A DNA stretch of 64,000 nucleotides from Candidatus Frackibacter sp. WG13 (lineage in GTDB: Bacteria > Bacillota > Halanaerobiia > Halobacteroidales > Acetohalobiaceae), in assembly GCF_900114655.1 (NCBI RefSeq), contig NZ_FOTT01000014.1:1-64000 (forward strand), given 5' to 3'. Below are positions 1-64,000 of the stretch, one piece after another (position 1 is the first letter of the stretch; every line of letters starts with the position of its first letter). A program made the translations under genes and the position numbers. The notes beneath the pieces are model-generated. The model saw only the letters and a program-made list of their open reading frames with translations. It was not told the DNA's origin and did no database searches.

Positions 1-1
1 T

Positions 2-268
2 TATAAAAGTGTAGAAACTTCGATTACAAAAAGTAGTATTCCTAGGACAAAACATTACTATGCAGATGCTTACTGCTCATGGCAGAGAGGTAGTAATGAA
101 AATCTTAATAAAATGATAAGAAGGTTTATTCCTAAAGGAAGAAGTTTTAAAGAATATAGCAGAAATGAAATAAAGCGGATACAAAAGTGGATGAATAACT
201 ATCCTAGAAAGATATTTGATTTTAAGACTTCAAATGATGTTTATGAAAAGAAATTAGAAGCAGCTTAG
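2..268 (+). CDS. IS30-family transposase, C-terminal part (5' end outside window)
   Basis: Open frame running in from the left edge and stopping at TAG 266-268 (88 codons visible). The translation has the C-terminal signature of IS30-family DDE transposases: a CSWQRGSNENLN block holding the expected catalytic Glu, then MIRRFIPKG, and a segment ending NNYPRKIFDFKTSNDV. This matches the family pattern of a W-x-RG-x-NEN block, a PKG motif and an RPRK-like end. Such enzymes cut and paste IS elements bounded by imperfect inverted repeats. Whether the element is intact cannot be seen because the N-terminal part and left end lie outside the window. It ends about 90 bp before the glpF promoter, so the element sits directly upstream of the glycerol operon. 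Confidence 0.85.
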   Translation, partial: YKSVETSITKSSIPRTKHYYADAYCSWQRGSNENLNKMIRRFIPKGRSFKEYSRNEIKRIQKWMNNYPRKIFDFKTSNDVYEKKLEAA

Positions 269-298
269 AAAGCAATTATATATGTAGGTATAATTTTT

Positions 299-330
299 CA
301 AAAAACCGTGCATTTAACCTTGCAATTAAT
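299..330. repeat. Probable right terminal inverted repeat of the IS30 element
   Basis: About 30 bp after the transposase stop is a mixed-composition block (core CCGTGCATTTAACCTTGCAA) that stands out from the AT-rich surroundings. Its position and its GCA...TGCAA character fit an IS30-family end. The matching left end is outside the window, so this rests on position and general resemblance only. Confidence 0.45.
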
Positions 331-357
331 AAAGTTAATAAAAAATATCGAAATTTG

Positions 358-386
358 TTGACAAATAATAAAATAACATATATAAT
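358..386 (+). promoter_or_regulatory. Sigma-A type promoter of glpFK
   Basis: A perfect TTGACA at 358-363 is followed after 17 bp by TATAAT at 381-386. Transcription would start near 393, leaving a leader of about 275 nt before glpF. The promoter lies just outside the IS30 end. Confidence 0.8.
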
Positions 387-439
387 GTATATAGTGATTA
401 TTTGAAATAATAATAATCTGAAAATTTAAAAGAGTTTGG

Positions 440-570
440 ATTAGATAGGATAGAGAAGAGGAGAAAGTCCTATTTAGTCACTGAAGGTAGAGTTCTATCT
501 ATTTATAGGCAGTAGTACGTCTATTTTGGTGGACGAAATTTTAGTGACTAAATGGGACTTTTTTATATTT
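440..570 (+). promoter_or_regulatory. glpFK leader: long hairpin terminator / probable antitermination site
   Basis: A 17-bp stem pairs 466-482 with 543-559 (AGTCC-ATTTAGTCACT against AGTGACTAAAT-GGACT) and runs into a T tract (558-564), so it looks like an intrinsic terminator inside the leader. The loop holds smaller hairpins, including one at about 516-533. A purine-rich GATAGAGAAGAGGAGAAAG element precedes the stem. In Bacillus the glp operons are controlled by the glycerol-3-phosphate-responsive antiterminator GlpP acting on leader terminators; a similar mechanism is inferred here. The gap 269-667 holds only the IS end, promoter, this leader and the glpF ribosome site. Confidence 0.65.
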
Positions 571-667
571 AATAACTGTCAAATTATGTAAAATACAAAA
601 GAAGGGAGGGTAAATCTTAAATTATTAAGTTTTAGAAAGGATACAATAATTAAAGGGAGGAATTTTA

Positions 668-1402
668 ATGGTATCAAATATGGGAATGTATGCTGCTGAA
701 TTCTTAGGAACGATGATTTTAATTTTATTAGGAGATGGAGTAGTAGCTAATGTAGTCTTGAAAAAGTCAAAAGGTGAAGGTAGTGACTGGATTGTTATTG
801 CAACAGGTTGGGGTTTAGCAGTGGCAATGGCTGTTTATGTAACTGGTTGGGTAAGTGGTGCTCATATTAATCCAGCGGTAACTGTTGGTTTAGCTGCGAT
901 TGGTAAATTTTCTTGGAGTTTAGTGCCAGGGTATATTATTGCTCAAGTATTAGGAGCATTTACAGGAGCAGTATTAGTCTATTTAACCTATAAAGATCAT
1001 TTTGCTGCTACTGATGATGCAGATGGTAAATTAGCGGTCTTTTCAACGGGACCAGCGATCAGAAATATTCCGTGGAATATGATTACTGAGATTATAGGTA
1101 CAGCTATGTTAGTTATGGGAGTGTTGGGCATTACAAATGGTAATAATGAAGTGGGAGCTTTAGGAGCATTATTAGTAGGATTTTTAGTATGGTCATTAGG
1201 CTTAAGTTTAGGCGGTCCTACAGGTTATGCGATTAACCCAGCTAGAGATTTAGGACCAAGAATTGCTCATGCTATACTACCTATTCCTGGTAAAAGAGGT
1301 TCAGATTGGGATTATGGATTAATAGTACCGATAATCGGTCCGATCATTGGAGGGGTATTAGGAGCATTTATCTATCAATTCTTTTTACAGATGTGGACTT
1401 AA
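668..1402 (+). CDS. glpF: Glycerol uptake facilitator (aquaglyceroporin)
   Basis: A 244-aa member of the MIP family, which lets glycerol diffuse across the cytoplasmic membrane. Both pore-forming NPA boxes are present: HINPAVT (about residues 67-73) and AINPARDLGPR (about 188-198). The Asp after the second NPA-R is the usual mark of glycerol facilitators rather than strict water channels. The sequence has the six-helix, two-half layout and normal length. GGGAGG lies about 7 bases before ATG 668. A later Met at codon 5 or 7 could serve, but 668 fits the ribosome site. glpK follows 83 bp downstream with no clear terminator, so the two are probably one operon under the leader at 440-570. Confidence 0.95.
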   Translation: MVSNMGMYAAEFLGTMILILLGDGVVANVVLKKSKGEGSDWIVIATGWGLAVAMAVYVTGWVSGAHINPAVTVGLAAIGKFSWSLVPGYIIAQVLGAFTGAVLVYLTYKDHFAATDDADGKLAVFSTGPAIRNIPWNMITEIIGTAMLVMGVLGITNGNNEVGALGALLVGFLVWSLGLSLGGPTGYAINPARDLGPRIAHAILPIPGKRGSDWDYGLIVPIIGPIIGGVLGAFIYQFFLQMWT

Positions 1403-1458
1403 GGTTTCTAATGTCATGATGATGGTAGATTTCGGAGTGTAATTGTTAAGAGAAATAA

Positions 1459-2997
<1,539 letters not shown>

Positions 2998-3047
2998 TCA
3001 TGCTAAAATCTAATTTTTCTATAATAAACCTTGCATAAAGTAGATGG

Positions 3048-3077
3048 TTGTTATAAAATTAAGATATACAATATAAT
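3048..3077 (+). promoter_or_regulatory. Probable promoter of the GlpA-like flavoprotein operon
   Basis: TTGTTA (3048-3053), an 18-bp spacer and TATAAT (3072-3077). It precedes the hairpin at 3100-3165, which puts that hairpin in the leader of the next operon rather than at the end of glpK only. Confidence 0.5.
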
Positions 3078-3085
3078 ATAAAATT

Positions 3086-3170
3086 TGGCGAGAAAATAAG
3101 AGATGCCACATTTAAGAATCTAGGGGGTACTATACCTAGTTAGTTCTTGAATGTGGCATTTATTTATTTT
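3086..3170 (+). terminator. Hairpin terminator between glpK and the next operon, probably a leader attenuator
   Basis: ATGCCACATT-AAGAA (from about 3102) pairs with TTCTT-AATGTGGCAT (to about 3161), with an inner CTAGG/CCTAG stem, followed by TTTATTTATTTT. It could end glpFK transcripts. It also lies downstream of a promoter-like pair (3048-3077) and is preceded by a GAGAAAATAAGAGA run resembling the purine run before the glpF leader hairpin. Confidence 0.65.
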
Positions 3171-3226
3171 AAGAAAAATTTTATCTAAATAAATATTTTG
3201 GGACTATAATAAGGAGGTATTATCTG

Positions 3227-4699
3227 ATGCAAGAGACAGATATTTTAATTATCGGTGGTGGAGTCACTGGCACTGCAATTGCGAGAGAGTTATCGCGTTA
3301 TGATGTAGATGTGATATTGGTTGAGAAGGAAGCGGATGTGGCTTCGGAGACTAGTAAGGCTAATAGTGGTATTATCCATGCTGGCTATAACGCTGACCCT
3401 GAAAAGTTAAAGGGGAGATTAAATGTTAGAGGGAATGAGTTATTTGATCAAGTAGCTAAAGAACTAAATGTTCCTTTTAAAAGAATAGGGTCATTAGTTG
3501 TGGCTGAAAAAAAGGAAGAGATTAAAATATTAAAAGAGTTAAAGAAGAAAGGTGAAGAGAACGGATTAAGTAATTTAGAGATTGTGCAGGGTGAAAGATT
3601 GGATGAATTGGAACCCAATATAAATCAAGATATAATTGCTGCCCTTTATGCTCCAACTGCTGGAATTATCTGTCCTTATGAGTTGACAATTGCCCAAGCA
3701 GAGAATGCTGCTAAGAATGGAGTAGAAGTCTTATTAGAAACGGAAGTTTTGGATATAAAAGTTAAAACAGATTATAAATTAGTTAAGACTAATCAAGGTA
3801 AGATAAAAACAGGCTATGTGATTAATGCTGCAGGGGTATATGCAGATAAGATTGCTCAAATGGTAGGAATAGATGAATTTGAGATTACTCCACGTCGTGG
3901 AGAGTACTATCTATTCGATAAAGAGAAAGGTTCAGAAGTTAATCATGTTATCTTCCAGGTGCCGACAAAAGTGAGTAAAGGAATCTTAGTAACTCCAACA
4001 GTAGATGGCAACCTATTAATCGGACCTAATGCTGAAGTTATCGATAAAAAGGATGATGTAGCAACTACTAGTAATGGACTAAATGAAGTAATTAACGGTG
4101 CACAGAAGACTTTGTCTGATTTATCTTTACGAGGAGTTATTACTGAATTTGCTGGACTTAGAGCAGCTGAGGTTGAAAGTGGTGACTTTATTATTGAAGC
4201 TTCTAAGCAAGTTGAGGACTTTATTAATGTAGCTGGAATTCAATCGCCAGGACTTTCGTGTGCTCCAGCTATTGGTGAGTTTGTAGTAGGGCTGTTAGAA
4301 AAGGAAGGGTTAGAGTTAAAAGATAAAAAATATTTTGATCCTTATCGTCAAGAACCAATAAGATTTAGAGAATTAACACATCAAGAGAGAGCAGAATTGA
4401 TTGCTGAAGATGATCGTTATGGACAGGTTATCTGTAGGTGTGAAACAGTAACCGAAGGTGAAATAGTAGATGCTATTCATCGACCGATAACTGCTAAGAC
4501 ATTAGGTGCAATTAAGAGAAGAACTAGAGCGGGGATGGGTAGATGTCAAGGCGGTTTTTGTAGTCCACGAGTAGCAGAAATAATTTCTAGAGAATTAGAG
4601 ATTCCAATGACTGAGATTACTAAGGAAGGAAGCGGTTTTGAAATACTATGTGAACCAGCAAAGCAATCTTTGCAAGCAGAGGTGGTAGATTATGAATAG
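3227..4699 (+). CDS. FAD-dependent glycerol-3-phosphate dehydrogenase-like oxidoreductase with C-terminal BFD [2Fe-2S] domain
   Basis: A 490-aa GlpA-like flavoprotein. The N-terminus has the dinucleotide fold (IIGGGVTGTAIA, about residues 8-19) followed by a DAO-type FAD domain with SETSKANSGIIHAGY. The C-terminal third carries a BFD-like [2Fe-2S] domain with Cys403, Cys405, Cys440 and Cys445 (CRC ... CQGGFC). Proteins of this build with the two downstream partners are annotated as anaerobic glycerol-3-phosphate dehydrogenase components; oxidation of G3P to DHAP is inferred from that and from the glpFK neighbours. A related 2-hydroxyacid oxidase role is possible. AAGGAGG precedes ATG 3227. 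The last 8 bp overlap the next gene. Confidence 0.85.
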   Translation: MQETDILIIGGGVTGTAIARELSRYDVDVILVEKEADVASETSKANSGIIHAGYNADPEKLKGRLNVRGNELFDQVAKELNVPFKRIGSLVVAEKKEEIKILKELKKKGEENGLSNLEIVQGERLDELEPNINQDIIAALYAPTAGIICPYELTIAQAENAAKNGVEVLLETEVLDIKVKTDYKLVKTNQGKIKTGYVINAAGVYADKIAQMVGIDEFEITPRRGEYYLFDKEKGSEVNHVIFQVPTKVSKGILVTPTVDGNLLIGPNAEVIDKKDDVATTSNGLNEVINGAQKTLSDLSLRGVITEFAGLRAAEVESGDFIIEASKQVEDFINVAGIQSPGLSCAPAIGEFVVGLLEKEGLELKDKKYFDPYRQEPIRFRELTHQERAELIAEDDRYGQVICRCETVTEGEIVDAIHRPITAKTLGAIKRRTRAGMGRCQGGFCSPRVAEIISRELEIPMTEITKEGSGFEILCEPAKQSLQAEVVDYE

Positions 4700-5978
4700 A
4701 TTAGATTATAATTTAGTGGTTATTGGTGGAGGTCCAGCTGGATTAGCAGCGGCTTATGAGGCAAAGGAAGAAGGAGTAGAGGATATTCTAATTATCGAAA
4801 GAGATTTTGAATTAGGTGGTATCTTACAGCAATGTATTCATAATGGATTTGGCTTACATGAGTTCAAAGAAGAATTAACAGGACCGGAGTATGCAGATCG
4901 TTTCATAAAGATGGTAGTGGAAAAGAAGATAGATGTTAAGTTGAATACAATGGTTTTAGAGGTAACTGATGATAAAAGAGTATATGCTGTAAATAAAGAT
5001 GATGGTATGTTAGAGATTCAAGCCCAAGCGGTTATTTTGGCAATGGGTTGTAGAGAAAGAACCAGGGAAGCTATTAATATTCCAGGAACTAGACCAGCTG
5101 GAGTTATGACGGCGGGTACTGCTCAACGATATGTTAATATGGAAGGTTACCTTCCTGGTAAAGAAGTAGTTATCTTAGGTTCAGGGGATATAGGATTAAT
5201 TATGGCTCGGAGAATGCACTTAGAAGGTGCTGAAGTGGAAGCGGTATTAGAGTTGCTTCCTTATTCAGGAGGATTGCCGCGGAATATAGTTCAATGTTTG
5301 GATGACTTTGAAATTCCTCTTAAATTAAGTCATACAGTAGTAGAAATTCATGGTAAAGAGCGCCTGGAAGGAATAACTGTAGCCCAAGTTGATGATAACT
5401 TAAAACCTATCAAAGAGACAGAAGAATATATCAAATGTGATACTCTATTATTATCTGTAGGTTTAATTCCAGAGAACGAACTATCAGAAGAAGCTGGTGT
5501 TAAGTTAGATAATAAGACTGGTGGTCCACTAGTAAATGAGAATAGAGAAACAAATATACCTGGTATCTTTGCTTGTGGTAATGTACTTCATGTTCATGAT
5601 TTAGTAGATTATGTAACACAAGAGAGTAGAATTGCGGGTAAGAGTGCTGCTAAATATATTATTGGTAACGTAGATAGACGAAAAGAAGAGATTAATCTAA
5701 CAGCTGGAGAGAATGTAAGCTATATAGTACCACAGAAGCTTGAAATTAAAGATAATGAACGTAAACGGGTCGATCTCTATATGAGGGGTTCAAAACCTAT
5801 GGAGCAGGTTAAAGTTGTCATTAGTGCTGGCGGTGAAGAAATAATGAGCTTAAAAGAAAGACATGTAGAACCTGCGGAAATGTTAGTTAAACCTTTACCA
5901 CAGAACTTTATTAAGGATTTAGCTGATGGAAGTGAAGTCAGAGTAGATATTGTTAGGGAAGGTGAAGATGATGAGTAA
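4692..5978 (+). CDS. FAD/NAD(P)-binding oxidoreductase (GlpB-like partner)
   Basis: A 428-aa two-dinucleotide-domain flavoprotein. The FAD motif is VIGGGPAGLAAA (about residues 10-21), a second nucleotide motif reads VVILGSGDIGLIMARR (about 156-171), and a late TNIPGIFACGNVLHVHDLVDYV block contacts the flavin as in pyridine nucleotide-disulfide oxidoreductases. There is no redox CxxC of the thioredoxin-reductase type. It starts inside the last codons of the upstream gene (8-bp overlap) and overlaps the next by a few bases, so the three are translationally coupled. It probably passes electrons from the G3P-oxidising subunit to an acceptor. The exact acceptor cannot be told. Confidence 0.85.
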   Translation: MNRLDYNLVVIGGGPAGLAAAYEAKEEGVEDILIIERDFELGGILQQCIHNGFGLHEFKEELTGPEYADRFIKMVVEKKIDVKLNTMVLEVTDDKRVYAVNKDDGMLEIQAQAVILAMGCRERTREAINIPGTRPAGVMTAGTAQRYVNMEGYLPGKEVVILGSGDIGLIMARRMHLEGAEVEAVLELLPYSGGLPRNIVQCLDDFEIPLKLSHTVVEIHGKERLEGITVAQVDDNLKPIKETEEYIKCDTLLLSVGLIPENELSEEAGVKLDNKTGGPLVNENRETNIPGIFACGNVLHVHDLVDYVTQESRIAGKSAAKYIIGNVDRRKEEINLTAGENVSYIVPQKLEIKDNERKRVDLYMRGSKPMEQVKVVISAGGEEIMSLKERHVEPAEMLVKPLPQNFIKDLADGSEVRVDIVREGEDDE

Positions 5979-6354
5979 AGAAGAAAGATTAACCTGCATT
6001 AATTGTCCTTTAGGCTGTAAAGTAGATTTAATAATAGAGGAAGGCGAAATAGTAGAGATGAGTGGAAATAAATGTCCACGAGGAAAAGAGTATATAATTA
6101 ATGAATTTAAGTATCCAACAAGAATCTTACCTACTACTGTCAGAGTAAAAGGTGGTAAGTTACCATTAGTTCCAGTTAAAACTGCTCAACCTATCCCTAA
6201 AGAAAGACTCGAGGATGCAATGAAAATATTAGCTCAGGTCGAAGTAGAAGCACCAGTTAAGTTAGGGGATATAGTAGTAGAAGATATTCTAAATACAGGA
6301 GTTAATGTAGTAACAACTAGAAATTTAGCTATCAAAGAGTGCATTAATGACTAA
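5971..6354 (+). CDS. DUF1667 domain protein, iron-sulfur partner of the flavoprotein operon
   Basis: A protein of about 127 aa with a cysteine cluster at its start: Cys9-x2-Cys12-Pro-x2-Cys16 and Cys35 (in KCPRGKEY), the pattern of DUF1667 proteins and close to the [4Fe-4S] site of molybdopterin oxidoreductases. It is the usual third member of the GlpA-like/GlpB-like operon and probably carries electrons. ATG 5971 is chosen because GGAAGGTG lies at the right distance; ATG 5968 and TTG 5950 are also in frame. It overlaps the stop of the upstream gene, so translation is likely coupled. Confidence 0.8.
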   Translation: MSKEERLTCINCPLGCKVDLIIEEGEIVEMSGNKCPRGKEYIINEFKYPTRILPTTVRVKGGKLPLVPVKTAQPIPKERLEDAMKILAQVEVEAPVKLGDIVVEDILNTGVNVVTTRNLAIKECIND

Positions 6355-6381
6355 CTTAATAAGGCATTAGAAAATAGATTA

Positions 6382-6420
6382 AAGCCTACTAGTTTTGAAA
6401 TTGCCTAGTAGGCTTCTTTG
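6382..6420. terminator. Bidirectional terminator between convergent genes
   Basis: An 11-bp perfect stem, AAGCCTACTAG (6382-6392) against CTAGTAGGCTT (6404-6414), with a T-rich tail on the + side and AATCT on the reverse side. It sits between the + strand DUF1667 gene and the - strand ACT gene, so it probably serves both. Confidence 0.8.
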
Positions 6421-6421
6421 C

Positions 6422-6853
6422 TTATAATTCATAAACTTTATTAGCGCTCAATAGATTAAATCCTTCATTTTCAAGAAGTGAAATTGCTCGTGTAATCTCT
6501 TCAACTCTAAAGACAACTAAAGCATCGTTAGATGATTTTTCAATAAAGGCATACATATACTCAATATTAATATTTTCTGTCTTTAAAGCATCTAAAGCAG
6601 CAGCTAATCCTCCTGGACTATCACTGACTTCAACAGCAATAACATCGGTTTGACTAACGGTAAAGCCTTCATCCTTTAATATACTTAATGCTTTAGTAGG
6701 GTCATTAACAATCAATCTTAAAATACCAAAATCAGAAGTATCAGCAATTGATAAAGCACGAATGTTAATATCGCTGTTTCCTAAAGCATGGGTAACATCG
6801 GCTAAACGTCCAGATTTGTTTTCTAAAAAGATAGAAATCTGTTTTACTTTCAT
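6422..6853 (-). CDS. Tandem ACT-domain protein
   Basis: 143 aa, made of two ACT-like halves: MKVKQISIFLENKSGRLADVT and, after about residue 70, AVEVSDSPGGLAAALDALK. ACT domains bind small ligands, mainly amino acids, and regulate enzymes. Proteins of this size are commonly found beside phenylacetate-CoA ligase in Clostridia, and here the gene follows paaK on the same strand with a 17-bp gap, so they form an operon. AAGGGG precedes the ATG. The ligand is unknown; an aromatic amino or aryl acid is a guess based on the neighbour. Confidence 0.85.
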   Translation of the reverse strand: MKVKQISIFLENKSGRLADVTHALGNSDINIRALSIADTSDFGILRLIVNDPTKALSILKDEGFTVSQTDVIAVEVSDSPGGLAAALDALKTENINIEYMYAFIEKSSNDALVVFRVEEITRAISLLENEGFNLLSANKVYEL

Positions 6854-6870
6854 GTTAATCTACCCCTTTC

Positions 6871-8169
6871 TTATAATTTCCGTTTATCTACTACTCGTTT
6901 TGCTTTTCCTTCACTACGCGGAATAGTATTCTGCTCAACTAACTTAACTTTGACTGAAATTCCTAAGACACTTTCAATTTCATTATGAATCTTTCGTTCT
7001 AATTCTTCTAAGCGGCGAACTTCGTCGGAGAAGAAGGTATCAGAAACCTCAACCCAGACTTCTAAGGTATCTAATCTTCCTTTTCGTTCAACCACTAATT
7101 GATAGTGTGGTTTAGTTTCGCTAATATCTAATAATACACTCTCAATCTGAGATGGAAAGACATTAACTCCGCGAATGATTAACATATCATCGACTCGACC
7201 ACTAATACGTTCCATTCTTACTAAAGTACGACCACAACTACATCTTTCTTTATGTAGAACAGAAATATCTTTAGTTCTATACCTAATGACTGGTAGAGCA
7301 TTCTTAGTAATAGTAGTAAAGACTAATTCTCCTTTTTGGCCATAATCTAAAACTTCACCAGTTTTAGGATCAATAACTTCTGGAATAAAGTGATCTTCAA
7401 AAATATGCAAGCCATCCTGAGCTTGACATTCACTAGCTACTCCTGGACCAATAATCTCACTTAAGCCATAGATATCGATGGCTTTAATACCTAATAATTT
7501 TTCAATTTCTTTGCGCATATTGTCGGACCAGGGTTCAGCACCAAAGATACCATATTTAAGATTAGAATTTTTAATGTCAAAGCCTAATTCGTCAGCGATT
7601 TCTGCAATATAAAGTGCATATGATGGAGTACACATTAGTGCTGTACTTCCAAAGTCTTCCATAATCTTAATTTGACGTTTAGTATTTCCACCAGAGATGG
7701 GAACTACTGAAGCGCCTGTCTTTTCAGCTCCATAGTGAATTCCAAGGCCACCGGTAAAGAGTCCATAACCAAAAGCATTCTGAACAATATCTCCTTTTCC
7801 TATTCCACCACAGCTCATAGTTCTAGCCATCAATTCAGTCCAAATTTCAATATCCTCTTGTGTGTATCCAACAACGGTCGGTTTACCTGTAGTACCAGAT
7901 GAAGAATGAATCCTAACTACTTCTTCTAAAGGTACAGTAAAGAGACCAAAAGGGTAATTATCACGCAAGTCATCCTTGGTAGTAAATGGAAGTCGCGATA
8001 AGTCCTTTAACGAGTCTAATTCATTAGGATTAACTCCTGCGGAATTTAATTTGTTTTTGTAAAAAGGAACATTATTATATACTTTTCTAACTGTTGCTTG
8101 TAAGCGTTCAACTTGTAGTTCATTTAATTCTTCTCTACTCATTTGTTCATCTTCTTTATTCCAAATCAA
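6871..8169 (-). CDS. paaK: Phenylacetate-CoA ligase (AMP-forming)
   Basis: A 432-aa member of the ANL adenylate-forming superfamily. The phosphate loop [16 protein letters not shown], the [15 protein letters not shown] adenylate site, and the C-terminal [12 protein letters not shown] hinge typical of PaaK are all present. A CxC pair in CSCGRTL is common in clostridial forms. The enzyme activates aryl acids such as phenylacetate or indoleacetate as CoA thioesters, which fits amino acid fermentation. The start is TTG 8169 (complement) with AGGAGGGAG four bases upstream. An ATG at codon 10 lacks such a site. Confidence 0.9.
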
Positions 8170-8425
8170 GAAACTCCCTCCTCGCTACTTTATAAATTAT
8201 CTCAGATATTTTTCCTATTGTAACATATTGACTTTTCGATATCAAGTGATTAGTTTAAGATTATAATTTGATTTTTTAAGAAGAGAAAAAGGAGATTAAA
8301 CTAATTATATCTAATAAAATTTAAAGATAAAGAGAAAATAAGTGTAGATATTTAAAGAATACAACAAGATGAATAATAATTAAAAAAGGTTATAAAAATT
8401 TTAGAGAGTTAGGAGTGGTAGAAAA

Positions 8426-9280
8426 ATGAGTGAACAAGATCATTTTGAAGTAGCAGTTATTGGTGGGGGACCGGCTGGTATGTCAGCAGCGGTTAACGTA
8501 AAGATTCGGAATAAAGATGTAGTTATCTTTGAAAGCCAACAGTTAGGTGGAAAGATTCTAACGGCTCCCCATGTAGATAATTATTTAGGATTTTATGATG
8601 TTAATGGACAAGAATTAGTTAATAGCTTTATCGATCATATAAATAAGCTAGAAATAGATGTAATAAAGGAGAAGATAGTACAGATCTATTCTATGGGAGA
8701 ATATTTTTCTTTAACAACTAATCAAGAGGCGTATAAAGCAGATAAGATAATTTTAACGACCGGCGTCAATAATAAAGCGCAGATTAAGGGAGAGGCTGAC
8801 TTTTTAGGACAGGGTGTTAGTTATTGTGCCACTTGTGATGGACAATTATATAGAGATAAAGAGGTAGCAATAATTGGTTATTCAGAAGGCAGTTTAGAAG
8901 AGGCTAATTTCATGGCTGATCTAGCAGCTAATACTTATTTTATTCCTCGATACGATGGAGACCTTTCCGAGTTAGATAATAGAGTAGAAATTATTGAAGA
9001 GAAGCCAAAAGTGATTGAAGGTGACAATTTAGTTAATAAGTTAGTATTAGAGAATAGAAGTCTAGATGTAGATGGGGTATTTATTTTACGGCCGACAGTG
9101 CCAACTGACGAGATTATTTCTGGTTTAGAGTTAGAAGGTAGCTTTATTAGGATTGACAGTGATTTTAAAACAAATTTAGAAGGAGTTTATGCTGCTGGTG
9201 ACTGCACAGGAAAACCATTACAGGTAGCAAAGGCAATTGGTGAAGGACAGGTTGCTGCTTTAAATGCTGTAAAGAAATAA
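8426..9280 (+). CDS. Thioredoxin reductase-like flavoprotein lacking NADPH-binding motifs
   Basis: 284 aa, shorter than ordinary TrxB (about 310). It has the FAD motif GGGPAG (13-18), the redox pair Cys134-Ala-Thr-Cys137 in SYCATCDGQLY, and the C-terminal GVYAAGDCTGKPLQVAKAIGEG flavin contact. The second nucleotide fold is degenerate: the GxGxxA loop reads GYSEGS (151-156) and the HRRxxxR phosphate clamp reads IPRYDGDL. Clostridial ferredoxin-dependent flavin thioredoxin reductases (FFTR) share these losses, so a pyridine-nucleotide-independent reductase is likely. No thioredoxin gene is adjacent. The 256-bp gap upstream shows no well-spaced promoter. Confidence 0.8.
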   Translation: MSEQDHFEVAVIGGGPAGMSAAVNVKIRNKDVVIFESQQLGGKILTAPHVDNYLGFYDVNGQELVNSFIDHINKLEIDVIKEKIVQIYSMGEYFSLTTNQEAYKADKIILTTGVNNKAQIKGEADFLGQGVSYCATCDGQLYRDKEVAIIGYSEGSLEEANFMADLAANTYFIPRYDGDLSELDNRVEIIEEKPKVIEGDNLVNKLVLENRSLDVDGVFILRPTVPTDEIISGLELEGSFIRIDSDFKTNLEGVYAAGDCTGKPLQVAKAIGEGQVAALNAVKK

Positions 9281-9426
9281 AACTTCTTTTCTAATAAAAT
9301 AAAGGGTTTCGTAATTTTATGTAGAATTTTTTATATAGAAGTGATGTAATTAATATATTTATTTTTCCAATTAATTCAAAAATATTATAATATCCCCAGT
9401 AGCAAATCAAGAGGGAGGACTGTCAT

Positions 9427-11163
9427 ATGAATGTGAAATTAATAACAAAAATTAAAAAGATGATAACCAAAAATCTCTTATTTAAAACTCTTTTCTTTTC
9501 AGGGATAGTCGGTTTAATTGGGTTATTAGTTCTAGGAGGTTTTGCTTATCGAATAACAAAAACTGAGCTACGAGAGTCATCAGAAATGATTTTAAATGCG
9601 ATTAATCATGAGTTATATGAACATATAGTTGATGAATTTGAGGAAAGAAAGGAAGATGCCTCTAATATAAAGAATGAAATTAAAGCTCGCATTCAAAAAA
9701 GCAATCAAAGTAACTTTGCTGAACGTGGCAAAAGTGGTTATACATATATAATTGATAAAGAAGGGGATTTAGTCTTTCACCCGAGCAAAGAAGGAGAAAA
9801 TATTGCTGGATATGAATTTGTTAATGAGATATTAAAGAAGAAAGAAGGAGAAATTTATTATAATTGGCAAGGAGAAGAAAAATATGCAACTTACAGTTAT
9901 ATTCCTGCTTTAGATTGGATAATTGTAACTAGTTGTTATATTGATGACATGACGGCCTCAGCTCAGCGTGTTGGTAGAATAATACTATTTTTAAGTATAT
10001 TAGCTATTGCTGTAATGGGTATTGGTGCTGTTTTTGTGACTAGACATATTACAGAACCAATTAATGAGTTATTTAATATTATTGAAGAAGCGGAAGAAGG
10101 CAATTTAACTGCTAGAGTTGATTTTAATGGTCGTGAAGATGAGTTAGGTCAGTTAGGTGCCAGTTTTAACCGTATGTTGGACCAGATTGTATGTTTAATT
10201 AAAGATGCGGCTGATACTAGTGATGAAGTAGCGAATGTTTCTACTAAATTATCTAGTATATCTGAAGAAGCTAGCATGCTTTCGAAGCAGGCAAGTTATA
10301 CTACCGATGAAATGGCTCAAGGAGCTGAGAAACAGTCGACTCAATTAGGAGAGATTTCTGAAATTATGAGTCAGATTTCTTCAGTTACTGAAGAAACTGC
10401 AGCTCAAGCTGAACATGCTCAAAATAAGGCAATTGATACTCTAGATAGAGCACAAGCAGGTGATGAAGCAGTAAGTAAAGTAATCAATAAGATGAATAAA
10501 ATTCAAAATACTGTTGAAGACTCGGCAGAAGTAGTTTATAAATTAGGAGAAAAATCAAATCAGATAGGAGAAATTATTGAGATAATCTCTAATATAGCTA
10601 AACAGACTGACTTATTAGCTTTAAACGCTGCGATTGAAGCCGCAAGGGCTGGTGAACATGGACAAGGCTTTGCTGTAGTTGCTGATGAAGTTAGAAAGTT
10701 AGCAGAAGAGTCACGGGAATCGGCTGAAAAAGTTACGGATATTATTAATGAAATTCAATCTGAAACAGATGAAGCAGTGAATGCTATTGAAGAAGGAACT
10801 AAGGAAGTAACCGAAGGTGAAGAGTTAGCTAATGAAGCTGGAGAAACATTGAGGAATATTATGGAATTCATGGAAGGTACAGTAGCTATGATTGAAGATA
10901 TTTCTAGTGGTGCTGAAGAACAGTCGGCTAATACACAACAAGTTGCTTCATCGGTTAATGAGATAACCGCTGTAGCTGAACAGACAGCTGCTGGTGCACA
11001 AGAGAATTTAGCTTTGGCTGAAGAACAGACTACCTCCGCTGATGAGGTTTCCGAGTTAGCTAAAGTTTTAAATAATAAGGTTGATGAGTTAGATTGTAAA
11101 ATTAATCGGTTTACACTTTCAGACGATAAAGAGTTAGAATCTGATAAGATGTCAAAGGAGTAA
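9427..11163 (+). CDS. Methyl-accepting chemotaxis protein with Cache sensor
   Basis: A 578-aa transmembrane chemoreceptor. A first helix spans about residues 20-43. An extracellular single-Cache-type sensor follows ([17 protein letters not shown] ... [16 protein letters not shown]). The second helix is at about 186-208, followed by HAMP and a long coiled-coil signalling domain. The conserved hairpin tip reads [20 protein letters not shown]. The ligand is unknown. GGGAGGA precedes ATG 9427. The gene stands alone, with no che or flagellar gene near it. Confidence 0.95.
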
Positions 11164-11276
11164 TAGTCTATAAGAAAAGAATAACATCGGTTAAGAAATT
11201 AGATAAAAACACATAAATTAGTTTAGTATAGGAAATAATTGATAATAGAGATAACTGTTAAGGAGTAGATAAAGAG

Positions 11277-11687
11277 ATGACCTATGAATTAGCAGTGATA
11301 GGTATTGGTGATATTCGTCAGCAAGATAGAGGGGTTAGTATCCATCTTTTAGAAAGTCTGCAATATCGTTTTAATCAGAAATCAGTTAAATTTATTAATG
11401 GAGGGTTAGATGGGCAGTGTTTATTTGAACTATTAGAAGATATAGTAGCAAAGCGAATAATAGTTTTAGAGACAGCAGAGACAATTGTAACTCCCGGTAA
11501 GTTAAATTACTTAAAGATAACACCTGCTAAAGCAAGAATCTTAGAAGAATTGCTTTTAATAACTGTAGAACCGTTTAAGACTGATTGGGGGACTAAGTTA
11601 TCTTATCCTTTGGTCAAAAGGTATAATCTAATATTAAAGGAAATAGATTCTATAATTAAAGAGATGTTAGAACAAGCCACTAGTTGA
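11277..11687 (+). CDS. Hydrogenase maturation protease-like protein, probably non-catalytic
   Basis: 136 aa with the fold pattern of HyaD/HybD nickel-hydrogenase maturation endopeptidases: AVIGIGDIRQQDRGVSIHLLE in place of the usual GxGNxLxxDDGxG. The positions that bind nickel in HybD (Glu16, Asp62, His93) appear as Arg18, Glu65 and a non-His residue in ITVEPFKTDW. It may therefore be a degenerate or repurposed member. No hydrogenase subunit gene lies nearby. A hairpin terminator overlaps its stop. Confidence 0.6.
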   Translation: MTYELAVIGIGDIRQQDRGVSIHLLESLQYRFNQKSVKFINGGLDGQCLFELLEDIVAKRIIVLETAETIVTPGKLNYLKITPAKARILEELLLITVEPFKTDWGTKLSYPLVKRYNLILKEIDSIIKEMLEQATS

Positions 11688-11713
11688 TAAATTATTAGCT
11701 AGTGGTTTATTTG
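11675..11713 (+). terminator. Terminator after the hydrogenase-protease-like gene
   Basis: GCCACTAG (from 11676) pairs with CTAGTGGT (to about 11706), followed by TTTATTTG. The 5' arm overlaps the last codons of the gene. The loop is about 15 nt. Confidence 0.6.
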
Positions 11714-11886
11714 TCGTATAGAAAATTATACTTAATTTCAAATTGTGGGTAAATTGACTTTGCTCTTATATAGCAAATTATACTTTTTCTTTTTAGCAGA
11801 AGATGCAGGTAAAGAAGAATTTTTCTCGAATAAGTTAGATATAGTATTAAAATTTAGAATATTATTGATTGTAAGGTAGTGATTAG

Positions 11887-12399
11887 ATGGAGAGGTTAAA
11901 TAAGTTAATAGGTGATATAAAGTATAAACAATATTTAACTAAGATTAAACAACGCGAAAGAGAAAGAATATTCTGTAGACATAATTGGTCCCACTTTATT
12001 AATGTGGGGCGCATTGCCTATCTGTTAATGTTAGAGCAGAATTTAAAGGATAAGTTAATTAACATTTGGAAGCTACAAGAAGATTCTAAAGTACAGGAAA
12101 TAATTTATACAGCTGCTATCTTACATGATATTGGTCGTTGGAAAGAGTACGATACCGGTCAGGACCATGCACAAGTGAGTGCGGATTTGGCTGAAGGTCT
12201 CTTAATAGATCATGGATTTGTAGATTTAGAGCAAAGAATAATATTAAGAGCAATTAGAGAACATAGAGGAGAAAGCAATGGTAATAAATCACTTTTAGGT
12301 AATCTAATCTCCCGGGCTGATAATCTATCTAGAGATTGTCATGCCTGTTTAGCACGTCACAAATGTAAGAGTATCAAAAATCCTATTATCGAATATTAA
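11887..12399 (+). CDS. HD-domain phosphohydrolase
   Basis: 170 aa with the metal-dependent HD signature: a first His in RHNWSHFINVGRIAY (about 26-40), the HD pair in AAILHDIGRW (about 78-87) and a following GQDHAQVSADLAEG. HD proteins hydrolyse phosphate esters of nucleotides or related compounds. The C-terminus has a Cys-rich tail (CHACLARHKCK) that may bind metal. It lies 43 bp upstream of folP, so a link to folate supply is possible but unproven. Confidence 0.8.
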   Translation: MERLNKLIGDIKYKQYLTKIKQRERERIFCRHNWSHFINVGRIAYLLMLEQNLKDKLINIWKLQEDSKVQEIIYTAAILHDIGRWKEYDTGQDHAQVSADLAEGLLIDHGFVDLEQRIILRAIREHRGESNGNKSLLGNLISRADNLSRDCHACLARHKCKSIKNPIIEY

Positions 12400-12442
12400 A
12401 AATTTAATTAATACTAAAAATATCTTTAAGGAGGAACTATTA

Positions 12443-13642
12443 ATGCAGTTAGCAAGGGTGTTAGAGATTAAGGATCAAACTAAATTTGAAGCTGAATTAG
12501 AAGAATTAGGGACGGATAAAGAAGGCTTAGGTATTATGGCACCTAAGTCACAATATTATACAATTAAATTGAAAGATGTACCTTTAAGAGCAGCCCTAAT
12601 CTTAAAACAAGAAATGTTAGCTAAAGATGGAGAAGCCGCCTTACCGCGAGCAGCTGGAAGTTTAAAAGTGGAAGAGACAGATATGATCTTAATGGGTACA
12701 AAGACCACTTATAAGAAAGTGGCGAAGGTCTTAAAACTACAGCCGTTTGGTCTTAAAGAGATAGGTAATTTAATTAAGAAAACTTTAGCTAATTATGAAG
12801 ATAAATTAAAATCAATTTCTGGACCTGGTTACCAATTCGACTTTGGAAAAAAGACATATGTGATGGGAATATTAAATGTAACTCCTGATTCCTTTTCTGA
12901 CGGAGGACAATTTGATCAATTAGATATAGCAGTTAAACATGCCAAAGAGATGGTAGCCAATGGGGCTGATATTATTGATATTGGTGGAGAATCTACACGG
13001 CCTGGTTCTGACCCTTTACCATTAGAAGATGAACTAGAGAGAGTAATACCAGCAATTGAGCGTTTAACAGATGAGATAGATGTACCAATCTCAATTGATA
13101 CTTATAAAAGTAAAGTTGGAAGAGCGGCATTAGAAGCTGGTGCACATATCATTAATGATGTAACTGGTTTTAAGGCAGAGCCAGAATTGGCTAAAGTTGC
13201 TGCTGAATATGGGGCTCCAGTGATAGTTATGCATACTCAAGGGATGCCTAAGGAGATGCAAAAAAACCCAAGTTATGATGACTTGATTTCAGAGATTTTA
13301 GAGTATTTACAAGAAAGTATAAATACTGCTTTAGAAGCAGGATTAGAGAAGAATAAGATTATTATTGATCCCGGTATCGGCTTTGGGAAGACTACTGACC
13401 ACAATTTGGAAATAATGCAGCGATTAGGTGAATTTAAAAGTTTAGGACAACCGATCTTATTAGGGACTTCACGGAAATCTATGATTGGTAATACTTTAAA
13501 TCTACCGGTTGAGGAGCGAGTAGAAGGAACAGGAGCTACAGTCAGTATTGGGATTGCTAATGGTGCAGATATAGTTAGAGTTCATGATGTGAAAGAGATG
13601 GCTAGAGTAGCAAAAATGACAGATGCAATGGTAAGGAGATAA
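12443..13642 (+). CDS. folP: Dihydropteroate synthase
   Basis: 399 aa. The catalytic TIM barrel occupies about residues 130-399 with all hallmark blocks: MGILNVTPDSFSDGG, DIIDIGGESTRPGSDP, PISIDTYKSKV, IIIDPGIGFGKTTDHN and LLGTSRKSMIG. The enzyme joins pABA to 6-hydroxymethyl-dihydropterin diphosphate. The first ~130 residues are an extra domain seen in many clostridial FolP proteins, whose role is not established. AAGGAGG precedes ATG 12443. folB begins 2 bp after the stop. Confidence 0.95.
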   Translation: MQLARVLEIKDQTKFEAELEELGTDKEGLGIMAPKSQYYTIKLKDVPLRAALILKQEMLAKDGEAALPRAAGSLKVEETDMILMGTKTTYKKVAKVLKLQPFGLKEIGNLIKKTLANYEDKLKSISGPGYQFDFGKKTYVMGILNVTPDSFSDGGQFDQLDIAVKHAKEMVANGADIIDIGGESTRPGSDPLPLEDELERVIPAIERLTDEIDVPISIDTYKSKVGRAALEAGAHIINDVTGFKAEPELAKVAAEYGAPVIVMHTQGMPKEMQKNPSYDDLISEILEYLQESINTALEAGLEKNKIIIDPGIGFGKTTDHNLEIMQRLGEFKSLGQPILLGTSRKSMIGNTLNLPVEERVEGTGATVSIGIANGADIVRVHDVKEMARVAKMTDAMVRR

Positions 13643-13644
13643 AA

Positions 13645-14007
13645 ATGGCTGATTATATTCGTTTAAAAGGATTAGAATTTTATGGTTATCATGGTGTAAT
13701 GGAAGCAGAGAAAGAGTTAGGTCAACGGTTCATTATTGACCTAACTCTAAAGACTAATTTAAAAGAAGCAGGAAGAAGTGACCAAGTAAAGAAAACTATT
13801 AATTATGCTGAAGTTTATGATGAAGTAAAAGAGATAGTGGAAGGTAAAGCTTATGATTTAATAGAAACAGTAGCTGAGAAAATATCTGATAAATTATTGG
13901 CTGAATTTAAAACTCTAGAAATAATAAAAGTAGTAGTCAAAAAACCTGAAGTGCCTATTCCTGGTGTTTTAGAGTGGGTTGAGGTAGAGATAGAGAGGAG
14001 TAGATAG
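13645..14007 (+). CDS. folB: Dihydroneopterin aldolase
   Basis: 120 aa, the family length. The sequence begins IRLKGLEFYGYHGVMEAEKELGQRF, the typical FolB entry with the YGYHG substrate-binding motif, and holds TINYAEVYDEV and a C-terminal VVVKKPEVPIPG block with the catalytic Lys region. It cleaves dihydroneopterin to 6-hydroxymethyl-dihydropterin and glycolaldehyde. It is packed between folP and folK with 2-bp gaps. Confidence 0.95.
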   Translation: MADYIRLKGLEFYGYHGVMEAEKELGQRFIIDLTLKTNLKEAGRSDQVKKTINYAEVYDEVKEIVEGKAYDLIETVAEKISDKLLAEFKTLEIIKVVVKKPEVPIPGVLEWVEVEIERSR

Positions 14008-14009
14008 GT

Positions 14010-14498
14010 GTGGAAGTAGTGTATCTTAGTTTAGGCTCTAATTTAGGCGATAGGGAAGAGTATTTGAGAGATGCTATTATTAAATTAAAAGATAATAAGG
14101 CGATTGAGTTGAAGAAGGTTTCATCGATATATCAGACAGATCCAGTCGGTTATACTGAACAGCCAGATTTTTTAAATCTAGTTGTAAAAGTTGAAACTTT
14201 CTTAAATCCTATTGAATTGTTAGATTATATACAGAAAGTAGAATTAGATTTAGAAAGGGTTAGAGATATTCGTTGGGGACCTCGAACTATAGATATAGAT
14301 ATTATTCTATTTGGTGAACGCAAGGTTAATACTGAGCGACTAACTATTCCTCACATGCGTTTTCATGAACGTGCTTTTGTATTAGCTCCTTTAGCTGAGT
14401 TAACAACGGAGGTTGTTTATGATGGTAAGACAGCAACTGAACTTTTGGATCACCTATCAACAGAATTGGAAATAGAAGAGTACGCTGCTAAGCTATAA
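14010..14498 (+). CDS. folK: 2-amino-4-hydroxy-6-hydroxymethyldihydropteridine diphosphokinase (HPPK)
   Basis: 162 aa. SLGSNLGDREEYL at the N-terminus, the YQTDPVGYTEQPDFLN segment and RWGPRTIDIDIILFG (ATP/Mg2+-binding Asp pair) identify HPPK, which makes the pterin diphosphate used by FolP. The start is GTG 14010, two bases after the folB stop, with GAGAGGAG upstream. No folE or pab genes are present nearby. The stop is followed directly by the fur promoter. Confidence 0.95.
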   Translation: MEVVYLSLGSNLGDREEYLRDAIIKLKDNKAIELKKVSSIYQTDPVGYTEQPDFLNLVVKVETFLNPIELLDYIQKVELDLERVRDIRWGPRTIDIDIILFGERKVNTERLTIPHMRFHERAFVLAPLAELTTEVVYDGKTATELLDHLSTELEIEEYAAKL

Positions 14499-14499
14499 T

Positions 14500-14528
14500 T
14501 TGACAATGATAATCTCTTGCGATATAAT
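14500..14528 (+). promoter_or_regulatory. fur promoter with overlapping Fur-type operator
   Basis: TTGACA (14500-14505), 17-bp spacer, TATAAT (14523-14528). The -35 and spacer contain TGACAATGATAATC, a half-conserved Fur box. The same arrangement is found upstream of feoA at 15360-15388. It implies autoregulation of fur. Confidence 0.75.
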
Positions 14529-14567
14529 ATTTATATAATGAAATAATTTAATATAGTGGGTGAAAAT

Positions 14568-14996
14568 ATGACTGTTGATGTTAAGGAAGTTCAGGAAAAG
14601 CTATCTGTTAATAATTATAAGATGACTTCGCAAAGAAAACTTATCTTAAAGATTATAATGAATAATGAAGGGAAACATTTGAGTGCTGAAGAGATTTATG
14701 CTAAAGTGAAAGAAGCTAATCCAGGTATCGGTTTAGCTACAGTATATCGAACTCTGGAATTGTTTTCTGAATTAGGAGTTATTCATCAATTGAATTTTGA
14801 TGATAATTGTCGTAGATATGAATTAGATCATGGGGAAGATCATCATCATCATTTAATCTGTGTGAAGTGCGGTGAAATCACGGAATTTAATGATTATATT
14901 TTAGAAGAATTTGAAGAGGATATTGAAAAAGAACATAACTTTATTGTTTCTGACCATAGAATTAAATTTTATGGCTATTGTGGGAACTGCCAATAG
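14568..14996 (+). CDS. fur: Fur-family metalloregulator
   Basis: 142 aa. The N-terminal winged helix contains TSQRKLILKIIM and GLATVYRTLELFSELGVI (recognition helix). The C-terminal metal domain has HGEDHHHHLICVKCGE with two Cys, and a second CGNC pair at the end. With iron bound it represses target promoters. Fur is preferred over PerR because Fur-box sequences and feoAB follow directly. ATG 14568 is chosen since GTGGGTG is well placed before it; an in-frame GTG at 14556 overlaps that site. Confidence 0.9.
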   Translation: MTVDVKEVQEKLSVNNYKMTSQRKLILKIIMNNEGKHLSAEEIYAKVKEANPGIGLATVYRTLELFSELGVIHQLNFDDNCRRYELDHGEDHHHHLICVKCGEITEFNDYILEEFEEDIEKEHNFIVSDHRIKFYGYCGNCQ

Positions 14997-15007
14997 CCTT
15001 TTTATTT
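14973..15007 (+). terminator. fur terminator
   Basis: GGCTATTG (14973-14980) pairs with CAATAGCC (14991-14998), followed by TTTTTATTT. The hairpin overlaps the fur stop codon. Confidence 0.8.
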
Positions 15008-15016
15008 CTAAATCAA

Positions 15017-15031
15017 TGATAATGATTATCA
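15017..15031. promoter_or_regulatory. Perfect Fur box upstream of the DUF2325 gene
   Basis: TGATAATGATTATCA is a perfect 7-1-7 palindrome matching the Fur consensus. It lies 25 bp before the DUF2325 start, between the fur terminator and that gene. Confidence 0.85.
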
Positions 15032-15055
15032 ATATTATGAAAAGGAGTGATTATT

Positions 15056-15343
15056 ATGTCAATCTTAGTTGTTGGCGGAGATAGGTTAGGCAAGATACCG
15101 AACAAGTTAGATTCAGTCGGTTTTGATAAAATTATGCATATCAGTGGTAGAAAGAAGTCACAAGTTAATTGGAAGCTACCGTTACAAACGGATTTAGTTT
15201 TAGTATTAACAGATTATGTAAGTCATAATCTTTCTGATGCTATGAAAGCAAAAGCTAAATCAAAAGATATTCCTATATTATTTTCAAGAAGAGCTTGGTC
15301 CTCAATCTATAAGACTTTAGATTTTACTGGTTTTTTAAAGTAG
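15056..15343 (+). CDS. DUF2325 domain protein under Fur control
   Basis: 95 aa, starting SILVVGGDRLGKIPNKL and containing LVLVLTDYVSHNLSDAMK and a Cys-less C-terminal part, as in DUF2325. The molecular role of this family is not established. AAGGAGTG is placed correctly for ATG 15056; GTG 15047 lies inside that site. It follows a perfect Fur box and precedes feoAB, so iron limitation should induce it. It could be a small adaptor of iron uptake or of the response, but nothing in the sequence proves this. Confidence 0.75.
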   Translation: MSILVVGGDRLGKIPNKLDSVGFDKIMHISGRKKSQVNWKLPLQTDLVLVLTDYVSHNLSDAMKAKAKSKDIPILFSRRAWSSIYKTLDFTGFLK

Positions 15344-15359
15344 TTTATCACTTTTTGGT

Positions 15360-15388
15360 TTGACAATGATAATCAATTGGAATATAAT
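15360..15388 (+). promoter_or_regulatory. feoAB promoter with overlapping Fur-type operator
   Basis: TTGACA (15360-15365), 17-bp spacer, TATAAT (15383-15388). TGACAATGATAATCAATTG spans the -35 and spacer. The first 14 bases are identical to those in the fur promoter. Confidence 0.8.
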
Positions 15389-15517
15389 ATAAATGTAAAT
15401 AAGAATTATGTAATAATAATTCTTGTGAAGAGATTAATAATTTAAGGGGATTTTACATAATAATTTTATTACTTAGTGAAAAAGATTATTATTCTTATAA
15501 CCAAGGAGGAGATAGGG

Positions 15518-15754
15518 ATGACCTTAGATCAAGCTAAAAAAGGTCAAGATATAGAGATTATTTCAATTCCTGATGAAATTGTGCGTGCACAGACACTTCG
15601 TTTTGGAATTTCTGAAGGCTCAAAAGTAGAATGTTACACTAGGGTGCCACGGGGGCCGGTTATTTTAAAGAAGAATTTACAAGAGATTGCGGTTGGTTAT
15701 GATTTAGCTAAGAGGATAGAAGTTAAGTTAGTTAATGAAGGAGTAGATTACTAA
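15518..15754 (+). CDS. feoA: Ferrous iron transport protein A
   Basis: A 78-aa SH3-like FeoA with the standard layout: MTLDQAKKGQDIEII, LRFGISEGSKVEC and PVILKKNLQEIAVGYDLAKRI. FeoA associates with FeoB and is needed for Fe2+ uptake, although its biochemical role is still unclear. ATG 15518 follows AAGGAGG at the right distance. A GTG at 15476 is in frame but would add an atypical leader. The stop overlaps the feoB ATG by one base. Confidence 0.9.
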   Translation: MTLDQAKKGQDIEIISIPDEIVRAQTLRFGISEGSKVECYTRVPRGPVILKKNLQEIAVGYDLAKRIEVKLVNEGVDY

Positions 15755-17604
15755 TGGCAGGACATTGTCATGAAGTCGTTGATACTATTGAAGTTCCTGA
15801 GGGTGCCAAACGAATTGTTTTAGCTGGGAATCCTAATGTAGGTAAATCTATCTTCTTCAATGAATTAACTGGTGTTTATGTTGATGTTTCTAATTTTCCA
15901 GGGACGACATTGGATATTAGTTATGGTAAATATGAAGGAGATATAGTTATTGATACTCCAGGTGTGTATGGTGTTTCGTCTTTCAATGATGAAGAAATTG
16001 TAGCTAGAGATGTAATTATGGAAGCAGATGTAGTCTTAAATATAGTTGATGCTGTTCACTTAGAAAGAGATTTATTTTTAACTCAACAAATTATAGATAT
16101 GGGTATTCCGGTAGTTGTTGCTTTAAACATGATGGATGAAGCAGAGAAGAATGGTTTAGAAATTGACATTAAAAAGCTTGAAAAAACTTTAGGAGTACCG
16201 GTTGTGCCTACGATAGCACCGAAAGGGATTGGCTTAAATGATGTTAAAGAAGCTCTTAGTGAGGCGAGAGTAGGTAAGACTGATCAGCAATTACAACAAA
16301 AGATAGAAAGAGTGAGAGGTAAAGTAGATAGTCGTCCAGAAGCATTGTTAATCTTAGAAGACGACCCTAATGTAGCAGATAGGCATGGAATAGATGTACC
16401 AGGAGAAAGAGAGAGTATATATAAAGAAAGAAGAAAACGAGTAAATAAGATTATTGATCAAGTAGTCACTCGTAATGAGAATAAGAATTCCTTTAAAAAT
16501 ATGTTAGGACGTTTGATGGTTAAACCGCTTACAGGAATTCCAATTTTACTTTTAGTTTTATATGCTATGTACCAATTAGTAGGAGTCTTTATTGCTCAAA
16601 CAGTAGTAGATTTCACCGAAGGGACAGTCTTTGCTGGGATGTATGAGCCATTCATTCGAGGCATAGTGACTAAAGTGATATCTGCAGAGTCTGCATTAGG
16701 GACTATTTTAATAGGTGAATTTGGAGTTTTAACTATGACAGTTACTTATACGCTAGGATTATTACTTCCGTTAGTTATTGGATTCTATTTCTTCTTATCT
16801 TTGATGGAAGATTCCGGTTATCTTCCTCGGGTAGCTACGCTAGTAGATAGAGTATTAACTAAGTTAGGTTTAAATGGAAGAGCAGTTATACCATTAATTT
16901 TAGGTTTTGGTTGTGTAACTATGGCTACAATTACTACTAGATTATTAGGATCTAAGCGAGAACGAATTATTGCTACTTTCTTATTAGGATTAGCAATTCC
17001 TTGTTCGGCACAGCTAGGAGTTATAGCTGGATTAATTGCGCCTTTAGGTTTTAGTGCTTTATTATTATATACAACGGTTATTTTTGTTGTCTTTATTATA
17101 GCGGGTACTATGTTACATGCTGTGTTACCAGGTGATTCTACAGATTTATTAATTGACTTACCACCTTTAAGAATGCCGAGAATTGGTAATGTAATGACAA
17201 AGACATTTAATAAAGCACGGATGTTTGTTGAAGAGGCAGGGCCTATCTTTGCTTTAGGAGCATTAATTATTAGTGTTATGAAGCTTCAGGGTTGGTTAGT
17301 GGCGATTCAAAACTTTGTAGCCCCAATTACTGTTAGTTGGTTGAAACTACCTAAGGAAGCAGCAGTAGCTTTCATTATGGGTATCGTAAGAAGAGACTTT
17401 GGAGCTGCTGGTCTAACTGGCTTAGCCCTATCACCTGAACAGACTTTAGTTTCGTTAATTACTATTACTTTATTTGTACCGTGTATAGCAGCGATGATGA
17501 TTATCTTTAAAGAGAGAAATTGGAAAGAAGCGGTTTTAATCTGGTTAGGAAGTTGGATAACTGCCTTCACTGTGGGAGGCTTAGTTGCTCAAGTTTTAAT
17601 ATAA
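15754..17604 (+). CDS. feoB: Ferrous iron transporter B
   Basis: A 616-aa inner-membrane Fe2+ transporter with a cytosolic G domain. G1 is GNPNVGKS (25-32), G2 lies in NFPGTT, G3 is DTPG (67-70) and G4 is NMMD (125-128). A helical spacer (about 160-250) precedes two Gate domains in the membrane part, with the conserved GFGCVTMATITTR and IPCSAQLGVIAGL blocks. Length is a little short of the ~700-aa norm but the core is complete. The gene is translationally coupled to feoA through ATG overlap. Confidence 0.95.
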   Translation: MAGHCHEVVDTIEVPEGAKRIVLAGNPNVGKSIFFNELTGVYVDVSNFPGTTLDISYGKYEGDIVIDTPGVYGVSSFNDEEIVARDVIMEADVVLNIVDAVHLERDLFLTQQIIDMGIPVVVALNMMDEAEKNGLEIDIKKLEKTLGVPVVPTIAPKGIGLNDVKEALSEARVGKTDQQLQQKIERVRGKVDSRPEALLILEDDPNVADRHGIDVPGERESIYKERRKRVNKIIDQVVTRNENKNSFKNMLGRLMVKPLTGIPILLLVLYAMYQLVGVFIAQTVVDFTEGTVFAGMYEPFIRGIVTKVISAESALGTILIGEFGVLTMTVTYTLGLLLPLVIGFYFFLSLMEDSGYLPRVATLVDRVLTKLGLNGRAVIPLILGFGCVTMATITTRLLGSKRERIIATFLLGLAIPCSAQLGVIAGLIAPLGFSALLLYTTVIFVVFIIAGTMLHAVLPGDSTDLLIDLPPLRMPRIGNVMTKTFNKARMFVEEAGPIFALGALIISVMKLQGWLVAIQNFVAPITVSWLKLPKEAAVAFIMGIVRRDFGAAGLTGLALSPEQTLVSLITITLFVPCIAAMMIIFKERNWKEAVLIWLGSWITAFTVGGLVAQVLI

Positions 17605-17624
17605 AGAATAAAGGATGAAATAAA

Positions 17625-17786
17625 ATGTTTGCAAAGGATAATTGTGAATTGAAAGAGGAAGAAGAGTCTATTACTTGCCCTCAATGTGGTGTAAAAGTTA
17701 ATATAGAAGAACTAGAAAGTTTAAGGTGTCCTCGTTGTTTTGCTGTTCTACTAAAGAAATGTGAGGATTGTAATAAATGCAAATGA
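17625..17786 (+). CDS. Small zinc-ribbon protein, 53 aa
   Basis: ATG 17625 to TGA 17784-17786, preceded by AAGGATG. The protein holds two knuckle pairs, CPQCG (about residues 18-22) and CPRC (about 35-38), then a CEDCNKC tail, giving eight cysteines in 53 residues. It starts 20 bp after feoB, before the operon terminator, so it is co-transcribed with feoAB. Small Cys-rich proteins near feoB (FeoC-like or others) occur in many bacteria, but this one is not recognisable as FeoC. Metal binding is likely; function is unknown. Confidence 0.75.
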   Translation: MFAKDNCELKEEEESITCPQCGVKVNIEELESLRCPRCFAVLLKKCEDCNKCK

Positions 17787-17794
17787 TTATCATA

Positions 17795-17838
17795 GTTACC
17801 TTTAGTCTATACTTATAGGCTGAAGGTAACTTTATTTA
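17795..17838 (+). terminator. Terminator of the feo operon
   Basis: GTTACCTT (17795-17802) pairs with AAGGTAAC (17823-17830), with an inner AGTCTA/TAGGCT stem, followed by TTTATTTATT. Confidence 0.8.
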
Positions 17839-17867
17839 TTGTGAAGTAAAATTCAATTTTTAAAATA

Positions 17868-17880
17868 GATAATAATTATC
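17868..17880. promoter_or_regulatory. Fur-type box before the half-Gate gene pair
   Basis: GATAATAATTATC is a 6-1-6 palindrome equal to the Fur core, 24 bp before ATG 17904. TATAAA at about 17885-17890 may be the -10, which would put the box in the promoter spacer. It suggests that the two following genes belong to the iron regulon. Confidence 0.65.
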
Positions 17881-17903
17881 CTGTTATAAAAAGGGGGAAT
17901 TAG

Positions 17904-18323
17904 ATGTTACAAACTAATACTATTAAACGAGGTTTACAAAAGGGATTGAACACTTTTTTAACGTTAATAAAGATCATGATTCCAGTCTATGCAGTAGTAA
18001 CCATTTTAAAGTATACTCCCGCTATTGAAGTTATTTCAAAGTGGATGACTCCTTTGATGGGATATTTAGGTTTGCCAGGAGAAGCGATTATGGCTTTAAT
18101 TAGCGGTTACTTCTTAAATATATATGCTGCGCTTGCAGTAATTACTAGTCTCGATTTATCTCCGCGGGCGGTAACTATCTTAGGAACAATGCTAGGGCTT
18201 TCTCATAGTTTGCTTATTGAAACGGCGATTATTAAACAGCTTAAAATTAAGACGACATTATTAGTGGTTTTAAGAATTAGTCTTTCTTTAATAGCGGGAT
18301 TTTTACTTAACATATTGTTATAA
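17904..18323 (+). CDS. Half-size nucleoside-recognition (Gate) domain membrane protein 1
   Basis: 139 aa, hydrophobic, with about four membrane segments. It has the Gate-domain pattern also found in FeoB and SpmA/SpmB: IPVYAVVTILKYTPA, WMTPLMGYLGLPGEAIMALISGYFLN and a GTMLGLSHSLLIETAIIK block. GGGGGA precedes ATG 17904. Together with the next gene it makes a pair equivalent to the two Gate halves of one transporter. A Fur box at 17868 suggests a part in iron or other metal transport; substrate and direction are unknown. Confidence 0.75.
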   Translation: MLQTNTIKRGLQKGLNTFLTLIKIMIPVYAVVTILKYTPAIEVISKWMTPLMGYLGLPGEAIMALISGYFLNIYAALAVITSLDLSPRAVTILGTMLGLSHSLLIETAIIKQLKIKTTLLVVLRISLSLIAGFLLNILL

Positions 18324-18362
18324 GATTAATATAAATAGAAAAAATTAAAGGAGATGAGGATT

Positions 18363-18830
18363 ATGCCCTGGAATCAAATTATAGAAGAAATTGTGGGAGG
18401 TAGTATAGATGCAGTTATAAAGTTAGCAATGATTATTTTTCCATTAATGATGGCTTTAGAAGTAGGTAAAGATTTAGGCATTCTAGATAAAGTTTCTGAT
18501 TTTTTTGCACCACTAGTTAAAATCTTTGATTTGCCGTCAAAAATGAGTCTACCTTTATTGGTTGGACAGATATTTGGTTTAGCTTATGGGGCAGGAGTAA
18601 TAATTCAGACAGCAGAAGAAGAGAATATGCCAAAAGATAAGTTAGTTATTATGGCCATCTTTTTAGTTGTCTGTCATGCAGTGGTTGAAGACACCTTATT
18701 ATTTGTAGCTATTGGTGGTAATGGAGTAATTATGTTAGGCAGTAGATTGGTTTTAGCTACAGTAATTACTTACTTATATAGTAGGATAGTTGCGAGTAAG
18801 AATGAGGGTCTTTTAACAGTTAACAGTTGA
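18363..18830 (+). CDS. Half-size nucleoside-recognition (Gate) domain membrane protein 2
   Basis: About 155 aa, membrane-embedded, with Gate-type blocks VGGSIDAVIKLAMIIFPLMM, GQIFGLAYGAGVIIQTAEE and VVCHAVVEDTLLFVAIGG. The last resembles the HS-x-IE block of the upstream partner. ATG 18363 is used because AAAGGAG lies 9 bases before it; an in-frame ATG at 18354 touches that site. It is separated by 39 bp from gene 1 with no terminator between, so they are an operon. The pair is probably obligate and heterodimeric. Confidence 0.75.
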   Translation: MPWNQIIEEIVGGSIDAVIKLAMIIFPLMMALEVGKDLGILDKVSDFFAPLVKIFDLPSKMSLPLLVGQIFGLAYGAGVIIQTAEEENMPKDKLVIMAIFLVVCHAVVEDTLLFVAIGGNGVIMLGSRLVLATVITYLYSRIVASKNEGLLTVNS

Positions 18831-19049
18831 CAGTGAAGCCCAGAAAAGAGCTTCCAAACTAGAAGCAGAGTCTATCATAGGCTTGCGACCAGCCTTGATG
18901 TTTAGGCTGGGCGAGACAGTGAAGCCCAGAAAAGACTTCCAAACTAGAAGCAGAGTCTATCATAGGCTGCGGCAGAATTTATTCGCGTCAGGCTTTGCCT
19001 GTAAGGAGCCTTGATGTTTAGGCTGGGCGAGACAGTGAAGCCCAGAAAA
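18829..19049. repeat. Tandem copies of a dispersed hairpin repeat
   Basis: Copy 1 (18829-18914) and copy 2 (18915-19030) both start GACAGTGAAGCCCAGAAAAG and end in a hairpin CCAGCCT/AGGCTGG or its truncated form, then GGCGA. A third start (19031-19049) is cut short. Copy 2 carries about 30 extra bp with a small CAGGC/GCCTG hairpin. A diverged relative lies at 26313-26407. This fills most of the 355-bp gap 18831-19185. The rest is GGTCAAGG/GGTTGAGG simple repeat (19049-19078, 19124-19140). No gene is seen. Confidence 0.85.
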
Positions 19050-19185
19050 TACAGGTCAAGGTCAAGGTTGAGGTTGAGAAAATTAAGATCTCAAAAAGTT
19101 TTAAAGAATTGGACATATACTAAGTTAGGTTAAGGCTTAAGTCGAACTAGAGGATATTGTCAAGGAGAAATGGAGTGGAGAGAAG

Positions 19186-20091
19186 ATGGAGAGACACCAA
19201 GCAGTGAGTTTTAAAAAGAGGATAAGAGCAGATTTGGCTTTGTTATTTGTAGTTGTAGTTTGGGGGACTACTTTTGCAATCATGAAAGGTATCTTTAATA
19301 CTATAACCCCTTTTTATTTTTTAGCTTTGAGATTTAGTCTTGCTACTTTGGTATTATGTTTAATATTCAATAAAAGGTTAAGAAATTTAGATTGGGAAAC
19401 AATAAAGCTGGGTGTATTAGCTGGGATTTTTTTATTTGGAGGTTATGCTTTTCAAGTTACAGGATTGAAGTTGACAACTGCTTCTAAGGCCGGTTTTATT
19501 ACTGGTTTAGCAGTAGTTTTAGTTCCGTTACTTTCAGCTATAATCTTTAAGAAGATGCCGTCATTTATGACCTGGCTAGGAGTAATCTTAGCTACTATCG
19601 GTTTAGCTTTATTAACCTTTACTGGACAATTTATTTTTAATTTTGGTGATTTATTAGTTTTGAGTTGTGCTTTTTCTTTGGCTTTACATATCTTATTAGT
19701 TGATAAGTATGTTAAAAAAAGAGATTCAATTCTTTTAGCAATTATCCAGATTGCAACGGTGGCAGTATTAAGTGTAATTAGTACTTTATTAGAAGGAAGT
19801 TATGTAGCTGTTTCTAATCCGAATATTTGGTTTGGAATAGCTTATATGGCGATTTTAGGTACAGCTTTAGCTTTTGTTATTCAAAATAAAGCTCAGACTT
19901 TTACTACACCAACAAGAACAGCAATTATATTTTCTATGGAACCAGTAGTCGGGGCAATTTTTGCATATCTATATTTAGGTGAGATTATCACTACAAGAGG
20001 TTATTGGGGTGGTGGATTGATAGTAGTTGGGATGTTATTAGCTGAAGTCAATTTTAAGAAAATTTGGAGTAAGGTTGAGGCAAAGGCTTAG
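19186..20091 (+). CDS. EamA-family (DMT) transporter
   Basis: 301 aa with about ten membrane helices arranged as two EamA repeats. The first repeat opens with ADLALLFVVVVWGTTFAIMKG, where the WGTTF signature is typical. The second runs from about residue 160 and ends with FSMEPVVGAIFAYLYLGE. Members export amino acids, metabolites or cofactors; the substrate cannot be told. ATG 19186 follows GGAGTGGAGAG. The last codons (KVEAKA) lie in a GGTTGAGG/GGCTTAGG repeat tract that continues past the stop, so the C-terminus has probably been replaced or extended by the repeat. Confidence 0.88.
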   Translation: MERHQAVSFKKRIRADLALLFVVVVWGTTFAIMKGIFNTITPFYFLALRFSLATLVLCLIFNKRLRNLDWETIKLGVLAGIFLFGGYAFQVTGLKLTTASKAGFITGLAVVLVPLLSAIIFKKMPSFMTWLGVILATIGLALLTFTGQFIFNFGDLLVLSCAFSLALHILLVDKYVKKRDSILLAIIQIATVAVLSVISTLLEGSYVAVSNPNIWFGIAYMAILGTALAFVIQNKAQTFTTPTRTAIIFSMEPVVGAIFAYLYLGEIITTRGYWGGGLIVVGMLLAEVNFKKIWSKVEAKA

Positions 20092-20160
20092 GTTAAGGCT
20101 TAGGTTTTAATTGTCAATAGTCAATTGTAAATTGAACTTTAAAAGAGGGAGTGAATTAAT

Positions 20161-21186
20161 ATGCAAGTAGTTGATTTAAGAAGTGATACTATTACTAAAC
20201 CAACACCGAAAATGAGAGAGGTTATGGCTAAGGCAGAAGTGGGTGATGATGTATACGGAGAAGATCCAACTGTTAATCGTTTAGAAGAGTTAGCAGCTGA
20301 AATAGTAGGTAAAGAAGCTGCCTTGTTTGTGCCGAGTGGCACAATGGGTAATCAAATTGCATTAATGACTCATACAAAACCAGGAGATGAAATTATTTTA
20401 GGTCAGGAATCACATATTTTCTATTATGAAGTAGGTGGTTTGGCTAGAATATCTAATGTACAAGCTAGGACTTTAGATGATAGTAGCGGTATCTTTTCTC
20501 CAGAAGCGGTTAAGGCTACAATTAGAGATGAGAATATCCATTATCCGGAGACAGGCTTGATCTGTTTGGAAAATACTCATAATCGTGGTGGTGGAGTTGC
20601 TATTGTCAAGGAAAGGATTGATCAAGTCTGTTCAGTAGCGCAAGAATATAGTGTGCCGGTCCATTTAGATGGAGCTAGGATTTTTAATGCAGCTTTGGAA
20701 TTAGAGATTGATGTTAAGAAGTTAGTTGAAGAAGTAGATTCGGTAATGTTCTGTCTGTCTAAAGCATTAGCAGCACCGGTTGGTTCTATCTTAGCTGGTT
20801 CTAAAGATTTTATTGATCAAGCGCGAAAGAATAGAAAGATGTTAGGTGGAGGGATGAGACAAGCTGGTGTTATAGCAGCTGCTGGTATTGTAGCATTAGA
20901 AGAGATGGTTCATAGATTAGAAGAAGATCATAAGTTAGCCGAGCAATTAGCGCAAGGGATTGCTGAAAGCAAATTAGATGGTATTGGTGTTGAAGCTGTA
21001 AATACTAATTTTGTTATTCTAAAAGTGGATAATGAAGTCTACGAAACCGAAGAGCTTTTAGCAAAATTTAATGACCATGGAGTTAAGATGACTTACTTTG
21101 GACCAGGGTTAATTAGGGCCGTAACTAATAAAGATGTGACAAGCAATGAGGTTGATTATGTGGTAGATGTTTTGAAGAAATTATAA
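20161..21186 (+). CDS. ltaE: Low-specificity L-threonine aldolase
   Basis: A 341-aa PLP enzyme of fold type I that splits L-threonine or L-allo-threonine to glycine and acetaldehyde. Family marks are [18 protein letters not shown] at the start, [49 protein letters not shown] and the PLP-lysine segment [14 protein letters not shown]. Length is standard. GAGGGAG precedes ATG 20161. It may be linked in metabolism to the glycine-responsive symporter at 56630, but they are far apart. Confidence 0.93.
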
Positions 21187-21297
21187 GAATGATATTTCTA
21201 TTTAATTACTAAAATATCAATTTAATTGAAAAAAATAAAGGATTTTGCTATCGCTCATATAAGTTTATAAAGTGAAGATTAAACTTGGAGGGTTAAG

Positions 21298-22224
21298 ATG
21301 AATAGATTAGGAGTAACTAATTTGGTAGATACAGAGGTTGTAGGTTTATTTGGATATCCGGTAGAACATTCTTTTTCTCCTATAATGCATAATGCTGCTT
21401 TTGAAAAATTGGATATTAACTATCTATATCTACCTTTTGAAGTGCACCCAAAGGAGTTAGAAGCAGCGATAGACGGGATAAGAGCGTTGAATATAAAAGG
21501 AGTTAACTTAACGATTCCTCATAAAGAAATTGTGATTCCCTATTTAGATGAAATTTCTAAGGAAGCTGAATTAATTGGGGCAGTTAATACAGTTAAGAAT
21601 GAGAATGGTAAATTAATTGGTTATAATACTGATGGTCGTGGTTTTGTTAAGTCATTAGTAGAAGAAGGGTTTAAGCCACAAGATAAGAAGGTGCTAATAA
21701 TTGGAGCCGGTGGAGCTGCAAGAGCAGTCGGTTTTCAGTTGAGTTTAGAAGGTGTTAGTGATTTATATGTAGCTAATCGCACCTTTGAAAAGGCCGATTC
21801 TTTAGTTAAAGATATTAATAATAACTTAGAATTAAACTTGGTTGAAGCATTGCCTTTGGTAAATAAAGACTTACAGCAAGTAATGGATGATTTAGATTTA
21901 ATAGTAAATACGACTCCTATTGGTATGCACCCTAACTGTGAAGTTGAGCCAGTTATTGCACCAGAGTTATTACATAAAGAATTAGTAGTAGCTGACTTAG
22001 TTTATAATCCTATGGAAACTACCTTGTTAAAAGCTGCTAAAGAAGTAGGAGCTAAGACCATAGGTGGTTTAGGAATGTTAGTTTATCAAGGTGCAATAGC
22101 TTTAGAAATTTGGAGTGGCAAAGATGCTCCAACAAAAGTTATGAAAGATAGTATTTGGAACCAAATTGTAAATTTAGGAGAAAATGAGGAAAATCAAGGT
22201 AGAATGCAGGGGATTGCTGACTAG
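21298..22224 (+). CDS. aroE: Shikimate dehydrogenase
   Basis: 308 aa, slightly longer than usual (about 280) because of short extensions at both ends. It has the substrate site FGYPVEHSFSPIMHNAAF, NLTIPHKE with the catalytic Lys, GAVNTVKNENGKLIGYNTDG, the nucleotide loop IIGAGGAARAV and NRTFEKA. It reduces 3-dehydroshikimate to shikimate with NADPH. TTGGAGGG precedes ATG 21298. It is separated from aroC-K-B-Q (36.8-40.3 kb) by the whole pilus locus. Confidence 0.95.
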   Translation: MNRLGVTNLVDTEVVGLFGYPVEHSFSPIMHNAAFEKLDINYLYLPFEVHPKELEAAIDGIRALNIKGVNLTIPHKEIVIPYLDEISKEAELIGAVNTVKNENGKLIGYNTDGRGFVKSLVEEGFKPQDKKVLIIGAGGAARAVGFQLSLEGVSDLYVANRTFEKADSLVKDINNNLELNLVEALPLVNKDLQQVMDDLDLIVNTTPIGMHPNCEVEPVIAPELLHKELVVADLVYNPMETTLLKAAKEVGAKTIGGLGMLVYQGAIALEIWSGKDAPTKVMKDSIWNQIVNLGENEENQGRMQGIAD

Positions 22225-22311
22225 TCTAGAAATATATTAGTGAAAGATGTTACAAGGATATTATAAGAATGTAAAAGTTAAGGTTATCCTAAGAATAAAT
22301 GGGTGGTATAT

Positions 22312-24009
22312 ATGATTAAAAAGAAAAGACTAGGAGATATCTTAGTTGAAGTTGGCTTTATTACCGAAGAAGAACTGCAAAAGGCTTTAGAGAAACAAAA
22401 AGGTGGTAATAAGCGTTTAGGTGCAGTTTTAAAAGAGATGAAGCTAGTTACTGAACAGGATGTTATGGAAGCTCTAGAATACCAGTTAGGGATACCTCAT
22501 GTTAATTTAAAACAGCATATTATTGATCCAGATGTCATTAATATGGTTCCACAAGCATTAGCTGAAAGGCATAAGGCGATTCCAATTAAAAGACGAGGAG
22601 ATAACTTGACAGTAGCTATGGCAGATCCTTTAGACGTGATGGCTATCGATGATATTCGTCTTAAGACCGGGTGTGAAGTAATGCCGGTGATCGCTAGTGA
22701 ATCAGATGTGGACTATGCTATTGAACAGTATTTTGGTAGTGAGGATGTAGTTAATGAGTTTGTCCAAGATATTAATGCAAAGGTTGGTAGTGATGATAGC
22801 TCAGATATAGAAGTTGATCGTTTACGACAGATGGTAGAAGAAGCGCCAGTAGTAAGATTAGTAAATAATATTATTACTGAAGGTATTAAATTACGGGCTA
22901 GTGATATTCATATTGAACCACAAGAAGAAGAGATTAGAGTAAGATATAGAGTAGATGGTATCTTACATAATGAGATGACTATTCCTAAGCATACTCATTC
23001 TGCTTTAGTCTCTAGAATTAAGATTATGGCTGATTTAGATATAGCCGAAAGAAGGTTGCCGCAAGATGGTAGAGTGCAGATGGTAGTGAAAGATAGAGAG
23101 GTAGACTTACGAGTTTCTGTCTTACCTACAGTAGAAGGAGAAAAAGTTGTTATTAGAATTTTAGATAAGAGTAACTTAATGTTAAGTATCGATAAGCTAG
23201 GATTCTTACCAGAGCACCAATCTTCTTTTGAAAAGATGATTAAGCAACCACATGGTATGGTATTAATAACAGGGCCAACCGGTAGTGGAAAGACGACGAC
23301 TCTTTATTCTGCTTTGAGCTCTTTGGATACAGAAGATCAGAATATTATTACAGTAGAAGATCCAGTAGAATACAGATTAGAAGGGATTAATCAGGTACAG
23401 ACTAACCCTAAAGCAGGACTTACATTTGCTAGTGGATTACGTTCAATACTTCGTCAGGACCCTGATATTGTAATGGTTGGGGAGATTCGTGATAAGGAGA
23501 CTGCTAATATTGCTATCCATGCTGCTTTAACTGGGCACTTAGTATTGAGTACATTACACACCAATGAAGCAGCAGGGGCTTTATCAAGGTTAATAGATAT
23601 GGGAATCGAACCATTTTTAGTGGCTTCCTCAGTATTAGGCGTTGTTGCTCAACGACTAGTACGAACTGTATGTGCTGAATGTAAGACTCATAATGAAGAT
23701 GCTTTAGTTGATACTAATTTAGAAAAATATTTAGGTAGTGGTCGAGATAGCATTGAGCTTTATCATGGTGATGGTTGTAGATTTTGTAATAATACTGGTT
23801 ATCACGGCAGAACAGCTATTCATGAAATTTTAGAAGTAACTCCTAAGATTAAGAGGTTAGTAGTTAATAAAGCATCAGCAGTCGATATTGAAGAAGCAGC
23901 TAAAGAAGAAGGAATGATTGCTTTAGAAACTTGTGGCTTAAAGAAAGCAAACCAAGGACTTACAACTATTGAAGAAGTAATGAGAGTAACTAAAGTTCAG
24001 GTAGGCTAG
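22312..24009 (+). CDS. pilB: Type IV pilus assembly ATPase
   Basis: About 565 aa, GspE/PilB family. The N-terminal MshEN/T2SSE_N domain (about 1-150) is followed by the ATPase core with Walker A GPTGSGKTTT (about 321-330), the Asp box EDPVEYRLEGINQVQ, Walker B PDIVMVGEIRD, the His box HLVLSTLHTNEA, and two CxxC pairs (CAEC, CRFC) that bind zinc as in PilB. It powers pilus extension. ATG 22312 is chosen with GGGTGG before it; GTG 22303 overlaps that site. It is the first gene of the pil locus. Confidence 0.95.
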   Translation: MIKKKRLGDILVEVGFITEEELQKALEKQKGGNKRLGAVLKEMKLVTEQDVMEALEYQLGIPHVNLKQHIIDPDVINMVPQALAERHKAIPIKRRGDNLTVAMADPLDVMAIDDIRLKTGCEVMPVIASESDVDYAIEQYFGSEDVVNEFVQDINAKVGSDDSSDIEVDRLRQMVEEAPVVRLVNNIITEGIKLRASDIHIEPQEEEIRVRYRVDGILHNEMTIPKHTHSALVSRIKIMADLDIAERRLPQDGRVQMVVKDREVDLRVSVLPTVEGEKVVIRILDKSNLMLSIDKLGFLPEHQSSFEKMIKQPHGMVLITGPTGSGKTTTLYSALSSLDTEDQNIITVEDPVEYRLEGINQVQTNPKAGLTFASGLRSILRQDPDIVMVGEIRDKETANIAIHAALTGHLVLSTLHTNEAAGALSRLIDMGIEPFLVASSVLGVVAQRLVRTVCAECKTHNEDALVDTNLEKYLGSGRDSIELYHGDGCRFCNNTGYHGRTAIHEILEVTPKIKRLVVNKASAVDIEEAAKEEGMIALETCGLKKANQGLTTIEEVMRVTKVQVG

Positions 24010-24020
24010 GGGGTAGTTAA

Positions 24021-25067
24021 ATGGAATTGGACAACCTATTAAGAGAAGGAATTAAACTAGGAGCTTCAGATATTCATTTGACAGTTGGAGTTGAGCCAAC
24101 GTTGCGAGTTAATGGTGGTCTTAAAAAGATAGGAGAAGAAGTACTAAGTTCTAATCAGATTGATGGATTAATTAAAGGGATGATGAACGATAAGGTTGAA
24201 GAAGAGTTTAGAGAAAGAGGGGAAGCTGATTTTGCCTATCACTTAGATAATTATCGCTTTCGAGTTAATGCTTTTCAACAAAGAGGAGATGCGGCAGCCG
24301 TTTTGCGAATAATTCCTAATGAGATTTTAAGCTTGAATGCATTAGGTTTGCCAAAAGAACTAAAAGATTTAGCATTAACACCGAGGGGATTATTCTTAGT
24401 TACAGGACCTACTGGCAGTGGTAAATCTACTACTTTAGCTTCAATGATTGATTTGATTAATAGAAGTAAAGATAAACATATTATTACTTTAGAAGACCCA
24501 ATTGAATATGTGCATCAACATAAGAAGAGTATTGTTAATCAGAGAGAGGTTGGAGAAGACACAGAAAACTTTGCTAATGGATTAAGGGCTGCCTTAAGAC
24601 AGGATCCAGATGTTATTTTAGTTGGTGAGATGAGAGATTTAGAAACGATTTCTACAGCAATTACAGCTGCAGAAACAGGACATTTAGTCTTTGCTACATT
24701 ACATACTAATAGTGCAGCAGAGACTATTGATCGAATTATCAATGTCTTTCCACCTCATCAGCAAGAACAGGTTAAGACTCAGTTAGCTCTAACCTTAAAA
24801 GGAGTCTTATCACAGCAGCTACTACCGACAATTGATGATTTAGGTCGAGCTGCAGCTACTGAGCTTTTGGTTGTAAATTCTGCAGTTAGTAATTTAGTTA
24901 GAGAAGGAAAGACTCATCAGTTAGAATCTATAATGCAGACCAGTAAAGAAGAAGGAATGCATACTATGGATTATTCCTTACGAGATCTATATCGCTCAGG
25001 TAAGATAAGTCGTGACGAAGCATTAAGTAAAGCAATTAATATCCAGAGTTTAAAGCGAATGATTTAA
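24021..25067 (+). CDS. pilT: Pilus retraction ATPase
   Basis: A 348-aa PilT-family motor that depolymerises the pilus and drives twitching. It opens with LREGIKLGASDIHLTVG, then has Walker A GPTGSGKSTT (about 129-138), the EDPIEYVH Asp box, RQDPDVILVGEMRD Walker B and HLVFATLHTNSAAETIDRII. It lacks the zinc CxxC pairs of PilB and has the normal PilT length. It begins 12 bp after pilB. The presence of both motors implies dynamic, retractable pili. Confidence 0.95.
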   Translation: MELDNLLREGIKLGASDIHLTVGVEPTLRVNGGLKKIGEEVLSSNQIDGLIKGMMNDKVEEEFRERGEADFAYHLDNYRFRVNAFQQRGDAAAVLRIIPNEILSLNALGLPKELKDLALTPRGLFLVTGPTGSGKSTTLASMIDLINRSKDKHIITLEDPIEYVHQHKKSIVNQREVGEDTENFANGLRAALRQDPDVILVGEMRDLETISTAITAAETGHLVFATLHTNSAAETIDRIINVFPPHQQEQVKTQLALTLKGVLSQQLLPTIDDLGRAAATELLVVNSAVSNLVREGKTHQLESIMQTSKEEGMHTMDYSLRDLYRSGKISRDEALSKAINIQSLKRMI

Positions 25068-25095
25068 GAAAATTATAATGAAGGGAGGGGAAGCT

Positions 25096-26307
25096 ATGGC
25101 GCAGATATTTCACTATAAAGCTAGAGATAAAGATGGTGACCTTTTAGAAGGGGCTATCGAAGCTGAAACGAGAGATATAGTAGTCGACAGGCTGAAAGGA
25201 AAAGGTTACTTTGTTACTTCGATTGAAGCCGAAGAAGAAAGTAGTGATTTAGGTGAGCAATTAAAGCAGTTAAAGAAAGTAAAGTTGCAGGATTTAGCTC
25301 TTTTTTGTCGTCAATTTGCTACTATGATTAATTCCGGACTTTCGTTAGTTAGGTCATTAGATATTCTAGTCGAACAGACAGATCATCCTAAATTAAAAGA
25401 TGCAATTATGTCGGTACAAGAGAATGTAGAAAGTGGTATGTCGTTATCTAAAGCTTTAGAACAGGAAAAGAAGGTCTTTCCTCAGTTATTTATCAGTATG
25501 GTAGAGGCTGGAGAAGCCGGTGGTATCTTAGATGATGTTTTGTTAGAGATGGCTGATCATTTTGAAAATGAGAATGATATGAAACAGAAAGTGATTTCAG
25601 CATTAGCTTATCCAGTAGTAATCTCTTTAGTAGCAATTGGTGTAGTGGTCTTCTTAGTAACAGTCATTCTACCTACTTTTGTTGATATCTTTGCTGGCAT
25701 GGATCAGCAACTTCCTCTACCTACAAGGCTGTTATTAGGGTTTAGTAATCTATTTTCTAGTTATTGGTATGTAGTGGTTGGTTTAGTAGCAGTAATAGCA
25801 TTTGGAATTTATCGTTACTATCAGACAGATAAGGGTAGGAGAAAGATAGATTGGATTCTACTAAAGACTCCGCTCTTTGGTGATTTGATTACTAAGATAT
25901 CGATTGTTAGGTTTAGTAGAACCTTAGGAGTATTGATTCAGAGTGGTGTCTCTATTCTAGATGGCTTAGAGGTAGTAAGTAAGGTGGTTTCTAATAGTAT
26001 AATATCTGATAAGATTAGAGAATCACGCAAGAGTATCAGTTCAGGCGATAGTATAGTAAGTCCACTTCGTCAAAGCAAAGTCTTTCCTCAGATGGTACTA
26101 CAGATGATAAGAATTGGAGAAGAGACCGGTAGCTTAGATGAAATGCTTGCTAAGATTGCTCAATTTTATGATCAAGAGGTTGAGCATAAAGTAGAGAGTA
26201 TGGTTTCATTAATTGAACCAGCACTGATTTTGGTTTTAGGTGTAGTAGTGGGGAGTATTGTAGTTTCTATGATGTTGCCGATGTTTAATATGATGAGCGG
26301 GTTTTAG
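25096..26307 (+). CDS. pilC: Type IV pilus inner-membrane platform protein
   Basis: About 403 aa, GspF/PilC family. Two T2SSF domains are visible: LALFCRQFATMINSGLSLVRSLD (about residues 70-92) and its repeat FSRTLGVLIQSGVSILDGLE (about 280-299), each followed by membrane helices. The C-terminal LVLGVVVGSIVVSMMLPMF helix is typical. It anchors PilB/PilT and forms the assembly base. ATG 25096 is preceded by AGGGAGGGG; an earlier ATG at 25078 lies before that site. Confidence 0.95.
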   Translation: MAQIFHYKARDKDGDLLEGAIEAETRDIVVDRLKGKGYFVTSIEAEEESSDLGEQLKQLKKVKLQDLALFCRQFATMINSGLSLVRSLDILVEQTDHPKLKDAIMSVQENVESGMSLSKALEQEKKVFPQLFISMVEAGEAGGILDDVLLEMADHFENENDMKQKVISALAYPVVISLVAIGVVVFLVTVILPTFVDIFAGMDQQLPLPTRLLLGFSNLFSSYWYVVVGLVAVIAFGIYRYYQTDKGRRKIDWILLKTPLFGDLITKISIVRFSRTLGVLIQSGVSILDGLEVVSKVVSNSIISDKIRESRKSISSGDSIVSPLRQSKVFPQMVLQMIRIGEETGSLDEMLAKIAQFYDQEVEHKVESMVSLIEPALILVLGVVVGSIVVSMMLPMFNMMSGF

Positions 26308-26312
26308 TTAGT

Positions 26313-26407
26313 TGATAGTGAAGTCTAGTAAAAATTATCAAATTTAAAGCACAAGGTTTTTCACCGACTTACATCCAGCTTTGGTTTGTAAGCTGGATGG
26401 GACAGTG
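26313..26407. repeat. Diverged copy of the dispersed hairpin repeat
   Basis: It starts GATAGTGAAGTCTAG (compare GACAGTGAAGCCCAG at 18829) and ends in the hairpin ATCCAGCTT/AAGCTGGAT followed by GGGACAGTG. The stem differs from the 18.9-kb copies by paired changes (CCAGCCT/AGGCTGG to CCAGCTT/AAGCTGG). It is flanked by ACAGTTGACAGTTAA and, 90 bp on, by inverted versions (TTAACTGTAAACTG, CCGTCAACTG). The 332-bp gap 26308-26639 holds this repeat, those flanks, and the short frame at 26548. Confidence 0.7.
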
Positions 26408-26639
26408 TACAGTTGACAGTTAAAACCATTAAAAAGCCTTAAAAATAGGATGTTATTATATATTATAGGTTAAGTAAGATAAATTGCAGTTAATGTTTTG
26501 AACTTAACTGTAAACTGTCAACCGTCAACTGAAATACTGGGGGGGTGATGAATAAAAAAATAAGTAACTTGTTTGACGAGATTAAATAGGAAAATTGATA
26601 TTAATGGCGAAATAATAATTAAGAAGGGGGACATTAAAA

Positions 26640-27095
26640 ATGATTAGTAAGTTAAGGGAAAGAATTTGTAATGTGGCAAAGAGAGAAGAAGGTTTTACGT
26701 TAATTGAGTTAATGATTGTTATTGCTGTGTTGGGTATTTTGGCTGGTATTGCTATTCCTAAGTTTAGTGGGGTACAGGATAAGGCAAAAGATGCAAATAT
26801 TACATCAGTAGCTGGTACTATTAGAAGTGCTATGGAAATGTATAATGCTGAGAATGGCAATTATCCAGCTAGTGTTAGTGGAAGTACTGCTAAAGATAAA
26901 TATAACGATTTAGATATCACTTTAGACACAGTTGAACTTCCGGATATTAGTGATGTTATGAGTACTTTTACTTATACAGGTGATAGTGATGGTGATGGCA
27001 CAAATGATGATTATAAAATTACAATAAAAAGTTCAGCAACAGAGACTACTTATACTATTGAACCAAGTGGTGTAACAGAAACACCAGCACCATAA
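26640..27095 (+). CDS. pilA: Major type IV pilin (GspG/PilA-like)
   Basis: A 151-aa prepilin. A basic leader ends at Gly, and the cleavage motif EEG|FTLIELMIVIAVLGILAG carries Glu at +5 of the mature protein and the long hydrophobic N-helix that packs the pilus core. The rest is a soluble head with YNAENGNYPASV, as in GspG-like pilins, and an Asp-rich loop (GDSDGDGTND) that may bind calcium. There is no C-terminal disulfide pair. A strong terminator follows, fitting a highly expressed major subunit. Confidence 0.9.
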   Translation: MISKLRERICNVAKREEGFTLIELMIVIAVLGILAGIAIPKFSGVQDKAKDANITSVAGTIRSAMEMYNAENGNYPASVSGSTAKDKYNDLDITLDTVELPDISDVMSTFTYTGDSDGDGTNDDYKITIKSSATETTYTIEPSGVTETPAP

Positions 27096-27140
27096 AATTA
27101 TTGACAGTAAAGGGATTCGTAAGTTAAATTTATTAATTTT

Positions 27141-27176
27141 AGCCTCAGCCCTCATTTATGAGGGCCTAGGCTTTCT
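27141..27176 (+). terminator. Terminator after the major pilin
   Basis: AGCCT..GCCCTC (27141-27153) pairs with GAGGGC..AGGCT (27160-27172), then TTTCTAT. It is the most stable-looking hairpin of the pilus locus. Confidence 0.8.
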
Positions 27177-27211
27177 ATAAATGAACTAATTTTATTCTAA
27201 CACAAAAACAA

Positions 27212-27237
27212 TCACAAAACATGTGACCGCCATCACA
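27212..27237. promoter_or_regulatory. Overlapping TGTGA/TCACA palindromes before the prepilin peptidase
   Basis: TGTGA-N6-TCACA (27222-27237) equals the Crp-type consensus, and TCACA-N5-TGTGA (27212-27226) overlaps it. They lie just upstream of pilD. A Crp/Fnr-family site is a guess; no promoter elements can be assigned around it. Confidence 0.35.
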
Positions 27238-27244
27238 GAAATGG

Positions 27245-28000
27245 GTGAAAAGGTTGATTTTTTTTCAATTTACAGTATTTATCTACGGACTACTAATCGG
27301 TAGCTTTTTAAACGTAGTGATCTATCGTTTACCAAATGATGAATCAATAATTTTTCCTCGTTCACATTGTCCTAATTGTGAAACTAAATTAGGAGTAATT
27401 GATCTTATTCCAATTATTAGCTTCGTTTTTAATAAAGGAAGATGTCGTTATTGTCGGACTAAGATCTCTTGGCAATATCCATTAGTAGAATTATTAACCG
27501 GAATCTTTCTTACAATTTTATTTATACAATATCAATTTAGTGTAAACTTTTGGATTTATGCATTTTTAACTATATTATTAATGACTTGTACTTTTATTGA
27601 TTATAAACATAAAATCATACCAAATAAAATTACATATCCAGGAATTTTAATCGGACTTATACTTAGTATATTATTTAATCATATTACTTTACAATCAGCT
27701 TTATTAGGGATCTTAATTCCCGGAGGCTTTTTATTATTAGTGGCTATTATTACAAAAGGCGGTATGGGTATTGGTGATGTGAAGTTTGCAGCAATGATCG
27801 GAACATATATCGGAGCAGAATATACTTTAATTGGCATTTTTATTGGTTCGCTAGTAGGTTCTGTTTTAGGATTAGGGTTAATTGGCTTGGGTCTTAAGGA
27901 TAGGAAATCGAGGATTCCTTTTGGACCATTGATTGCGTTGGGGAATACTTTAATGTTGTTTTGGGGAGAAGAGGTTGTTGGTTGGTATCTTCAAATTTAA
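27245..28000 (+). CDS. pilD: Prepilin peptidase / N-methyltransferase
   Basis: A 251-aa polytopic membrane aspartyl protease that cleaves pilin leaders after Gly and methylates the new N-terminus. The N-terminal cytoplasmic loop has two zinc-type pairs (CPNC, CRYC). The catalytic Asp residues are in TFIDYKHKIIPN and in the GxGD box GGMGIGDVKFAAMIG. GSFLNVVIYRLP at the start is typical. The start is GTG 27245 or TTG 27254; the latter has GGGTG at better spacing. Confidence 0.93.
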   Translation: MKRLIFFQFTVFIYGLLIGSFLNVVIYRLPNDESIIFPRSHCPNCETKLGVIDLIPIISFVFNKGRCRYCRTKISWQYPLVELLTGIFLTILFIQYQFSVNFWIYAFLTILLMTCTFIDYKHKIIPNKITYPGILIGLILSILFNHITLQSALLGILIPGGFLLLVAIITKGGMGIGDVKFAAMIGTYIGAEYTLIGIFIGSLVGSVLGLGLIGLGLKDRKSRIPFGPLIALGNTLMLFWGEEVVGWYLQI

Positions 28001-28011
28001 AGAAAAATATT

Positions 28012-28046
28012 AGACGCAGACTAACACAGACAAGGCACAGACTAAA
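28012..28046. repeat. 35-bp CAGACTAA-type dispersed repeat, copy 1
   Basis: Built of CAGACTAA and CACAGAC words. It differs at only 3 of 35 positions from 39697-39731. It lies in the 180-bp gap after pilD; no gene is seen there. Confidence 0.75.
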
Positions 28047-28198
28047 CATAAAGATGTTAATTAAGGAATAGATTATAGTTAAAATCTTTAAATAATAAGT
28101 AGAATGTAAATTAACATTGGTTGAAATTTAAAAAGTCTTGTGTAAGTCTAGTGTCAAAAATTTGATATTTTTTAAAAGTAGTGAGGTTATTAAAGATA

Positions 28199-28651
28199 AT
28201 GATGAGAGCGGAAGAGAAGCAAGAATCTGGTTTTGTATTAATGGAACTGTTGGTCGTTATAAGTATTATTGGGATTTTAACTGCAGGAATTGCTCTTAGT
28301 GCTAATGATATATTACCTAATTATAGATTAGAGTCACAGATTAATATCATTCTTTCTGATTTTAGAAAGGCACAACAGAGGGCAATTAGTGAGCAGATTA
28401 GGTATGGGATTAGGTTTGATGATACAAATAATGAGTATACAATCTTTAACGATGATGTAGGAGATATTAAGACTAAAACTTTAGATAATGGATTAGAGTA
28501 TAGTGAAATTACGTTTGGAGGCGATGAAGAAGTTACTTTTATTCCATTAGGAACCGCTGATAATGGACACCTGACTTTAAGGAACAGTAATAATCAGAAA
28601 TATGAAATAGTAGTCAGTGGAATAGGTAGAATTAGGCTTGAAAAGCAGTAA
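28199..28651 (+). CDS. Minor pilin, GspH/FimT-like
   Basis: About 150 aa with a prepilin leader: QESG|FVLMELLVVISIIGILTAG, Glu at +5, then a soluble domain with FRKAQQRAISEQIRYGIRFDD, a GspH/FimT-like pattern. Such minor pilins prime assembly at the tip. ATG 28199 or 28202 is preferred; GTG 28181 is also in frame. It is the first of a run of four pilin-like genes. Confidence 0.8.
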   Translation: MMRAEEKQESGFVLMELLVVISIIGILTAGIALSANDILPNYRLESQINIILSDFRKAQQRAISEQIRYGIRFDDTNNEYTIFNDDVGDIKTKTLDNGLEYSEITFGGDEEVTFIPLGTADNGHLTLRNSNNQKYEIVVSGIGRIRLEKQ

Positions 28652-28669
28652 TATATTGGGGGAATATTT

Positions 28670-29053
28670 ATGTTCCTAAATTATCTTTCACAAAATGAAG
28701 AGGGAATGAGTTTAGTAGAAGTAGTAGTAGGGATTGCAATATTGTCTATCGCTTTGATTCCAATTTTGAACTATTTTGCAAATAGTACTAGGATTGTTCA
28801 TCAGACTGGAGTAAGAGCACAAGCGTTGAATCTAGCACAAGCTAAGATGGAAGAACTCAAGACTAAATCTTTTAATAACTTAACAGGTAAGACTGAGAAA
28901 TATGGTGATATTAGTGATTATCCTAATTTTAAACGCGTAGTAGATATACAACCTAATTACGATGGAAATTCAGATATTAAAAAGGTAACAGTAATAGTTT
29001 ATTGGCAGAATGATAATCGGGATTTAACTTTAGAAACATTGATTACAGAATAG
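28670..29053 (+). CDS. Minor pilin, PilV/GspI-like
   Basis: 127 aa. The prepilin signal EEG|MSLVEVVVGIAILSIALIP has Met rather than Phe at +1 and Glu at +5, as in PilV/GspI proteins. The following ALNLAQAKMEELKTKSF segment is characteristic. GGGGGAA precedes ATG 28670. It lies 18 bp after the GspH-like gene and 11 bp before the next pilin gene. Confidence 0.82.
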   Translation: MFLNYLSQNEEGMSLVEVVVGIAILSIALIPILNYFANSTRIVHQTGVRAQALNLAQAKMEELKTKSFNNLTGKTEKYGDISDYPNFKRVVDIQPNYDGNSDIKKVTVIVYWQNDNRDLTLETLITE

Positions 29054-29064
29054 GTGATGATATC

Positions 29065-29643
29065 ATGAAGAAGAATTATAAAGCAGATGAAGGCTTAACA
29101 TTAATTGAGATTATGGTTGTATTAGCAGTAATAGGGATAATTAGCACCGCTATTTATAATGTGCAGTTGACTGGATTTAAAACATTTAAGTTTAACCAAG
29201 ACCGTATCAATCTAAATCAAGAAGCTAGAATAGCAATGTTGAAGATGTCTAAGAAGATTAAAGAAGCGGTTGAAGTGAAAAATGATGAATCTTGGCCTAA
29301 TGATAACTTAGTAATTAAATGGGAGGAATCTGGTAATTCAGTTTACTTTGCAAAATATTGGATAGAAGAATATAAATTATATTATAATGAGGTTTCGGCT
29401 GCAGAAATTAAAAATTATGATCCAACTTCTAACACTGAATGGCCTAATTGGACAAGTATGACTGGAAAACAGCCGATTACTACTGCAATAGCAGAAGACA
29501 TTACTTTTGATGCTCAACATACAAATGATAATGACTTAGTAGACTTAGTAAAAGTAGAGTTGAAGCTTGATTTGACACCTGAAGGTGATAGTGAAGCTGA
29601 TTACAAACTAACAAATCAATTCTTTGTTAGAAATGCTAGGTGA
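29065..29643 (+). CDS. Minor pilin, PilW/GspJ-like
   Basis: 192 aa. The leader ADEG|LTLIEIMVVLAVIGIIS has Glu at +5. The mature part has LNQEARIAMLKMSKKIKEA, the pattern of PilW/GspJ subunits, and a C-terminal part with an acidic DLTPEGDSEADY run. It probably forms the tip complex with the GspH- and PilV-like proteins. Confidence 0.82.
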   Translation: MKKNYKADEGLTLIEIMVVLAVIGIISTAIYNVQLTGFKTFKFNQDRINLNQEARIAMLKMSKKIKEAVEVKNDESWPNDNLVIKWEESGNSVYFAKYWIEEYKLYYNEVSAAEIKNYDPTSNTEWPNWTSMTGKQPITTAIAEDITFDAQHTNDNDLVDLVKVELKLDLTPEGDSEADYKLTNQFFVRNAR

Positions 29644-29654
29644 GGTGAAAAAAT

Positions 29655-30803
29655 ATGTTTAAACAAGAAAGAGGTTCTACAATTGTCTTGGCATTGGTGG
29701 TAACAACAGTCTTATCGATAATGGTTGCTGGTTCTATGAGTAGGACAAATAATGAAGTGAAAATGACAACTCACAATGAAAATCGGGTTAAGGCGGGTTA
29801 CTTAGCAGAAGCAGGGATTAAGAAAGTAACAAAGAGTTTGAATACTGCTATTAGTGATGGAAATTTAACAGTTGAAAATGTTGATAGTTTTCAGTTGACT
29901 GAAAATGGCAGATTACAAAGTGGAAGCTATAATGTAGTAATTAGCCAGAAGGTTAGTCATACTAATAATCTTGATCGTACATATAAATTAAAGGCTACCG
30001 GTACAAGTAAAGATGGTACAGAAAATGTTTTAACAGCTAAAGTTAAAGTAAATAATAATTTAGATGATATTTTTAAAAAGACGGTTGCTACTGGGGGACA
30101 GATAAGAGATAAGCAACGTATCGATATTAAAGGCAAAGTAGTTGAAAATGCAAATAATGATTCTGATATTACAATACCTACTTTTGATTTTACAGGATTT
30201 CAAAATAAAGCAGATAATAATTATACTACGACAAGTTTTAAGACTACATATGGTTTATATGATGGAGAAGAGGACGGAGAAGAGGATGGAAGTAAAGTAG
30301 ATGTTAGTTTGCCTGGAGGAATTACTTATGTTGATGTACAATCAGATGATGGTGATGATGACGATGATGATGACGAGGGTGAATTAGAAATAGATTTAGG
30401 TGGGGGAAGTATTTCAGGTCCTAGTCCTGATAATCCAGCAGTATTAGTAGTCAATGGTGAATTAGAATTTGAAGACATTAATCAATTAAAAAATGTTTAT
30501 GTCATAGTAAAAGGTGAATTTGAGGTTGAAACGGATGACGAGGACGATAATAGTAGTACAGGCTTAACGGCTAAGAATACTTTTATATATGCAAAGGGTG
30601 ATGACGATGATGGAATAGAATTTGAAGAGATAGAAAGTATAGATTATTCAGGGGCAATAATGACATCAAGAGATGTTGAATTTGATGAAGATCCATCTGG
30701 AACTATTAAGCATAATAAGATTAGGATAGATGCGTTATATGATGGTTTAGATGAGCAACAAGGTAAATTAACAGATGCAACTATAGTCTTTTGGGGAGAA
30801 TAA
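29655..30803 (+). CDS. PilX-like pilus protein with acidic repeats
   Basis: 382 aa. The N-terminus RGSTIVLALVVTTVLSIMVAGSMSRTNNE has a pilin-like helix but no Gly-x4-Glu signal, as in PilX-N proteins (GspK-like position in the operon). YLAEAGIKKV is also typical. The middle has acidic tracts (GEEDGEEDG and a run of seven Asp near residues 235-241), and a later stretch is again Asp/Glu-rich. These may bind calcium or reflect adaptation to salt. Paralogous to the gene at 35650. It follows the PilW-like gene by 11 bp. Confidence 0.75.
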   Translation: MFKQERGSTIVLALVVTTVLSIMVAGSMSRTNNEVKMTTHNENRVKAGYLAEAGIKKVTKSLNTAISDGNLTVENVDSFQLTENGRLQSGSYNVVISQKVSHTNNLDRTYKLKATGTSKDGTENVLTAKVKVNNNLDDIFKKTVATGGQIRDKQRIDIKGKVVENANNDSDITIPTFDFTGFQNKADNNYTTTSFKTTYGLYDGEEDGEEDGSKVDVSLPGGITYVDVQSDDGDDDDDDDEGELEIDLGGGSISGPSPDNPAVLVVNGELEFEDINQLKNVYVIVKGEFEVETDDEDDNSSTGLTAKNTFIYAKGDDDDGIEFEEIESIDYSGAIMTSRDVEFDEDPSGTIKHNKIRIDALYDGLDEQQGKLTDATIVFWGE

Positions 30804-30839
30804 TTAAATTAAATAGTTGTTTTAAAGTGAGGTGAGAGG

Positions 30840-31904
30840 ATGGGATTAATCAATAAACTAAAGAACTTATTTAGCAGTGAAAATATAATAGGGATAGATA
30901 TAGGGGATAGCTTAATTAAGTTAGTAGAAGCTGAAACTAAACAAAATAAGATAATACTTAATAATTTAGCAGTAGGCGATACTCCAAAAGAAGCTGTAGT
31001 CAAAGGACAGATAGAGGATGTAGAAGCTCTAACCGCAAAGATTAAATCATTACTAGATAATAATAACTTTGCATCAACCAAAGTAACAACTGCCATTAGT
31101 GGGGAGCAAGTAATTATTAGAAATGTTGAGATTCCTAATATGCCCGAGGAAGAGATAGGTGAAGCGGTTAGGTGGGAAGCCAAAGAACAGATTCCGATGC
31201 CTATAGATGAAGCAGTTTTAGATTATGAGATTTCTAAACATAAAGCGGATGGTGGTTACGAAGTGATGCTAGTGGCTGTAAATCGTGATACAATCAATAG
31301 ATATTTGGAGTTATTTAAGAAGTTAGATTTAGAGCCAATAGCCATTGAGATTGAACCAACAGCGATTATTAGGGGGATTCGAAAGTTATACCCTGAACAA
31401 ACCATAGCGTTATTGGATATGGGAGCCCAGACTACTACTATTTCGGTTTTTAGTAATGGGCAACTCTTATTCACAAGGACGATAGGAATTGCTGGTCAAG
31501 ATATTACGCAAGAGATAGTGGAGAATTATGAATTAAATTTAGAGGAAGCAGAAGAGTATAAAAGGGATAATAATCTATTTGTAGATGCTAATTTAAATTT
31601 AATTATTAGAAATTTAACGACTGCGATTTATCGTTCTTTAGATTATTTTCAAGTTAAATATAAGAATTATGACATAGAAAAGATGGTTTTAGCCGGTGGG
31701 GGAAGTAAATTAATCGGTTTTGATACTCATTTAAGTAATGAATTTGGTATAGAAGTAATACCGTTAAATCCGTTGTCTAATATAGAATCAGAAGTTGAAA
31801 GGTTGAATAGTAAAGAGTTAGCAGAAGTAATTCAACTATTAGGTGTAAGTATTGGTTTGGCTTTAAGAGAGGAGGATGAAGATGATAAATCTATTGCCTC
31901 CTGA
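30840..31904 (+). CDS. pilM: Type IV pilus assembly protein PilM
   Basis: A 354-aa actin-like (FtsA/PilM) protein. NIIGIDIGDSLIKLVE (about 14-29) is the first phosphate loop, ALLDMGAQTTTISVFSNGQLLF the second, and VLAGGGSKLIGFDTHL the adenosine motif. PilM is cytoplasmic and binds the N-terminus of PilN. GAGGTGAGAGG precedes ATG 30840. The pilN start lies inside the end of this gene. Confidence 0.92.
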   Translation: MGLINKLKNLFSSENIIGIDIGDSLIKLVEAETKQNKIILNNLAVGDTPKEAVVKGQIEDVEALTAKIKSLLDNNNFASTKVTTAISGEQVIIRNVEIPNMPEEEIGEAVRWEAKEQIPMPIDEAVLDYEISKHKADGGYEVMLVAVNRDTINRYLELFKKLDLEPIAIEIEPTAIIRGIRKLYPEQTIALLDMGAQTTTISVFSNGQLLFTRTIGIAGQDITQEIVENYELNLEEAEEYKRDNNLFVDANLNLIIRNLTTAIYRSLDYFQVKYKNYDIEKMVLAGGGSKLIGFDTHLSNEFGIEVIPLNPLSNIESEVERLNSKELAEVIQLLGVSIGLALREEDEDDKSIAS

Positions 31905-32457
31905 GTACCAAGAAGAAGGTGGAGTAAATATAGATAAGATCTTAGTAGGAATCTTAATCTTCTGTTTGCTACTGATTCCTACCTCTTATTATCTTAAGTT
32001 AGTATTCCAAACTAAAGAAGTTGAGAAGAGACTAACAATTGTAGAGAAGAATTTATCCAAGTTAAATCAAGAAACTAAACATTTAGAGCAACTAGAGAAT
32101 AATTATAAACAGGCTAAAAAAGAGTTAAAAACTCAGATGGAATTAGTTGAGGTCCCAATAAGGTGGAAGACTATATTACAAGAATTAAAAGGGGTAATGA
32201 ATAATAAAAGTTGGGTTGAAGATTTTAGTATTTATAATCATAATCAGTTTAAGATGATGGGGTATACTTTGGAGCGTCAAAAATTAACAGAAATTATTAA
32301 CCGACTTAAAGACTCACCAAATTTTAATAATGTTTCTATTGATTTTATGAGGAAGAAAGAATTATCAGTAACAGGTTATAAGAAGGTAAGGGTAACTTAT
32401 TATCAAATAAACGGCATAATTGGCAATAATGAAGGTGATAACTATGAGCTTAAATAG
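31882..32457 (+). CDS. pilN: Type IV pilus assembly protein PilN
   Basis: About 191 aa. It starts MINLLPPEYQEE, the conserved PilN tail that docks on PilM, then has one membrane helix (about residues 14-36), a coiled coil, and an alpha/beta domain. ATG 31882 is chosen because GAGGAGG lies 6-7 bases before it; ATG 31876 abuts that site. It overlaps pilM by 23 bp, indicating coupled expression. Confidence 0.9.
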   Translation: MINLLPPEYQEEGGVNIDKILVGILIFCLLLIPTSYYLKLVFQTKEVEKRLTIVEKNLSKLNQETKHLEQLENNYKQAKKELKTQMELVEVPIRWKTILQELKGVMNNKSWVEDFSIYNHNQFKMMGYTLERQKLTEIINRLKDSPNFNNVSIDFMRKKELSVTGYKKVRVTYYQINGIIGNNEGDNYELK

Positions 32458-33007
32458 TCTACAAGCAAGAGAAAAGAAGTTATTAATAATTAGTTTAGTG
32501 TTAATTTTAGGCGTAGGATTTTATTACTATCTCTATCAACCTCAAGTCAAAGCTTTACAGCAAAAAAAGAAGCAGATTAAAGCAGGTATTCAAGAATTAA
32601 AATTGAAAAAGATTAAGTTATTGAGGAAAGAGAAGGTAGAGAAAAATTATCACTTATTACAGCAGGAATTAAATAAAGAAAAACAGAAGTTTTTAGATTT
32701 AGAAGATAAGACTCGGCTCATTATGGATTTAAGTGATGCAGCAATTGAGAATAAGCTTAATTTAATAAGTACTGCTCCGCAACCAATTATTAAAGAAGGT
32801 ATTTATTTTCGAATTCCAGTCAAAATAAATCTAAGCGGAAAATATAGTAATATTATTGCTTTTGCAGCTGATATAGAGAGTTTAGGCTATTTAACTCGTG
32901 TAAAAAGTCTAAATATTTCTTCTAAACTAACACCTACTAACGAAGTGCAAGTAGAAATGAAATTAACTAGTTATGCCTTGGATAAAAGTAGTGGTGATCA
33001 ACAATGA
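32444..33007 (+). CDS. pilO: Type IV pilus assembly protein PilO
   Basis: About 187 aa: a short cytoplasmic part (SLNSLQAREKKLL), one helix (LIISLVLILGVGFYYYLY), a Lys-rich coiled coil and a PilO-type domain ending with IPVKINLSGKYSNIIAFAADIESLGYLTRV. It pairs with PilN in the alignment complex. ATG 32444 has AAGGTG before it; other in-frame starts at 32420 and 32429 lack one. It overlaps the end of pilN. Confidence 0.88.
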   Translation: MSLNSLQAREKKLLIISLVLILGVGFYYYLYQPQVKALQQKKKQIKAGIQELKLKKIKLLRKEKVEKNYHLLQQELNKEKQKFLDLEDKTRLIMDLSDAAIENKLNLISTAPQPIIKEGIYFRIPVKINLSGKYSNIIAFAADIESLGYLTRVKSLNISSKLTPTNEVQVEMKLTSYALDKSSGDQQ

Positions 33008-33639
33008 AAAAGAAGTCTAGTAGTTTTTCATTAGGAAAGGGAAGATTAGTATTAATTATTATCTTAATTTTGATTTCTGTTGGTTTTAGTGGCTTTATGT
33101 CTTACCAAATCTTAAATATAACAGATAGTGGTGAAGAATTGGCTCAATTTAGAGCAAAAATAAATCAGATTGTTAAAACTAAAGATAAAAAGGTTACAGT
33201 AAATAAGGAATTGAAGGAAATATTAAGCAAGAAAGAACAAGTGGCAGCGGTCTTTACTTACAATAATGATTATAGTACTACTAATCCTTTTAAGTCATTG
33301 TTAGAAAAGAAACCAGTGTTGAAGGTTGAGGATAAGGATAAGGTTGAGGCCGAGGTTAAGGCAAAACCTAAACCTAAATCTAAACCTAAATCTAAACCTG
33401 AACCTGAACCTAAGCCTAAGAGGCCTGATATTAAGGTTATAGGATTAGTGGGTAATGAGACTAATAAAAGAGCTTTTTTAGAATTTAATGGTTCAGAAAG
33501 TTATATGGTTCGGGAAGGACAAGTTATTAACGGTTTAGTAGTTAAGAAGATAACTAGTCATGAGATAATTATTGCTAAGGAAGGTACAGAGTTTTCTTAT
33601 CATTGTGGAGGTGACAGTTGTGAAAATATCGACCTTTAA
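33004..33639 (+). CDS. PilP/GspC-like pilus protein with Lys/Pro/Glu repeat linker
   Basis: 211 aa: an N-terminal anchor helix (about residues 14-36), a linker of about 35 residues made only of K, P, E, S, V, A and D (about 106-140), and a C-terminal beta-rich domain with AFLEFNGSESYMVREGQVING as in PilP/GspC homology regions. These link PilN-PilO to the secretin. The linker is encoded by GGTTGAGG-like and CCTAAACC-like simple repeats of the same type as found between genes here. ATGA overlap with pilO. Confidence 0.75.
   Translation: MKKKSSSFSLGKGRLVLIIILILISVGFSGFMSYQILNITDSGEELAQFRAKINQIVKTKDKKVTVNKELKEILSKKEQVAAVFTYNNDYSTTNPFKSLLEKKPVLKVEDKDKVEAEVKAKPKPKSKPKSKPEPEPKPKRPDIKVIGLVGNETNKRAFLEFNGSESYMVREGQVINGLVVKKITSHEIIIAKEGTEFSYHCGGDSCENIDL
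33320..33425. repeat. Simple-repeat tract inside the PilP-like gene
   Basis: GGTTGAGGATAAGG-type units (33320-33361) are followed by CCTAAACC/CCTGAACC-type units (33366-33420), roughly inverted to each other. The same words occur at 19049-19078, 19124-19140, 20071-20106 and 39641-39660. Confidence 0.8.
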
Positions 33640-35464
33640 AAGGAAGAAGAAGTTTATAGTAATAAGCTTAATTGTATTAATAATGAACTTATTTTCAGTT
33701 AATGTTATGGCCGAGACTTTACCAGGAGCAGATACTAAAGTTAATTTAAATCTTACTGGAGTCAGTTTAAGAGATGCTTTTCGAGCGTTAGCTGAAGTAG
33801 CTGAAATGAATATCATTACTGATAATTCGGTGCAAGGGAATGTAACTATTAATTTACAGGATATTACATTTTTAGAAGCTGTAGAGCTTTTAGCCAAGAC
33901 TAATGGTCTATCTTATCGGATTGTTGGTAATACCGTATTAGTAGCTCCACCTAGTAGATTAAAAGCAGGCTTTTCAGAAAAGGTTACACGAGTATTTAAA
34001 TTAATGAATTCAGAACCTGCAGAAGTAAAGGAAAGTTTAAATTTATTAGTAAAAGATAGTGCTATTCGAGTCGATGATCGTACTAATAGCTTAGTAATTA
34101 CTGCTTATAAGAGTCAGATACCACAGATAGAAGAAGTTATTGATACCTTAGACCAATCTAAGAAACAGGTTGTTTTACAAGCTAGAATTGAAGAAATCTC
34201 CCGTGATGAATTAGAAAAGATGGGGATAGATTGGAGTTTTGATACATTAAAATTAATTGGCAATGATGGTAAGGCTATGAAAACACTTGAAATGTTTGGT
34301 GAAAGTGTTGATAATGCTACAGTAAGATACTCATCAATTTTGGATTTATTAGAGTCTAATAATAAAGCTGATTTATTAGCTAATCCTCAGATAGCTACCA
34401 TTGATGGGAAAACAGCTAGTATTAAGATAGGAGATCAAGTTCCTATTGTTACAACTGACGTTGATTCAGATGGTAGTAAAAGTTCAACAGTAGAATTTAA
34501 AGATGTAGGAATTAATTTGAAGATTACTCCTAGAGTTACTAATAATAATAAAATAGTTGTAAAAGTTAGGCCGGAAGTGAGCACTGTTACAGGTTATACT
34601 GATACTACTCCTGAATATCCAATTGTAAGTACTAGAACTGCTGAAACTAATGTCAGAATTCAAGATGGGAAGACATTTGCTATTGGTGGATTGATCAAAG
34701 ATGAAGAGATTAAAGCAATGTCTAAAGTTCCATTATTAAGTGAACTACCAATCCTAGGAAAACTATTTCAAAGTGAAAGCACTGAAATAGCTAAGAGAGA
34801 GTTAATTATCTTTATCACTCCTAAGATTATAAGTGATGGTGAAGAAGTTGATACTCAGCTTAAAAATGAATTTAAATCAACAGAGGAAGAGTATAATAAT
34901 GAAAGCAATGTTAAAGAGGGACAGGACAATAATTCTCAAAATAATCTAATAGATAAAAAGGGATTAAAGAATACTAAAATAGTTCCATTTGAATATAAGG
35001 TAAAAGGAACAGACACTTTCTGGAGCATATCTAAACAATTTAAGATTTCATTTGCTGCTATAATGGAGCATAATGGTATTAAGTATATGAGACCATTATC
35101 AGCCGGAGAAGTATTGACAATTCCTGTTCCAGCAAATAACTATTATAAAGTCAAAGAAGGAGATACAGTAAAAGATATTGCTGAAGAGTATAATATCTTT
35201 ACACAGCCTATTAGACAGATTAATAGCATTAAATCTTTAGATGGAAAAGCAGGTATGAAACTGGTCTTGCCAGTGGAAGTTAAGGAAGAAGACAGATGTG
35301 ATTTTAATGAAGAAAATAAAGTTGATGAAGTTAAAGCAAGTAAGGATACAGAAATAGAATCTAAGGACAAAAATAAAAAGAATAAGGGTGAAAAGAGTAA
35401 TAATGAAGAAGTAAAGAAACAAGATGAAGCAGAGAGCTCAACCACTAAGCATAGTAGTTCGTGA
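33620..35464 (+). CDS. pilQ: Type IV pilus secretin with C-terminal LysM repeats
   Basis: About 614 aa. A signal/anchor helix (about 10-30) precedes an STN/N0 domain (VNLNLTGVSLRDAFRALAEV), an N1/NolW domain (VFKLMNSEPAEVKESLNLL), and the secretin barrel with LLANPQIATIDGKTASIKIG and VSTRTAETNVRIQDGKTFA. After about residue 410 come two LysM-like units (about 456-505 and 510-554) and a charged tail. Secretins form gated outer-membrane pores, so this implies a diderm cell. LysM would grip peptidoglycan. GTG 33620 follows GGAGGTG at proper spacing. Confidence 0.9.
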   Translation: MKISTFKRKKKFIVISLIVLIMNLFSVNVMAETLPGADTKVNLNLTGVSLRDAFRALAEVAEMNIITDNSVQGNVTINLQDITFLEAVELLAKTNGLSYRIVGNTVLVAPPSRLKAGFSEKVTRVFKLMNSEPAEVKESLNLLVKDSAIRVDDRTNSLVITAYKSQIPQIEEVIDTLDQSKKQVVLQARIEEISRDELEKMGIDWSFDTLKLIGNDGKAMKTLEMFGESVDNATVRYSSILDLLESNNKADLLANPQIATIDGKTASIKIGDQVPIVTTDVDSDGSKSSTVEFKDVGINLKITPRVTNNNKIVVKVRPEVSTVTGYTDTTPEYPIVSTRTAETNVRIQDGKTFAIGGLIKDEEIKAMSKVPLLSELPILGKLFQSESTEIAKRELIIFITPKIISDGEEVDTQLKNEFKSTEEEYNNESNVKEGQDNNSQNNLIDKKGLKNTKIVPFEYKVKGTDTFWSISKQFKISFAAIMEHNGIKYMRPLSAGEVLTIPVPANNYYKVKEGDTVKDIAEEYNIFTQPIRQINSIKSLDGKAGMKLVLPVEVKEEDRCDFNEENKVDEVKASKDTEIESKDKNKKNKGEKSNNEEVKKQDEAESSTTKHSSS

Positions 35465-35513
35465 GGTGGAAGTTGGATTCTACAGGTATAGTAGATTAGT
35501 TAGTAAATTATGG

Positions 35514-35582
35514 AAAATGGGTCTTGGTCTAAAGACCCATTTAAATCTTCTTGGGCTGTAAAAAGCCCATGTATTTTTTTGT
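35514..35582 (+). terminator. Double hairpin terminator after pilQ
   Basis: Hairpin 1: AAATGGGTCT (35515-35524) with AGACCCATTT. Hairpin 2: TGGGCT (35552-35557) with AGCCCA (35564-35569), followed by a run of seven or more T. It ends the pilM-Q operon. Confidence 0.8.
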
Positions 35583-35649
35583 AGTTTAAATGTAAAATTT
35601 ATACATATATTTAAAAATAAACCACATAATTTAAAGGAGGTGATAGAAA

Positions 35650-36699
35650 ATGTCAAAATATGAAGAAGGTTCGGTGCTTCTATTATCATTATTGATAATG
35701 ACTGTTTTATTTGTAATGGTTGCAGGTGCTTTAAGATCAGTAAATAATGAGATTAAAATAAGTAGTTATAATCAAGATAGAGTTAAGGCTAACTATATAG
35801 CAGAAGCGGGATTAGAGTTTGCTAAAGCTAAAGTTAGTGATAATAATATATGGAATAATAATAAGATAATCAAAGATTTCGGGGGCGGAAGGTTTACGGT
35901 AACTAAGAGTTTAACTAATAATCAATTAGATATTGTTAGTGAAGCAACATATAAAGAGATGACTAAAAAATTATCTTCCACTTATTTGTATAACTCAGAT
36001 ATTAATCAGACTTTCAAGTATTCGTTAGCTGCCAGAGGAGTTATTAACGTTAATAATAAAGCAACAATTATCGGAAATAGTCAAGGTGGAGATTTATATT
36101 CAAATGGGAATATTATTTTAGGAAATAATTCTACTTATTTTGATTGTAATATTAAGAGGAATCAAGCTGACGAATTCTTTTTAGATTTTGATATTATTGA
36201 ATTGAAAGAGAAAGCAGAAGTTACTATAGCCAGTAATAATAATAGTCCAACAATCGATGGCTCGAAGGTTACATATAGTGATCATGATTTGAACTTAGCA
36301 AATAATTCAATTATTAACGGGAATGGAATTTTAATAGTCAATGGAGATTTAACGATTGAGAATGAAGTTAAAATTAATGTTGATGAAGATAACTCTGGGC
36401 AATTTAATAGTAAGTCTTTCGTAATAATCGTTACTGGTAATATAACTATTAAGAATAAATTTAATATGCGGGGATTACTATATTCCCAAGGTAGCATGAA
36501 AGACATAGACGGTAGTGCTGATATAGGTAATAAAGCGAAGGTTAGGGGAAGCATAATAGCCAATGAAGGTATAGAGATTAAAAACAAATTAGAACTTACA
36601 TATGATAACTCTTATTTGGATACTTTCAGTTCTCATGGGATCAACTTAGGAGATGTAGTTAAAGAGTTAAGATTAATTAATTTTAGACCTCTTTTTTAA
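35650..36699 (+). CDS. Second PilX-like pilus-associated protein
   Basis: 349 aa. Its N-terminus EEGSVLLLSLLIMTVLFVMVAGALRSVNNEIK and YIAEAGLEFAKAKV match the PilX-like protein at 29655, so the two are paralogues. There is no Gly-x4-Glu cleavage site. The C-terminal two-thirds is Asn-rich and beta-helical in appearance (repeated GNxxI / NNS segments), like surface bactofilin-type or polymer-forming folds. AAGGAGGTGATAG precedes ATG 35650. It lies between two terminators, so it is a separate transcription unit. Confidence 0.7.
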   Translation: MSKYEEGSVLLLSLLIMTVLFVMVAGALRSVNNEIKISSYNQDRVKANYIAEAGLEFAKAKVSDNNIWNNNKIIKDFGGGRFTVTKSLTNNQLDIVSEATYKEMTKKLSSTYLYNSDINQTFKYSLAARGVINVNNKATIIGNSQGGDLYSNGNIILGNNSTYFDCNIKRNQADEFFLDFDIIELKEKAEVTIASNNNSPTIDGSKVTYSDHDLNLANNSIINGNGILIVNGDLTIENEVKINVDEDNSGQFNSKSFVIIVTGNITIKNKFNMRGLLYSQGSMKDIDGSADIGNKAKVRGSIIANEGIEIKNKLELTYDNSYLDTFSSHGINLGDVVKELRLINFRPLF

Positions 36700-36718
36700 A
36701 GAGGTCTTATTTTTTTGG
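36685..36718 (+). terminator. Terminator after the second PilX-like gene
   Basis: AGACCTC (36685-36691) with GAGGTCT (36701-36707), then TATTTTTTT. The 5' arm is inside the last codons. Confidence 0.8.
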
Positions 36719-36823
36719 CTAATTTGCAGGATAATAATTCTATCAGAAGGAATTATAATATAAATTTGTATTTAAAAATATTTTATAATTAAATTATAAA
36801 TGAAGTATTAGAGGAGTGAGAAG

Positions 36824-38023
36824 ATGTTTAGATATCTAACAACAGGTGAATCACACGGAAAAGCAGTAACTGCAGTAATTGAAGGAGTACCAGCTAATTT
36901 AGAGATAAGACCAGATGATATCAATAAAGATTTAGCTCGCAGACAAGGGGGATATGGTCGCGGAGGAAGAATGAAGGTAGAGACAGACCAAGTCGAAATT
37001 TTGTCAGGTATTAGAGCAAAGAAGACTTTAGGTAGTCCGATTACATTTCAGATTAATAATAAAGATTGGGAGAATTGGCAGGAAATCTTGTCTCCGACAG
37101 GGGAAGGCGGTTATCATCAAGATGAGGTAGTGATTAAGAAGGACACTAAAATCAAACAGGTTAGGCCAAAAGTGACTAAGCCTCGACCTGGACATGCTGA
37201 TCTAGCTGGAAGTTTAAAATATAATCAAGAAGATATTAGAAATATATTAGAAAGGGCTAGTGCTAGAGAGACAGTAGCAAGAGTAGCGGTTGGAGCGGTA
37301 GCTAAGAAGTTCTTGGAAGAGTTTGGGATTAAAGTAATTAGCCATGTAGTTGAATTAGGTGGTGTGAAAGCAGATAGCCAAGATTTAGACTACAAACAGA
37401 TTGAGATGAAGGTAGATAATTCATTAGTTAGAACCCTTGACCAAGAAGCAGAAGAAGCAATGATAGCGAGGATAAAAGAAGCTAAAAAAGATGGCGATTC
37501 TTTAGGTGGGGTCTTTGAAGTAATAACTACTAAGCTACCAGTAGGCTTAGGTAGTCATGTACAATGGGATCGCAAGTTAGATGGAAGGTTAGCTCAGGCA
37601 TTAATGAGTATTCAAGCGATTAAAGGAGTTGAAGTTGGTCTAGGCTTTGAAGCAGCTAGAAGACCTGGCTCACAAGTCCATGATGAGATATATTATGAGG
37701 ATGGATTCAAACATAAGAGTAATAATGCTGGTGGATTAGAAGGTGGAATGACTAACGGTGAAGCTTTAAGGGTCAAAGCAGCGATGAAACCGATTCCAAC
37801 CCTCTATCAACCGTTAGAATCAGTAGACTTAGCTACCAAAGAGAAATTTAAAGCTAGTGTAGAACGTTCCGATGTAACGGCAGTACCAGCAGCTGGAGTA
37901 GTTGGTGAAGCAGTAGTAGCTATTGAATTAGCTAAAGCTTGGTTAGAAAAGTTTGGTGGCGATAGTATAGAAGAGGTTAAGCGTAATTATCAGAGTTACT
38001 TAAAATACTTAAAACAGAGGTAA
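36824..38023 (+). CDS. aroC: Chorismate synthase
   Basis: 399 aa. It starts [23 protein letters not shown], then has [37 protein letters not shown] and [15 protein letters not shown], all standard for AroC. It converts 5-enolpyruvylshikimate 3-phosphate to chorismate with reduced FMN. GGAGTGAG precedes ATG 36824. First of a tight aroC-K-B-Q run. Confidence 0.97.
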
Positions 38024-38028
38024 TAGTA

Positions 38029-38532
38029 ATGAAGAATATAATATTAATTGGATTTATGGGAACTGGGAAGAGTACAGTAGGTAAGAGGTTAGCAGATGAA
38101 TTAGGGTTAAAGTTTATAGATTCTGATGAAGTAATTAAAGAAAGTGCTGGTTCTGAAATAGGTGAAATATTTGCTACCAAAGGTGAAGCGTACTTTCGTG
38201 ATTTAGAAACGGAAGTAATTGCAGATTTAGGTCAAAAGAGTGATTTAGTAATCTCAACCGGTGGTGGGGCAGTACTTAGAGAGAAGAATGTAGAACTTTT
38301 AAAAGAACAAGGAATCGTTATCTTACTTAAAGCAGAACCAGAAGTTATTTTAGAGAGAGTCAGAGGAACGGATCGACCTTTATTGGCTGTGGCTGATCCG
38401 ATAAAGGAAATCAAGAAGTTACTCACTAAACGCAAGAGTTATTATGATATTACTAAGCATAAGATTGATACTTCGAACTTAGAGGTTGATGAAGTTGTAA
38501 ATAGAATCAAAGAGATTATGGATAATACATAG
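38029..38532 (+). CDS. aroK: Shikimate kinase
   Basis: 167 aa. Walker A GFMGTGKSTVGKRLA (about 6-20), DSDEVI with the substrate-binding Asp, EAYFRDLETEVI, the STGGGAVLRE block and a TDRPLL lid motif. It phosphorylates shikimate at O3. It begins 5 bp after the aroC stop. Confidence 0.96.
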   Translation: MKNIILIGFMGTGKSTVGKRLADELGLKFIDSDEVIKESAGSEIGEIFATKGEAYFRDLETEVIADLGQKSDLVISTGGGAVLREKNVELLKEQGIVILLKAEPEVILERVRGTDRPLLAVADPIKEIKKLLTKRKSYYDITKHKIDTSNLEVDEVVNRIKEIMDNT

Positions 38533-38553
38533 AAGATAAGGTGGTTAAATCCG

Positions 38554-39639
38554 ATGGAACTGGTAAAAGTAGATTTAGGAGAGAGAAGTTATGAAATTAA
38601 GATAGGTAAAGGACTATTATCAGATTTAGATCAAGTCTTAGAAGAAATAGGATTTAAATTTAATAATAAAGTATTAATTATTACTGACGAGCGTGTTAAG
38701 AATTTATATGGTTTACAGATTACAGAAGTTATGGATAAATCAAAGTTTAACTTTAGATTAACATCTGTGCCTGAAGGTGAAGGCTCTAAAAGTCTAGAAA
38801 TGGCACAAAAGTTATATGATGAAGCGGTAGACTTTGGTTTAGAGAGGGATTCATTGATTATAGCTTTTGGTGGTGGAGTAGTTGGAGACTTAGCTGGTTT
38901 TATAGCAGCAACTTATATGCGGGGTGTTCCATTTGTACAAGTACCCACTACGTTATTAGCTCAGGTAGATAGTAGTGTAGGCGGAAAAGTAGCCGTTAAT
39001 CATGAAGCCGGCAAGAATTTAATTGGTGCGTTCTATCAACCGCAATTAGTTCTAGTTGACTTAGAAGTCTTAAATACTTTAGATCAGCGTGATATTCAAT
39101 CTGGTTTAGCAGAGATAATTAAGTACGGAGTAATCTGGGATAAAGAATTTTTTAATTATCTTCAGGATAAGCAAGAAGCAATTAAGGGGTTAGATTTAGA
39201 TGTTTTAGCAAAAGTCATCCAACGTTCCTGTCAGATTAAAGCAGAAGTAGTTGCTGAAGACGAAAAAGAATTAGGAATGAGAGCTATCTTAAATTATGGA
39301 CATACTATCGGTCATGCTATTGAAGCCTTAAGCGGTTATGGCGAGTATCGCCATGGTGAAGCAGTAGCAATTGGGATGATTAGTGCCATGGAGTTAGCCC
39401 ATCGATTAGATATGGTAACTAAAGATGAAGTTCAACGACAGAAAGAATTGATTATTAATCTAGGACTACCAGTTGAATTTGGCGATTTAAAAGTTAGCGA
39501 TATTATTGCTAAGACTAAGCAGGATAAGAAAGTTAAAGATGGTAAAGTAAGATTTATCTTGCCAGAAAAGATAGGGGGAGTGAAGATAGTCAGCGAAGTT
39601 GACGAAGAGGTAATAGCTGAAGTTTTAAAGGAGCAATAG
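38554..39639 (+). CDS. aroB: 3-dehydroquinate synthase
   Basis: 361 aa. NAD-binding AFGGGVVGDLAGFIAATYMRG, the VPTTLLAQVDSSVGGKVAVNH block and metal ligands in LNYGHTIGHAIEA and EYRHGEAVAIGM identify AroB, which cyclises DAHP to 3-dehydroquinate. AAGGTGG lies before ATG 38554. The gap after it (39640-39831) has a GGTCAAGG repeat and the CAGACTAA-type repeat. Confidence 0.96.
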   Translation: MELVKVDLGERSYEIKIGKGLLSDLDQVLEEIGFKFNNKVLIITDERVKNLYGLQITEVMDKSKFNFRLTSVPEGEGSKSLEMAQKLYDEAVDFGLERDSLIIAFGGGVVGDLAGFIAATYMRGVPFVQVPTTLLAQVDSSVGGKVAVNHEAGKNLIGAFYQPQLVLVDLEVLNTLDQRDIQSGLAEIIKYGVIWDKEFFNYLQDKQEAIKGLDLDVLAKVIQRSCQIKAEVVAEDEKELGMRAILNYGHTIGHAIEALSGYGEYRHGEAVAIGMISAMELAHRLDMVTKDEVQRQKELIINLGLPVEFGDLKVSDIIAKTKQDKKVKDGKVRFILPEKIGGVKIVSEVDEEVIAEVLKEQ

Positions 39640-39696
39640 TTCAGGTCAAGGTTGAAGTTAAAAATAGAGTTTAGAAAAAGAATTAAAAGAGTATTT

Positions 39697-39731
39697 AGAC
39701 ACAGACTAACACAGACCAAGCACAGACTAAA
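39697..39731. repeat. 35-bp CAGACTAA-type dispersed repeat, copy 2
   Basis: Near-identical (32 of 35 positions) to 28012-28046. It lies between aroB and aroQ. Confidence 0.75.
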
Positions 39732-39831
39732 ATAAGGTTAAGAATAATAAAGTCTGAGAGATTTTTAAAATTTCAAATAAAAAGCCTTATATTTTTAATT
39801 ACTATTGTTAGCAGTGACAGGAGGAGATAAT

Positions 39832-40257
39832 GTGTACTTGATCATCCACGGTCCTAACTTAAACTTGTTAGGGGAACGCGAACCAGAAGTGTATGGTAAA
39901 CTAACTTTAGATGACATTAATCAACAGTTAAAAGATTTAGCTTCTGAATTGGGAGTAGAATTAATGGTTGAACAGTATAATAGTGAAGGAGAGATAATTG
40001 ATCGGATTCATCGAGCACGTAAAGAAGAGATAGATGGTTTGCTAATCAATCCTGGTGCCTATACTCATTATAGTATAGCCATTCGTGATGCAATTGCTGG
40101 AGTAGAAATTCCAGCAATAGAGGTTCATTTAAGCAATATATATCAAAGGGAAGAGTTTAGACATAAATCTGTAATAGCTCCAGTAGTAGAAGGGCAGATA
40201 TCAGGATTGGGTTTAGATAGTTATTTATTAGGGTTAAGGGCGTTAGTTAATTTGTAG
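39832..40257 (+). CDS. aroQ: 3-dehydroquinate dehydratase, type II
   Basis: About 141 aa. It starts [22 protein letters not shown] with the HGPNLN active-site motif, then has [32 protein letters not shown] and [17 protein letters not shown], all typical of the dodecameric type II enzyme. GTG 39832 is chosen because AGGAGGAG lies 5 bases before it; the longer frame from 39805 would read through that site. It is followed by an M24 peptidase after 16 bp. Confidence 0.95.
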
Positions 40258-40273
40258 AGAGGAGTTAATCGAG

Positions 40274-41344
40274 ATGAAAGAACGAATTAAATTAGTTAGA
40301 GAAGGATTAGATAAATTAGAAATCGACGGAATTTTAATTAATAATCCTCAGAATAGATATTATATGAGCGGTTTCACTGGTACTGCTGGGACTATCTTAA
40401 TTACTAAGAAAGATGCCGTATTAATTACTGACTTTCGGTATACTGAGCAGGCTAAATCTCAAGCTAGTAATTATGAGATTGTAGAGCACGGAACTCCAAA
40501 GATAAAGGCTTTAAAAGCAGAGTTAGAACGATTAAAGATTAATAAATTAGGATTTGAAGCTAAGCAAGTAAGATACCAACAGTATCAAAGATACAAAGAG
40601 AAACTAGATGCTGTAGAATTAGTTCCTACAGAGAATGTAATTAAAGATTTACGAAAAATTAAAGATGAATCAGAAATAAAAGAGATTAAAAAGGCAGTTA
40701 AGGTTGCGGACCAGGCTTTTGAACATATTGTAGATTATATTAAACCTGGGATGACCGAAAAAGAGCTAAGCTTAGAATTAGAATACTTTATGAAGCAGCA
40801 GGGTGCTACTAAGAATGCTTTTGACTTTATTGTAGCTTCAGGCAAACGGGGGGCACTACCACATGGAGTTGCTACTGAAAAGAAGATTGCTAAAGGTGAT
40901 ATGATAACTTTTGATTTAGGCTGTATTTATAGTCATTATAATTCTGACTTAACGAGAACTATCATTTTAGGAGCAGCTCCAACAGAAAAACAAGAAGAGG
41001 TATATAATACTGTATTAGAAGCACAGTTAGCAGCTATAGAAGCTATTGAACCTGGTAAAACCGGAGAAGAAATAGACCAAGTAGCTCGTCAAATTATTGT
41101 AGATGCCGGATATGGAGATAATTTTGGTCATGGGCTAGGGCATGGAGTAGGATTGGAAGTTCATGAAGAACCTCGTTTAGCTAAGACTGCTGATGAAGAG
41201 CTAGAGGTTGGGATGGTAGTAACAGTAGAGCCAGGTATCTATCTTCCAGACTGGGGTGGAGTTAGGATTGAAGACATAGTAGTAGTTACTGAAGATGGCT
41301 GCGAAATTTTAACTTCGGTAGCTAAAGATTTAATCAGGGTTTAA
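40274..41344 (+). CDS. Xaa-Pro aminopeptidase (M24B family)
   Basis: 356 aa. An N-terminal creatinase-like domain (about 1-125) precedes the pita-bread metallopeptidase with HGVATEKKIAKGDMITFDLGC, DLTRTI, GHGLGHGVGLEVHE and MVVTVEPGIYLPDWGGVRIED, giving the two Asp, one His and two Glu metal ligands. It removes N-terminal residues preceding proline. AroQ, this peptidase and efp in series are a common clostridial order. Confidence 0.93.
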   Translation: MKERIKLVREGLDKLEIDGILINNPQNRYYMSGFTGTAGTILITKKDAVLITDFRYTEQAKSQASNYEIVEHGTPKIKALKAELERLKINKLGFEAKQVRYQQYQRYKEKLDAVELVPTENVIKDLRKIKDESEIKEIKKAVKVADQAFEHIVDYIKPGMTEKELSLELEYFMKQQGATKNAFDFIVASGKRGALPHGVATEKKIAKGDMITFDLGCIYSHYNSDLTRTIILGAAPTEKQEEVYNTVLEAQLAAIEAIEPGKTGEEIDQVARQIIVDAGYGDNFGHGLGHGVGLEVHEEPRLAKTADEELEVGMVVTVEPGIYLPDWGGVRIEDIVVVTEDGCEILTSVAKDLIRV

Positions 41345-41426
41345 TACTATATTAAAAGCAGGAATCTACAAATATTATCTAGAATTAATTTAAATAATTG
41401 AAAATAATTAAGGAGGTATTGGATTA

Positions 41427-41984
41427 TTGATTTCAACTAATGACTTTCAGACAGGACTAACTATTGAGTTAGATGGCGATCTCTATAAAATCGTCAATTA
41501 CGATCATGTTAAACCGGGTAAAGGCGGTGCTTTCGTTCAGACTGAATTAAAGAATCTTGATACTGGTTCGACAATTACTAAACGATTTCGATCCGGGGAA
41601 AAAGTAAATAAGGCTTATATCGAAACTAAACCTTATCAATTCTTATATCGTAGTGGTGATAACTATGTCTTTATGGATAACGAAACCTATGAGCAGATTA
41701 ATTTGAGTCAGGATAGATTAGGTCAAGCTACTGAATATTTAAAAGAGAATCAAGAAATCAAGTTAGAATTATATGAAGAAGAAGTAATCGGAGTTAATAT
41801 TCCTGATACAGTAGAATTAGCAGTAGCTGATGCTCCGCCAGCGATAAGAGGCAATACAGTTTCGGGTGGTTCTAAGGTTGTAACTTTAGAGACAGGGGCA
41901 GAAGTAAAGGTGCCTCTTTTCATTGAAGCAGGAGATATCTTAAAGATAGATACTCGCAGCGGTGAATATATCGAACGAGTATAA
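41427..41984 (+). CDS. efp: Elongation factor P
   Basis: 185 aa. The N-terminal KOW-like domain with HVKPGKGGAFVQTELKNL carries Lys at the modified loop, followed by two OB domains and the C-terminal GDILKIDTRSGEYIERV. It relieves ribosome stalling at polyproline runs. The start is TTG 41427, preceded by AAGGAGG at nine bases. No efp-modifying gene is nearby. Confidence 0.96.
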   Translation: MISTNDFQTGLTIELDGDLYKIVNYDHVKPGKGGAFVQTELKNLDTGSTITKRFRSGEKVNKAYIETKPYQFLYRSGDNYVFMDNETYEQINLSQDRLGQATEYLKENQEIKLELYEEEVIGVNIPDTVELAVADAPPAIRGNTVSGGSKVVTLETGAEVKVPLFIEAGDILKIDTRSGEYIERV

Positions 41985-42008
41985 TTATATAAAGATTGAC
42001 TAATCATT

Positions 42009-42042
42009 AAGGTGTGCTGAAATTTCAGCACACCTTATTTAT
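42009..42042 (+). terminator. efp terminator
   Basis: AAGGTGTGCTGAAA (42009-42022) is followed directly by its complement TTTCAGCACACCTT (to about 42036), then ATTTATTTTTA. A near-perfect stem. Confidence 0.85.
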
Positions 42043-42141
42043 TTTTATACTAGGAAATTATAATTTTAGCAGAATGCGGAATGAACGGCAAGTGGAAGAG
42101 GTATATTGACTTGTTCTTAAATAAAATAATTAAATTTCTTT

Positions 42142-42170
42142 GCATATTTTTACCAAAAGATTAATATGAA
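42142..42170 (+). promoter_or_regulatory. Candidate sporulation sigma-E promoter of spoIIIA
   Basis: GCATATT (42142-42148), a 14-bp spacer, then AATATGAA (42163-42170). The -35 matches the sigma-E type well; the -10 only partly. In Bacillus the spoIIIA operon is under sigma-E in the mother cell. Confidence 0.4.
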
Positions 42171-42191
42171 TTATAGAGAGGTGGTTAACTT

Positions 42192-43178
42192 ATGGCTAAT
42201 AGAATTCAAAAAGAGATATTGCCTGTCCTAGCAAATAGTTTAAGAAGGATAATAGAGAGAATAGATCTTAAAATTCTAAGTCAGATAGAAGAGATTCGAT
42301 TAAGAGTTAATCAACCGTTAATCTTAAATCTGAATAAAAGAGAGGTTATGTTAACCAAAAGAAGCGAGGTGACCTCTGAGCCTAAACAAGCTTATCATAC
42401 TACGCAACATGATTTACAACAGACAATGAATATAATGACTCAGAATTCTCTTTATGCTCTAGAAGAAGAGTTAAAAGAAGGTTATTTAACATTAAAAGGA
42501 GGACATCGAGTTGGTTTTGTAGGGAGAGTGATATCAAATTCAAACAAGATTGAATTAATTAAAGATTTTTCAGGCCTAAATATTAGAATTTCACAGGAGA
42601 TTATAGGGGCAGCAGATTCAATAATCAAGAAACTTATCTTTAATAGAGAGAGGGTATATAATACTTTAATAATTTCACCTCCTCAGTGTGGTAAGACAAC
42701 CCTTTTGCGAGATATAATTAGACAATTAAGTAACGGGATACCGCAATTAAATTTTTCAGGGTTAAAAGTAGGAGTGGTAGATGAACGAGGTGAATTAGGT
42801 GGAACTTATCAAGGTATAGCTCAGAACCAATTAGGGATTCGTACTGACCTATTGGCTAACTGTCCTAAATCAGAGGGTATGCTGTTATTAATTCGGTCTA
42901 TGTCGCCAGAAGTAATCATCACTGATGAAATAGGTAGTCAAAAAGATGTCCAGGCTATCAAAGAAGCAATTAATGCTGGCGTTAAGATCATAACTTCAGT
43001 TCATGGTCAAGACTTGAATGAAATTAAGGAGCGACCAAACTTAAAAGAACTATTAAAACATACCTTCTTCAAACGTTTCATTATTCTTAGTAGACGAAGA
43101 GGGCCAGGGACGATAGAAAGAGTACTTGGGGTCAATGAAGAAGAAATTAGATTTAAAAGAAGAAAGGGATGCATATGA
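42192..43178 (+). CDS. spoIIIAA: Stage III sporulation protein AA (ATPase)
   Basis: A 328-aa secretion-type ATPase. Walker A SPPQCGKTTLLRD lies at about residues 161-173; VGVVDERGEL and SPEVIITDEIGSQKDVQAI form the Walker B region. It powers the SpoIIIA-SpoIIQ channel between mother cell and forespore. GAGAGGTGG precedes ATG 42192. First of eight spoIIIA genes. Confidence 0.95.
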   Translation: MANRIQKEILPVLANSLRRIIERIDLKILSQIEEIRLRVNQPLILNLNKREVMLTKRSEVTSEPKQAYHTTQHDLQQTMNIMTQNSLYALEEELKEGYLTLKGGHRVGFVGRVISNSNKIELIKDFSGLNIRISQEIIGAADSIIKKLIFNRERVYNTLIISPPQCGKTTLLRDIIRQLSNGIPQLNFSGLKVGVVDERGELGGTYQGIAQNQLGIRTDLLANCPKSEGMLLLIRSMSPEVIITDEIGSQKDVQAIKEAINAGVKIITSVHGQDLNEIKERPNLKELLKHTFFKRFIILSRRRGPGTIERVLGVNEEEIRFKRRKGCI

Positions 43179-43693
43179 TCAAGATTTTAGGCAGTGTAAT
43201 GATTGTTATAGCCAGTAGCTGGCTTGGTTTTTTAAGTGCGAAGCAATTAATTTTAAGGGTTAAACAGTTGCAGGAGTTACAGTTAGCTTTTCAGCTTTTA
43301 GAAGCAGAAATTATGTATGCAGCAACACCTTTACCTCAAGCCTTAAAGCGAGTGGGAGAAAAGATTAATCTCCCAATAGCCCAACTCTTTATTAATTGCA
43401 CAGAAATTTTACAAGAAAATATTGGGGTAACTGCAGATCAAGCCTGGCAACAGGCAGTGAAAGAAGTAAGAACTCAAACAGCTTTAAAATTAGACGATCA
43501 AGAAGTGCTGATTAATTTCGGTAAACATTTAGGTAAGTCTGATCGTGAACATCAAAAGAAGAATTTGCAGTTAGCCCAAAAGCAGTTAAAGCTAGCAATT
43601 AAGGATTCATTGGCTATTAAAGATGCTAAAGTAAAACAACGGCGTTATTTAGGGGTTTTAGGGGGGTTAGTAGTAGTTATCTTACTTTACTAA
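43175..43693 (+). CDS. spoIIIAB: Stage III sporulation protein AB
   Basis: About 172 aa with an N-terminal helix (ILGSVMIVIASSWLGFLSA) and a C-terminal one (YLGVLGGLVVVILLY). The middle has LQELQLAFQLLEAEIMYAATPLPQAL, typical of SpoIIIAB (similar to GspF cytoplasmic domains). ATG 43175 overlaps the spoIIIAA stop as ATGA; ATG 43169 is in frame too. Confidence 0.92.
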   Translation: MIKILGSVMIVIASSWLGFLSAKQLILRVKQLQELQLAFQLLEAEIMYAATPLPQALKRVGEKINLPIAQLFINCTEILQENIGVTADQAWQQAVKEVRTQTALKLDDQEVLINFGKHLGKSDREHQKKNLQLAQKQLKLAIKDSLAIKDAKVKQRRYLGVLGGLVVVILLY

Positions 43694-43727
43694 GAAAGAA
43701 TTTGGTTTGGTGGAAGGAGCGGGATAG

Positions 43728-43922
43728 ATGAATGTAGATTTAGTATTTAAGATTGCCGGTTTAGGAATCTTAATCTCTATCTTTAATATAGTTTTAGAGC
43801 AGGCAAATAAAGAAGAACAAGCGGAAATGTTAACTTTAGTAGGGGTAATTATTGTTTTAATGATTGTAATTAGGCTAATTAATGACTTATTTACTAATGT
43901 AAGACAGATATTTGGGTTTTGA
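43728..43922 (+). CDS. spoIIIAC: Stage III sporulation protein AC
   Basis: A 64-aa protein with two hydrophobic helices, starting MNVDLVFKIAGLGILISIFNIVLEQA, a strongly conserved SpoIIIAC start. It is a membrane component of the feeding-tube channel. GGAAGGAG precedes ATG 43728. Confidence 0.92.
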   Translation: MNVDLVFKIAGLGILISIFNIVLEQANKEEQAEMLTLVGVIIVLMIVIRLINDLFTNVRQIFGF

Positions 43923-43938
43923 TGGGGTAGGTGGTTAG

Positions 43939-44325
43939 ATGGAGATTATTCAGATAGTAGGATTGGGCTTGTTAGCTACTATTTTAATAATCTTAGTTAG
44001 AGAAAAAGAACCAGAATTTGCTCTCCAACTAAGCTTAGTTGTAAGTATTCTAATCTTTGGATTAATGCTGACTAAGATTATAGCGATCATAGATTTTTTA
44101 CGTAATTTAGCCTTAAAGGCCAATATTAACCTTATATATTTAGATACTATCTTAAAGGTGATTGGGATAGCATATATTGCAGAATTTGGGGCAGCAATCT
44201 GTCGTGACGCTGGAGAAGGAGTAATTGCTTCTAAAATAGAGTTTGCTGGTAAAGTATTAATTATGGTATTGGCTATTCCGGTAATGTTAGCAATTTTAGA
44301 ATCTGTTATGCAATTACTACCGTAA
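43939..44325 (+). CDS. spoIIIAD: Stage III sporulation protein AD
   Basis: 128 aa, hydrophobic, related to SpoIIIAC. EIIQIVGLGLLATILIILVREKEPEFALQ and IAYIAEFGAAICRDAGEGVIASKIEFAGK are signature segments. It is thought to sit in the membrane with SpoIIIAC and AE. Confidence 0.93.
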   Translation: MEIIQIVGLGLLATILIILVREKEPEFALQLSLVVSILIFGLMLTKIIAIIDFLRNLALKANINLIYLDTILKVIGIAYIAEFGAAICRDAGEGVIASKIEFAGKVLIMVLAIPVMLAILESVMQLLP

Positions 44326-44354
44326 AAGCTTTAGATATTAAAGGTGTGAGTTAG

Positions 44355-45566
44355 TTGAAGAAGAGTAAGTTAAAGAAGTTAAGCTTAATTATCATAATTT
44401 TAATTATGGTCTGTCAAGTCACTACTATTCAAGCTTTAGGAGAAGAAAAGGAAGAATTTTCACTTCAAAATAAAAAAGAAGAATTAATTAATGAACAGTT
44501 AAACAAATTAGATTTAAGTGAAATAAAAGAACAGATAAATAAATTAAATAGAGATACTGGGGAATACTTACCTAAATTAAGACTAGAAGATGTAATAGAT
44601 CTCTTTACTAATCAAGAGGTTGAGTTAAAATTAAAAGCAATCATTCAAGGCTTATTGCGTTATCTATTTAAGGAGATAGTAATTAACTTTAGATTATTAG
44701 GCAAGTTAATTATTTTAGCAGTAATTGCTGCTGTATTGAAGACATTTCAAAACTCTTTTGCTGAACAAGGAATAAGTCGCTTAGTCAATAGTATAGTCTA
44801 TTTAGTCTTAGTAATTGTTGCTCTGAACTCGTTTAAAGTTGCAATTAATGTTGGAGAACAGGCTATTGATGATATGGTTAGCGTAATGCAGGCTATCTTA
44901 CCTCTATTATTGACGCTACTAGTAGCAGTAGGTAATATTACTTCTGCAGCTCTCTTTCAACCCATTACATTCTTAATCGTTAATCTATTAAGTGTATTAA
45001 TCAAAAATATTACTTTTCCAATGTTATTATTTTCAGCCGGATTAGCAGTAGTCAATAATATTTCTGATAATTTTAATATATCTGGACTAGCTAAATTAAT
45101 TAGAGAAATTAATGTAGGACTATTAGGAGCATTTTTAACTCTTTTTATTGGCGTCTTAATTGTACAAGGAACAGCAGGGGCAGTTGGAGATGGAGTAACA
45201 ATTCGAACAGCCAAATATTTAAGTGGGGCCTTTGTGCCAGTAGTCGGTGGTATCTTTGCTGATGCTTTAGATATGGTAATTGGTGGTTCGCTCTTAATTA
45301 AGAATGCATTAGGGATTTTAGGAGTAGTCATTATCTTTTTATTCTGTAGTTTCTCTCTTTTAAAGATAGTAGCATTAATCTTCATTTATAAGTTTGCTAG
45401 AGCTGTCATTCAACCGATTAGCGATTCGAGAATAGTAGCCTGCCTTGATGACTTAAGTAATAGTCTAATTATGGTCTTTGCTGCGGTTCTTTCAGTATCA
45501 TTGATGTTCTTTATAATGCTTACTATTTTAATTGGAATAGCAAATATGACAGTAATGTTGAGGTGA
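44355..45566 (+). CDS. spoIIIAE: Stage III sporulation protein AE
   Basis: 403 aa: a signal-like N-helix, a charged region, then several membrane helices. FAAVLSVSLMFFIMLTILIGIAN and ISDNFNISGLAKLIREINVG are SpoIIIAE-like. It is the largest polytopic member of the complex. The start is TTG 44355 with AAGGTGTG six bases upstream. Confidence 0.92.
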   Translation: MKKSKLKKLSLIIIILIMVCQVTTIQALGEEKEEFSLQNKKEELINEQLNKLDLSEIKEQINKLNRDTGEYLPKLRLEDVIDLFTNQEVELKLKAIIQGLLRYLFKEIVINFRLLGKLIILAVIAAVLKTFQNSFAEQGISRLVNSIVYLVLVIVALNSFKVAINVGEQAIDDMVSVMQAILPLLLTLLVAVGNITSAALFQPITFLIVNLLSVLIKNITFPMLLFSAGLAVVNNISDNFNISGLAKLIREINVGLLGAFLTLFIGVLIVQGTAGAVGDGVTIRTAKYLSGAFVPVVGGIFADALDMVIGGSLLIKNALGILGVVIIFLFCSFSLLKIVALIFIYKFARAVIQPISDSRIVACLDDLSNSLIMVFAAVLSVSLMFFIMLTILIGIANMTVMLR

Positions 45567-45571
45567 GATAG

Positions 45572-46204
45572 ATGCTAACTTATTTGGAAGTTTGGATTGA
45601 AAATTTGGTAGTAATTGTACTCTTAACCTCTTTAGTGGAGATGTTATTGCCTAAGAGTCATTTGGAAAAATATACAAGAGTAGTACTAGGTCTATTTATT
45701 TTAATAGCAGTCTTAAATCCATTGCTTAATCTTTTTAATACTAACTATAACTTAAATCAGATTACTGAGTTATTGACAGTTAGCAGCAAAGAAGAACCTA
45801 AGATGTCTAAAATTATGGAACGAGGTAAAGCCTTACAAGTAACAAATCAGAGCAAAGCAGAACAGAATTATAAGAGGCGGCTTGCTAGGCAGATTTCAGC
45901 ACTATTAGCATTTGATAAAGACTTGCCATCAACTGTTGTTAATATTAAGTTAAAAGAGAATCATCAAATTGCTAATATATTAATTAAAGTAAAGAATGAA
46001 GATAATTCACAACTAGATGATTTTAAAGGGGTTAAACCTATTAAAATAAACAAGGTTGATATTCAAAAAGAAAGAACGGTTAAATCGAATGCCCAAAAAA
46101 ATGAGAAAGATTCTTCTTTAAAAATAGCTAGTAAGGAAATAAAAGAAAGAGTAGCTAATTTTTATGGCTTAGATAGTGATCAAGTTATAGTTCAGGCGGA
46201 GTAA
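45572..46204 (+). CDS. spoIIIAF: Stage III sporulation protein AF
   Basis: 210 aa with two N-terminal helices (about 10-60) and a soluble C-terminal domain. LPKSHLEKYTRVVLGLFILIAVLNPLL is the characteristic SpoIIIAF block. It lies 5 bp after spoIIIAE. The C-terminal domain is predicted to have a ring-building fold like others of this operon. Confidence 0.9.
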   Translation: MLTYLEVWIENLVVIVLLTSLVEMLLPKSHLEKYTRVVLGLFILIAVLNPLLNLFNTNYNLNQITELLTVSSKEEPKMSKIMERGKALQVTNQSKAEQNYKRRLARQISALLAFDKDLPSTVVNIKLKENHQIANILIKVKNEDNSQLDDFKGVKPIKINKVDIQKERTVKSNAQKNEKDSSLKIASKEIKERVANFYGLDSDQVIVQAE

Positions 46205-46223
46205 TTTAGTCTGGAGGGATAAA

Positions 46224-46850
46224 ATGGCTAATAATGAGAAAGAAAAGATTACTAAGATATTTAATAGTGACATATTTAATAATATGAATACGAAGTTAGT
46301 AAGACGTTTATTTATTTTAATTTTTGCTGGGATCCTATTTATTATGTTAGGGAATTTAGTAGATTCAGACCAATCATCAGAGTTTAAATCTCCGCAACTT
46401 AATTCTAATCAAAAAAATACAACAATAGATATGAAAGGCTATCAACAAGCAAGTCCAGAGGTAGTGATGGAAGAGAAATTACGAAGAGTTTTAAGTAATC
46501 TTTCCGGGGTTGGTAAGGTAGTAGTAGATATAACCTTAGATACAGGGTCTGAATATCTATATGCTAAAAATAACGACTTTTCAAAACAGATAACCAATGA
46601 AGAAGCTACTGATGGAGGGGAACGGAGAATAGAGCAGAAAGATCAACAGCAAGAAGTAGTTATTATTCGTCGCAGTGATGGTAGTGAAAAAGCTGTAGTG
46701 CGTAAAGAAATCAAACCAAAAATCAAGGGGGTATTAGTAGTAGCTCAAGGAGCAGAGTCATCTTATGTTAAAGCAGATTTGGTTTCGGCAGTTAAAGTTG
46801 GATTAGGAGTACCGGCATATAAAATAGTAATATTACCAATGAAAAGGTAG
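46224..46850 (+). CDS. spoIIIAG: Stage III sporulation protein AG
   Basis: 208 aa: one helix (about 28-45), a disordered stretch, then a ring-building domain starting LRRVLSNLSGVGKVVVDITL and ending ADLVSAVKVGLGVPAYKIVILPM. SpoIIIAG forms a large ring in the intermembrane space. GGAGGGA precedes ATG 46224. Confidence 0.93.
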   Translation: MANNEKEKITKIFNSDIFNNMNTKLVRRLFILIFAGILFIMLGNLVDSDQSSEFKSPQLNSNQKNTTIDMKGYQQASPEVVMEEKLRRVLSNLSGVGKVVVDITLDTGSEYLYAKNNDFSKQITNEEATDGGERRIEQKDQQQEVVIIRRSDGSEKAVVRKEIKPKIKGVLVVAQGAESSYVKADLVSAVKVGLGVPAYKIVILPMKR

Positions 46851-46858
46851 GTGTAAAG

Positions 46859-47434
46859 ATGTCAATTATTTTAAAGAAAAAGTTTGTTTGGTTTTTAGTA
46901 TTGATGTTATGGGTGGGTATGTTGTCAGCAATTATTATTTATAATACTGATAATACAGTACCAGTTAATAATTCTGACATCAAAAAAGTTAAAGAAGAAG
47001 GAAGTTTAGAGCAAAAGATGAAATTAGTAGATCAGAAAGTAGTCAGTGTAGCTAAAGTTAACGAAAAAGCAGAGGAAGATCAGAAGAATTTCTTTGTAGA
47101 ATATAGGTTAGAAAGAGATAAGATTCGAAGTGAACAAGTAAATCTATTAAGAGAGATGATTAATAACCCTAATTCAAACCAAGATTTAAAGAGTCGTGCG
47201 CAAAATAGGTTATTAAATTTAACTAAGGACTTAGAAAAAGAGATGGAAATTGAGAGTTTAATTAGAGCGAGAGGTTATAAAGATGCAATTGCCTATATTC
47301 ACCAAAATTCTGTAGATATTATTATTGCTACTAAAGGATTAGAAAAGAAAGATGTAGCTAAGATTGGTGATATAGTGGCTAAAACTACAGACTTAGGACT
47401 AGAAGATATAACGATTATTGAGAAAAAGGATTAG
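46859..47434 (+). CDS. spoIIIAH: Stage III sporulation protein AH
   Basis: 191 aa: an anchor helix (FVWFLVLMLWVGMLSAIIIY) and a YscJ/FliF-like domain containing EYRLERDKIRSEQVNLLREMI and AYIHQNSVDIIIATKGLEK. It pairs with SpoIIQ of the forespore. Last gene of spoIIIA; a promoter and terminator follow at once. Confidence 0.92.
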   Translation: MSIILKKKFVWFLVLMLWVGMLSAIIIYNTDNTVPVNNSDIKKVKEEGSLEQKMKLVDQKVVSVAKVNEKAEEDQKNFFVEYRLERDKIRSEQVNLLREMINNPNSNQDLKSRAQNRLLNLTKDLEKEMEIESLIRARGYKDAIAYIHQNSVDIIIATKGLEKKDVAKIGDIVAKTTDLGLEDITIIEKKD

Positions 47435-47442
47435 TGAAAAAA

Positions 47443-47471
47443 TTGACAAAAGGGTTAAAAGAATATATAAT
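47443..47471 (+). promoter_or_regulatory. Strong promoter just after spoIIIAH
   Basis: TTGACA (47443-47448), 17-bp spacer, TATAAT (47466-47471). It is the best consensus in the window together with those at 358, 14500 and 15360. It lies upstream of a terminator-like hairpin (47491), so transcripts from it must pass or stop there. Confidence 0.7.
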
Positions 47472-47490
47472 TATAAAATAAGACTATCCT

Positions 47491-47526
47491 ACTCAGGTTA
47501 TAAATATACAAACCTGAGTTTTTTTA
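47491..47526 (+). terminator. Terminator / possible leader attenuator
   Basis: ACTCAGGTT (47491-47499) pairs with AACCTGAGT (47511-47519), then seven T. It ends spoIIIA transcripts and would also stop transcripts from the promoter at 47443 after about 45 nt. Confidence 0.8.
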
Positions 47527-47617
47527 TAAATTATTATCATAATTAAGATAGCTTAAAAAAGAGGATTTTATAGTTAATTCTAGAAATAATATTAGGAGAA
47601 TAATAGGAGGGAGTAGA

Positions 47618-49483
47618 ATGTCAAAACAGGTTAAAATAACAGATACTACGTTACGCGATGCACACCAATCTTTATGGGCAACGCGGATGAAGACGGAGGA
47701 TATGTTACCTATAGTAAGTAAACTAGATGAAGTTGGCTATCATTCTATGGAAGTGTGGGGTGGTGCAACTTTTGATGTTTGTATGCGGTATTTAAAAGAA
47801 GACCCTTGGGAAAGGTTAAGATTATTAGATAAATATTTTCAAAAGACTCCGTTACAGATGCTGTTGAGAGCACAGAATGTTGTCGGTTATAAGCATTATC
47901 CAGATGATGTAGTAAGAAAATTTGTTGAGAAAGCGGCAGAAAATGGGATCGATATTTTCAGAATCTTTGATGCTTTAAATGACGTTAGAAATATGAAAAC
48001 TGCTTTAGAAGCAGTGCAAGAGACTGATGCTCATGCACAAGCTACAGTAGTATATACGGTGAGTCCTGTACATACTATTGATCATTATGTGGATACAGCA
48101 GTAAAGTTGAGAGATATGGGTGCGGACTCTATCTGTATTAAGGATATGGCAGGATTATTGAAGCCATATAGAGCTTATGAGTTAGTAACTGCTTTTAAGG
48201 AAAAGTTAGATATTCCTATTCAGTTACATAGTCACTATATTGGTGGTTTAGCGATGCCTACTTATGTTAAGGCTATAGAGGCAGGGGTTGATGTAATAGA
48301 TACCGCTACTGCTTCGTTGGCTTTTGGTTCGTCACAACCGCCGGTAGAAACGATGACTGCCATCTTAAGTGATACTGAATATAATACAGAGTTTGATTTG
48401 GATCTCTTATTTGATATTGATCGTTACTTTGAACAAGTGAGAAGAAGAAGAGGATTTGAAAGAGGAGTTACTAGGATTACTGATATGCAGACTTTTTCTC
48501 ATCAGGTTCCTGGTGGTATGATCTCTAACTTGGTTTCGCAGTTAGAACAGCAAAATTCTTTGGATAGAATCCATGATGTTTTAAATGAGATTCCACGAGT
48601 AAGAGAAGAATTAGGCTATCCACCATTAGTAACACCGACTAGTCAGGTAGTAGGTGTGCAGGCGGTATTTAATGTTCTATTAGGCGAAAGATATAAGACT
48701 ATTCCAGATGAGGTTAAGTCTTATATTAGAGGAGAATATGGAAGACCACCAGCAGAAATAGATCCTGAAGTTAAGCAGATGGCTATTGGAGATGAAGAGC
48801 CGATTACTTGTCGACCGGCCGACTTATTAGATCCAATGTTAGATAATATTAAGGATGAAGTAGAGCAGTATGTAGAAAAAGAAGAAGATTATATTTCATA
48901 TGCTCTATTCCCACAAGTTGGTTTGAAGTTTTTGAAGGAAAGACAACAAGATAAAGATATATTTGGGGAAAATGGTCAAGAAGAAGTTATAGAGGAGGAA
49001 GAAGAAATGAATTTAGGTGAGATTAAAGAATTACTTAAGATCTTAAATGACACGGATATTTCTGAAATTAATTTAGAGACTGATGATACGAAAGTAAATA
49101 TTAAGAAAGGTGGTGCAATAGTGCAAGAAGCTGCTCAAGTTGCTGCTCCGGCTCAAAATCAAGTGCAGACTCAAGCAGAAGTAAAGCCGCAGCAACAAGA
49201 AGTAGCAGAAGCTGAGGAAAGTAAAGAAGCAGAAATTGCTGATGGAGAGACTATTGATGCACCGATGGTAGGTACTTTTTATCGAGCACCAGCACCAGAT
49301 GCGGATCCATTTGTAGAGGTAGGAGATGTAATTGAAGAAGGCGAAACGCTCTGTATTATTGAGGCAATGAAATTAATGAATGAAATTGAGGCTGACTTCA
49401 AACTTAAAATAGTTGATATTTTAGTAGAAGATGCAGAACCAATCGAATATGGGCAACCATTATTCTTAGTAGAAAAGTTATAA
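47618..49483 (+). CDS. Pyruvate/oxaloacetate carboxyltransferase fused to AccB-type biotin carrier
   Basis: 621 aa. Residues 1 to about 455 are a PycB/OadA carboxyltransferase TIM barrel (KITDTTLRDAHQSLWATRM, SICIKDMAGLLKPY, the metal HSHYIGG). Residues 464-621 are a complete BCCP: MNLGEIKELLKILNDTDISE, a linker rich in A/Q/E, the AccB-type thumb FYRAPAPDADPF and biotin Lys585 in EAMKLMNEI. It works with AccC (next gene) on pyruvate or oxaloacetate, and may also serve acetyl-CoA carboxylase. An internal ribosome site and ATG occur exactly at the fusion joint (see 49007). Confidence 0.9.
   Translation: MSKQVKITDTTLRDAHQSLWATRMKTEDMLPIVSKLDEVGYHSMEVWGGATFDVCMRYLKEDPWERLRLLDKYFQKTPLQMLLRAQNVVGYKHYPDDVVRKFVEKAAENGIDIFRIFDALNDVRNMKTALEAVQETDAHAQATVVYTVSPVHTIDHYVDTAVKLRDMGADSICIKDMAGLLKPYRAYELVTAFKEKLDIPIQLHSHYIGGLAMPTYVKAIEAGVDVIDTATASLAFGSSQPPVETMTAILSDTEYNTEFDLDLLFDIDRYFEQVRRRRGFERGVTRITDMQTFSHQVPGGMISNLVSQLEQQNSLDRIHDVLNEIPRVREELGYPPLVTPTSQVVGVQAVFNVLLGERYKTIPDEVKSYIRGEYGRPPAEIDPEVKQMAIGDEEPITCRPADLLDPMLDNIKDEVEQYVEKEEDYISYALFPQVGLKFLKERQQDKDIFGENGQEEVIEEEEEMNLGEIKELLKILNDTDISEINLETDDTKVNIKKGGAIVQEAAQVAAPAQNQVQTQAEVKPQQQEVAEAEESKEAEIADGETIDAPMVGTFYRAPAPDADPFVEVGDVIEEGETLCIIEAMKLMNEIEADFKLKIVDILVEDAEPIEYGQPLFLVEKL
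49007..49483 (+). CDS. accB: Possible separately translated biotin carboxyl carrier protein from an internal start
   Basis: In frame with the fusion gene, ATG 49007 (codon 464) is preceded at 8 bases by AGAGGAGG (48991-48998). It would give a 158-aa protein of normal AccB size, from MNLGEIKELL to the end. The ribosome site falls in the run of Glu codons (EEEEE), so it might be chance, but its position at the domain boundary makes a second product plausible. Not proven. Confidence 0.45.
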   Translation: MNLGEIKELLKILNDTDISEINLETDDTKVNIKKGGAIVQEAAQVAAPAQNQVQTQAEVKPQQQEVAEAEESKEAEIADGETIDAPMVGTFYRAPAPDADPFVEVGDVIEEGETLCIIEAMKLMNEIEADFKLKIVDILVEDAEPIEYGQPLFLVEKL

Positions 49484-49518
49484 ATTTCAGCTAGCAGATG
49501 ATATAGAGAGGTTGTGAT

Positions 49519-50874
49519 ATGATGTTTGAGAAAATTTTAATTGCAAATCGAGGCGAAATAGCTTTAAGAATTATTAGGGCATGTAAAGAGATGGGGATTA
49601 AGACGGTAGCTGTTTATTCAGAAGCTGATAAAGAAGCGTTGCATGTTAGGTATGCCGATGAAGCTTATTGCATCGGCCCAGCTTCTTCTAATAAGAGTTA
49701 TTTGAATATACCTAGTATTATGGCAGTAGCTGATATAGCAGAAGTAGATGCTATTCATCCAGGTTATGGTTTCTTATCTGAAAATGCTTATTTTGCTGAA
49801 GTATGTGAAACCTGTGATATTAAGTTTATAGGGCCTTCGGCAAGAAATATGGAAAAGATGGGTGATAAGTCAGTAGCACGAGAAACTATGATTGATGCTG
49901 GAGTTCCTGTTGTTCCAGGAACTGAAGGTGGTTTAGAAGATAAAGATGAAGCTGTTGAAGTAGCTGAAGAGATCGGTTATCCAGTAATTGTTAAAGCTGC
50001 TTTTGGTGGTGGAGGTCGTGGAATGAGAGTAGCCCATAATAAAGATGATTTGGTGCAAGCTATTCAAACAGCTAGTGCTGAAGCAGAGGCTGCTTTCGGT
50101 AATGCAGAAGTCTACCTAGAAAAGTATATAGAAGAGCCACGGCATATTGAATTTCAGATTTTAGCTGATGAACACGGTAATGTGATTCATTTAGGAGAGC
50201 GTGACTGTTCTATCCAAAGAAGACACCAAAAAGTAATAGAAGAAGCACCATCGCCAGCTTTAGATTCTGAATTAAGAGAAGCTATGGGGCAGGCAGCAGT
50301 TAAGGCTGCTAAGGCAGTTAATTATAGTAATGCTGGTACTGTTGAATTTTTATTGGATAAACATAATAATTTTTATTTTATTGAAATGAATACTAGAATT
50401 CAAGTTGAACACCCAGTAACTGAATTAGTTACTGGTATTGATTTGATTAAAGAACAGATTAAGGTTGCTACTGGTGAAGAATTAGCATATAACCAAGAGG
50501 ATGTTGAAATTGAAGGTGCCGCTATTGAATGTCGGATTAATGCTGAAGATCCTTATAAGGACTTCAGACCTTCCCCTGGTAAGCTAGAAGAGTATCTAGT
50601 TCCTGGTGGATTAGGAGTTAGAGTTGATAGCTGTGCTTATCCTGGGTATTTAATTCCACCTCATTATGATTCAATGGTAGCGAAGTTAATTACTTGGGGA
50701 GCTAACCGTGAAGAAGCTATTAGTAGGATGTTAAGAGCCTTAGATGAGTATGAGATTTCTGGAATTCAGACGACGATTCCTTTTCATAAAATAGTCTTAA
50801 ATAATGCATTCTTTAAACGTGGAGAGTTTTATACTAACTTTATTCAGCGTAGAATTATAAATGAGTTAGATTAA
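49519..50874 (+). CDS. accC: Biotin carboxylase
   Basis: 451 aa. [24 protein letters not shown]-grasp glycine loop [12 protein letters not shown], the [19 protein letters not shown] block, [14 protein letters not shown] and [10 protein letters not shown] are all present. It carboxylates biotin on the carrier of the preceding gene using ATP and bicarbonate. ATG 49519 or 49522. It is 35 bp after the fusion gene. Confidence 0.96.
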
Positions 50875-50940
50875 CATTTATAGTTAGTGTCTATAATATA
50901 TTTAAGATGAACTCTGTAAAACACCTAGGAGGTGGAGGTT

Positions 50941-51336
50941 ATGACTAATAACGAACAAGATGTAGGAACAGTCAGAATTGCCAATGAAGTAGTAGGGATT
51001 ATTGCTGGTTTAGCTGCCACTGAGGTTGAAGGAGTAGCTGGTATGAGTGGTGGACTTGCCGGGGGTATTGCTGAAATGTTAGGAAAGAAGAACCTATCTA
51101 AAGGTGTTAAAGTTGAGGTTGGTGAAAAAGAAGCAGCTATTGATTTATATGTAATTATGGAATATGGGGTTAAGATTCCTGATGTTGCTTGGCAGATTCA
51201 AGATAATGTTAGACAGGCTATTGAAGATATGACAGGTTTAGCAGTAGTTGAAGTGAATGTACATGTACAAGGTGTTAATTTTGGAAATGAAGTTGAAGAG
51301 GAAGAAGAAGAGGCAGAAGAGACTAGAGTGAGATAA
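50941..51336 (+). CDS. Asp23/Gls24 family envelope stress protein
   Basis: About 131 aa. TVRIANEVVGIIAGLAATEVEGVAGMSGG and GVKIPDVAWQIQDNVRQAIEDMTGL are Asp23 signatures. Asp23 is membrane-associated through AmaP, and both are encoded here with DUF2273. A Glu-rich tail (EVEEEEEEAEE) is added. AGGAGGTGG precedes ATG 50941. A promoter/terminator pair encloses it separately from amaP. Confidence 0.92.
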   Translation: MTNNEQDVGTVRIANEVVGIIAGLAATEVEGVAGMSGGLAGGIAEMLGKKNLSKGVKVEVGEKEAAIDLYVIMEYGVKIPDVAWQIQDNVRQAIEDMTGLAVVEVNVHVQGVNFGNEVEEEEEEAEETRVR

Positions 51337-51343
51337 GAATAAA

Positions 51344-51384
51344 TAACTAACCCTTAATCAGATGATAAGGGTTAGTTATATTTT
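51344..51384 (+). terminator. Terminator between the Asp23 gene and amaP
   Basis: AACTAACCCTTA (51345-51356) with TAAGGGTTAGTT (51366-51377), then ATATTTTTA. A perfect 12-bp stem. It may give the Asp23 gene higher mRNA levels than amaP. Confidence 0.85.
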
Positions 51385-51406
51385 TACTTTGGAAAGGGGA
51401 TTTTAA

Positions 51407-51943
51407 ATGCAAGTTTTAGATAGAATTATCATTGTGATCTTTGCAATTCTTTTAATGTTTGTTTCCTTAGTAATGATGTTATCAACTTTCGAATTAATCC
51501 CCCAAGAATACATAACTAATCTTATATATCAAAATTATGGTCAAATAGAAATGGGAATTGTTGGATTAATCTTTTTCATAATAGCAATTCGAATTCTTAG
51601 GTCATTAGTTCGTGGTAATGATCATAATAGAAATGCTATAGTTCGAGAAAATAGTTTAGGACAAGTTCGTCTTTCTTTGTCAGCAATCGATGCTTTAGTT
51701 AGAGAAGTAGTTACTAAAACAAGGGGAGTTAAAGAGCTTGAATCTAGGTTAAGGGTCAATGAAGAAGGACTAATTATCTTTTTAGAAGTAGTTGTAACTC
51801 CTGATATTAATATTCCTGAATTAACAGAAGACCTACAAGAACAGATTAGGGAATATTTAGGTCGTACAACTGGAGTTGTAGCTAATAATATAGAGATTTT
51901 AGTCGATAATATTGCTCAAGATTCAAATTTAAGAGTAGAGTAA
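51407..51943 (+). CDS. amaP: Alkaline shock response membrane anchor protein AmaP
   Basis: 178 aa. Two N-terminal helices (about 6-28 and 47-68) anchor it; the cytosolic part contains GQVRLSLSAIDALVREVVTKTRGV and TPDINIPELTEDLQEQIREYLGRTTGV, similar to Asp23. It recruits Asp23 to the membrane. GGAAAGGGG precedes ATG 51407. Confidence 0.9.
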   Translation: MQVLDRIIIVIFAILLMFVSLVMMLSTFELIPQEYITNLIYQNYGQIEMGIVGLIFFIIAIRILRSLVRGNDHNRNAIVRENSLGQVRLSLSAIDALVREVVTKTRGVKELESRLRVNEEGLIIFLEVVVTPDINIPELTEDLQEQIREYLGRTTGVVANNIEILVDNIAQDSNLRVE

Positions 51944-51959
51944 TAAGAGGTGGTAAACA

Positions 51960-52190
51960 ATGCCAAATGAAAATTTCGTAAAGTTTTTAGAGTTTCTTTA
52001 TGAGAATAAAGGTAGGATTTTAGGAGCCTTCTTAGGACTTTTATTCAGCATCTTCTTTATTTATTTAGGTTTTATCTTAACAGTCTTTATCTTTCTATCT
52101 ATCTTTGCTGGTTATTATATTGGTAAGCGATATGATCAGAAAGAAGATTTTCGTGATATAATTGATGATATTTTACCACCTAATAGGTAG
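51960..52190 (+). CDS. DUF2273 small membrane protein
   Basis: 76 aa with a double-helix hydrophobic core (RILGAFLGLLFSIFFIYLGF, LTVFIFLSIFAGYYIGKRYDQ). DUF2273 members are regularly found with Asp23/AmaP and their role is structural or unknown. GAGGTGG lies before ATG 51960. Confidence 0.88.
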   Translation: MPNENFVKFLEFLYENKGRILGAFLGLLFSIFFIYLGFILTVFIFLSIFAGYYIGKRYDQKEDFRDIIDDILPPNR

Positions 52191-52208
52191 TTGAATTTAA
52201 TTATAATC

Positions 52209-52233
52209 GCCACCTAGAGTTAGGTGGTTTTTG
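52209..52233 (+). terminator. Terminator of the amaP operon
   Basis: CCACCT (52210-52215) with AGGTGG (52222-52227), then TTTTTG. The following 170 bp to nusB hold no gene and no promoter with good spacing that I could assign. Confidence 0.75.
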
Positions 52234-52406
52234 TATGTTTTAAAGATAAGATGTTAAACTATTAATATAGGGTTGATACATAATAAAGTACTAACGTCTA
52301 AAAATGCTGCGTTAATTATGCTTAATACCCAATTATGAAATTAGCTTAATTAATACCTTGGTTATAATCAATTGATTCTTTAATATGACTCTAAGGAGGA
52401 AGAAAG

Positions 52407-52814
52407 ATGACTAAAGAATATAATAGACATAAGAGTAGAGAAGTTGCGCTACAGACATTATATCAAATCGATATTAATGAAGAGGGATTAGATGAAAATT
52501 TAGCAATGTTAGTTGATAGAATTGGTGAGGAGAGATTAACAGGTGCATTTTTAGAAAAATTAATTGTTGGTACATATCAGAATTTAGATACTATTGATGA
52601 AAAGCTAAATGAAAGTGCTGAAGGATGGAAAGTAAGTAGAATGGGAGTGATTGACCGCAATATTTTACGGTTAGCAGTTTATGAAATATTATATTGTGAT
52701 GATATTCCAATTGAGGTTTCAATTAATGAAGCGGTAGAGTTAGCAAAAGGTTTTGCTACTGATAAGTCGTCGTCTTTTATTAATGGTGTGTTAGGAAAAG
52801 TAGTAAGGGAATAG
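52407..52814 (+). CDS. nusB: Transcription antitermination factor NusB
   Basis: 135 aa. HKSREVALQTLYQIDIN at the start, WKVSRMGVIDRNILRLAVYEILY and SINEAVELAKGFATDKSSSFINGVLGKV match NusB. It binds boxA RNA with NusE in rRNA antitermination. AAGGAGGAAG precedes ATG 52407. Confidence 0.95.
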   Translation: MTKEYNRHKSREVALQTLYQIDINEEGLDENLAMLVDRIGEERLTGAFLEKLIVGTYQNLDTIDEKLNESAEGWKVSRMGVIDRNILRLAVYEILYCDDIPIEVSINEAVELAKGFATDKSSSFINGVLGKVVRE

Positions 52815-52826
52815 GAGGCGGTGTTT

Positions 52827-53786
52827 ATGGGAGCTATTTTAGGAATTGATACTAGCAATTATACAACCTCTGTAGCTATTATGAATGAAAAAGGTAACTT
52901 AATAGCTGAAGCGCGTAAATTACTTCCGGTTGAAGAAGGTGAGCGAGGTTTACGTCAATCAGAGGCTGTTTTTAAACATATAGAACATTTCCCACAGGTA
53001 ATCAAAGAATTAGAATTTGGTGGCTTTAAAGAAGAGGATTTAATTAAAGTGGTAGTGAGTACTCGACCGCGTAGTGATATTGATTCTTATATGCCTGTTT
53101 TTAGGGTAGGAGAGAGTCATGCGAAGAGTATTGCTGAATTATGGCAAGTTCCTATCCAAGAAGTATCACACCAAGAGGGACATTTAATGGCTGGGTTGTG
53201 GTCAGCCAGTGGACCAAAAAGCAGAAAGTTTCTAGCAGTTCATATTTCAGGAGGTACTACGGAAATATTAATAGTAAGTAGAGATGATAATACCTTCAAA
53301 GTTGATAAATTAGGGGCAGCGGTTGATTTACATGCAGGACAATTTGTTGATAGAGTAGGGGTTGCTTTAGGGCTTAATTTTCCAGCTGGACCTGATTTAG
53401 AAAAATTAGCTCAAAGAGGAGAAGAAGGAGCAATAATTATACCTTCGTCAGTAGATGGGTATAATATTAGTTTTTCTGGACCTAATTCAGCAGCAATGCG
53501 TGCTATTGAAAATAATAAAAAGCCAGCGGATATTGCTTTAGCGGTACAAAGCTGTATTGCTAAGGCATTAGAAAAGGTGTTAAGGCGAAGCTTAAAAGAG
53601 CAAGAGATTAATGATATCTTAATTGTGGGGGGAGTGGCAGCTAATAATTATTTAAGAATGAGGTTAAAGAAGCGGCTAGAGCATCCAGCTGTTGGTGCTA
53701 AACTATTCTTTGCTGACCCTAAATTTAGTAGTGATAATGCTATAGGAGTTGCTGCATTAGGATTAAGTAGTGATATTATATTTTAA
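52827..53786 (+). CDS. Kae1/TsaD-like paralogue
   Basis: About 319 aa. ASKHA-type fold with GIDTSNYTTSVAIM at the start, the metal-binding HQEGH motif (in EVSHQEGHLMAGLW), HISGGTTEILIV and GGVAANNYLR. TsaD proper uses HNEGH and is usually about 335 aa; this shorter form is the paralogue found beside nusB in Clostridia. It may act in tRNA threonylcarbamoyl modification or elsewhere; unproven. ATG 52827 is preferred to GTG 52821, which overlaps the GGAGGCGG site. Confidence 0.82.
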   Translation: MGAILGIDTSNYTTSVAIMNEKGNLIAEARKLLPVEEGERGLRQSEAVFKHIEHFPQVIKELEFGGFKEEDLIKVVVSTRPRSDIDSYMPVFRVGESHAKSIAELWQVPIQEVSHQEGHLMAGLWSASGPKSRKFLAVHISGGTTEILIVSRDDNTFKVDKLGAAVDLHAGQFVDRVGVALGLNFPAGPDLEKLAQRGEEGAIIIPSSVDGYNISFSGPNSAAMRAIENNKKPADIALAVQSCIAKALEKVLRRSLKEQEINDILIVGGVAANNYLRMRLKKRLEHPAVGAKLFFADPKFSSDNAIGVAALGLSSDIIF

Positions 53787-53982
53787 GCTTTGTATATTTT
53801 TAGGCTTTTGTAAGATAGGAGAATTTTCTAAAAATTATTAAAATGAAAAGGTATTTTTCTATGGGTTGGAGAATAAGTAATATAGTGAGGCCTTTTACTT
53901 TAAATACAATTAAAGTAATATTTAACCACGAAATTAATATAGGTCTTACTAATAAAATACTTATTTGGAGGGATTTTTTAAT

Positions 53983-54864
53983 ATGTCGGTTGCAGCTGAA
54001 GGATCTACAAATGAAACTTTGATTTTAGATGGTAGTGCAAAGTCCAAAGAGATTCAAGAGGAGATTAAGGTAGAAGTAGAGAAATTAAAAGAAGAGGAAG
54101 GTGTTGTTCCAGGTTTATCTATTCTTTTTGTTGGTGATAATCCAGCTTCGGCATCTTACGTAAGACATCAGCAGCGGATTTGTGAAAAAGTAGGCTTTAA
54201 TTCAAATGTAGTTAATTTACCAGAGGATATTTCTGAAGAAGAATTATTAGCAGAATTAGATAAGTTAAATAATGATGATTCGGTTAATGGCATTCTAATT
54301 CAGTTACCTTTACCAGACCAGATTGATGATGATAAGGTAATTAGAGCGATTAATCCAGACAAGGATATTGATGCTTTTCATCCATATAATATTGGTGAAT
54401 TAGTTATTGATGGAGATGCTTATGTGCCTTGTACTCCGTATGGAGTTATAGAGCTTTTTGATAGATATGATATTGATGTTAAAGGTAAAGATGTAACAGT
54501 TGTTGGACATAGTAATATCGTAGGTAAACCGATGGCACTCTTATTATTAAACAGAAATGCTACAGTATCTGTTTGTCATATTGATACTAAAGATACTGCT
54601 AGTTATACTAAAGAATCTGATATCGTTATCGTTGCGGCAGGGGTACCTAACTTAATTACAGCAGATATGGTTAAAGAAGGTGCAATTGTTATTGATATCG
54701 GTATTAATGAAGTAGACGGCAAGATTGTTGGCGATGTTGACTTTGAAAATGTGAAAGAGAAAGCAAGTGCAATTACTCCAGTTCCTGGTGGAGCAGGTCC
54801 GATGACTATTGCAAAGTTATTACAGGGCACGCTTGAATCTTGTAAGAGAATGTTAAATGAGTAA
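53983..54864 (+). CDS. folD: Methylenetetrahydrofolate dehydrogenase / cyclohydrolase
   Basis: About 293 aa. GNPASASYVRHQQRICEKVG-like substrate site (here GDNPASASYVRHQQ), ILIQLPLPDQID, VVGHSNIVGKPMALLLL, and TPVPGGAGPMTIAKLL are FolD signatures. It interconverts methylene- and formyl-THF using NADP, which also ties in with glycine and threonine metabolism. ATG 53983 has TTGGAGGG before it; TTG 53965 is in frame. A 9-bp palindromic stem (53895-53918) of unknown use lies in the 196-bp gap before it. Confidence 0.95.
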   Translation: MSVAAEGSTNETLILDGSAKSKEIQEEIKVEVEKLKEEEGVVPGLSILFVGDNPASASYVRHQQRICEKVGFNSNVVNLPEDISEEELLAELDKLNNDDSVNGILIQLPLPDQIDDDKVIRAINPDKDIDAFHPYNIGELVIDGDAYVPCTPYGVIELFDRYDIDVKGKDVTVVGHSNIVGKPMALLLLNRNATVSVCHIDTKDTASYTKESDIVIVAAGVPNLITADMVKEGAIVIDIGINEVDGKIVGDVDFENVKEKASAITPVPGGAGPMTIAKLLQGTLESCKRMLNE

Positions 54865-54907
54865 TTAATGAAGGTTATTAAATAAAAAGGAGTTGCTCAA
54901 CTATCCT

Positions 54908-56131
54908 ATGCAGCAAAAGGTAATAACAGTAACTGAATTAACAAAATATATTAAAGATAAGTTAGAGAATGATGAATTACTTAGCAACCTATTGATTGCT
55001 GGTGAGATATCTAATTTTCATCATCATGGTTCCGGGCATATGTATTTTACACTCAAAGATAAAAAGACACAGATTAATAGTGTTATGTTTAAGAGTGCCA
55101 ATCAACGTCTACAGTTTGAACCAGAAGATGGAATGAAGATATTAGCAACCGGTTATGTAAGTTTATATGAACCACGAGGGCAGTATCAGTTATATGTGCA
55201 GAGCTTACAGCCTGATGGCATTGGGGCTTTGCACATTGCTTTTGAACAGTTAAAAGAACGTTTACAAAAGGAAGGGCTTTTTGAGGAGGAGCATAAGCAG
55301 GAGTTACCAAAGCTTCCACAAAAGATCGGAGTCATTACCTCTCCTACAGGTGCTGCTGTTCGTGATATTCTATCAGTTATTAAGAGACGATTCTCTGGAG
55401 TCTCAATTTTGATTGCTCCAGCTACGGTACAAGGTGAAAGAGCAGTTCCTACTTTAGTAGACGCTTTAGAGCGTTTAAATGCTCGGGAGGATATAGATGT
55501 CATAATTATTGGTCGCGGTGGAGGTTCTTTAGAAGATCTGTGGGCTTTTAATGAGGAGGAACTAGCACGAGCAATCTTTAACTCTAATACTCCTGTTATA
55601 TCGGCTGTAGGTCACGAAACTGATTATACTATTTCTGATTTTGTGGCCGATTTGAGAGCACCGACTCCATCGGCAGCAGCAGAATTAGTAATTTCTAATC
55701 AGGAAGAATTAGCAAGATATTTGAATCGATTAAATAATAATTTAAAACAAAGCATGAAGCAGAAGTTGAAAAATTTACGTAATAAAGTGAATAATTTAAC
55801 TCAAAGACGTGTATTGCTAGAGCCAAAGCGTCAATTGCAGGATTCACAACAGAGAGTAGATGAACTAGAGGCGAGATTAATCAATAAGATACAGAGTCGT
55901 TTAGATTACTTACAAGAGAAATTTCAGACTCAAGCTGGAAAGTTAGATAGTATGTCTCCTTTGAAAGTATTAAGGAGGGGTTATAGCTATTGTCAAAAAG
56001 TTGGTCAAGACCAAGGAATAACTTCTGTAAACGAAGTAGATCCTGGTGAAGAGTTAGAGATGGTTTTAAGTGATGGTAAAATTAAATCTCGAGTACTAAG
56101 TATAGATAACGAACAGGTTGTGAAGAAATAA
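54908..56131 (+). CDS. xseA: Exodeoxyribonuclease VII large subunit
   Basis: About 407 aa. The N-terminal OB domain (VTELTKYIKDKLENDELLSNLLIAGEISNF) is followed by the nuclease core with GVITSPTGAAVRDI, IIIGRGGGSLEDLWAFNEE and VGHETDYTISDFVADLRAPTPSAA, and a coiled coil. Start uncertain: ATG 54908 is 15 bases from AAAAGGAG, while TTG 54893 abuts it. xseB is not next; a riboswitch-symporter cassette lies between. Confidence 0.93.
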   Translation: MQQKVITVTELTKYIKDKLENDELLSNLLIAGEISNFHHHGSGHMYFTLKDKKTQINSVMFKSANQRLQFEPEDGMKILATGYVSLYEPRGQYQLYVQSLQPDGIGALHIAFEQLKERLQKEGLFEEEHKQELPKLPQKIGVITSPTGAAVRDILSVIKRRFSGVSILIAPATVQGERAVPTLVDALERLNAREDIDVIIIGRGGGSLEDLWAFNEEELARAIFNSNTPVISAVGHETDYTISDFVADLRAPTPSAAAELVISNQEELARYLNRLNNNLKQSMKQKLKNLRNKVNNLTQRRVLLEPKRQLQDSQQRVDELEARLINKIQSRLDYLQEKFQTQAGKLDSMSPLKVLRRGYSYCQKVGQDQGITSVNEVDPGEELEMVLSDGKIKSRVLSIDNEQVVKK

Positions 56132-56145
56132 CTTTATTTTTTTAC

Positions 56146-56174
56146 TTGTTAAAATAACTGACTTATGTTATTAT
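56146..56174 (+). promoter_or_regulatory. Probable promoter of the glycine riboswitch transcript
   Basis: TTGTTA (56146-56151), 17-bp spacer, TATTAT (56169-56174). Transcription would start about 30 nt before the first aptamer. Confidence 0.5.
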
Positions 56175-56213
56175 TGATATATGTAAAATAAATAATTTGT
56201 TATTATCCGAATG

Positions 56214-56408
56214 ATTATTGCAGGAGAAAAGCTTATGCTTTACCGAAGAGGCAAAAAATTAAGATATTACCAGACTTGATTTTGAAACTTTCAGGTTAAA
56301 AACTGTAATATGACGGACCTCTGGAGAGACTCAAACCAATTTTGAGCACCGAAGGAGTAACTAGATTTATATCTAGGTAATCTCTCAGGTAAAAGGACAG
56401 AAGGTAGA
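56214..56408 (+). ncRNA. Tandem glycine riboswitch
   Basis: Two glycine aptamers in series. Aptamer 1 (about 56216-56310) is closed by TATTGCAG/CTGTAATA and has the core GGAGA ... ACCGAAGAGGCAA ... TTTCAGGT. Aptamer 2 (about 56316-56405) has CTCTGGAGAGA ... CACCGAAGGAGTAA ... AATCTCTCAGGT AAAAGGACAGA, an almost textbook gcvT motif. The linker is short (TGACGG). A terminator hairpin follows at 56443, so regulation is probably by transcription. Confidence 0.92.
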
Positions 56409-56442
56409 TGGTAGAGGTATTCATCTATTTTTAGGCTTTCAG

Positions 56443-56477
56443 AGGTTTAGGTTAATTTTAACCTGAACCTTTTTTCT
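56443..56477 (+). terminator. Expression-platform terminator of the glycine riboswitch
   Basis: AGGTT-T-AGGTTAA (56443-56455) pairs with TTAACCT-G-AACCT (56458-56470), followed by TTTTTCT. The gap 56478-56629 then runs to the symporter with no further gene. Confidence 0.8.
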
Positions 56478-56629
56478 ATTTTAAGAGAAGGGAGTGGATA
56501 ATTTTAATAATTAGATTGAAATTTAAAGTGAGATGAGTATAGAGAAGAAGAGAGAAATAGCAACTTATAGGCAATGATGATTATAATAATAATTACTAAG
56601 ATAATTAAGTATAACTAGGAGGTAGAGTA

Positions 56630-57985
56630 ATGGAGCAGATAGAAAGTTTACTTGGACAATTAAGTGGGATAGTTTGGGGACCTATCTTAATTGCCTTATT
56701 AGTAGGAACAGGTATTTGGGTTACTTTTAGAGTTAAATGGTTACAGATAAGTAAATTAGGAGAAGCTATTGCTATTATTATGGGTAAATATGATGACCCC
56801 GAGGATGAAGGAGAGGTAAATCACTTCCAGGCTTTAAGTGCAGCCTTATCAGCAACGATTGGTACCGGTAATATTGCTGGAGTAGGTACAGCAATTGCTG
56901 TTGGAGGACCAGGAGCTGTATTTTGGATGTGGGTTACTGCACTTTTTGGTATGGCGACTAAATATGCTAGTTGTTTATTAGCTCAAGAATATAGAGTTGT
57001 TCATGAAGATGGGTCTGTTAGTGGGGGACCTATGTATTACTTAGAGAAAGGTTTAGGTCAAAAATGGTTAGCGACAGCATTTGCTATTTTTGCTGCTTTA
57101 GCGTCATTTGGGATCGGTAATATGGTACAAGCTAATTCGGTTGCTGAACCTCTACAGGCTTCTTTTGGAGTGCCGAAAGGAGTTACAGGGGTCTTATTAG
57201 CGATATTAGTGGGAATGGTGATTGTTGGTGGTATTAAAAGAATCGGTAAAGTAGCTAGTAAGATTGTACCTTTTATGGCGGTTGTTTATGTTTTAGGTGC
57301 TTTAGGTGTATTATTAGCCAATGCATCAGAGATTCCAGCTGCTTTAGCTTTTATTTTCAAGCAAGCATTTAATCCAACTGCTGCAGTTGGAGGTTTTGCC
57401 GGAGCTGCTGTTCTACAGACTTTAAGAATGGGAGTAGCACGAGGAGTCTTCTCTAACGAAGCAGGTTTAGGTAGTGCACCAATGGCACACGCGGCTGCTA
57501 AGACAAAAGAGCCGGTACGAGAAGGTCTAGTGGCTATGTTAGGGCCAATGATTGATACATTGATTGTCTGTACTATGACCGCGCTAGTAATTGTAGTTAC
57601 TGGAGCTTGGGAAACAGGACAGACTGGTGCTGAATTAACAGCAACTGCATTTAACAAAGGTTTACCAGGACCAGGAGGCTGGATCGTTTCATTTGGAATT
57701 ATATTCTTTGCCTTTTCAACAGCTATAAGTTGGTCTTATTATGGTGACCGTTGTGTAGGTTATCTCTTTGGTCAAAAAGCAATAAATATCTACCGTTGGA
57801 TCTATATCTTAGCATTACCAGTTGGAGCAACTGTTAAGTTATCCTTAGTGTGGGCTATAGCTGACGTGGCTAACGGATTAATGGCCTTCCCTAACTTAAT
57901 CGGTATTTTAGGTTTATCAGGAGTAGTAGTTAAGATGACAAAAGATTATTTTCAGCGGAATAAAGGCATTACCCAGGAAATTTAA
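56630..57985 (+). CDS. Sodium:alanine/glycine symporter (AGCS family)
   Basis: 451 aa, about ten to twelve membrane helices. FQALSAALSATIGTGNIAGVGTAIAVGGPGA, FSNEAGLGSAPMAHAAAKTKEPVREGL and FAFSTAISWSYYGDRCVGYLFG are conserved AGCS blocks. It takes up alanine or glycine with Na+, suiting a salty habitat. Control by the riboswitch above makes glycine the likely substrate or signal. AGGAGGTAG precedes ATG 56630. Confidence 0.95.
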   Translation: MEQIESLLGQLSGIVWGPILIALLVGTGIWVTFRVKWLQISKLGEAIAIIMGKYDDPEDEGEVNHFQALSAALSATIGTGNIAGVGTAIAVGGPGAVFWMWVTALFGMATKYASCLLAQEYRVVHEDGSVSGGPMYYLEKGLGQKWLATAFAIFAALASFGIGNMVQANSVAEPLQASFGVPKGVTGVLLAILVGMVIVGGIKRIGKVASKIVPFMAVVYVLGALGVLLANASEIPAALAFIFKQAFNPTAAVGGFAGAAVLQTLRMGVARGVFSNEAGLGSAPMAHAAAKTKEPVREGLVAMLGPMIDTLIVCTMTALVIVVTGAWETGQTGAELTATAFNKGLPGPGGWIVSFGIIFFAFSTAISWSYYGDRCVGYLFGQKAINIYRWIYILALPVGATVKLSLVWAIADVANGLMAFPNLIGILGLSGVVVKMTKDYFQRNKGITQEI

Positions 57986-58001
57986 CTTAAAACTTATTTA
58001 G

Positions 58002-58032
58002 CCCTCTATTTATAGAGGGTTTTTCTTTTTTC
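58002..58032 (+). terminator. Symporter terminator
   Basis: CCCTC (58002-58006) with GAGGG (58015-58019), then TTTTTCTTTTTT. It closes the riboswitch-symporter unit before xseB. Confidence 0.8.
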
Positions 58033-58189
58033 ATAATATTTACTAAAAAAACACTTATTCCTAATTTGAGTTAGGGTATACTATGACTAAGCTAATAAAA
58101 TCAGTATTTTGCAGGTAATACACGTTTAATGTAGAAATAAATTAAGTGGTATGGATATTAACGTTAAATAGTAAGAAGGAGTTGTATTT

Positions 58190-58435
58190 ATGTCTAAAGA
58201 GGAAAGTTCATTTGAAGAAGCTTTAGAGGAATTAGAAGGAATCGTTAATAAACTAGAGACTGGTGAGTTAAGTTTAGAAGACTCTTTAACAGAGTTTGAA
58301 AAAGGAGTTAAGCTTTCTAAATTCTGTTCTCAGCGTTTAGAGCAGGCAGAACAGAGGGTAGAGATGATTATTGAGAATGAAGCAGGTGACTTAGAAGTAC
58401 AACCTTATAATTTGGAGCAGAAAGGGGCAGAATAA
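58190..58435 (+). CDS. xseB: Exodeoxyribonuclease VII small subunit
   Basis: 81 aa. SFEEALEELEGIVNKLETGELSLEDSLTEFEKG is the conserved XseB start, followed by LSKFCSQRLEQAEQRVE. It binds XseA; the pair degrades single-stranded DNA. It is separated from xseA by 2.06 kb and has its own upstream region (58033-58189). The stop overlaps the ispA ATG by one base. Confidence 0.95.
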   Translation: MSKEESSFEEALEELEGIVNKLETGELSLEDSLTEFEKGVKLSKFCSQRLEQAEQRVEMIIENEAGDLEVQPYNLEQKGAE

Positions 58436-59322
58436 TGGATATCACAGATTTTCTTGTAACTAAAGCGGAAATGGTCAACCAAGCTTTAGTTAATTATTTG
58501 CCATCTAAAGATGCAAAGCCTAAAACATTAAATGAAGCAATGCATTATAGTGTATTAGCTGGTGGAAAGCGGTTAAGACCTATTTTAACGTTAACGGTAG
58601 CTAATTCATTATTTAATATAGAAGAAAAGAAAGTACTACCAGCAGCTGTAGCTATTGAATTCGTACATAATTATTCCCTTATCCATGATGATCTGCCTTG
58701 TATGGATGATGATGACTATCGACGAGGGAGGTTAACAAATCATAAGGTATTTGGGGATGCAATTGCTGTTTTAGCAGGTGATGCCTTACTAACTTATGCC
58801 TTTGATCTTTTAACAGAATTAGAAGAAGATTTTACTCCTAGTCAAGTAATTCAGGTAATTAATGAAGTTTCACAAGGTGCAGGTTATCAAGGGATGGTAG
58901 GTGGACAAGTTGCTGATATTATTGCTGAAGGAAAAGAGATAGGGACGAAAGATTTAGAATATATTCATAATCATAAAACTGGTGCTTTATTAAAGGCATC
59001 AGTAAGATCGGGAGCAATCTTAGGTGGGGCTAGTGGTAAAGAGTTGACTGCTCTAACAACTTATGCAACGAATATAGGGTTAAGCTTTCAAATCGTTGAT
59101 GATATCTTAGATGTGGTTGGTGATGAGGAGAAATTAGGAAAAGATATAGGTAGTGATATAGGAAGAGATAAAGCTACTTTTCCTAGTTTATATGGCTTAG
59201 AGAGATCAAAGAAATTGGCTAAAGAGAATATTAATGAAGCTAAAGAAGTGCTTCAAATTTTTGGTGATAAGGCTAAACCTTTATTTGAACTGGCTGATTA
59301 TATTATTGCACGTGATTATTAA
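58435..59322 (+). CDS. ispA: Farnesyl diphosphate synthase (geranyltranstransferase)
   Basis: 295 aa. First Asp-rich motif DDLPCMDDDDYRRG and second DDILDVVGDEEKLGK with GGKRLRP upstream mark a trans-prenyl synthase of FPP type. It makes C15 diphosphate from IPP and DMAPP supplied by the DXP route (dxs is three genes on). ATGs overlap with xseB. Confidence 0.94.
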   Translation: MDITDFLVTKAEMVNQALVNYLPSKDAKPKTLNEAMHYSVLAGGKRLRPILTLTVANSLFNIEEKKVLPAAVAIEFVHNYSLIHDDLPCMDDDDYRRGRLTNHKVFGDAIAVLAGDALLTYAFDLLTELEEDFTPSQVIQVINEVSQGAGYQGMVGGQVADIIAEGKEIGTKDLEYIHNHKTGALLKASVRSGAILGGASGKELTALTTYATNIGLSFQIVDDILDVVGDEEKLGKDIGSDIGRDKATFPSLYGLERSKKLAKENINEAKEVLQIFGDKAKPLFELADYIIARDY

Positions 59323-59345
59323 TCTATAATTTAGGATGGTTTGGT

Positions 59346-59789
59346 ATGACTTTACACGATATTATTGAAAATCAGGTTTTAAAGATAGGAATTAGTTCAT
59401 GGTTAATTGCTCAGCTATTGAAGGTTTTTTTAAATTATATATTTGAAGATAAGTTTGAAGTAGAGAGGTTTGTTGGTTCTGGAGGGATGCCGAGTTCTCA
59501 TACTTCTTTTATAATGGCTCTGTCAACAGCTATTGGTCTAAAAGAAGGTTGGAATTCTAGTCTTTATGCTCTTTCATTAGGTATGGCATTTATTGTTATG
59601 TATGATGCTACCGGCGTGCGTAGAGCAACAGGAAAGCAGGCTAAATTACTTAATGAATTAGTAGACCAAATCTTTCATCATGGTGAATTGAAACAAGACA
59701 AGTTAAGAGAATTAGTAGGTCATACCCCATTTGAGGTAATTGTTGGTGCGCTATTGGGGATTATAGTTGCGGTATGGATGTTTCATTAA
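59346..59789 (+). CDS. Divergent PAP2 (DUF212, YuiD-like) membrane protein
   Basis: 147 aa with four or so helices. GSGGMPSSHTSFIMALSTAIG carries the SxxxH phosphatase-like motif, followed by MAFIVMYDATGVRRATGKQA and LVGHTPFEVIVGALLGI, all typical of DUF212. It may act on lipid phosphates, perhaps prenyl diphosphates, given its ispA and dxs neighbours, but this is not established. Confidence 0.88.
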   Translation: MTLHDIIENQVLKIGISSWLIAQLLKVFLNYIFEDKFEVERFVGSGGMPSSHTSFIMALSTAIGLKEGWNSSLYALSLGMAFIVMYDATGVRRATGKQAKLLNELVDQIFHHGELKQDKLRELVGHTPFEVIVGALLGIIVAVWMFH

Positions 59790-59833
59790 TAATTCTTTAA
59801 TTATTAAAAAAGTTGAGAAGGTGATACTTGATT

Positions 59834-61705
59834 ATGACAAAATATTTACGAAAGATTACTTCGCCACAAGACTTACAAGGTCTTTCTTTAGAAGAATTAG
59901 AAGAATTAGCTGAAGAAATTAGAAAGAAGATTATAGTTACTTTATCTAAAACTGGAGGACATCTAGCTTCTAGCTTAGGAGTAGTAGAGTTAACCATAGC
60001 TTTGCATACTGTCTTTGATAGTCCTTCTGATAAAATAATTTGGGATGTTGGGCATCAAGCATATGCCCATAAATTAATTACTGGTCGTTATAATGCGTTT
60101 TCTTCTTTACGGCAGTACCAAGGTTTAAGTGGATTTCCTAAAAGAAGTGAAAGCAAACATGATATTTTAGATACAGGCCATAGTAGTACTTCTATCTCTG
60201 CTGCTGTAGGGATGGCTTGTGCTCGTGATCTCAAAGGTGAAAATAACTCGGTTACTGCTGTAATTGGTGATGGAGCTTTAACCGGAGGAATGGCATTTGA
60301 AGCTCTTAATCATGCTGGACATCTTGGAAAGGATTTAGTAGTAGTTTTAAATGACAATGAAATGTCGATTGCAGAAAATGTGGGAGCAGTTTCAAACTAT
60401 TTGACTAAATTAAGAACTGAACCGATGGTGCATCGCATCAAAGGAGATATTGAGTATTTATTAAATAAGATTCCTGCTATTGGAGGCAAGATGTTAAAGA
60501 CGGTTGAAAGAGTAAAAGACGGCTTAAAGTATCTAGTGGTTTCCGGAGTCTTATTTGAAGAATTTGGTTTTACCTATTTAGGACCAATAGATGGACATAA
60601 TTTAGAGGAAGTTCAGAAAAATTTAGAATATGCTAAAAAAATAAAAGGACCGGTTATGGTACATACTATTACCACTAAAGGGAAAGGCTACCCACCAGCA
60701 GAGAAGGAGCCAGAAAATTTCCATGGAACTAGTCCTTTCGATATTAAGACAGGAGAGAGTAAGAGGGAGCGAAAGATTCCAACTTATACTCAAATCTTTA
60801 GTGATACTTTAATACGATTGGCTAGTAAAGATAATGAAATTGTAGGTATCACAGCCGCTATGCCTAGTGGAACCGGATTAGATAAGTTTAATGCTCAATT
60901 TCCAGATCGATTTTATGATGTAGGTATTGCTGAACAGCATGCAGTAACATTTGGAACCGGCTTGGCTTTAAACGGGGCTAAACCAGTCATAACACTCTAT
61001 TCTACATTTTTACAGCGAGCGTATGACCAAGTAGTTCATGATGTAGCTTTGCAAGAGGCACCGGTTACTTTGGCTATAGATAGAGCGGGATTAGTAGGAA
61101 GAGATGGTGAAACACATCAAGGAGTCTTTGACTATTCATATTTGCGACATATACCAAATCTAACTATCATGGCTCCTAAGGATGAAAATGAATTACAGCA
61201 TATGCTAAAGACGGCTATTAATCATCCGGGACCAGCTTCGTTACGTTATTCACGTGGGTCTGGTGTTGGAGTTGAATTAGATACAGAATTGAAGGAACTA
61301 GAGATTGGTAAAGCAGAAGTTTTAAAAGAAGGATCAGATATAGTGATCTTTGCTATTGGTTCAATGGTAGTGCCGGCTTTAGAGGCAAGTAAAAGGCTAG
61401 CGAAAAGAGGAATAGAAGCGACTGTAGTTAATAGTAGGTTTGTAAAGCCATTAGATGAAGAATTGATTTTAAAATTAAGTAAAGAATGTGGACAAATATT
61501 AACTGTAGAGGAACAGGTCTTACAGGGTGGCTTTGGTAGTGCTATTTTAGAGTTATTAGCAGATAATGGCTTGCACGATATACAAGTGAATAGAATGGGA
61601 ATACCTGATGAGTTTGTGCAACAGGGAGAGCAGAAACTTTTATTAGATAAGTATGACCTAAATAAGAATGGAATTATGAATAGAGTAACTGAGTTAGTAG
61701 GATGA
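59834..61705 (+). CDS. dxs: 1-deoxy-D-xylulose-5-phosphate synthase
   Basis: About 623 aa. The thiamine diphosphate site has GDGALTGGMAFEALNHAG and NDNEMSI, while DRAGLVGRDGETHQGVFD and the GIAEQHAVTFGTGLAL block are in the second domain. It joins pyruvate and glyceraldehyde 3-phosphate to start the MEP isoprenoid route. Start either ATG 59834 or TTG 59828, both just after AGAAGGTG. Confidence 0.96.
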   Translation: MTKYLRKITSPQDLQGLSLEELEELAEEIRKKIIVTLSKTGGHLASSLGVVELTIALHTVFDSPSDKIIWDVGHQAYAHKLITGRYNAFSSLRQYQGLSGFPKRSESKHDILDTGHSSTSISAAVGMACARDLKGENNSVTAVIGDGALTGGMAFEALNHAGHLGKDLVVVLNDNEMSIAENVGAVSNYLTKLRTEPMVHRIKGDIEYLLNKIPAIGGKMLKTVERVKDGLKYLVVSGVLFEEFGFTYLGPIDGHNLEEVQKNLEYAKKIKGPVMVHTITTKGKGYPPAEKEPENFHGTSPFDIKTGESKRERKIPTYTQIFSDTLIRLASKDNEIVGITAAMPSGTGLDKFNAQFPDRFYDVGIAEQHAVTFGTGLALNGAKPVITLYSTFLQRAYDQVVHDVALQEAPVTLAIDRAGLVGRDGETHQGVFDYSYLRHIPNLTIMAPKDENELQHMLKTAINHPGPASLRYSRGSGVGVELDTELKELEIGKAEVLKEGSDIVIFAIGSMVVPALEASKRLAKRGIEATVVNSRFVKPLDEELILKLSKECGQILTVEEQVLQGGFGSAILELLADNGLHDIQVNRMGIPDEFVQQGEQKLLLDKYDLNKNGIMNRVTELVG

Positions 61706-61719
61706 GGAGCTGACTAATA

Positions 61720-62529
61720 ATGGCTAAAGAACGATTAGATAAATTAGTTACAGAAAAAGGATTCTTTCCTAGCCGGTCTAAAGCTAAAAGAGCGATTATG
61801 GCCGGTTTAGTCTTAGTTGAAGGAGAAGTTGTCGATAAAGCTGGGACACAGATTGACTTAGAAGCAGAAATAAAGATTAAAGGTAAGGTTCATCCTTATG
61901 TAAGTCGCGGTGGACTTAAGCTAGAAAAGGCATTAAAAGTCTTTGCTGTTGATGTTCAAGATAAAATAATCATCGATATTGGTGCCTCTACTGGTGGATT
62001 TACTGATTGTGCACTACAGAATGGTGCAAAAAAGGTATATGCTGTGGATGTTGGGTATGGTCAACTAGATTGGAAATTAAGGCAAGATGAGCGAGTTGTT
62101 AGCTTAGAACGGACCAATGCCCGCTATTTAAAGCCTAAAGATTTTGATATTAAATTTCCTTTAGCCACTATTGATGTAGCTTTTATTTCGTTAACTAAAA
62201 TATTACCGGCTTTGGTTAATCTATTAACAGAAGATGGGGAAGTTATTGCTTTAATTAAGCCACAGTTTGAAGCAGGCCCTGAAAATGTTAATAATAATGG
62301 TGTTGTTAAGGATTTAGAAGTACATCGAGAAGTAATTAATAAGATTGTTAATTTTGCTAAAGATATAGATCTATTTTTAATTGATCTATCTTTTTCACCG
62401 ATTACTGGTGCACAAGGGCATAATATTGAATATTTAGCTCATTTTAGTGTAAATGAGGAGCAAATTAAGGTTGATAATTTAGATCAAACGATAGAGCAAG
62501 TAATAGATAAGGCACAACAAAACTTATAG
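61720..62529 (+). CDS. tlyA: TlyA-family 2'-O-ribose rRNA methyltransferase
   Basis: 269 aa. An N-terminal S4 domain (ERLDKLVTEKGFFPSRSKAKRAI) is followed by a FtsJ-like methyltransferase with DIGASTGGFTDCALQNGAKKV and the KDK-type residues (VSRGGLKLEKAL, IALIKPQFEAGPE). TlyA methylates 16S and 23S rRNA in some bacteria. It lies between dxs and nadK as in many Clostridia. Confidence 0.93.
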   Translation: MAKERLDKLVTEKGFFPSRSKAKRAIMAGLVLVEGEVVDKAGTQIDLEAEIKIKGKVHPYVSRGGLKLEKALKVFAVDVQDKIIIDIGASTGGFTDCALQNGAKKVYAVDVGYGQLDWKLRQDERVVSLERTNARYLKPKDFDIKFPLATIDVAFISLTKILPALVNLLTEDGEVIALIKPQFEAGPENVNNNGVVKDLEVHREVINKIVNFAKDIDLFLIDLSFSPITGAQGHNIEYLAHFSVNEEQIKVDNLDQTIEQVIDKAQQNL

Positions 62530-62560
62530 TTATGTCTTGCTTTTTGAAGGAGTGATTTAG

Positions 62561-63418
62561 GTGGAGAGAGTTGGATTAATTCCTAATCCTACAAAGGAGC
62601 ATGCCATTAAAGTAGTTAAAGAAGTAATGGCTTGGTTAGAGGAGCATAATGTAGAATATTTAATAGAACAAAATTCAGCTAGGTTAGTAGGAGAGGTAGC
62701 AAGAAGTTCTTCCTATCAAGAGATGGTAGGTAAAGTAGATTTAGTAATTGTCTTTGGGGGCGATGGAACTTTCTTAAATACTGCTCGTACTTTTGCTACG
62801 GCTGAAATTCCGATTTTAGGTGTTAACTTAGGAAGTTTAGGTTTTTTAACTGATATAGAATTAGATCAATTAAATAATGCCTTAGAAGATTTAGTAGCAG
62901 AAAAGTTTGAATTAGAAGAACGAATGATGATTGAGGCAGAAGTAATTAGAGATGGCAAGAGTATTAATCGGGTAATTGCGATTAATGATGTGGTTATAAC
63001 TAAAGGCTCTTTTGCTCGCTTGATAGAGTTAAAGACCTATATCGATAATGAATATTTGACTACTTATCCAGCGGATGGATTAATTATAGCTTGTCCTACT
63101 GGTTCGACGGCTTATTCATTATCAGCTGGTGGTCCAATAGTTAATCCGAATTTAAATTCCTTGGTTGTGACACCAATATGTCCCCATACTTTACATGCTC
63201 GTTCGATAGTTACTTCGGAAGATGAAGTAGTTAGAATTATAGTTGAAGCAGACCATGAAGATGTTATGTTGACTGTTGATGGTCAAGAAGGCTTGAAGTT
63301 AATTTCTGGGGATGAGGTCTTAATTAAAGCTTCTAATTTAGTTACTAATTTAGTTAAGTTAGAGGACTATAATTTTTATAAAATTTTAAGGACTCGACTG
63401 CAGAGAAGCGATTTTTAA
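62561..63418 (+). CDS. nadK: NAD kinase
   Basis: 285 aa. GGDGTFLNTAR with the conserved GGDG motif, NLGSLGFLTDIE, and YPADGLIIACPTGSTAYSLSAGGPIV. It phosphorylates NAD to NADP. The start is GTG 62561 after AAGGAG. Length and order are standard. Confidence 0.96.
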   Translation: MERVGLIPNPTKEHAIKVVKEVMAWLEEHNVEYLIEQNSARLVGEVARSSSYQEMVGKVDLVIVFGGDGTFLNTARTFATAEIPILGVNLGSLGFLTDIELDQLNNALEDLVAEKFELEERMMIEAEVIRDGKSINRVIAINDVVITKGSFARLIELKTYIDNEYLTTYPADGLIIACPTGSTAYSLSAGGPIVNPNLNSLVVTPICPHTLHARSIVTSEDEVVRIIVEADHEDVMLTVDGQEGLKLISGDEVLIKASNLVTNLVKLEDYNFYKILRTRLQRSDF

Positions 63419-63430
63419 GGGGGTTTAAGA

Positions 63431-63883
63431 GTGAAGAATAGACGACATTTAAAAATTATGAATTATATACAAGAAGAGGAAATTAGTACTCAAAGCGAAT
63501 TGGCTAGGAAGTTGCGTGCTGATGGAATTGATGTGACACAAGCTACTGTTTCTCGAGATATTAAGCAGTTAGGCTTGATTAAAGTGCCTACTAATGACCA
63601 AGGATATAAGTATGCTTTACCTCCAGAACAGAAGCAAGGTAATTTAAAAGGAAGAATGGAAAGAATGTTCAAAGATTCGATAGTTGAGATGGGTTATAGT
63701 GAGAATCTAATTGTAATTACTACATTACCAGGGGCAGCTCAAGGGGTAGCTTCATTATTAGATAAAGTAGACTGGGATGGGATTTTGGGAACAGTTGCTG
63801 GAGATGATACAATCTTAATTATTGCTAAGCCTAAAGAGGCAGTTTCTGATATTATGGATAAACTCCATGACTTAACCATTTAG
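63431..63883 (+). CDS. argR: Arginine repressor
   Basis: 150 aa. An N-terminal winged helix with SELARKLRADGIDVTQATVSRDIKQLGL and a C-terminal arginine-binding domain with TLPGAAQGVASLLDKVDWDGILGTVAGDDTILII. It represses arginine genes or activates catabolism. GTG 63431 follows GGGGG. It precedes recN as in most Firmicutes. Confidence 0.95.
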   Translation: MKNRRHLKIMNYIQEEEISTQSELARKLRADGIDVTQATVSRDIKQLGLIKVPTNDQGYKYALPPEQKQGNLKGRMERMFKDSIVEMGYSENLIVITTLPGAAQGVASLLDKVDWDGILGTVAGDDTILIIAKPKEAVSDIMDKLHDLTI

Positions 63884-63897
63884 AGAGAGGGATGAAG

Positions 63898-64000
63898 TTG
63901 TTAAGAAATTTAAGTATCTATAATTTTGCTTTAATAGAAGAATTACAAGTAGAATTTGGTGCTGGCTTAAACATAATTACAGGAGAAACTGGGGCAGGAA
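63898..64000 (+). CDS. recN: DNA repair protein RecN, 5' part (continues beyond window)
   Basis: 34 codons are visible: LRNLSIYNFALIEELQVEFG and then LNIITGETGAG, the start of the Walker A loop, as in RecN. TTG 63898 is chosen because AGAGAGGG is placed right for it and the family starts at this point; ATG 63892 is two codons earlier. The rest lies outside the window. Confidence 0.9.
   Translation, partial: MLRNLSIYNFALIEELQVEFGAGLNIITGETGAG

Follow-up and report, generated by a model that had tools for sequence, protein, structure and literature searches.

A pilus gene cluster ending in pilQ

The window, by which we mean the whole stretch of 64,000 nucleotides analyzed here, contains a pilus gene cluster in the order pilB, pilT, pilC, pilin, pilD-like gene, minor pilins, pilM, pilN, pilO, pilP-like gene and pilQ; a PilX-like gene, aroC and aroK come next. 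Encoded on the forward strand are a PilB-like assembly ATPase with T2SSE and MshEN matches in Pfam (22303-24009), a PilT-family retraction ATPase (24021-25067; TIGR01420, 491 bits against a cut-off of 319), a PilC-like platform protein with two Pfam T2SSF matches (25078-26307), a major pilin-like protein with the prepilin motif GFTLIEL in its sequence (26640-27095), and a prepilin peptidase-like protein, named as PilD from its sequence and from homologs in sister pilus loci (27245-28000). The same strand then encodes PilM (30840-31904; PilM_2, 9.5e-57, and TIGR01175 above its cut-off), PilN (31876-32457; PF05137, 26.4 bits, cut-off 22.8), PilO (32420-33007; PF04350, 7.6e-13), a PilP-like protein (33004-33639) and PilQ (33620-35464). 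The PilP-like assignment draws on position and on a C-terminal stretch resembling the PilP/GspB homology region, with all matches below cut-off (T2SSB, E 0.007; pilP_fam, E 8.5e-6, 26.8 bits against 34.65). Downstream, still on the forward strand, a PilX_N-like/DUF7305 protein recognized by Pfam (35650-36699) separates pilQ from aroC (36824-38023) and aroK (38029-38532), which were named from sequence and together span 36824-38532. Another PilX_N-like protein, at 29655-30803, contains a very acidic low-complexity stretch (DDGDDDDDDDEGELEID).

By context the secretin gene is the pilQ of a type IVa pilus: it stands at the end of a pilMNOPQ array, in which only the pilP-like gene scores below cut-offs, together with genes for PilB, PilT and PilC. 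The NCBIfam PilQ model (TIGR02515) gives the protein 232 bits, below a cut-off of 284 that is a threshold of the model and not a test of function, and the GspD model scores it equally. The pilus assignment thus rests on context, namely PilT, PilM and the synteny with aro. The equal scores would also suit a secretin that belongs to a type II secretion system (T2SS), a reading we consider very improbable, as PilT and PilM are both above their cut-offs and aroC-aroK adjoins pilQ as in the classical pilMNOPQ-aro locus, a gene order known from proteobacteria. The same genome encodes a second secretin (L024:1057-2370, G000:C22) with T2SS-T3SS_pil_N and BON-like parts, which is Tad-type by its architecture and has no LysM. 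Halanaerobacter and Orenia-type genomes have second pilus or T2SS-like loci (L051, L056, L058 and L060) with a short PilM and no pilT match in the stretch read.

A predicted LysM pair follows the secretin domain

The pilQ gene starts with GTG and encodes 614 amino acids. A signal peptide region of about residues 1-31 (33620-33712), modeled as a helix at 2-24, is followed by an N0 or STN domain (33737-33949; strands and helices at residues 40-109 of the model), an N1 or Secretin_N domain (33986-34168) and the secretin pore domain (34346-34831). Pfam places all three above cut-off (STN, residues 64-110; Secretin_N, 123-183; Secretin, PF00263, 243-404 with 169 bits). These matches and the surrounding pilus cluster bear out an earlier sequence-only reading that had proposed a PilQ secretin here. 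Beyond the pore, a 54-amino acid linker (34832-34993) leads to two stretches that match LysM in Pfam with 63.9 bits (E 1.3e-17; cut-off 20.9), LysM 1 at residues 459-502 (34994-35125) and LysM 2 at about 508-551 (35141-35272). Sequence matches in the PDB are to PilQ and GspD over the first 440 residues and to LysM proteins over residues 459-553.

In the full-length AlphaFold model, residues 454-549 form two beta-alpha-alpha-beta units. Foldseek matched this model to PilQ and GspD, with V. cholerae PilQ (6w6m) as the best match; confidence in its secretin part is modest (pLDDT about 60-80, parts lower). The LysM tail modeled alone reached a pLDDT of 94.9 and a pTM of 0.82, and its best Foldseek matches (4uz2/4uz3) are the paired LysM domains of an endopeptidase from T. 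thermophilus. Thus, on its pore domain, N-domains and Foldseek matches, the protein is a member of the secretin superfamily, and its tail, above the Pfam cut-off, is predicted to adopt the beta-alpha-alpha-beta LysM fold. The sequence-only reading had described two LysM-like units after the secretin domain and had named structure prediction as a check; both the profile match and the high-confidence model agree with it. A chance LysM-like motif is ruled out by Pfam, by the fold and by ten orthologs, and an artefact of sequence or reading frame by the same architecture in independently sequenced genomes.

Pairwise identity among the orthologs is 52% in the secretin domain, 43% in LysM 1 and 41% in LysM 2, and falls to 10% in the linker, which varies from 14 to 54 amino acids. 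A linker that varies freely while its flanks are constrained is consistent with a tether. The protein ends in a charged tail (about residues 554-614; 35279-35461) that the model draws as a low-confidence helix. This tail, also pointed out in the sequence-only reading, is real, but among the ten LysM-bearing orthologs the part after LysM is long (63 amino acids) only in the window PilQ and in G004, the others having 4-15 amino acids, and by this comparison it does not belong to the conserved architecture.

The organism is a predicted diderm spore former

A search for outer-membrane genes, proposed as a check on the sequence-only reading, found BamA, TamB, OmpH/Skp, LpxD, LpxA, LpxB and LpxK together with LpxC in one cluster of the window genome. 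The cluster also holds an MsbA-like transporter and KdsB, KdsA, KdsD and KdsC, the last four assigned from sequence only, and the flagellar L-ring gene flgH lies near it. Each of the order's 13 genomes has LpxC, and Omp85 occurs in 12 of 12 genomes tested, including f25 and distant carriers of LysM-bearing PilQs. The window itself encodes SpoIIIAA, SpoIIIAB and SpoIIIAE above their NCBIfam cut-offs and SpoIIIAG just below, as expected from the earlier mention of spoIIIA. The presumed fit with the diderm Firmicutes likewise holds, the relatives being Halanaerobiales/Halobacteroidaceae with outer-membrane genes. With BamA and lipid A genes on one side and spoIIIA genes on the other, the organism is well supported as an LPS diderm spore former, sporulation itself being predicted. 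The LPS outer membrane of this group has been published (Antunes 2016, PMC5007114), and the same study reports PilQ in all Halanaerobiales, with LysM not mentioned.

LysM and SPOR domains share one C-terminal slot

We read 19 PilQ-type secretins in 13 genomes of the order, where the relatives include Halanaerobacter jeridensis, Orenia metallireducens, Halonatronum saccharophilum and Natroniella species. Such a survey of secretin domain order had been suggested along with the claim that LysM is unusually placed. A C-terminal LysM pair was present in 10 of the 19 proteins (8 of 13 genomes), SPOR in the same place in three, a broken SPOR end in one, and a disordered tail only in five. The placement is indeed unusual against N-terminal AMIN domains, but it is not peculiar to one genome and is the commonest state in the order. 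The PilQs with neither domain (G001, G002, G003, G008 and G009b) indicate that the domain is not essential for the pilus in this group. Where SPOR follows the secretin domain, in the slot held by LysM in the window PilQ, it scores 52.8 bits (L028:1570-3138), 26.4 bits (L013:1237-2838) and 52.6 bits (L010:1207-2670) against a cut-off of 21.

Pfam found AMIN in none of the PilQs scanned, neither in the window protein nor in its relatives. That the model overlooked the domain is ruled out, as it matches elsewhere in every one of the order's 13 genomes. Two AMIN ORFs were read in the window genome, and by their sequence both have C-termini that resemble amidases. PilQ in this lineage appears to carry its wall-binding function at the back, not at the front.

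In a tree built on the secretin core, with the tail left out, the PilQs from second loci form one clade (support 100/100), with LysM in G010b, SPOR in G005c and G012a, and a SPOR end broken by a frameshift in G011b. LysM and SPOR, to judge from this phylogeny, replace each other at one orthologous second locus. The slot must have switched between LysM, SPOR and neither at least nine times, with gains and losses indistinguishable because the tree is unrooted. Natroniella acetigena has a 127-amino acid ORF between pilO and pilQ (L064:8557-8940) with a SPOR match just over cut-off; it sits where N. sulfidigena has a pilQ-SPOR gene, and looks like the remnant of a lost pilQ-SPOR copy.

Outside the order, LysM after the pore exceeds the Pfam cut-off in G187, G389, a Halothermothrix sp., a Halanaerobiaceae MAG and the Bacillota families f25 and f97; it is just over the cut-off in G329 and was recognized by a local profile only in L106, L111 and L138. 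Secretins were present in 103 of 398 sampled Bacillota genomes. Among 60 further secretins picked by hand from that list, a non-random choice, five had C-terminal LysM and none had SPOR; one of the five, L214 (same contig as L138), was matched by a profile containing its own sequence. The aroC-aroK pair adjoins pilQ in the window and in sister genomes, and also in f25 and in Halanaerobiales, both H. orenii-type and others; this common neighborhood makes it likely that they are one and the same locus. The C-terminal slot may be old and may have been lost repeatedly. We hold only tentatively, and with some doubt, the wider view that PilQ in outer-membrane Bacillota (Halanaerobiia with f25 and f97) has long had a peptidoglycan-binding slot at its C-terminus, one that is tied to pilQ-aroC-aroK, has switched between LysM and SPOR and has repeatedly been lost. 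Such a slot would anchor the pilus pore in a second and independent way, from the side of the outer membrane, and would mark ancestral diderm envelopes.

Proposed anchoring of the pilus pore to peptidoglycan

We think it probable that the window protein serves as the type IV pilus secretin PilQ of a spore former with an LPS outer membrane (Halanaerobiales/Halobacteroidales), and that its LysM pairs anchor the pore to peptidoglycan from the outer-membrane end. PilQ would be exported by its signal peptide, and 12-15 subunits would form a ring in the outer membrane, with N0 docking to the PilMNO complex through its PilP-like protein. Past the barrel, the end of the chain would lie on the periplasmic side, in the position where T2SS secretins have the C-terminal S domain that binds pilotin at the inner leaflet (PMC9239104). 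With one LysM pair on a flexible linker per subunit, each ring would bear 24-30 LysM domains, whose binding to glycan strands would fasten the pore to peptidoglycan at its outer-membrane end, resist the force of retraction, and perhaps guide insertion or localization. Denuded peptidoglycan, which has few stem peptides, is bound by AMIN, SPOR and LysM alike, and in P. aeruginosa the AMIN domain of PilQ binds peptidoglycan and is needed to localize the machine (PMC5285504); TsaP supplies LysM in trans (PMC9239104). It would follow that LysM pairs, arranged in a ring beneath the outer membrane, hold the pore to the wall, a task that elsewhere falls to the N-terminal AMIN domains of PilQ and to TsaP. 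The proposal of the sequence-only reading, that LysM could anchor the pore from the other end, is strengthened by SPOR in the same place in relatives; the slot is modular, holding two LysM domains, SPOR or nothing.

The SPOR-containing relatives also bear on a different role, in which the LysM pair serves mainly to place the pilus machine at poles or division sites, by recognizing denuded glycan, and is not a mechanical anchor. SPOR is a domain that targets septal peptidoglycan, and the P. aeruginosa machine is localized by the AMIN domain of PilQ and the LysM of FimV (PMC5285504). However, LysM is not specific to septal peptidoglycan, and it is LysM, not SPOR, that occupies most of the filled slots in the order. 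We therefore regard localization as the main role as possible but rather unlikely, and it is in any case compatible with anchoring.

The tail sits in the position of the S domain, and in P. aeruginosa FimV promotes PilQ assembly in a LysM-dependent way (PMC5285504), so the LysM contacts might instead help the oligomer to assemble or to insert into the outer membrane, as a built-in pilotin that replaces a separate pilotin and S domain. The unconserved linker, a LysM fold nearest to glycan binders, and the swap with the unrelated SPOR fold, which points to peptidoglycan as the common ligand, make this improbable. Least probable of all is an outward-facing LysM pair that binds a surface glycan (S-layer, capsule, or spore or exopolysaccharide polymer): LysM binds GlcNAc polymers generally and is known here from its fold alone, but the C-termini of T2SS secretins are at the inner leaflet, the site of pilotin binding (PMC9239104), and peptidoglycan-binding SPOR fills the same slot.

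Comparison with known secretins

The window protein resembles the PilQs of the type IVa pili of P. aeruginosa, V. cholerae, M. xanthus and Neisseria in its STN, Secretin_N and Secretin domains, the pilMNOP-Q gene order and the outer-membrane pore. Known type IVa PilQs carry zero to three N-terminal AMIN domains (197 proteobacterial secretins, PMC7545093), whereas the window PilQ lacks AMIN, a domain that is common but not obligatory in this class, and has two C-terminal LysM domains. In LspD, the Legionella T2SS secretin with SPOR, a peptidoglycan-binding domain is likewise fused to a secretin, but it is N-terminal, before N0 (PMC6617341, PMC9239104), whereas in relatives of the window PilQ SPOR follows the pore. 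The S domain of GspD is also a C-terminal extension past the secretin barrel, but it is a short pilotin-binding segment where the window tail has a predicted peptidoglycan-binding fold. TsaP, a separate LysM protein with a FlgT-like C-terminal part, also couples the PilQ pore to peptidoglycan through LysM; it acts in trans, whereas the LysM pair of the window PilQ is in cis, in every secretin subunit. No TsaP-like gene was seen among the LysM ORFs read in the window genome, judged by their appearance; those other than pilQ look like M23 or multi-LysM proteins and resemble cell-wall proteins.

Denise et al. (2019, PMC6668835) described the secretins of six systems in outer-membrane Firmicutes as having no distinctive domain architecture, a statement that our data for this group contradict. 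Our literature search found no published secretin with C-terminal LysM, which does not prove absence from the literature. The C-terminal wall-binding domains suggest that this lineage has its own means of fastening the pilus machine to the wall. LysM, SPOR or neither at one position of orthologous pores forms a natural domain-swap series for testing how trans-envelope machines are anchored to peptidoglycan, and the slot adds a trait to the debate on outer-membrane retention or loss in Firmicutes.

Other C-terminal features of related secretins

Several Halanaerobium-type secretins (L217, L218, L219 and L215) share a terminal motif like YQDLTAAELEAILNK, and L108 and L116 have a similar motif in the linker that precedes LysM; it is possibly a pilotin-type binding site. 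In family f25, a large protein of 1052-1094 amino acids (L176:904-4062 and L177:993-4277) with its own C-terminal LysM pair, found by Pfam in L177 and by a local profile in L176, is encoded just before the LysM-secretin, in which the pore domain is recognized weakly or not at all. Other Omnitrophota loci (L149-L175), only some of them tested, have long tails similar to that of L143:4404-6395, an Omnitrophota protein in which a TonB_C-like domain (29 bits in Pfam) comes after the Secretin domain.
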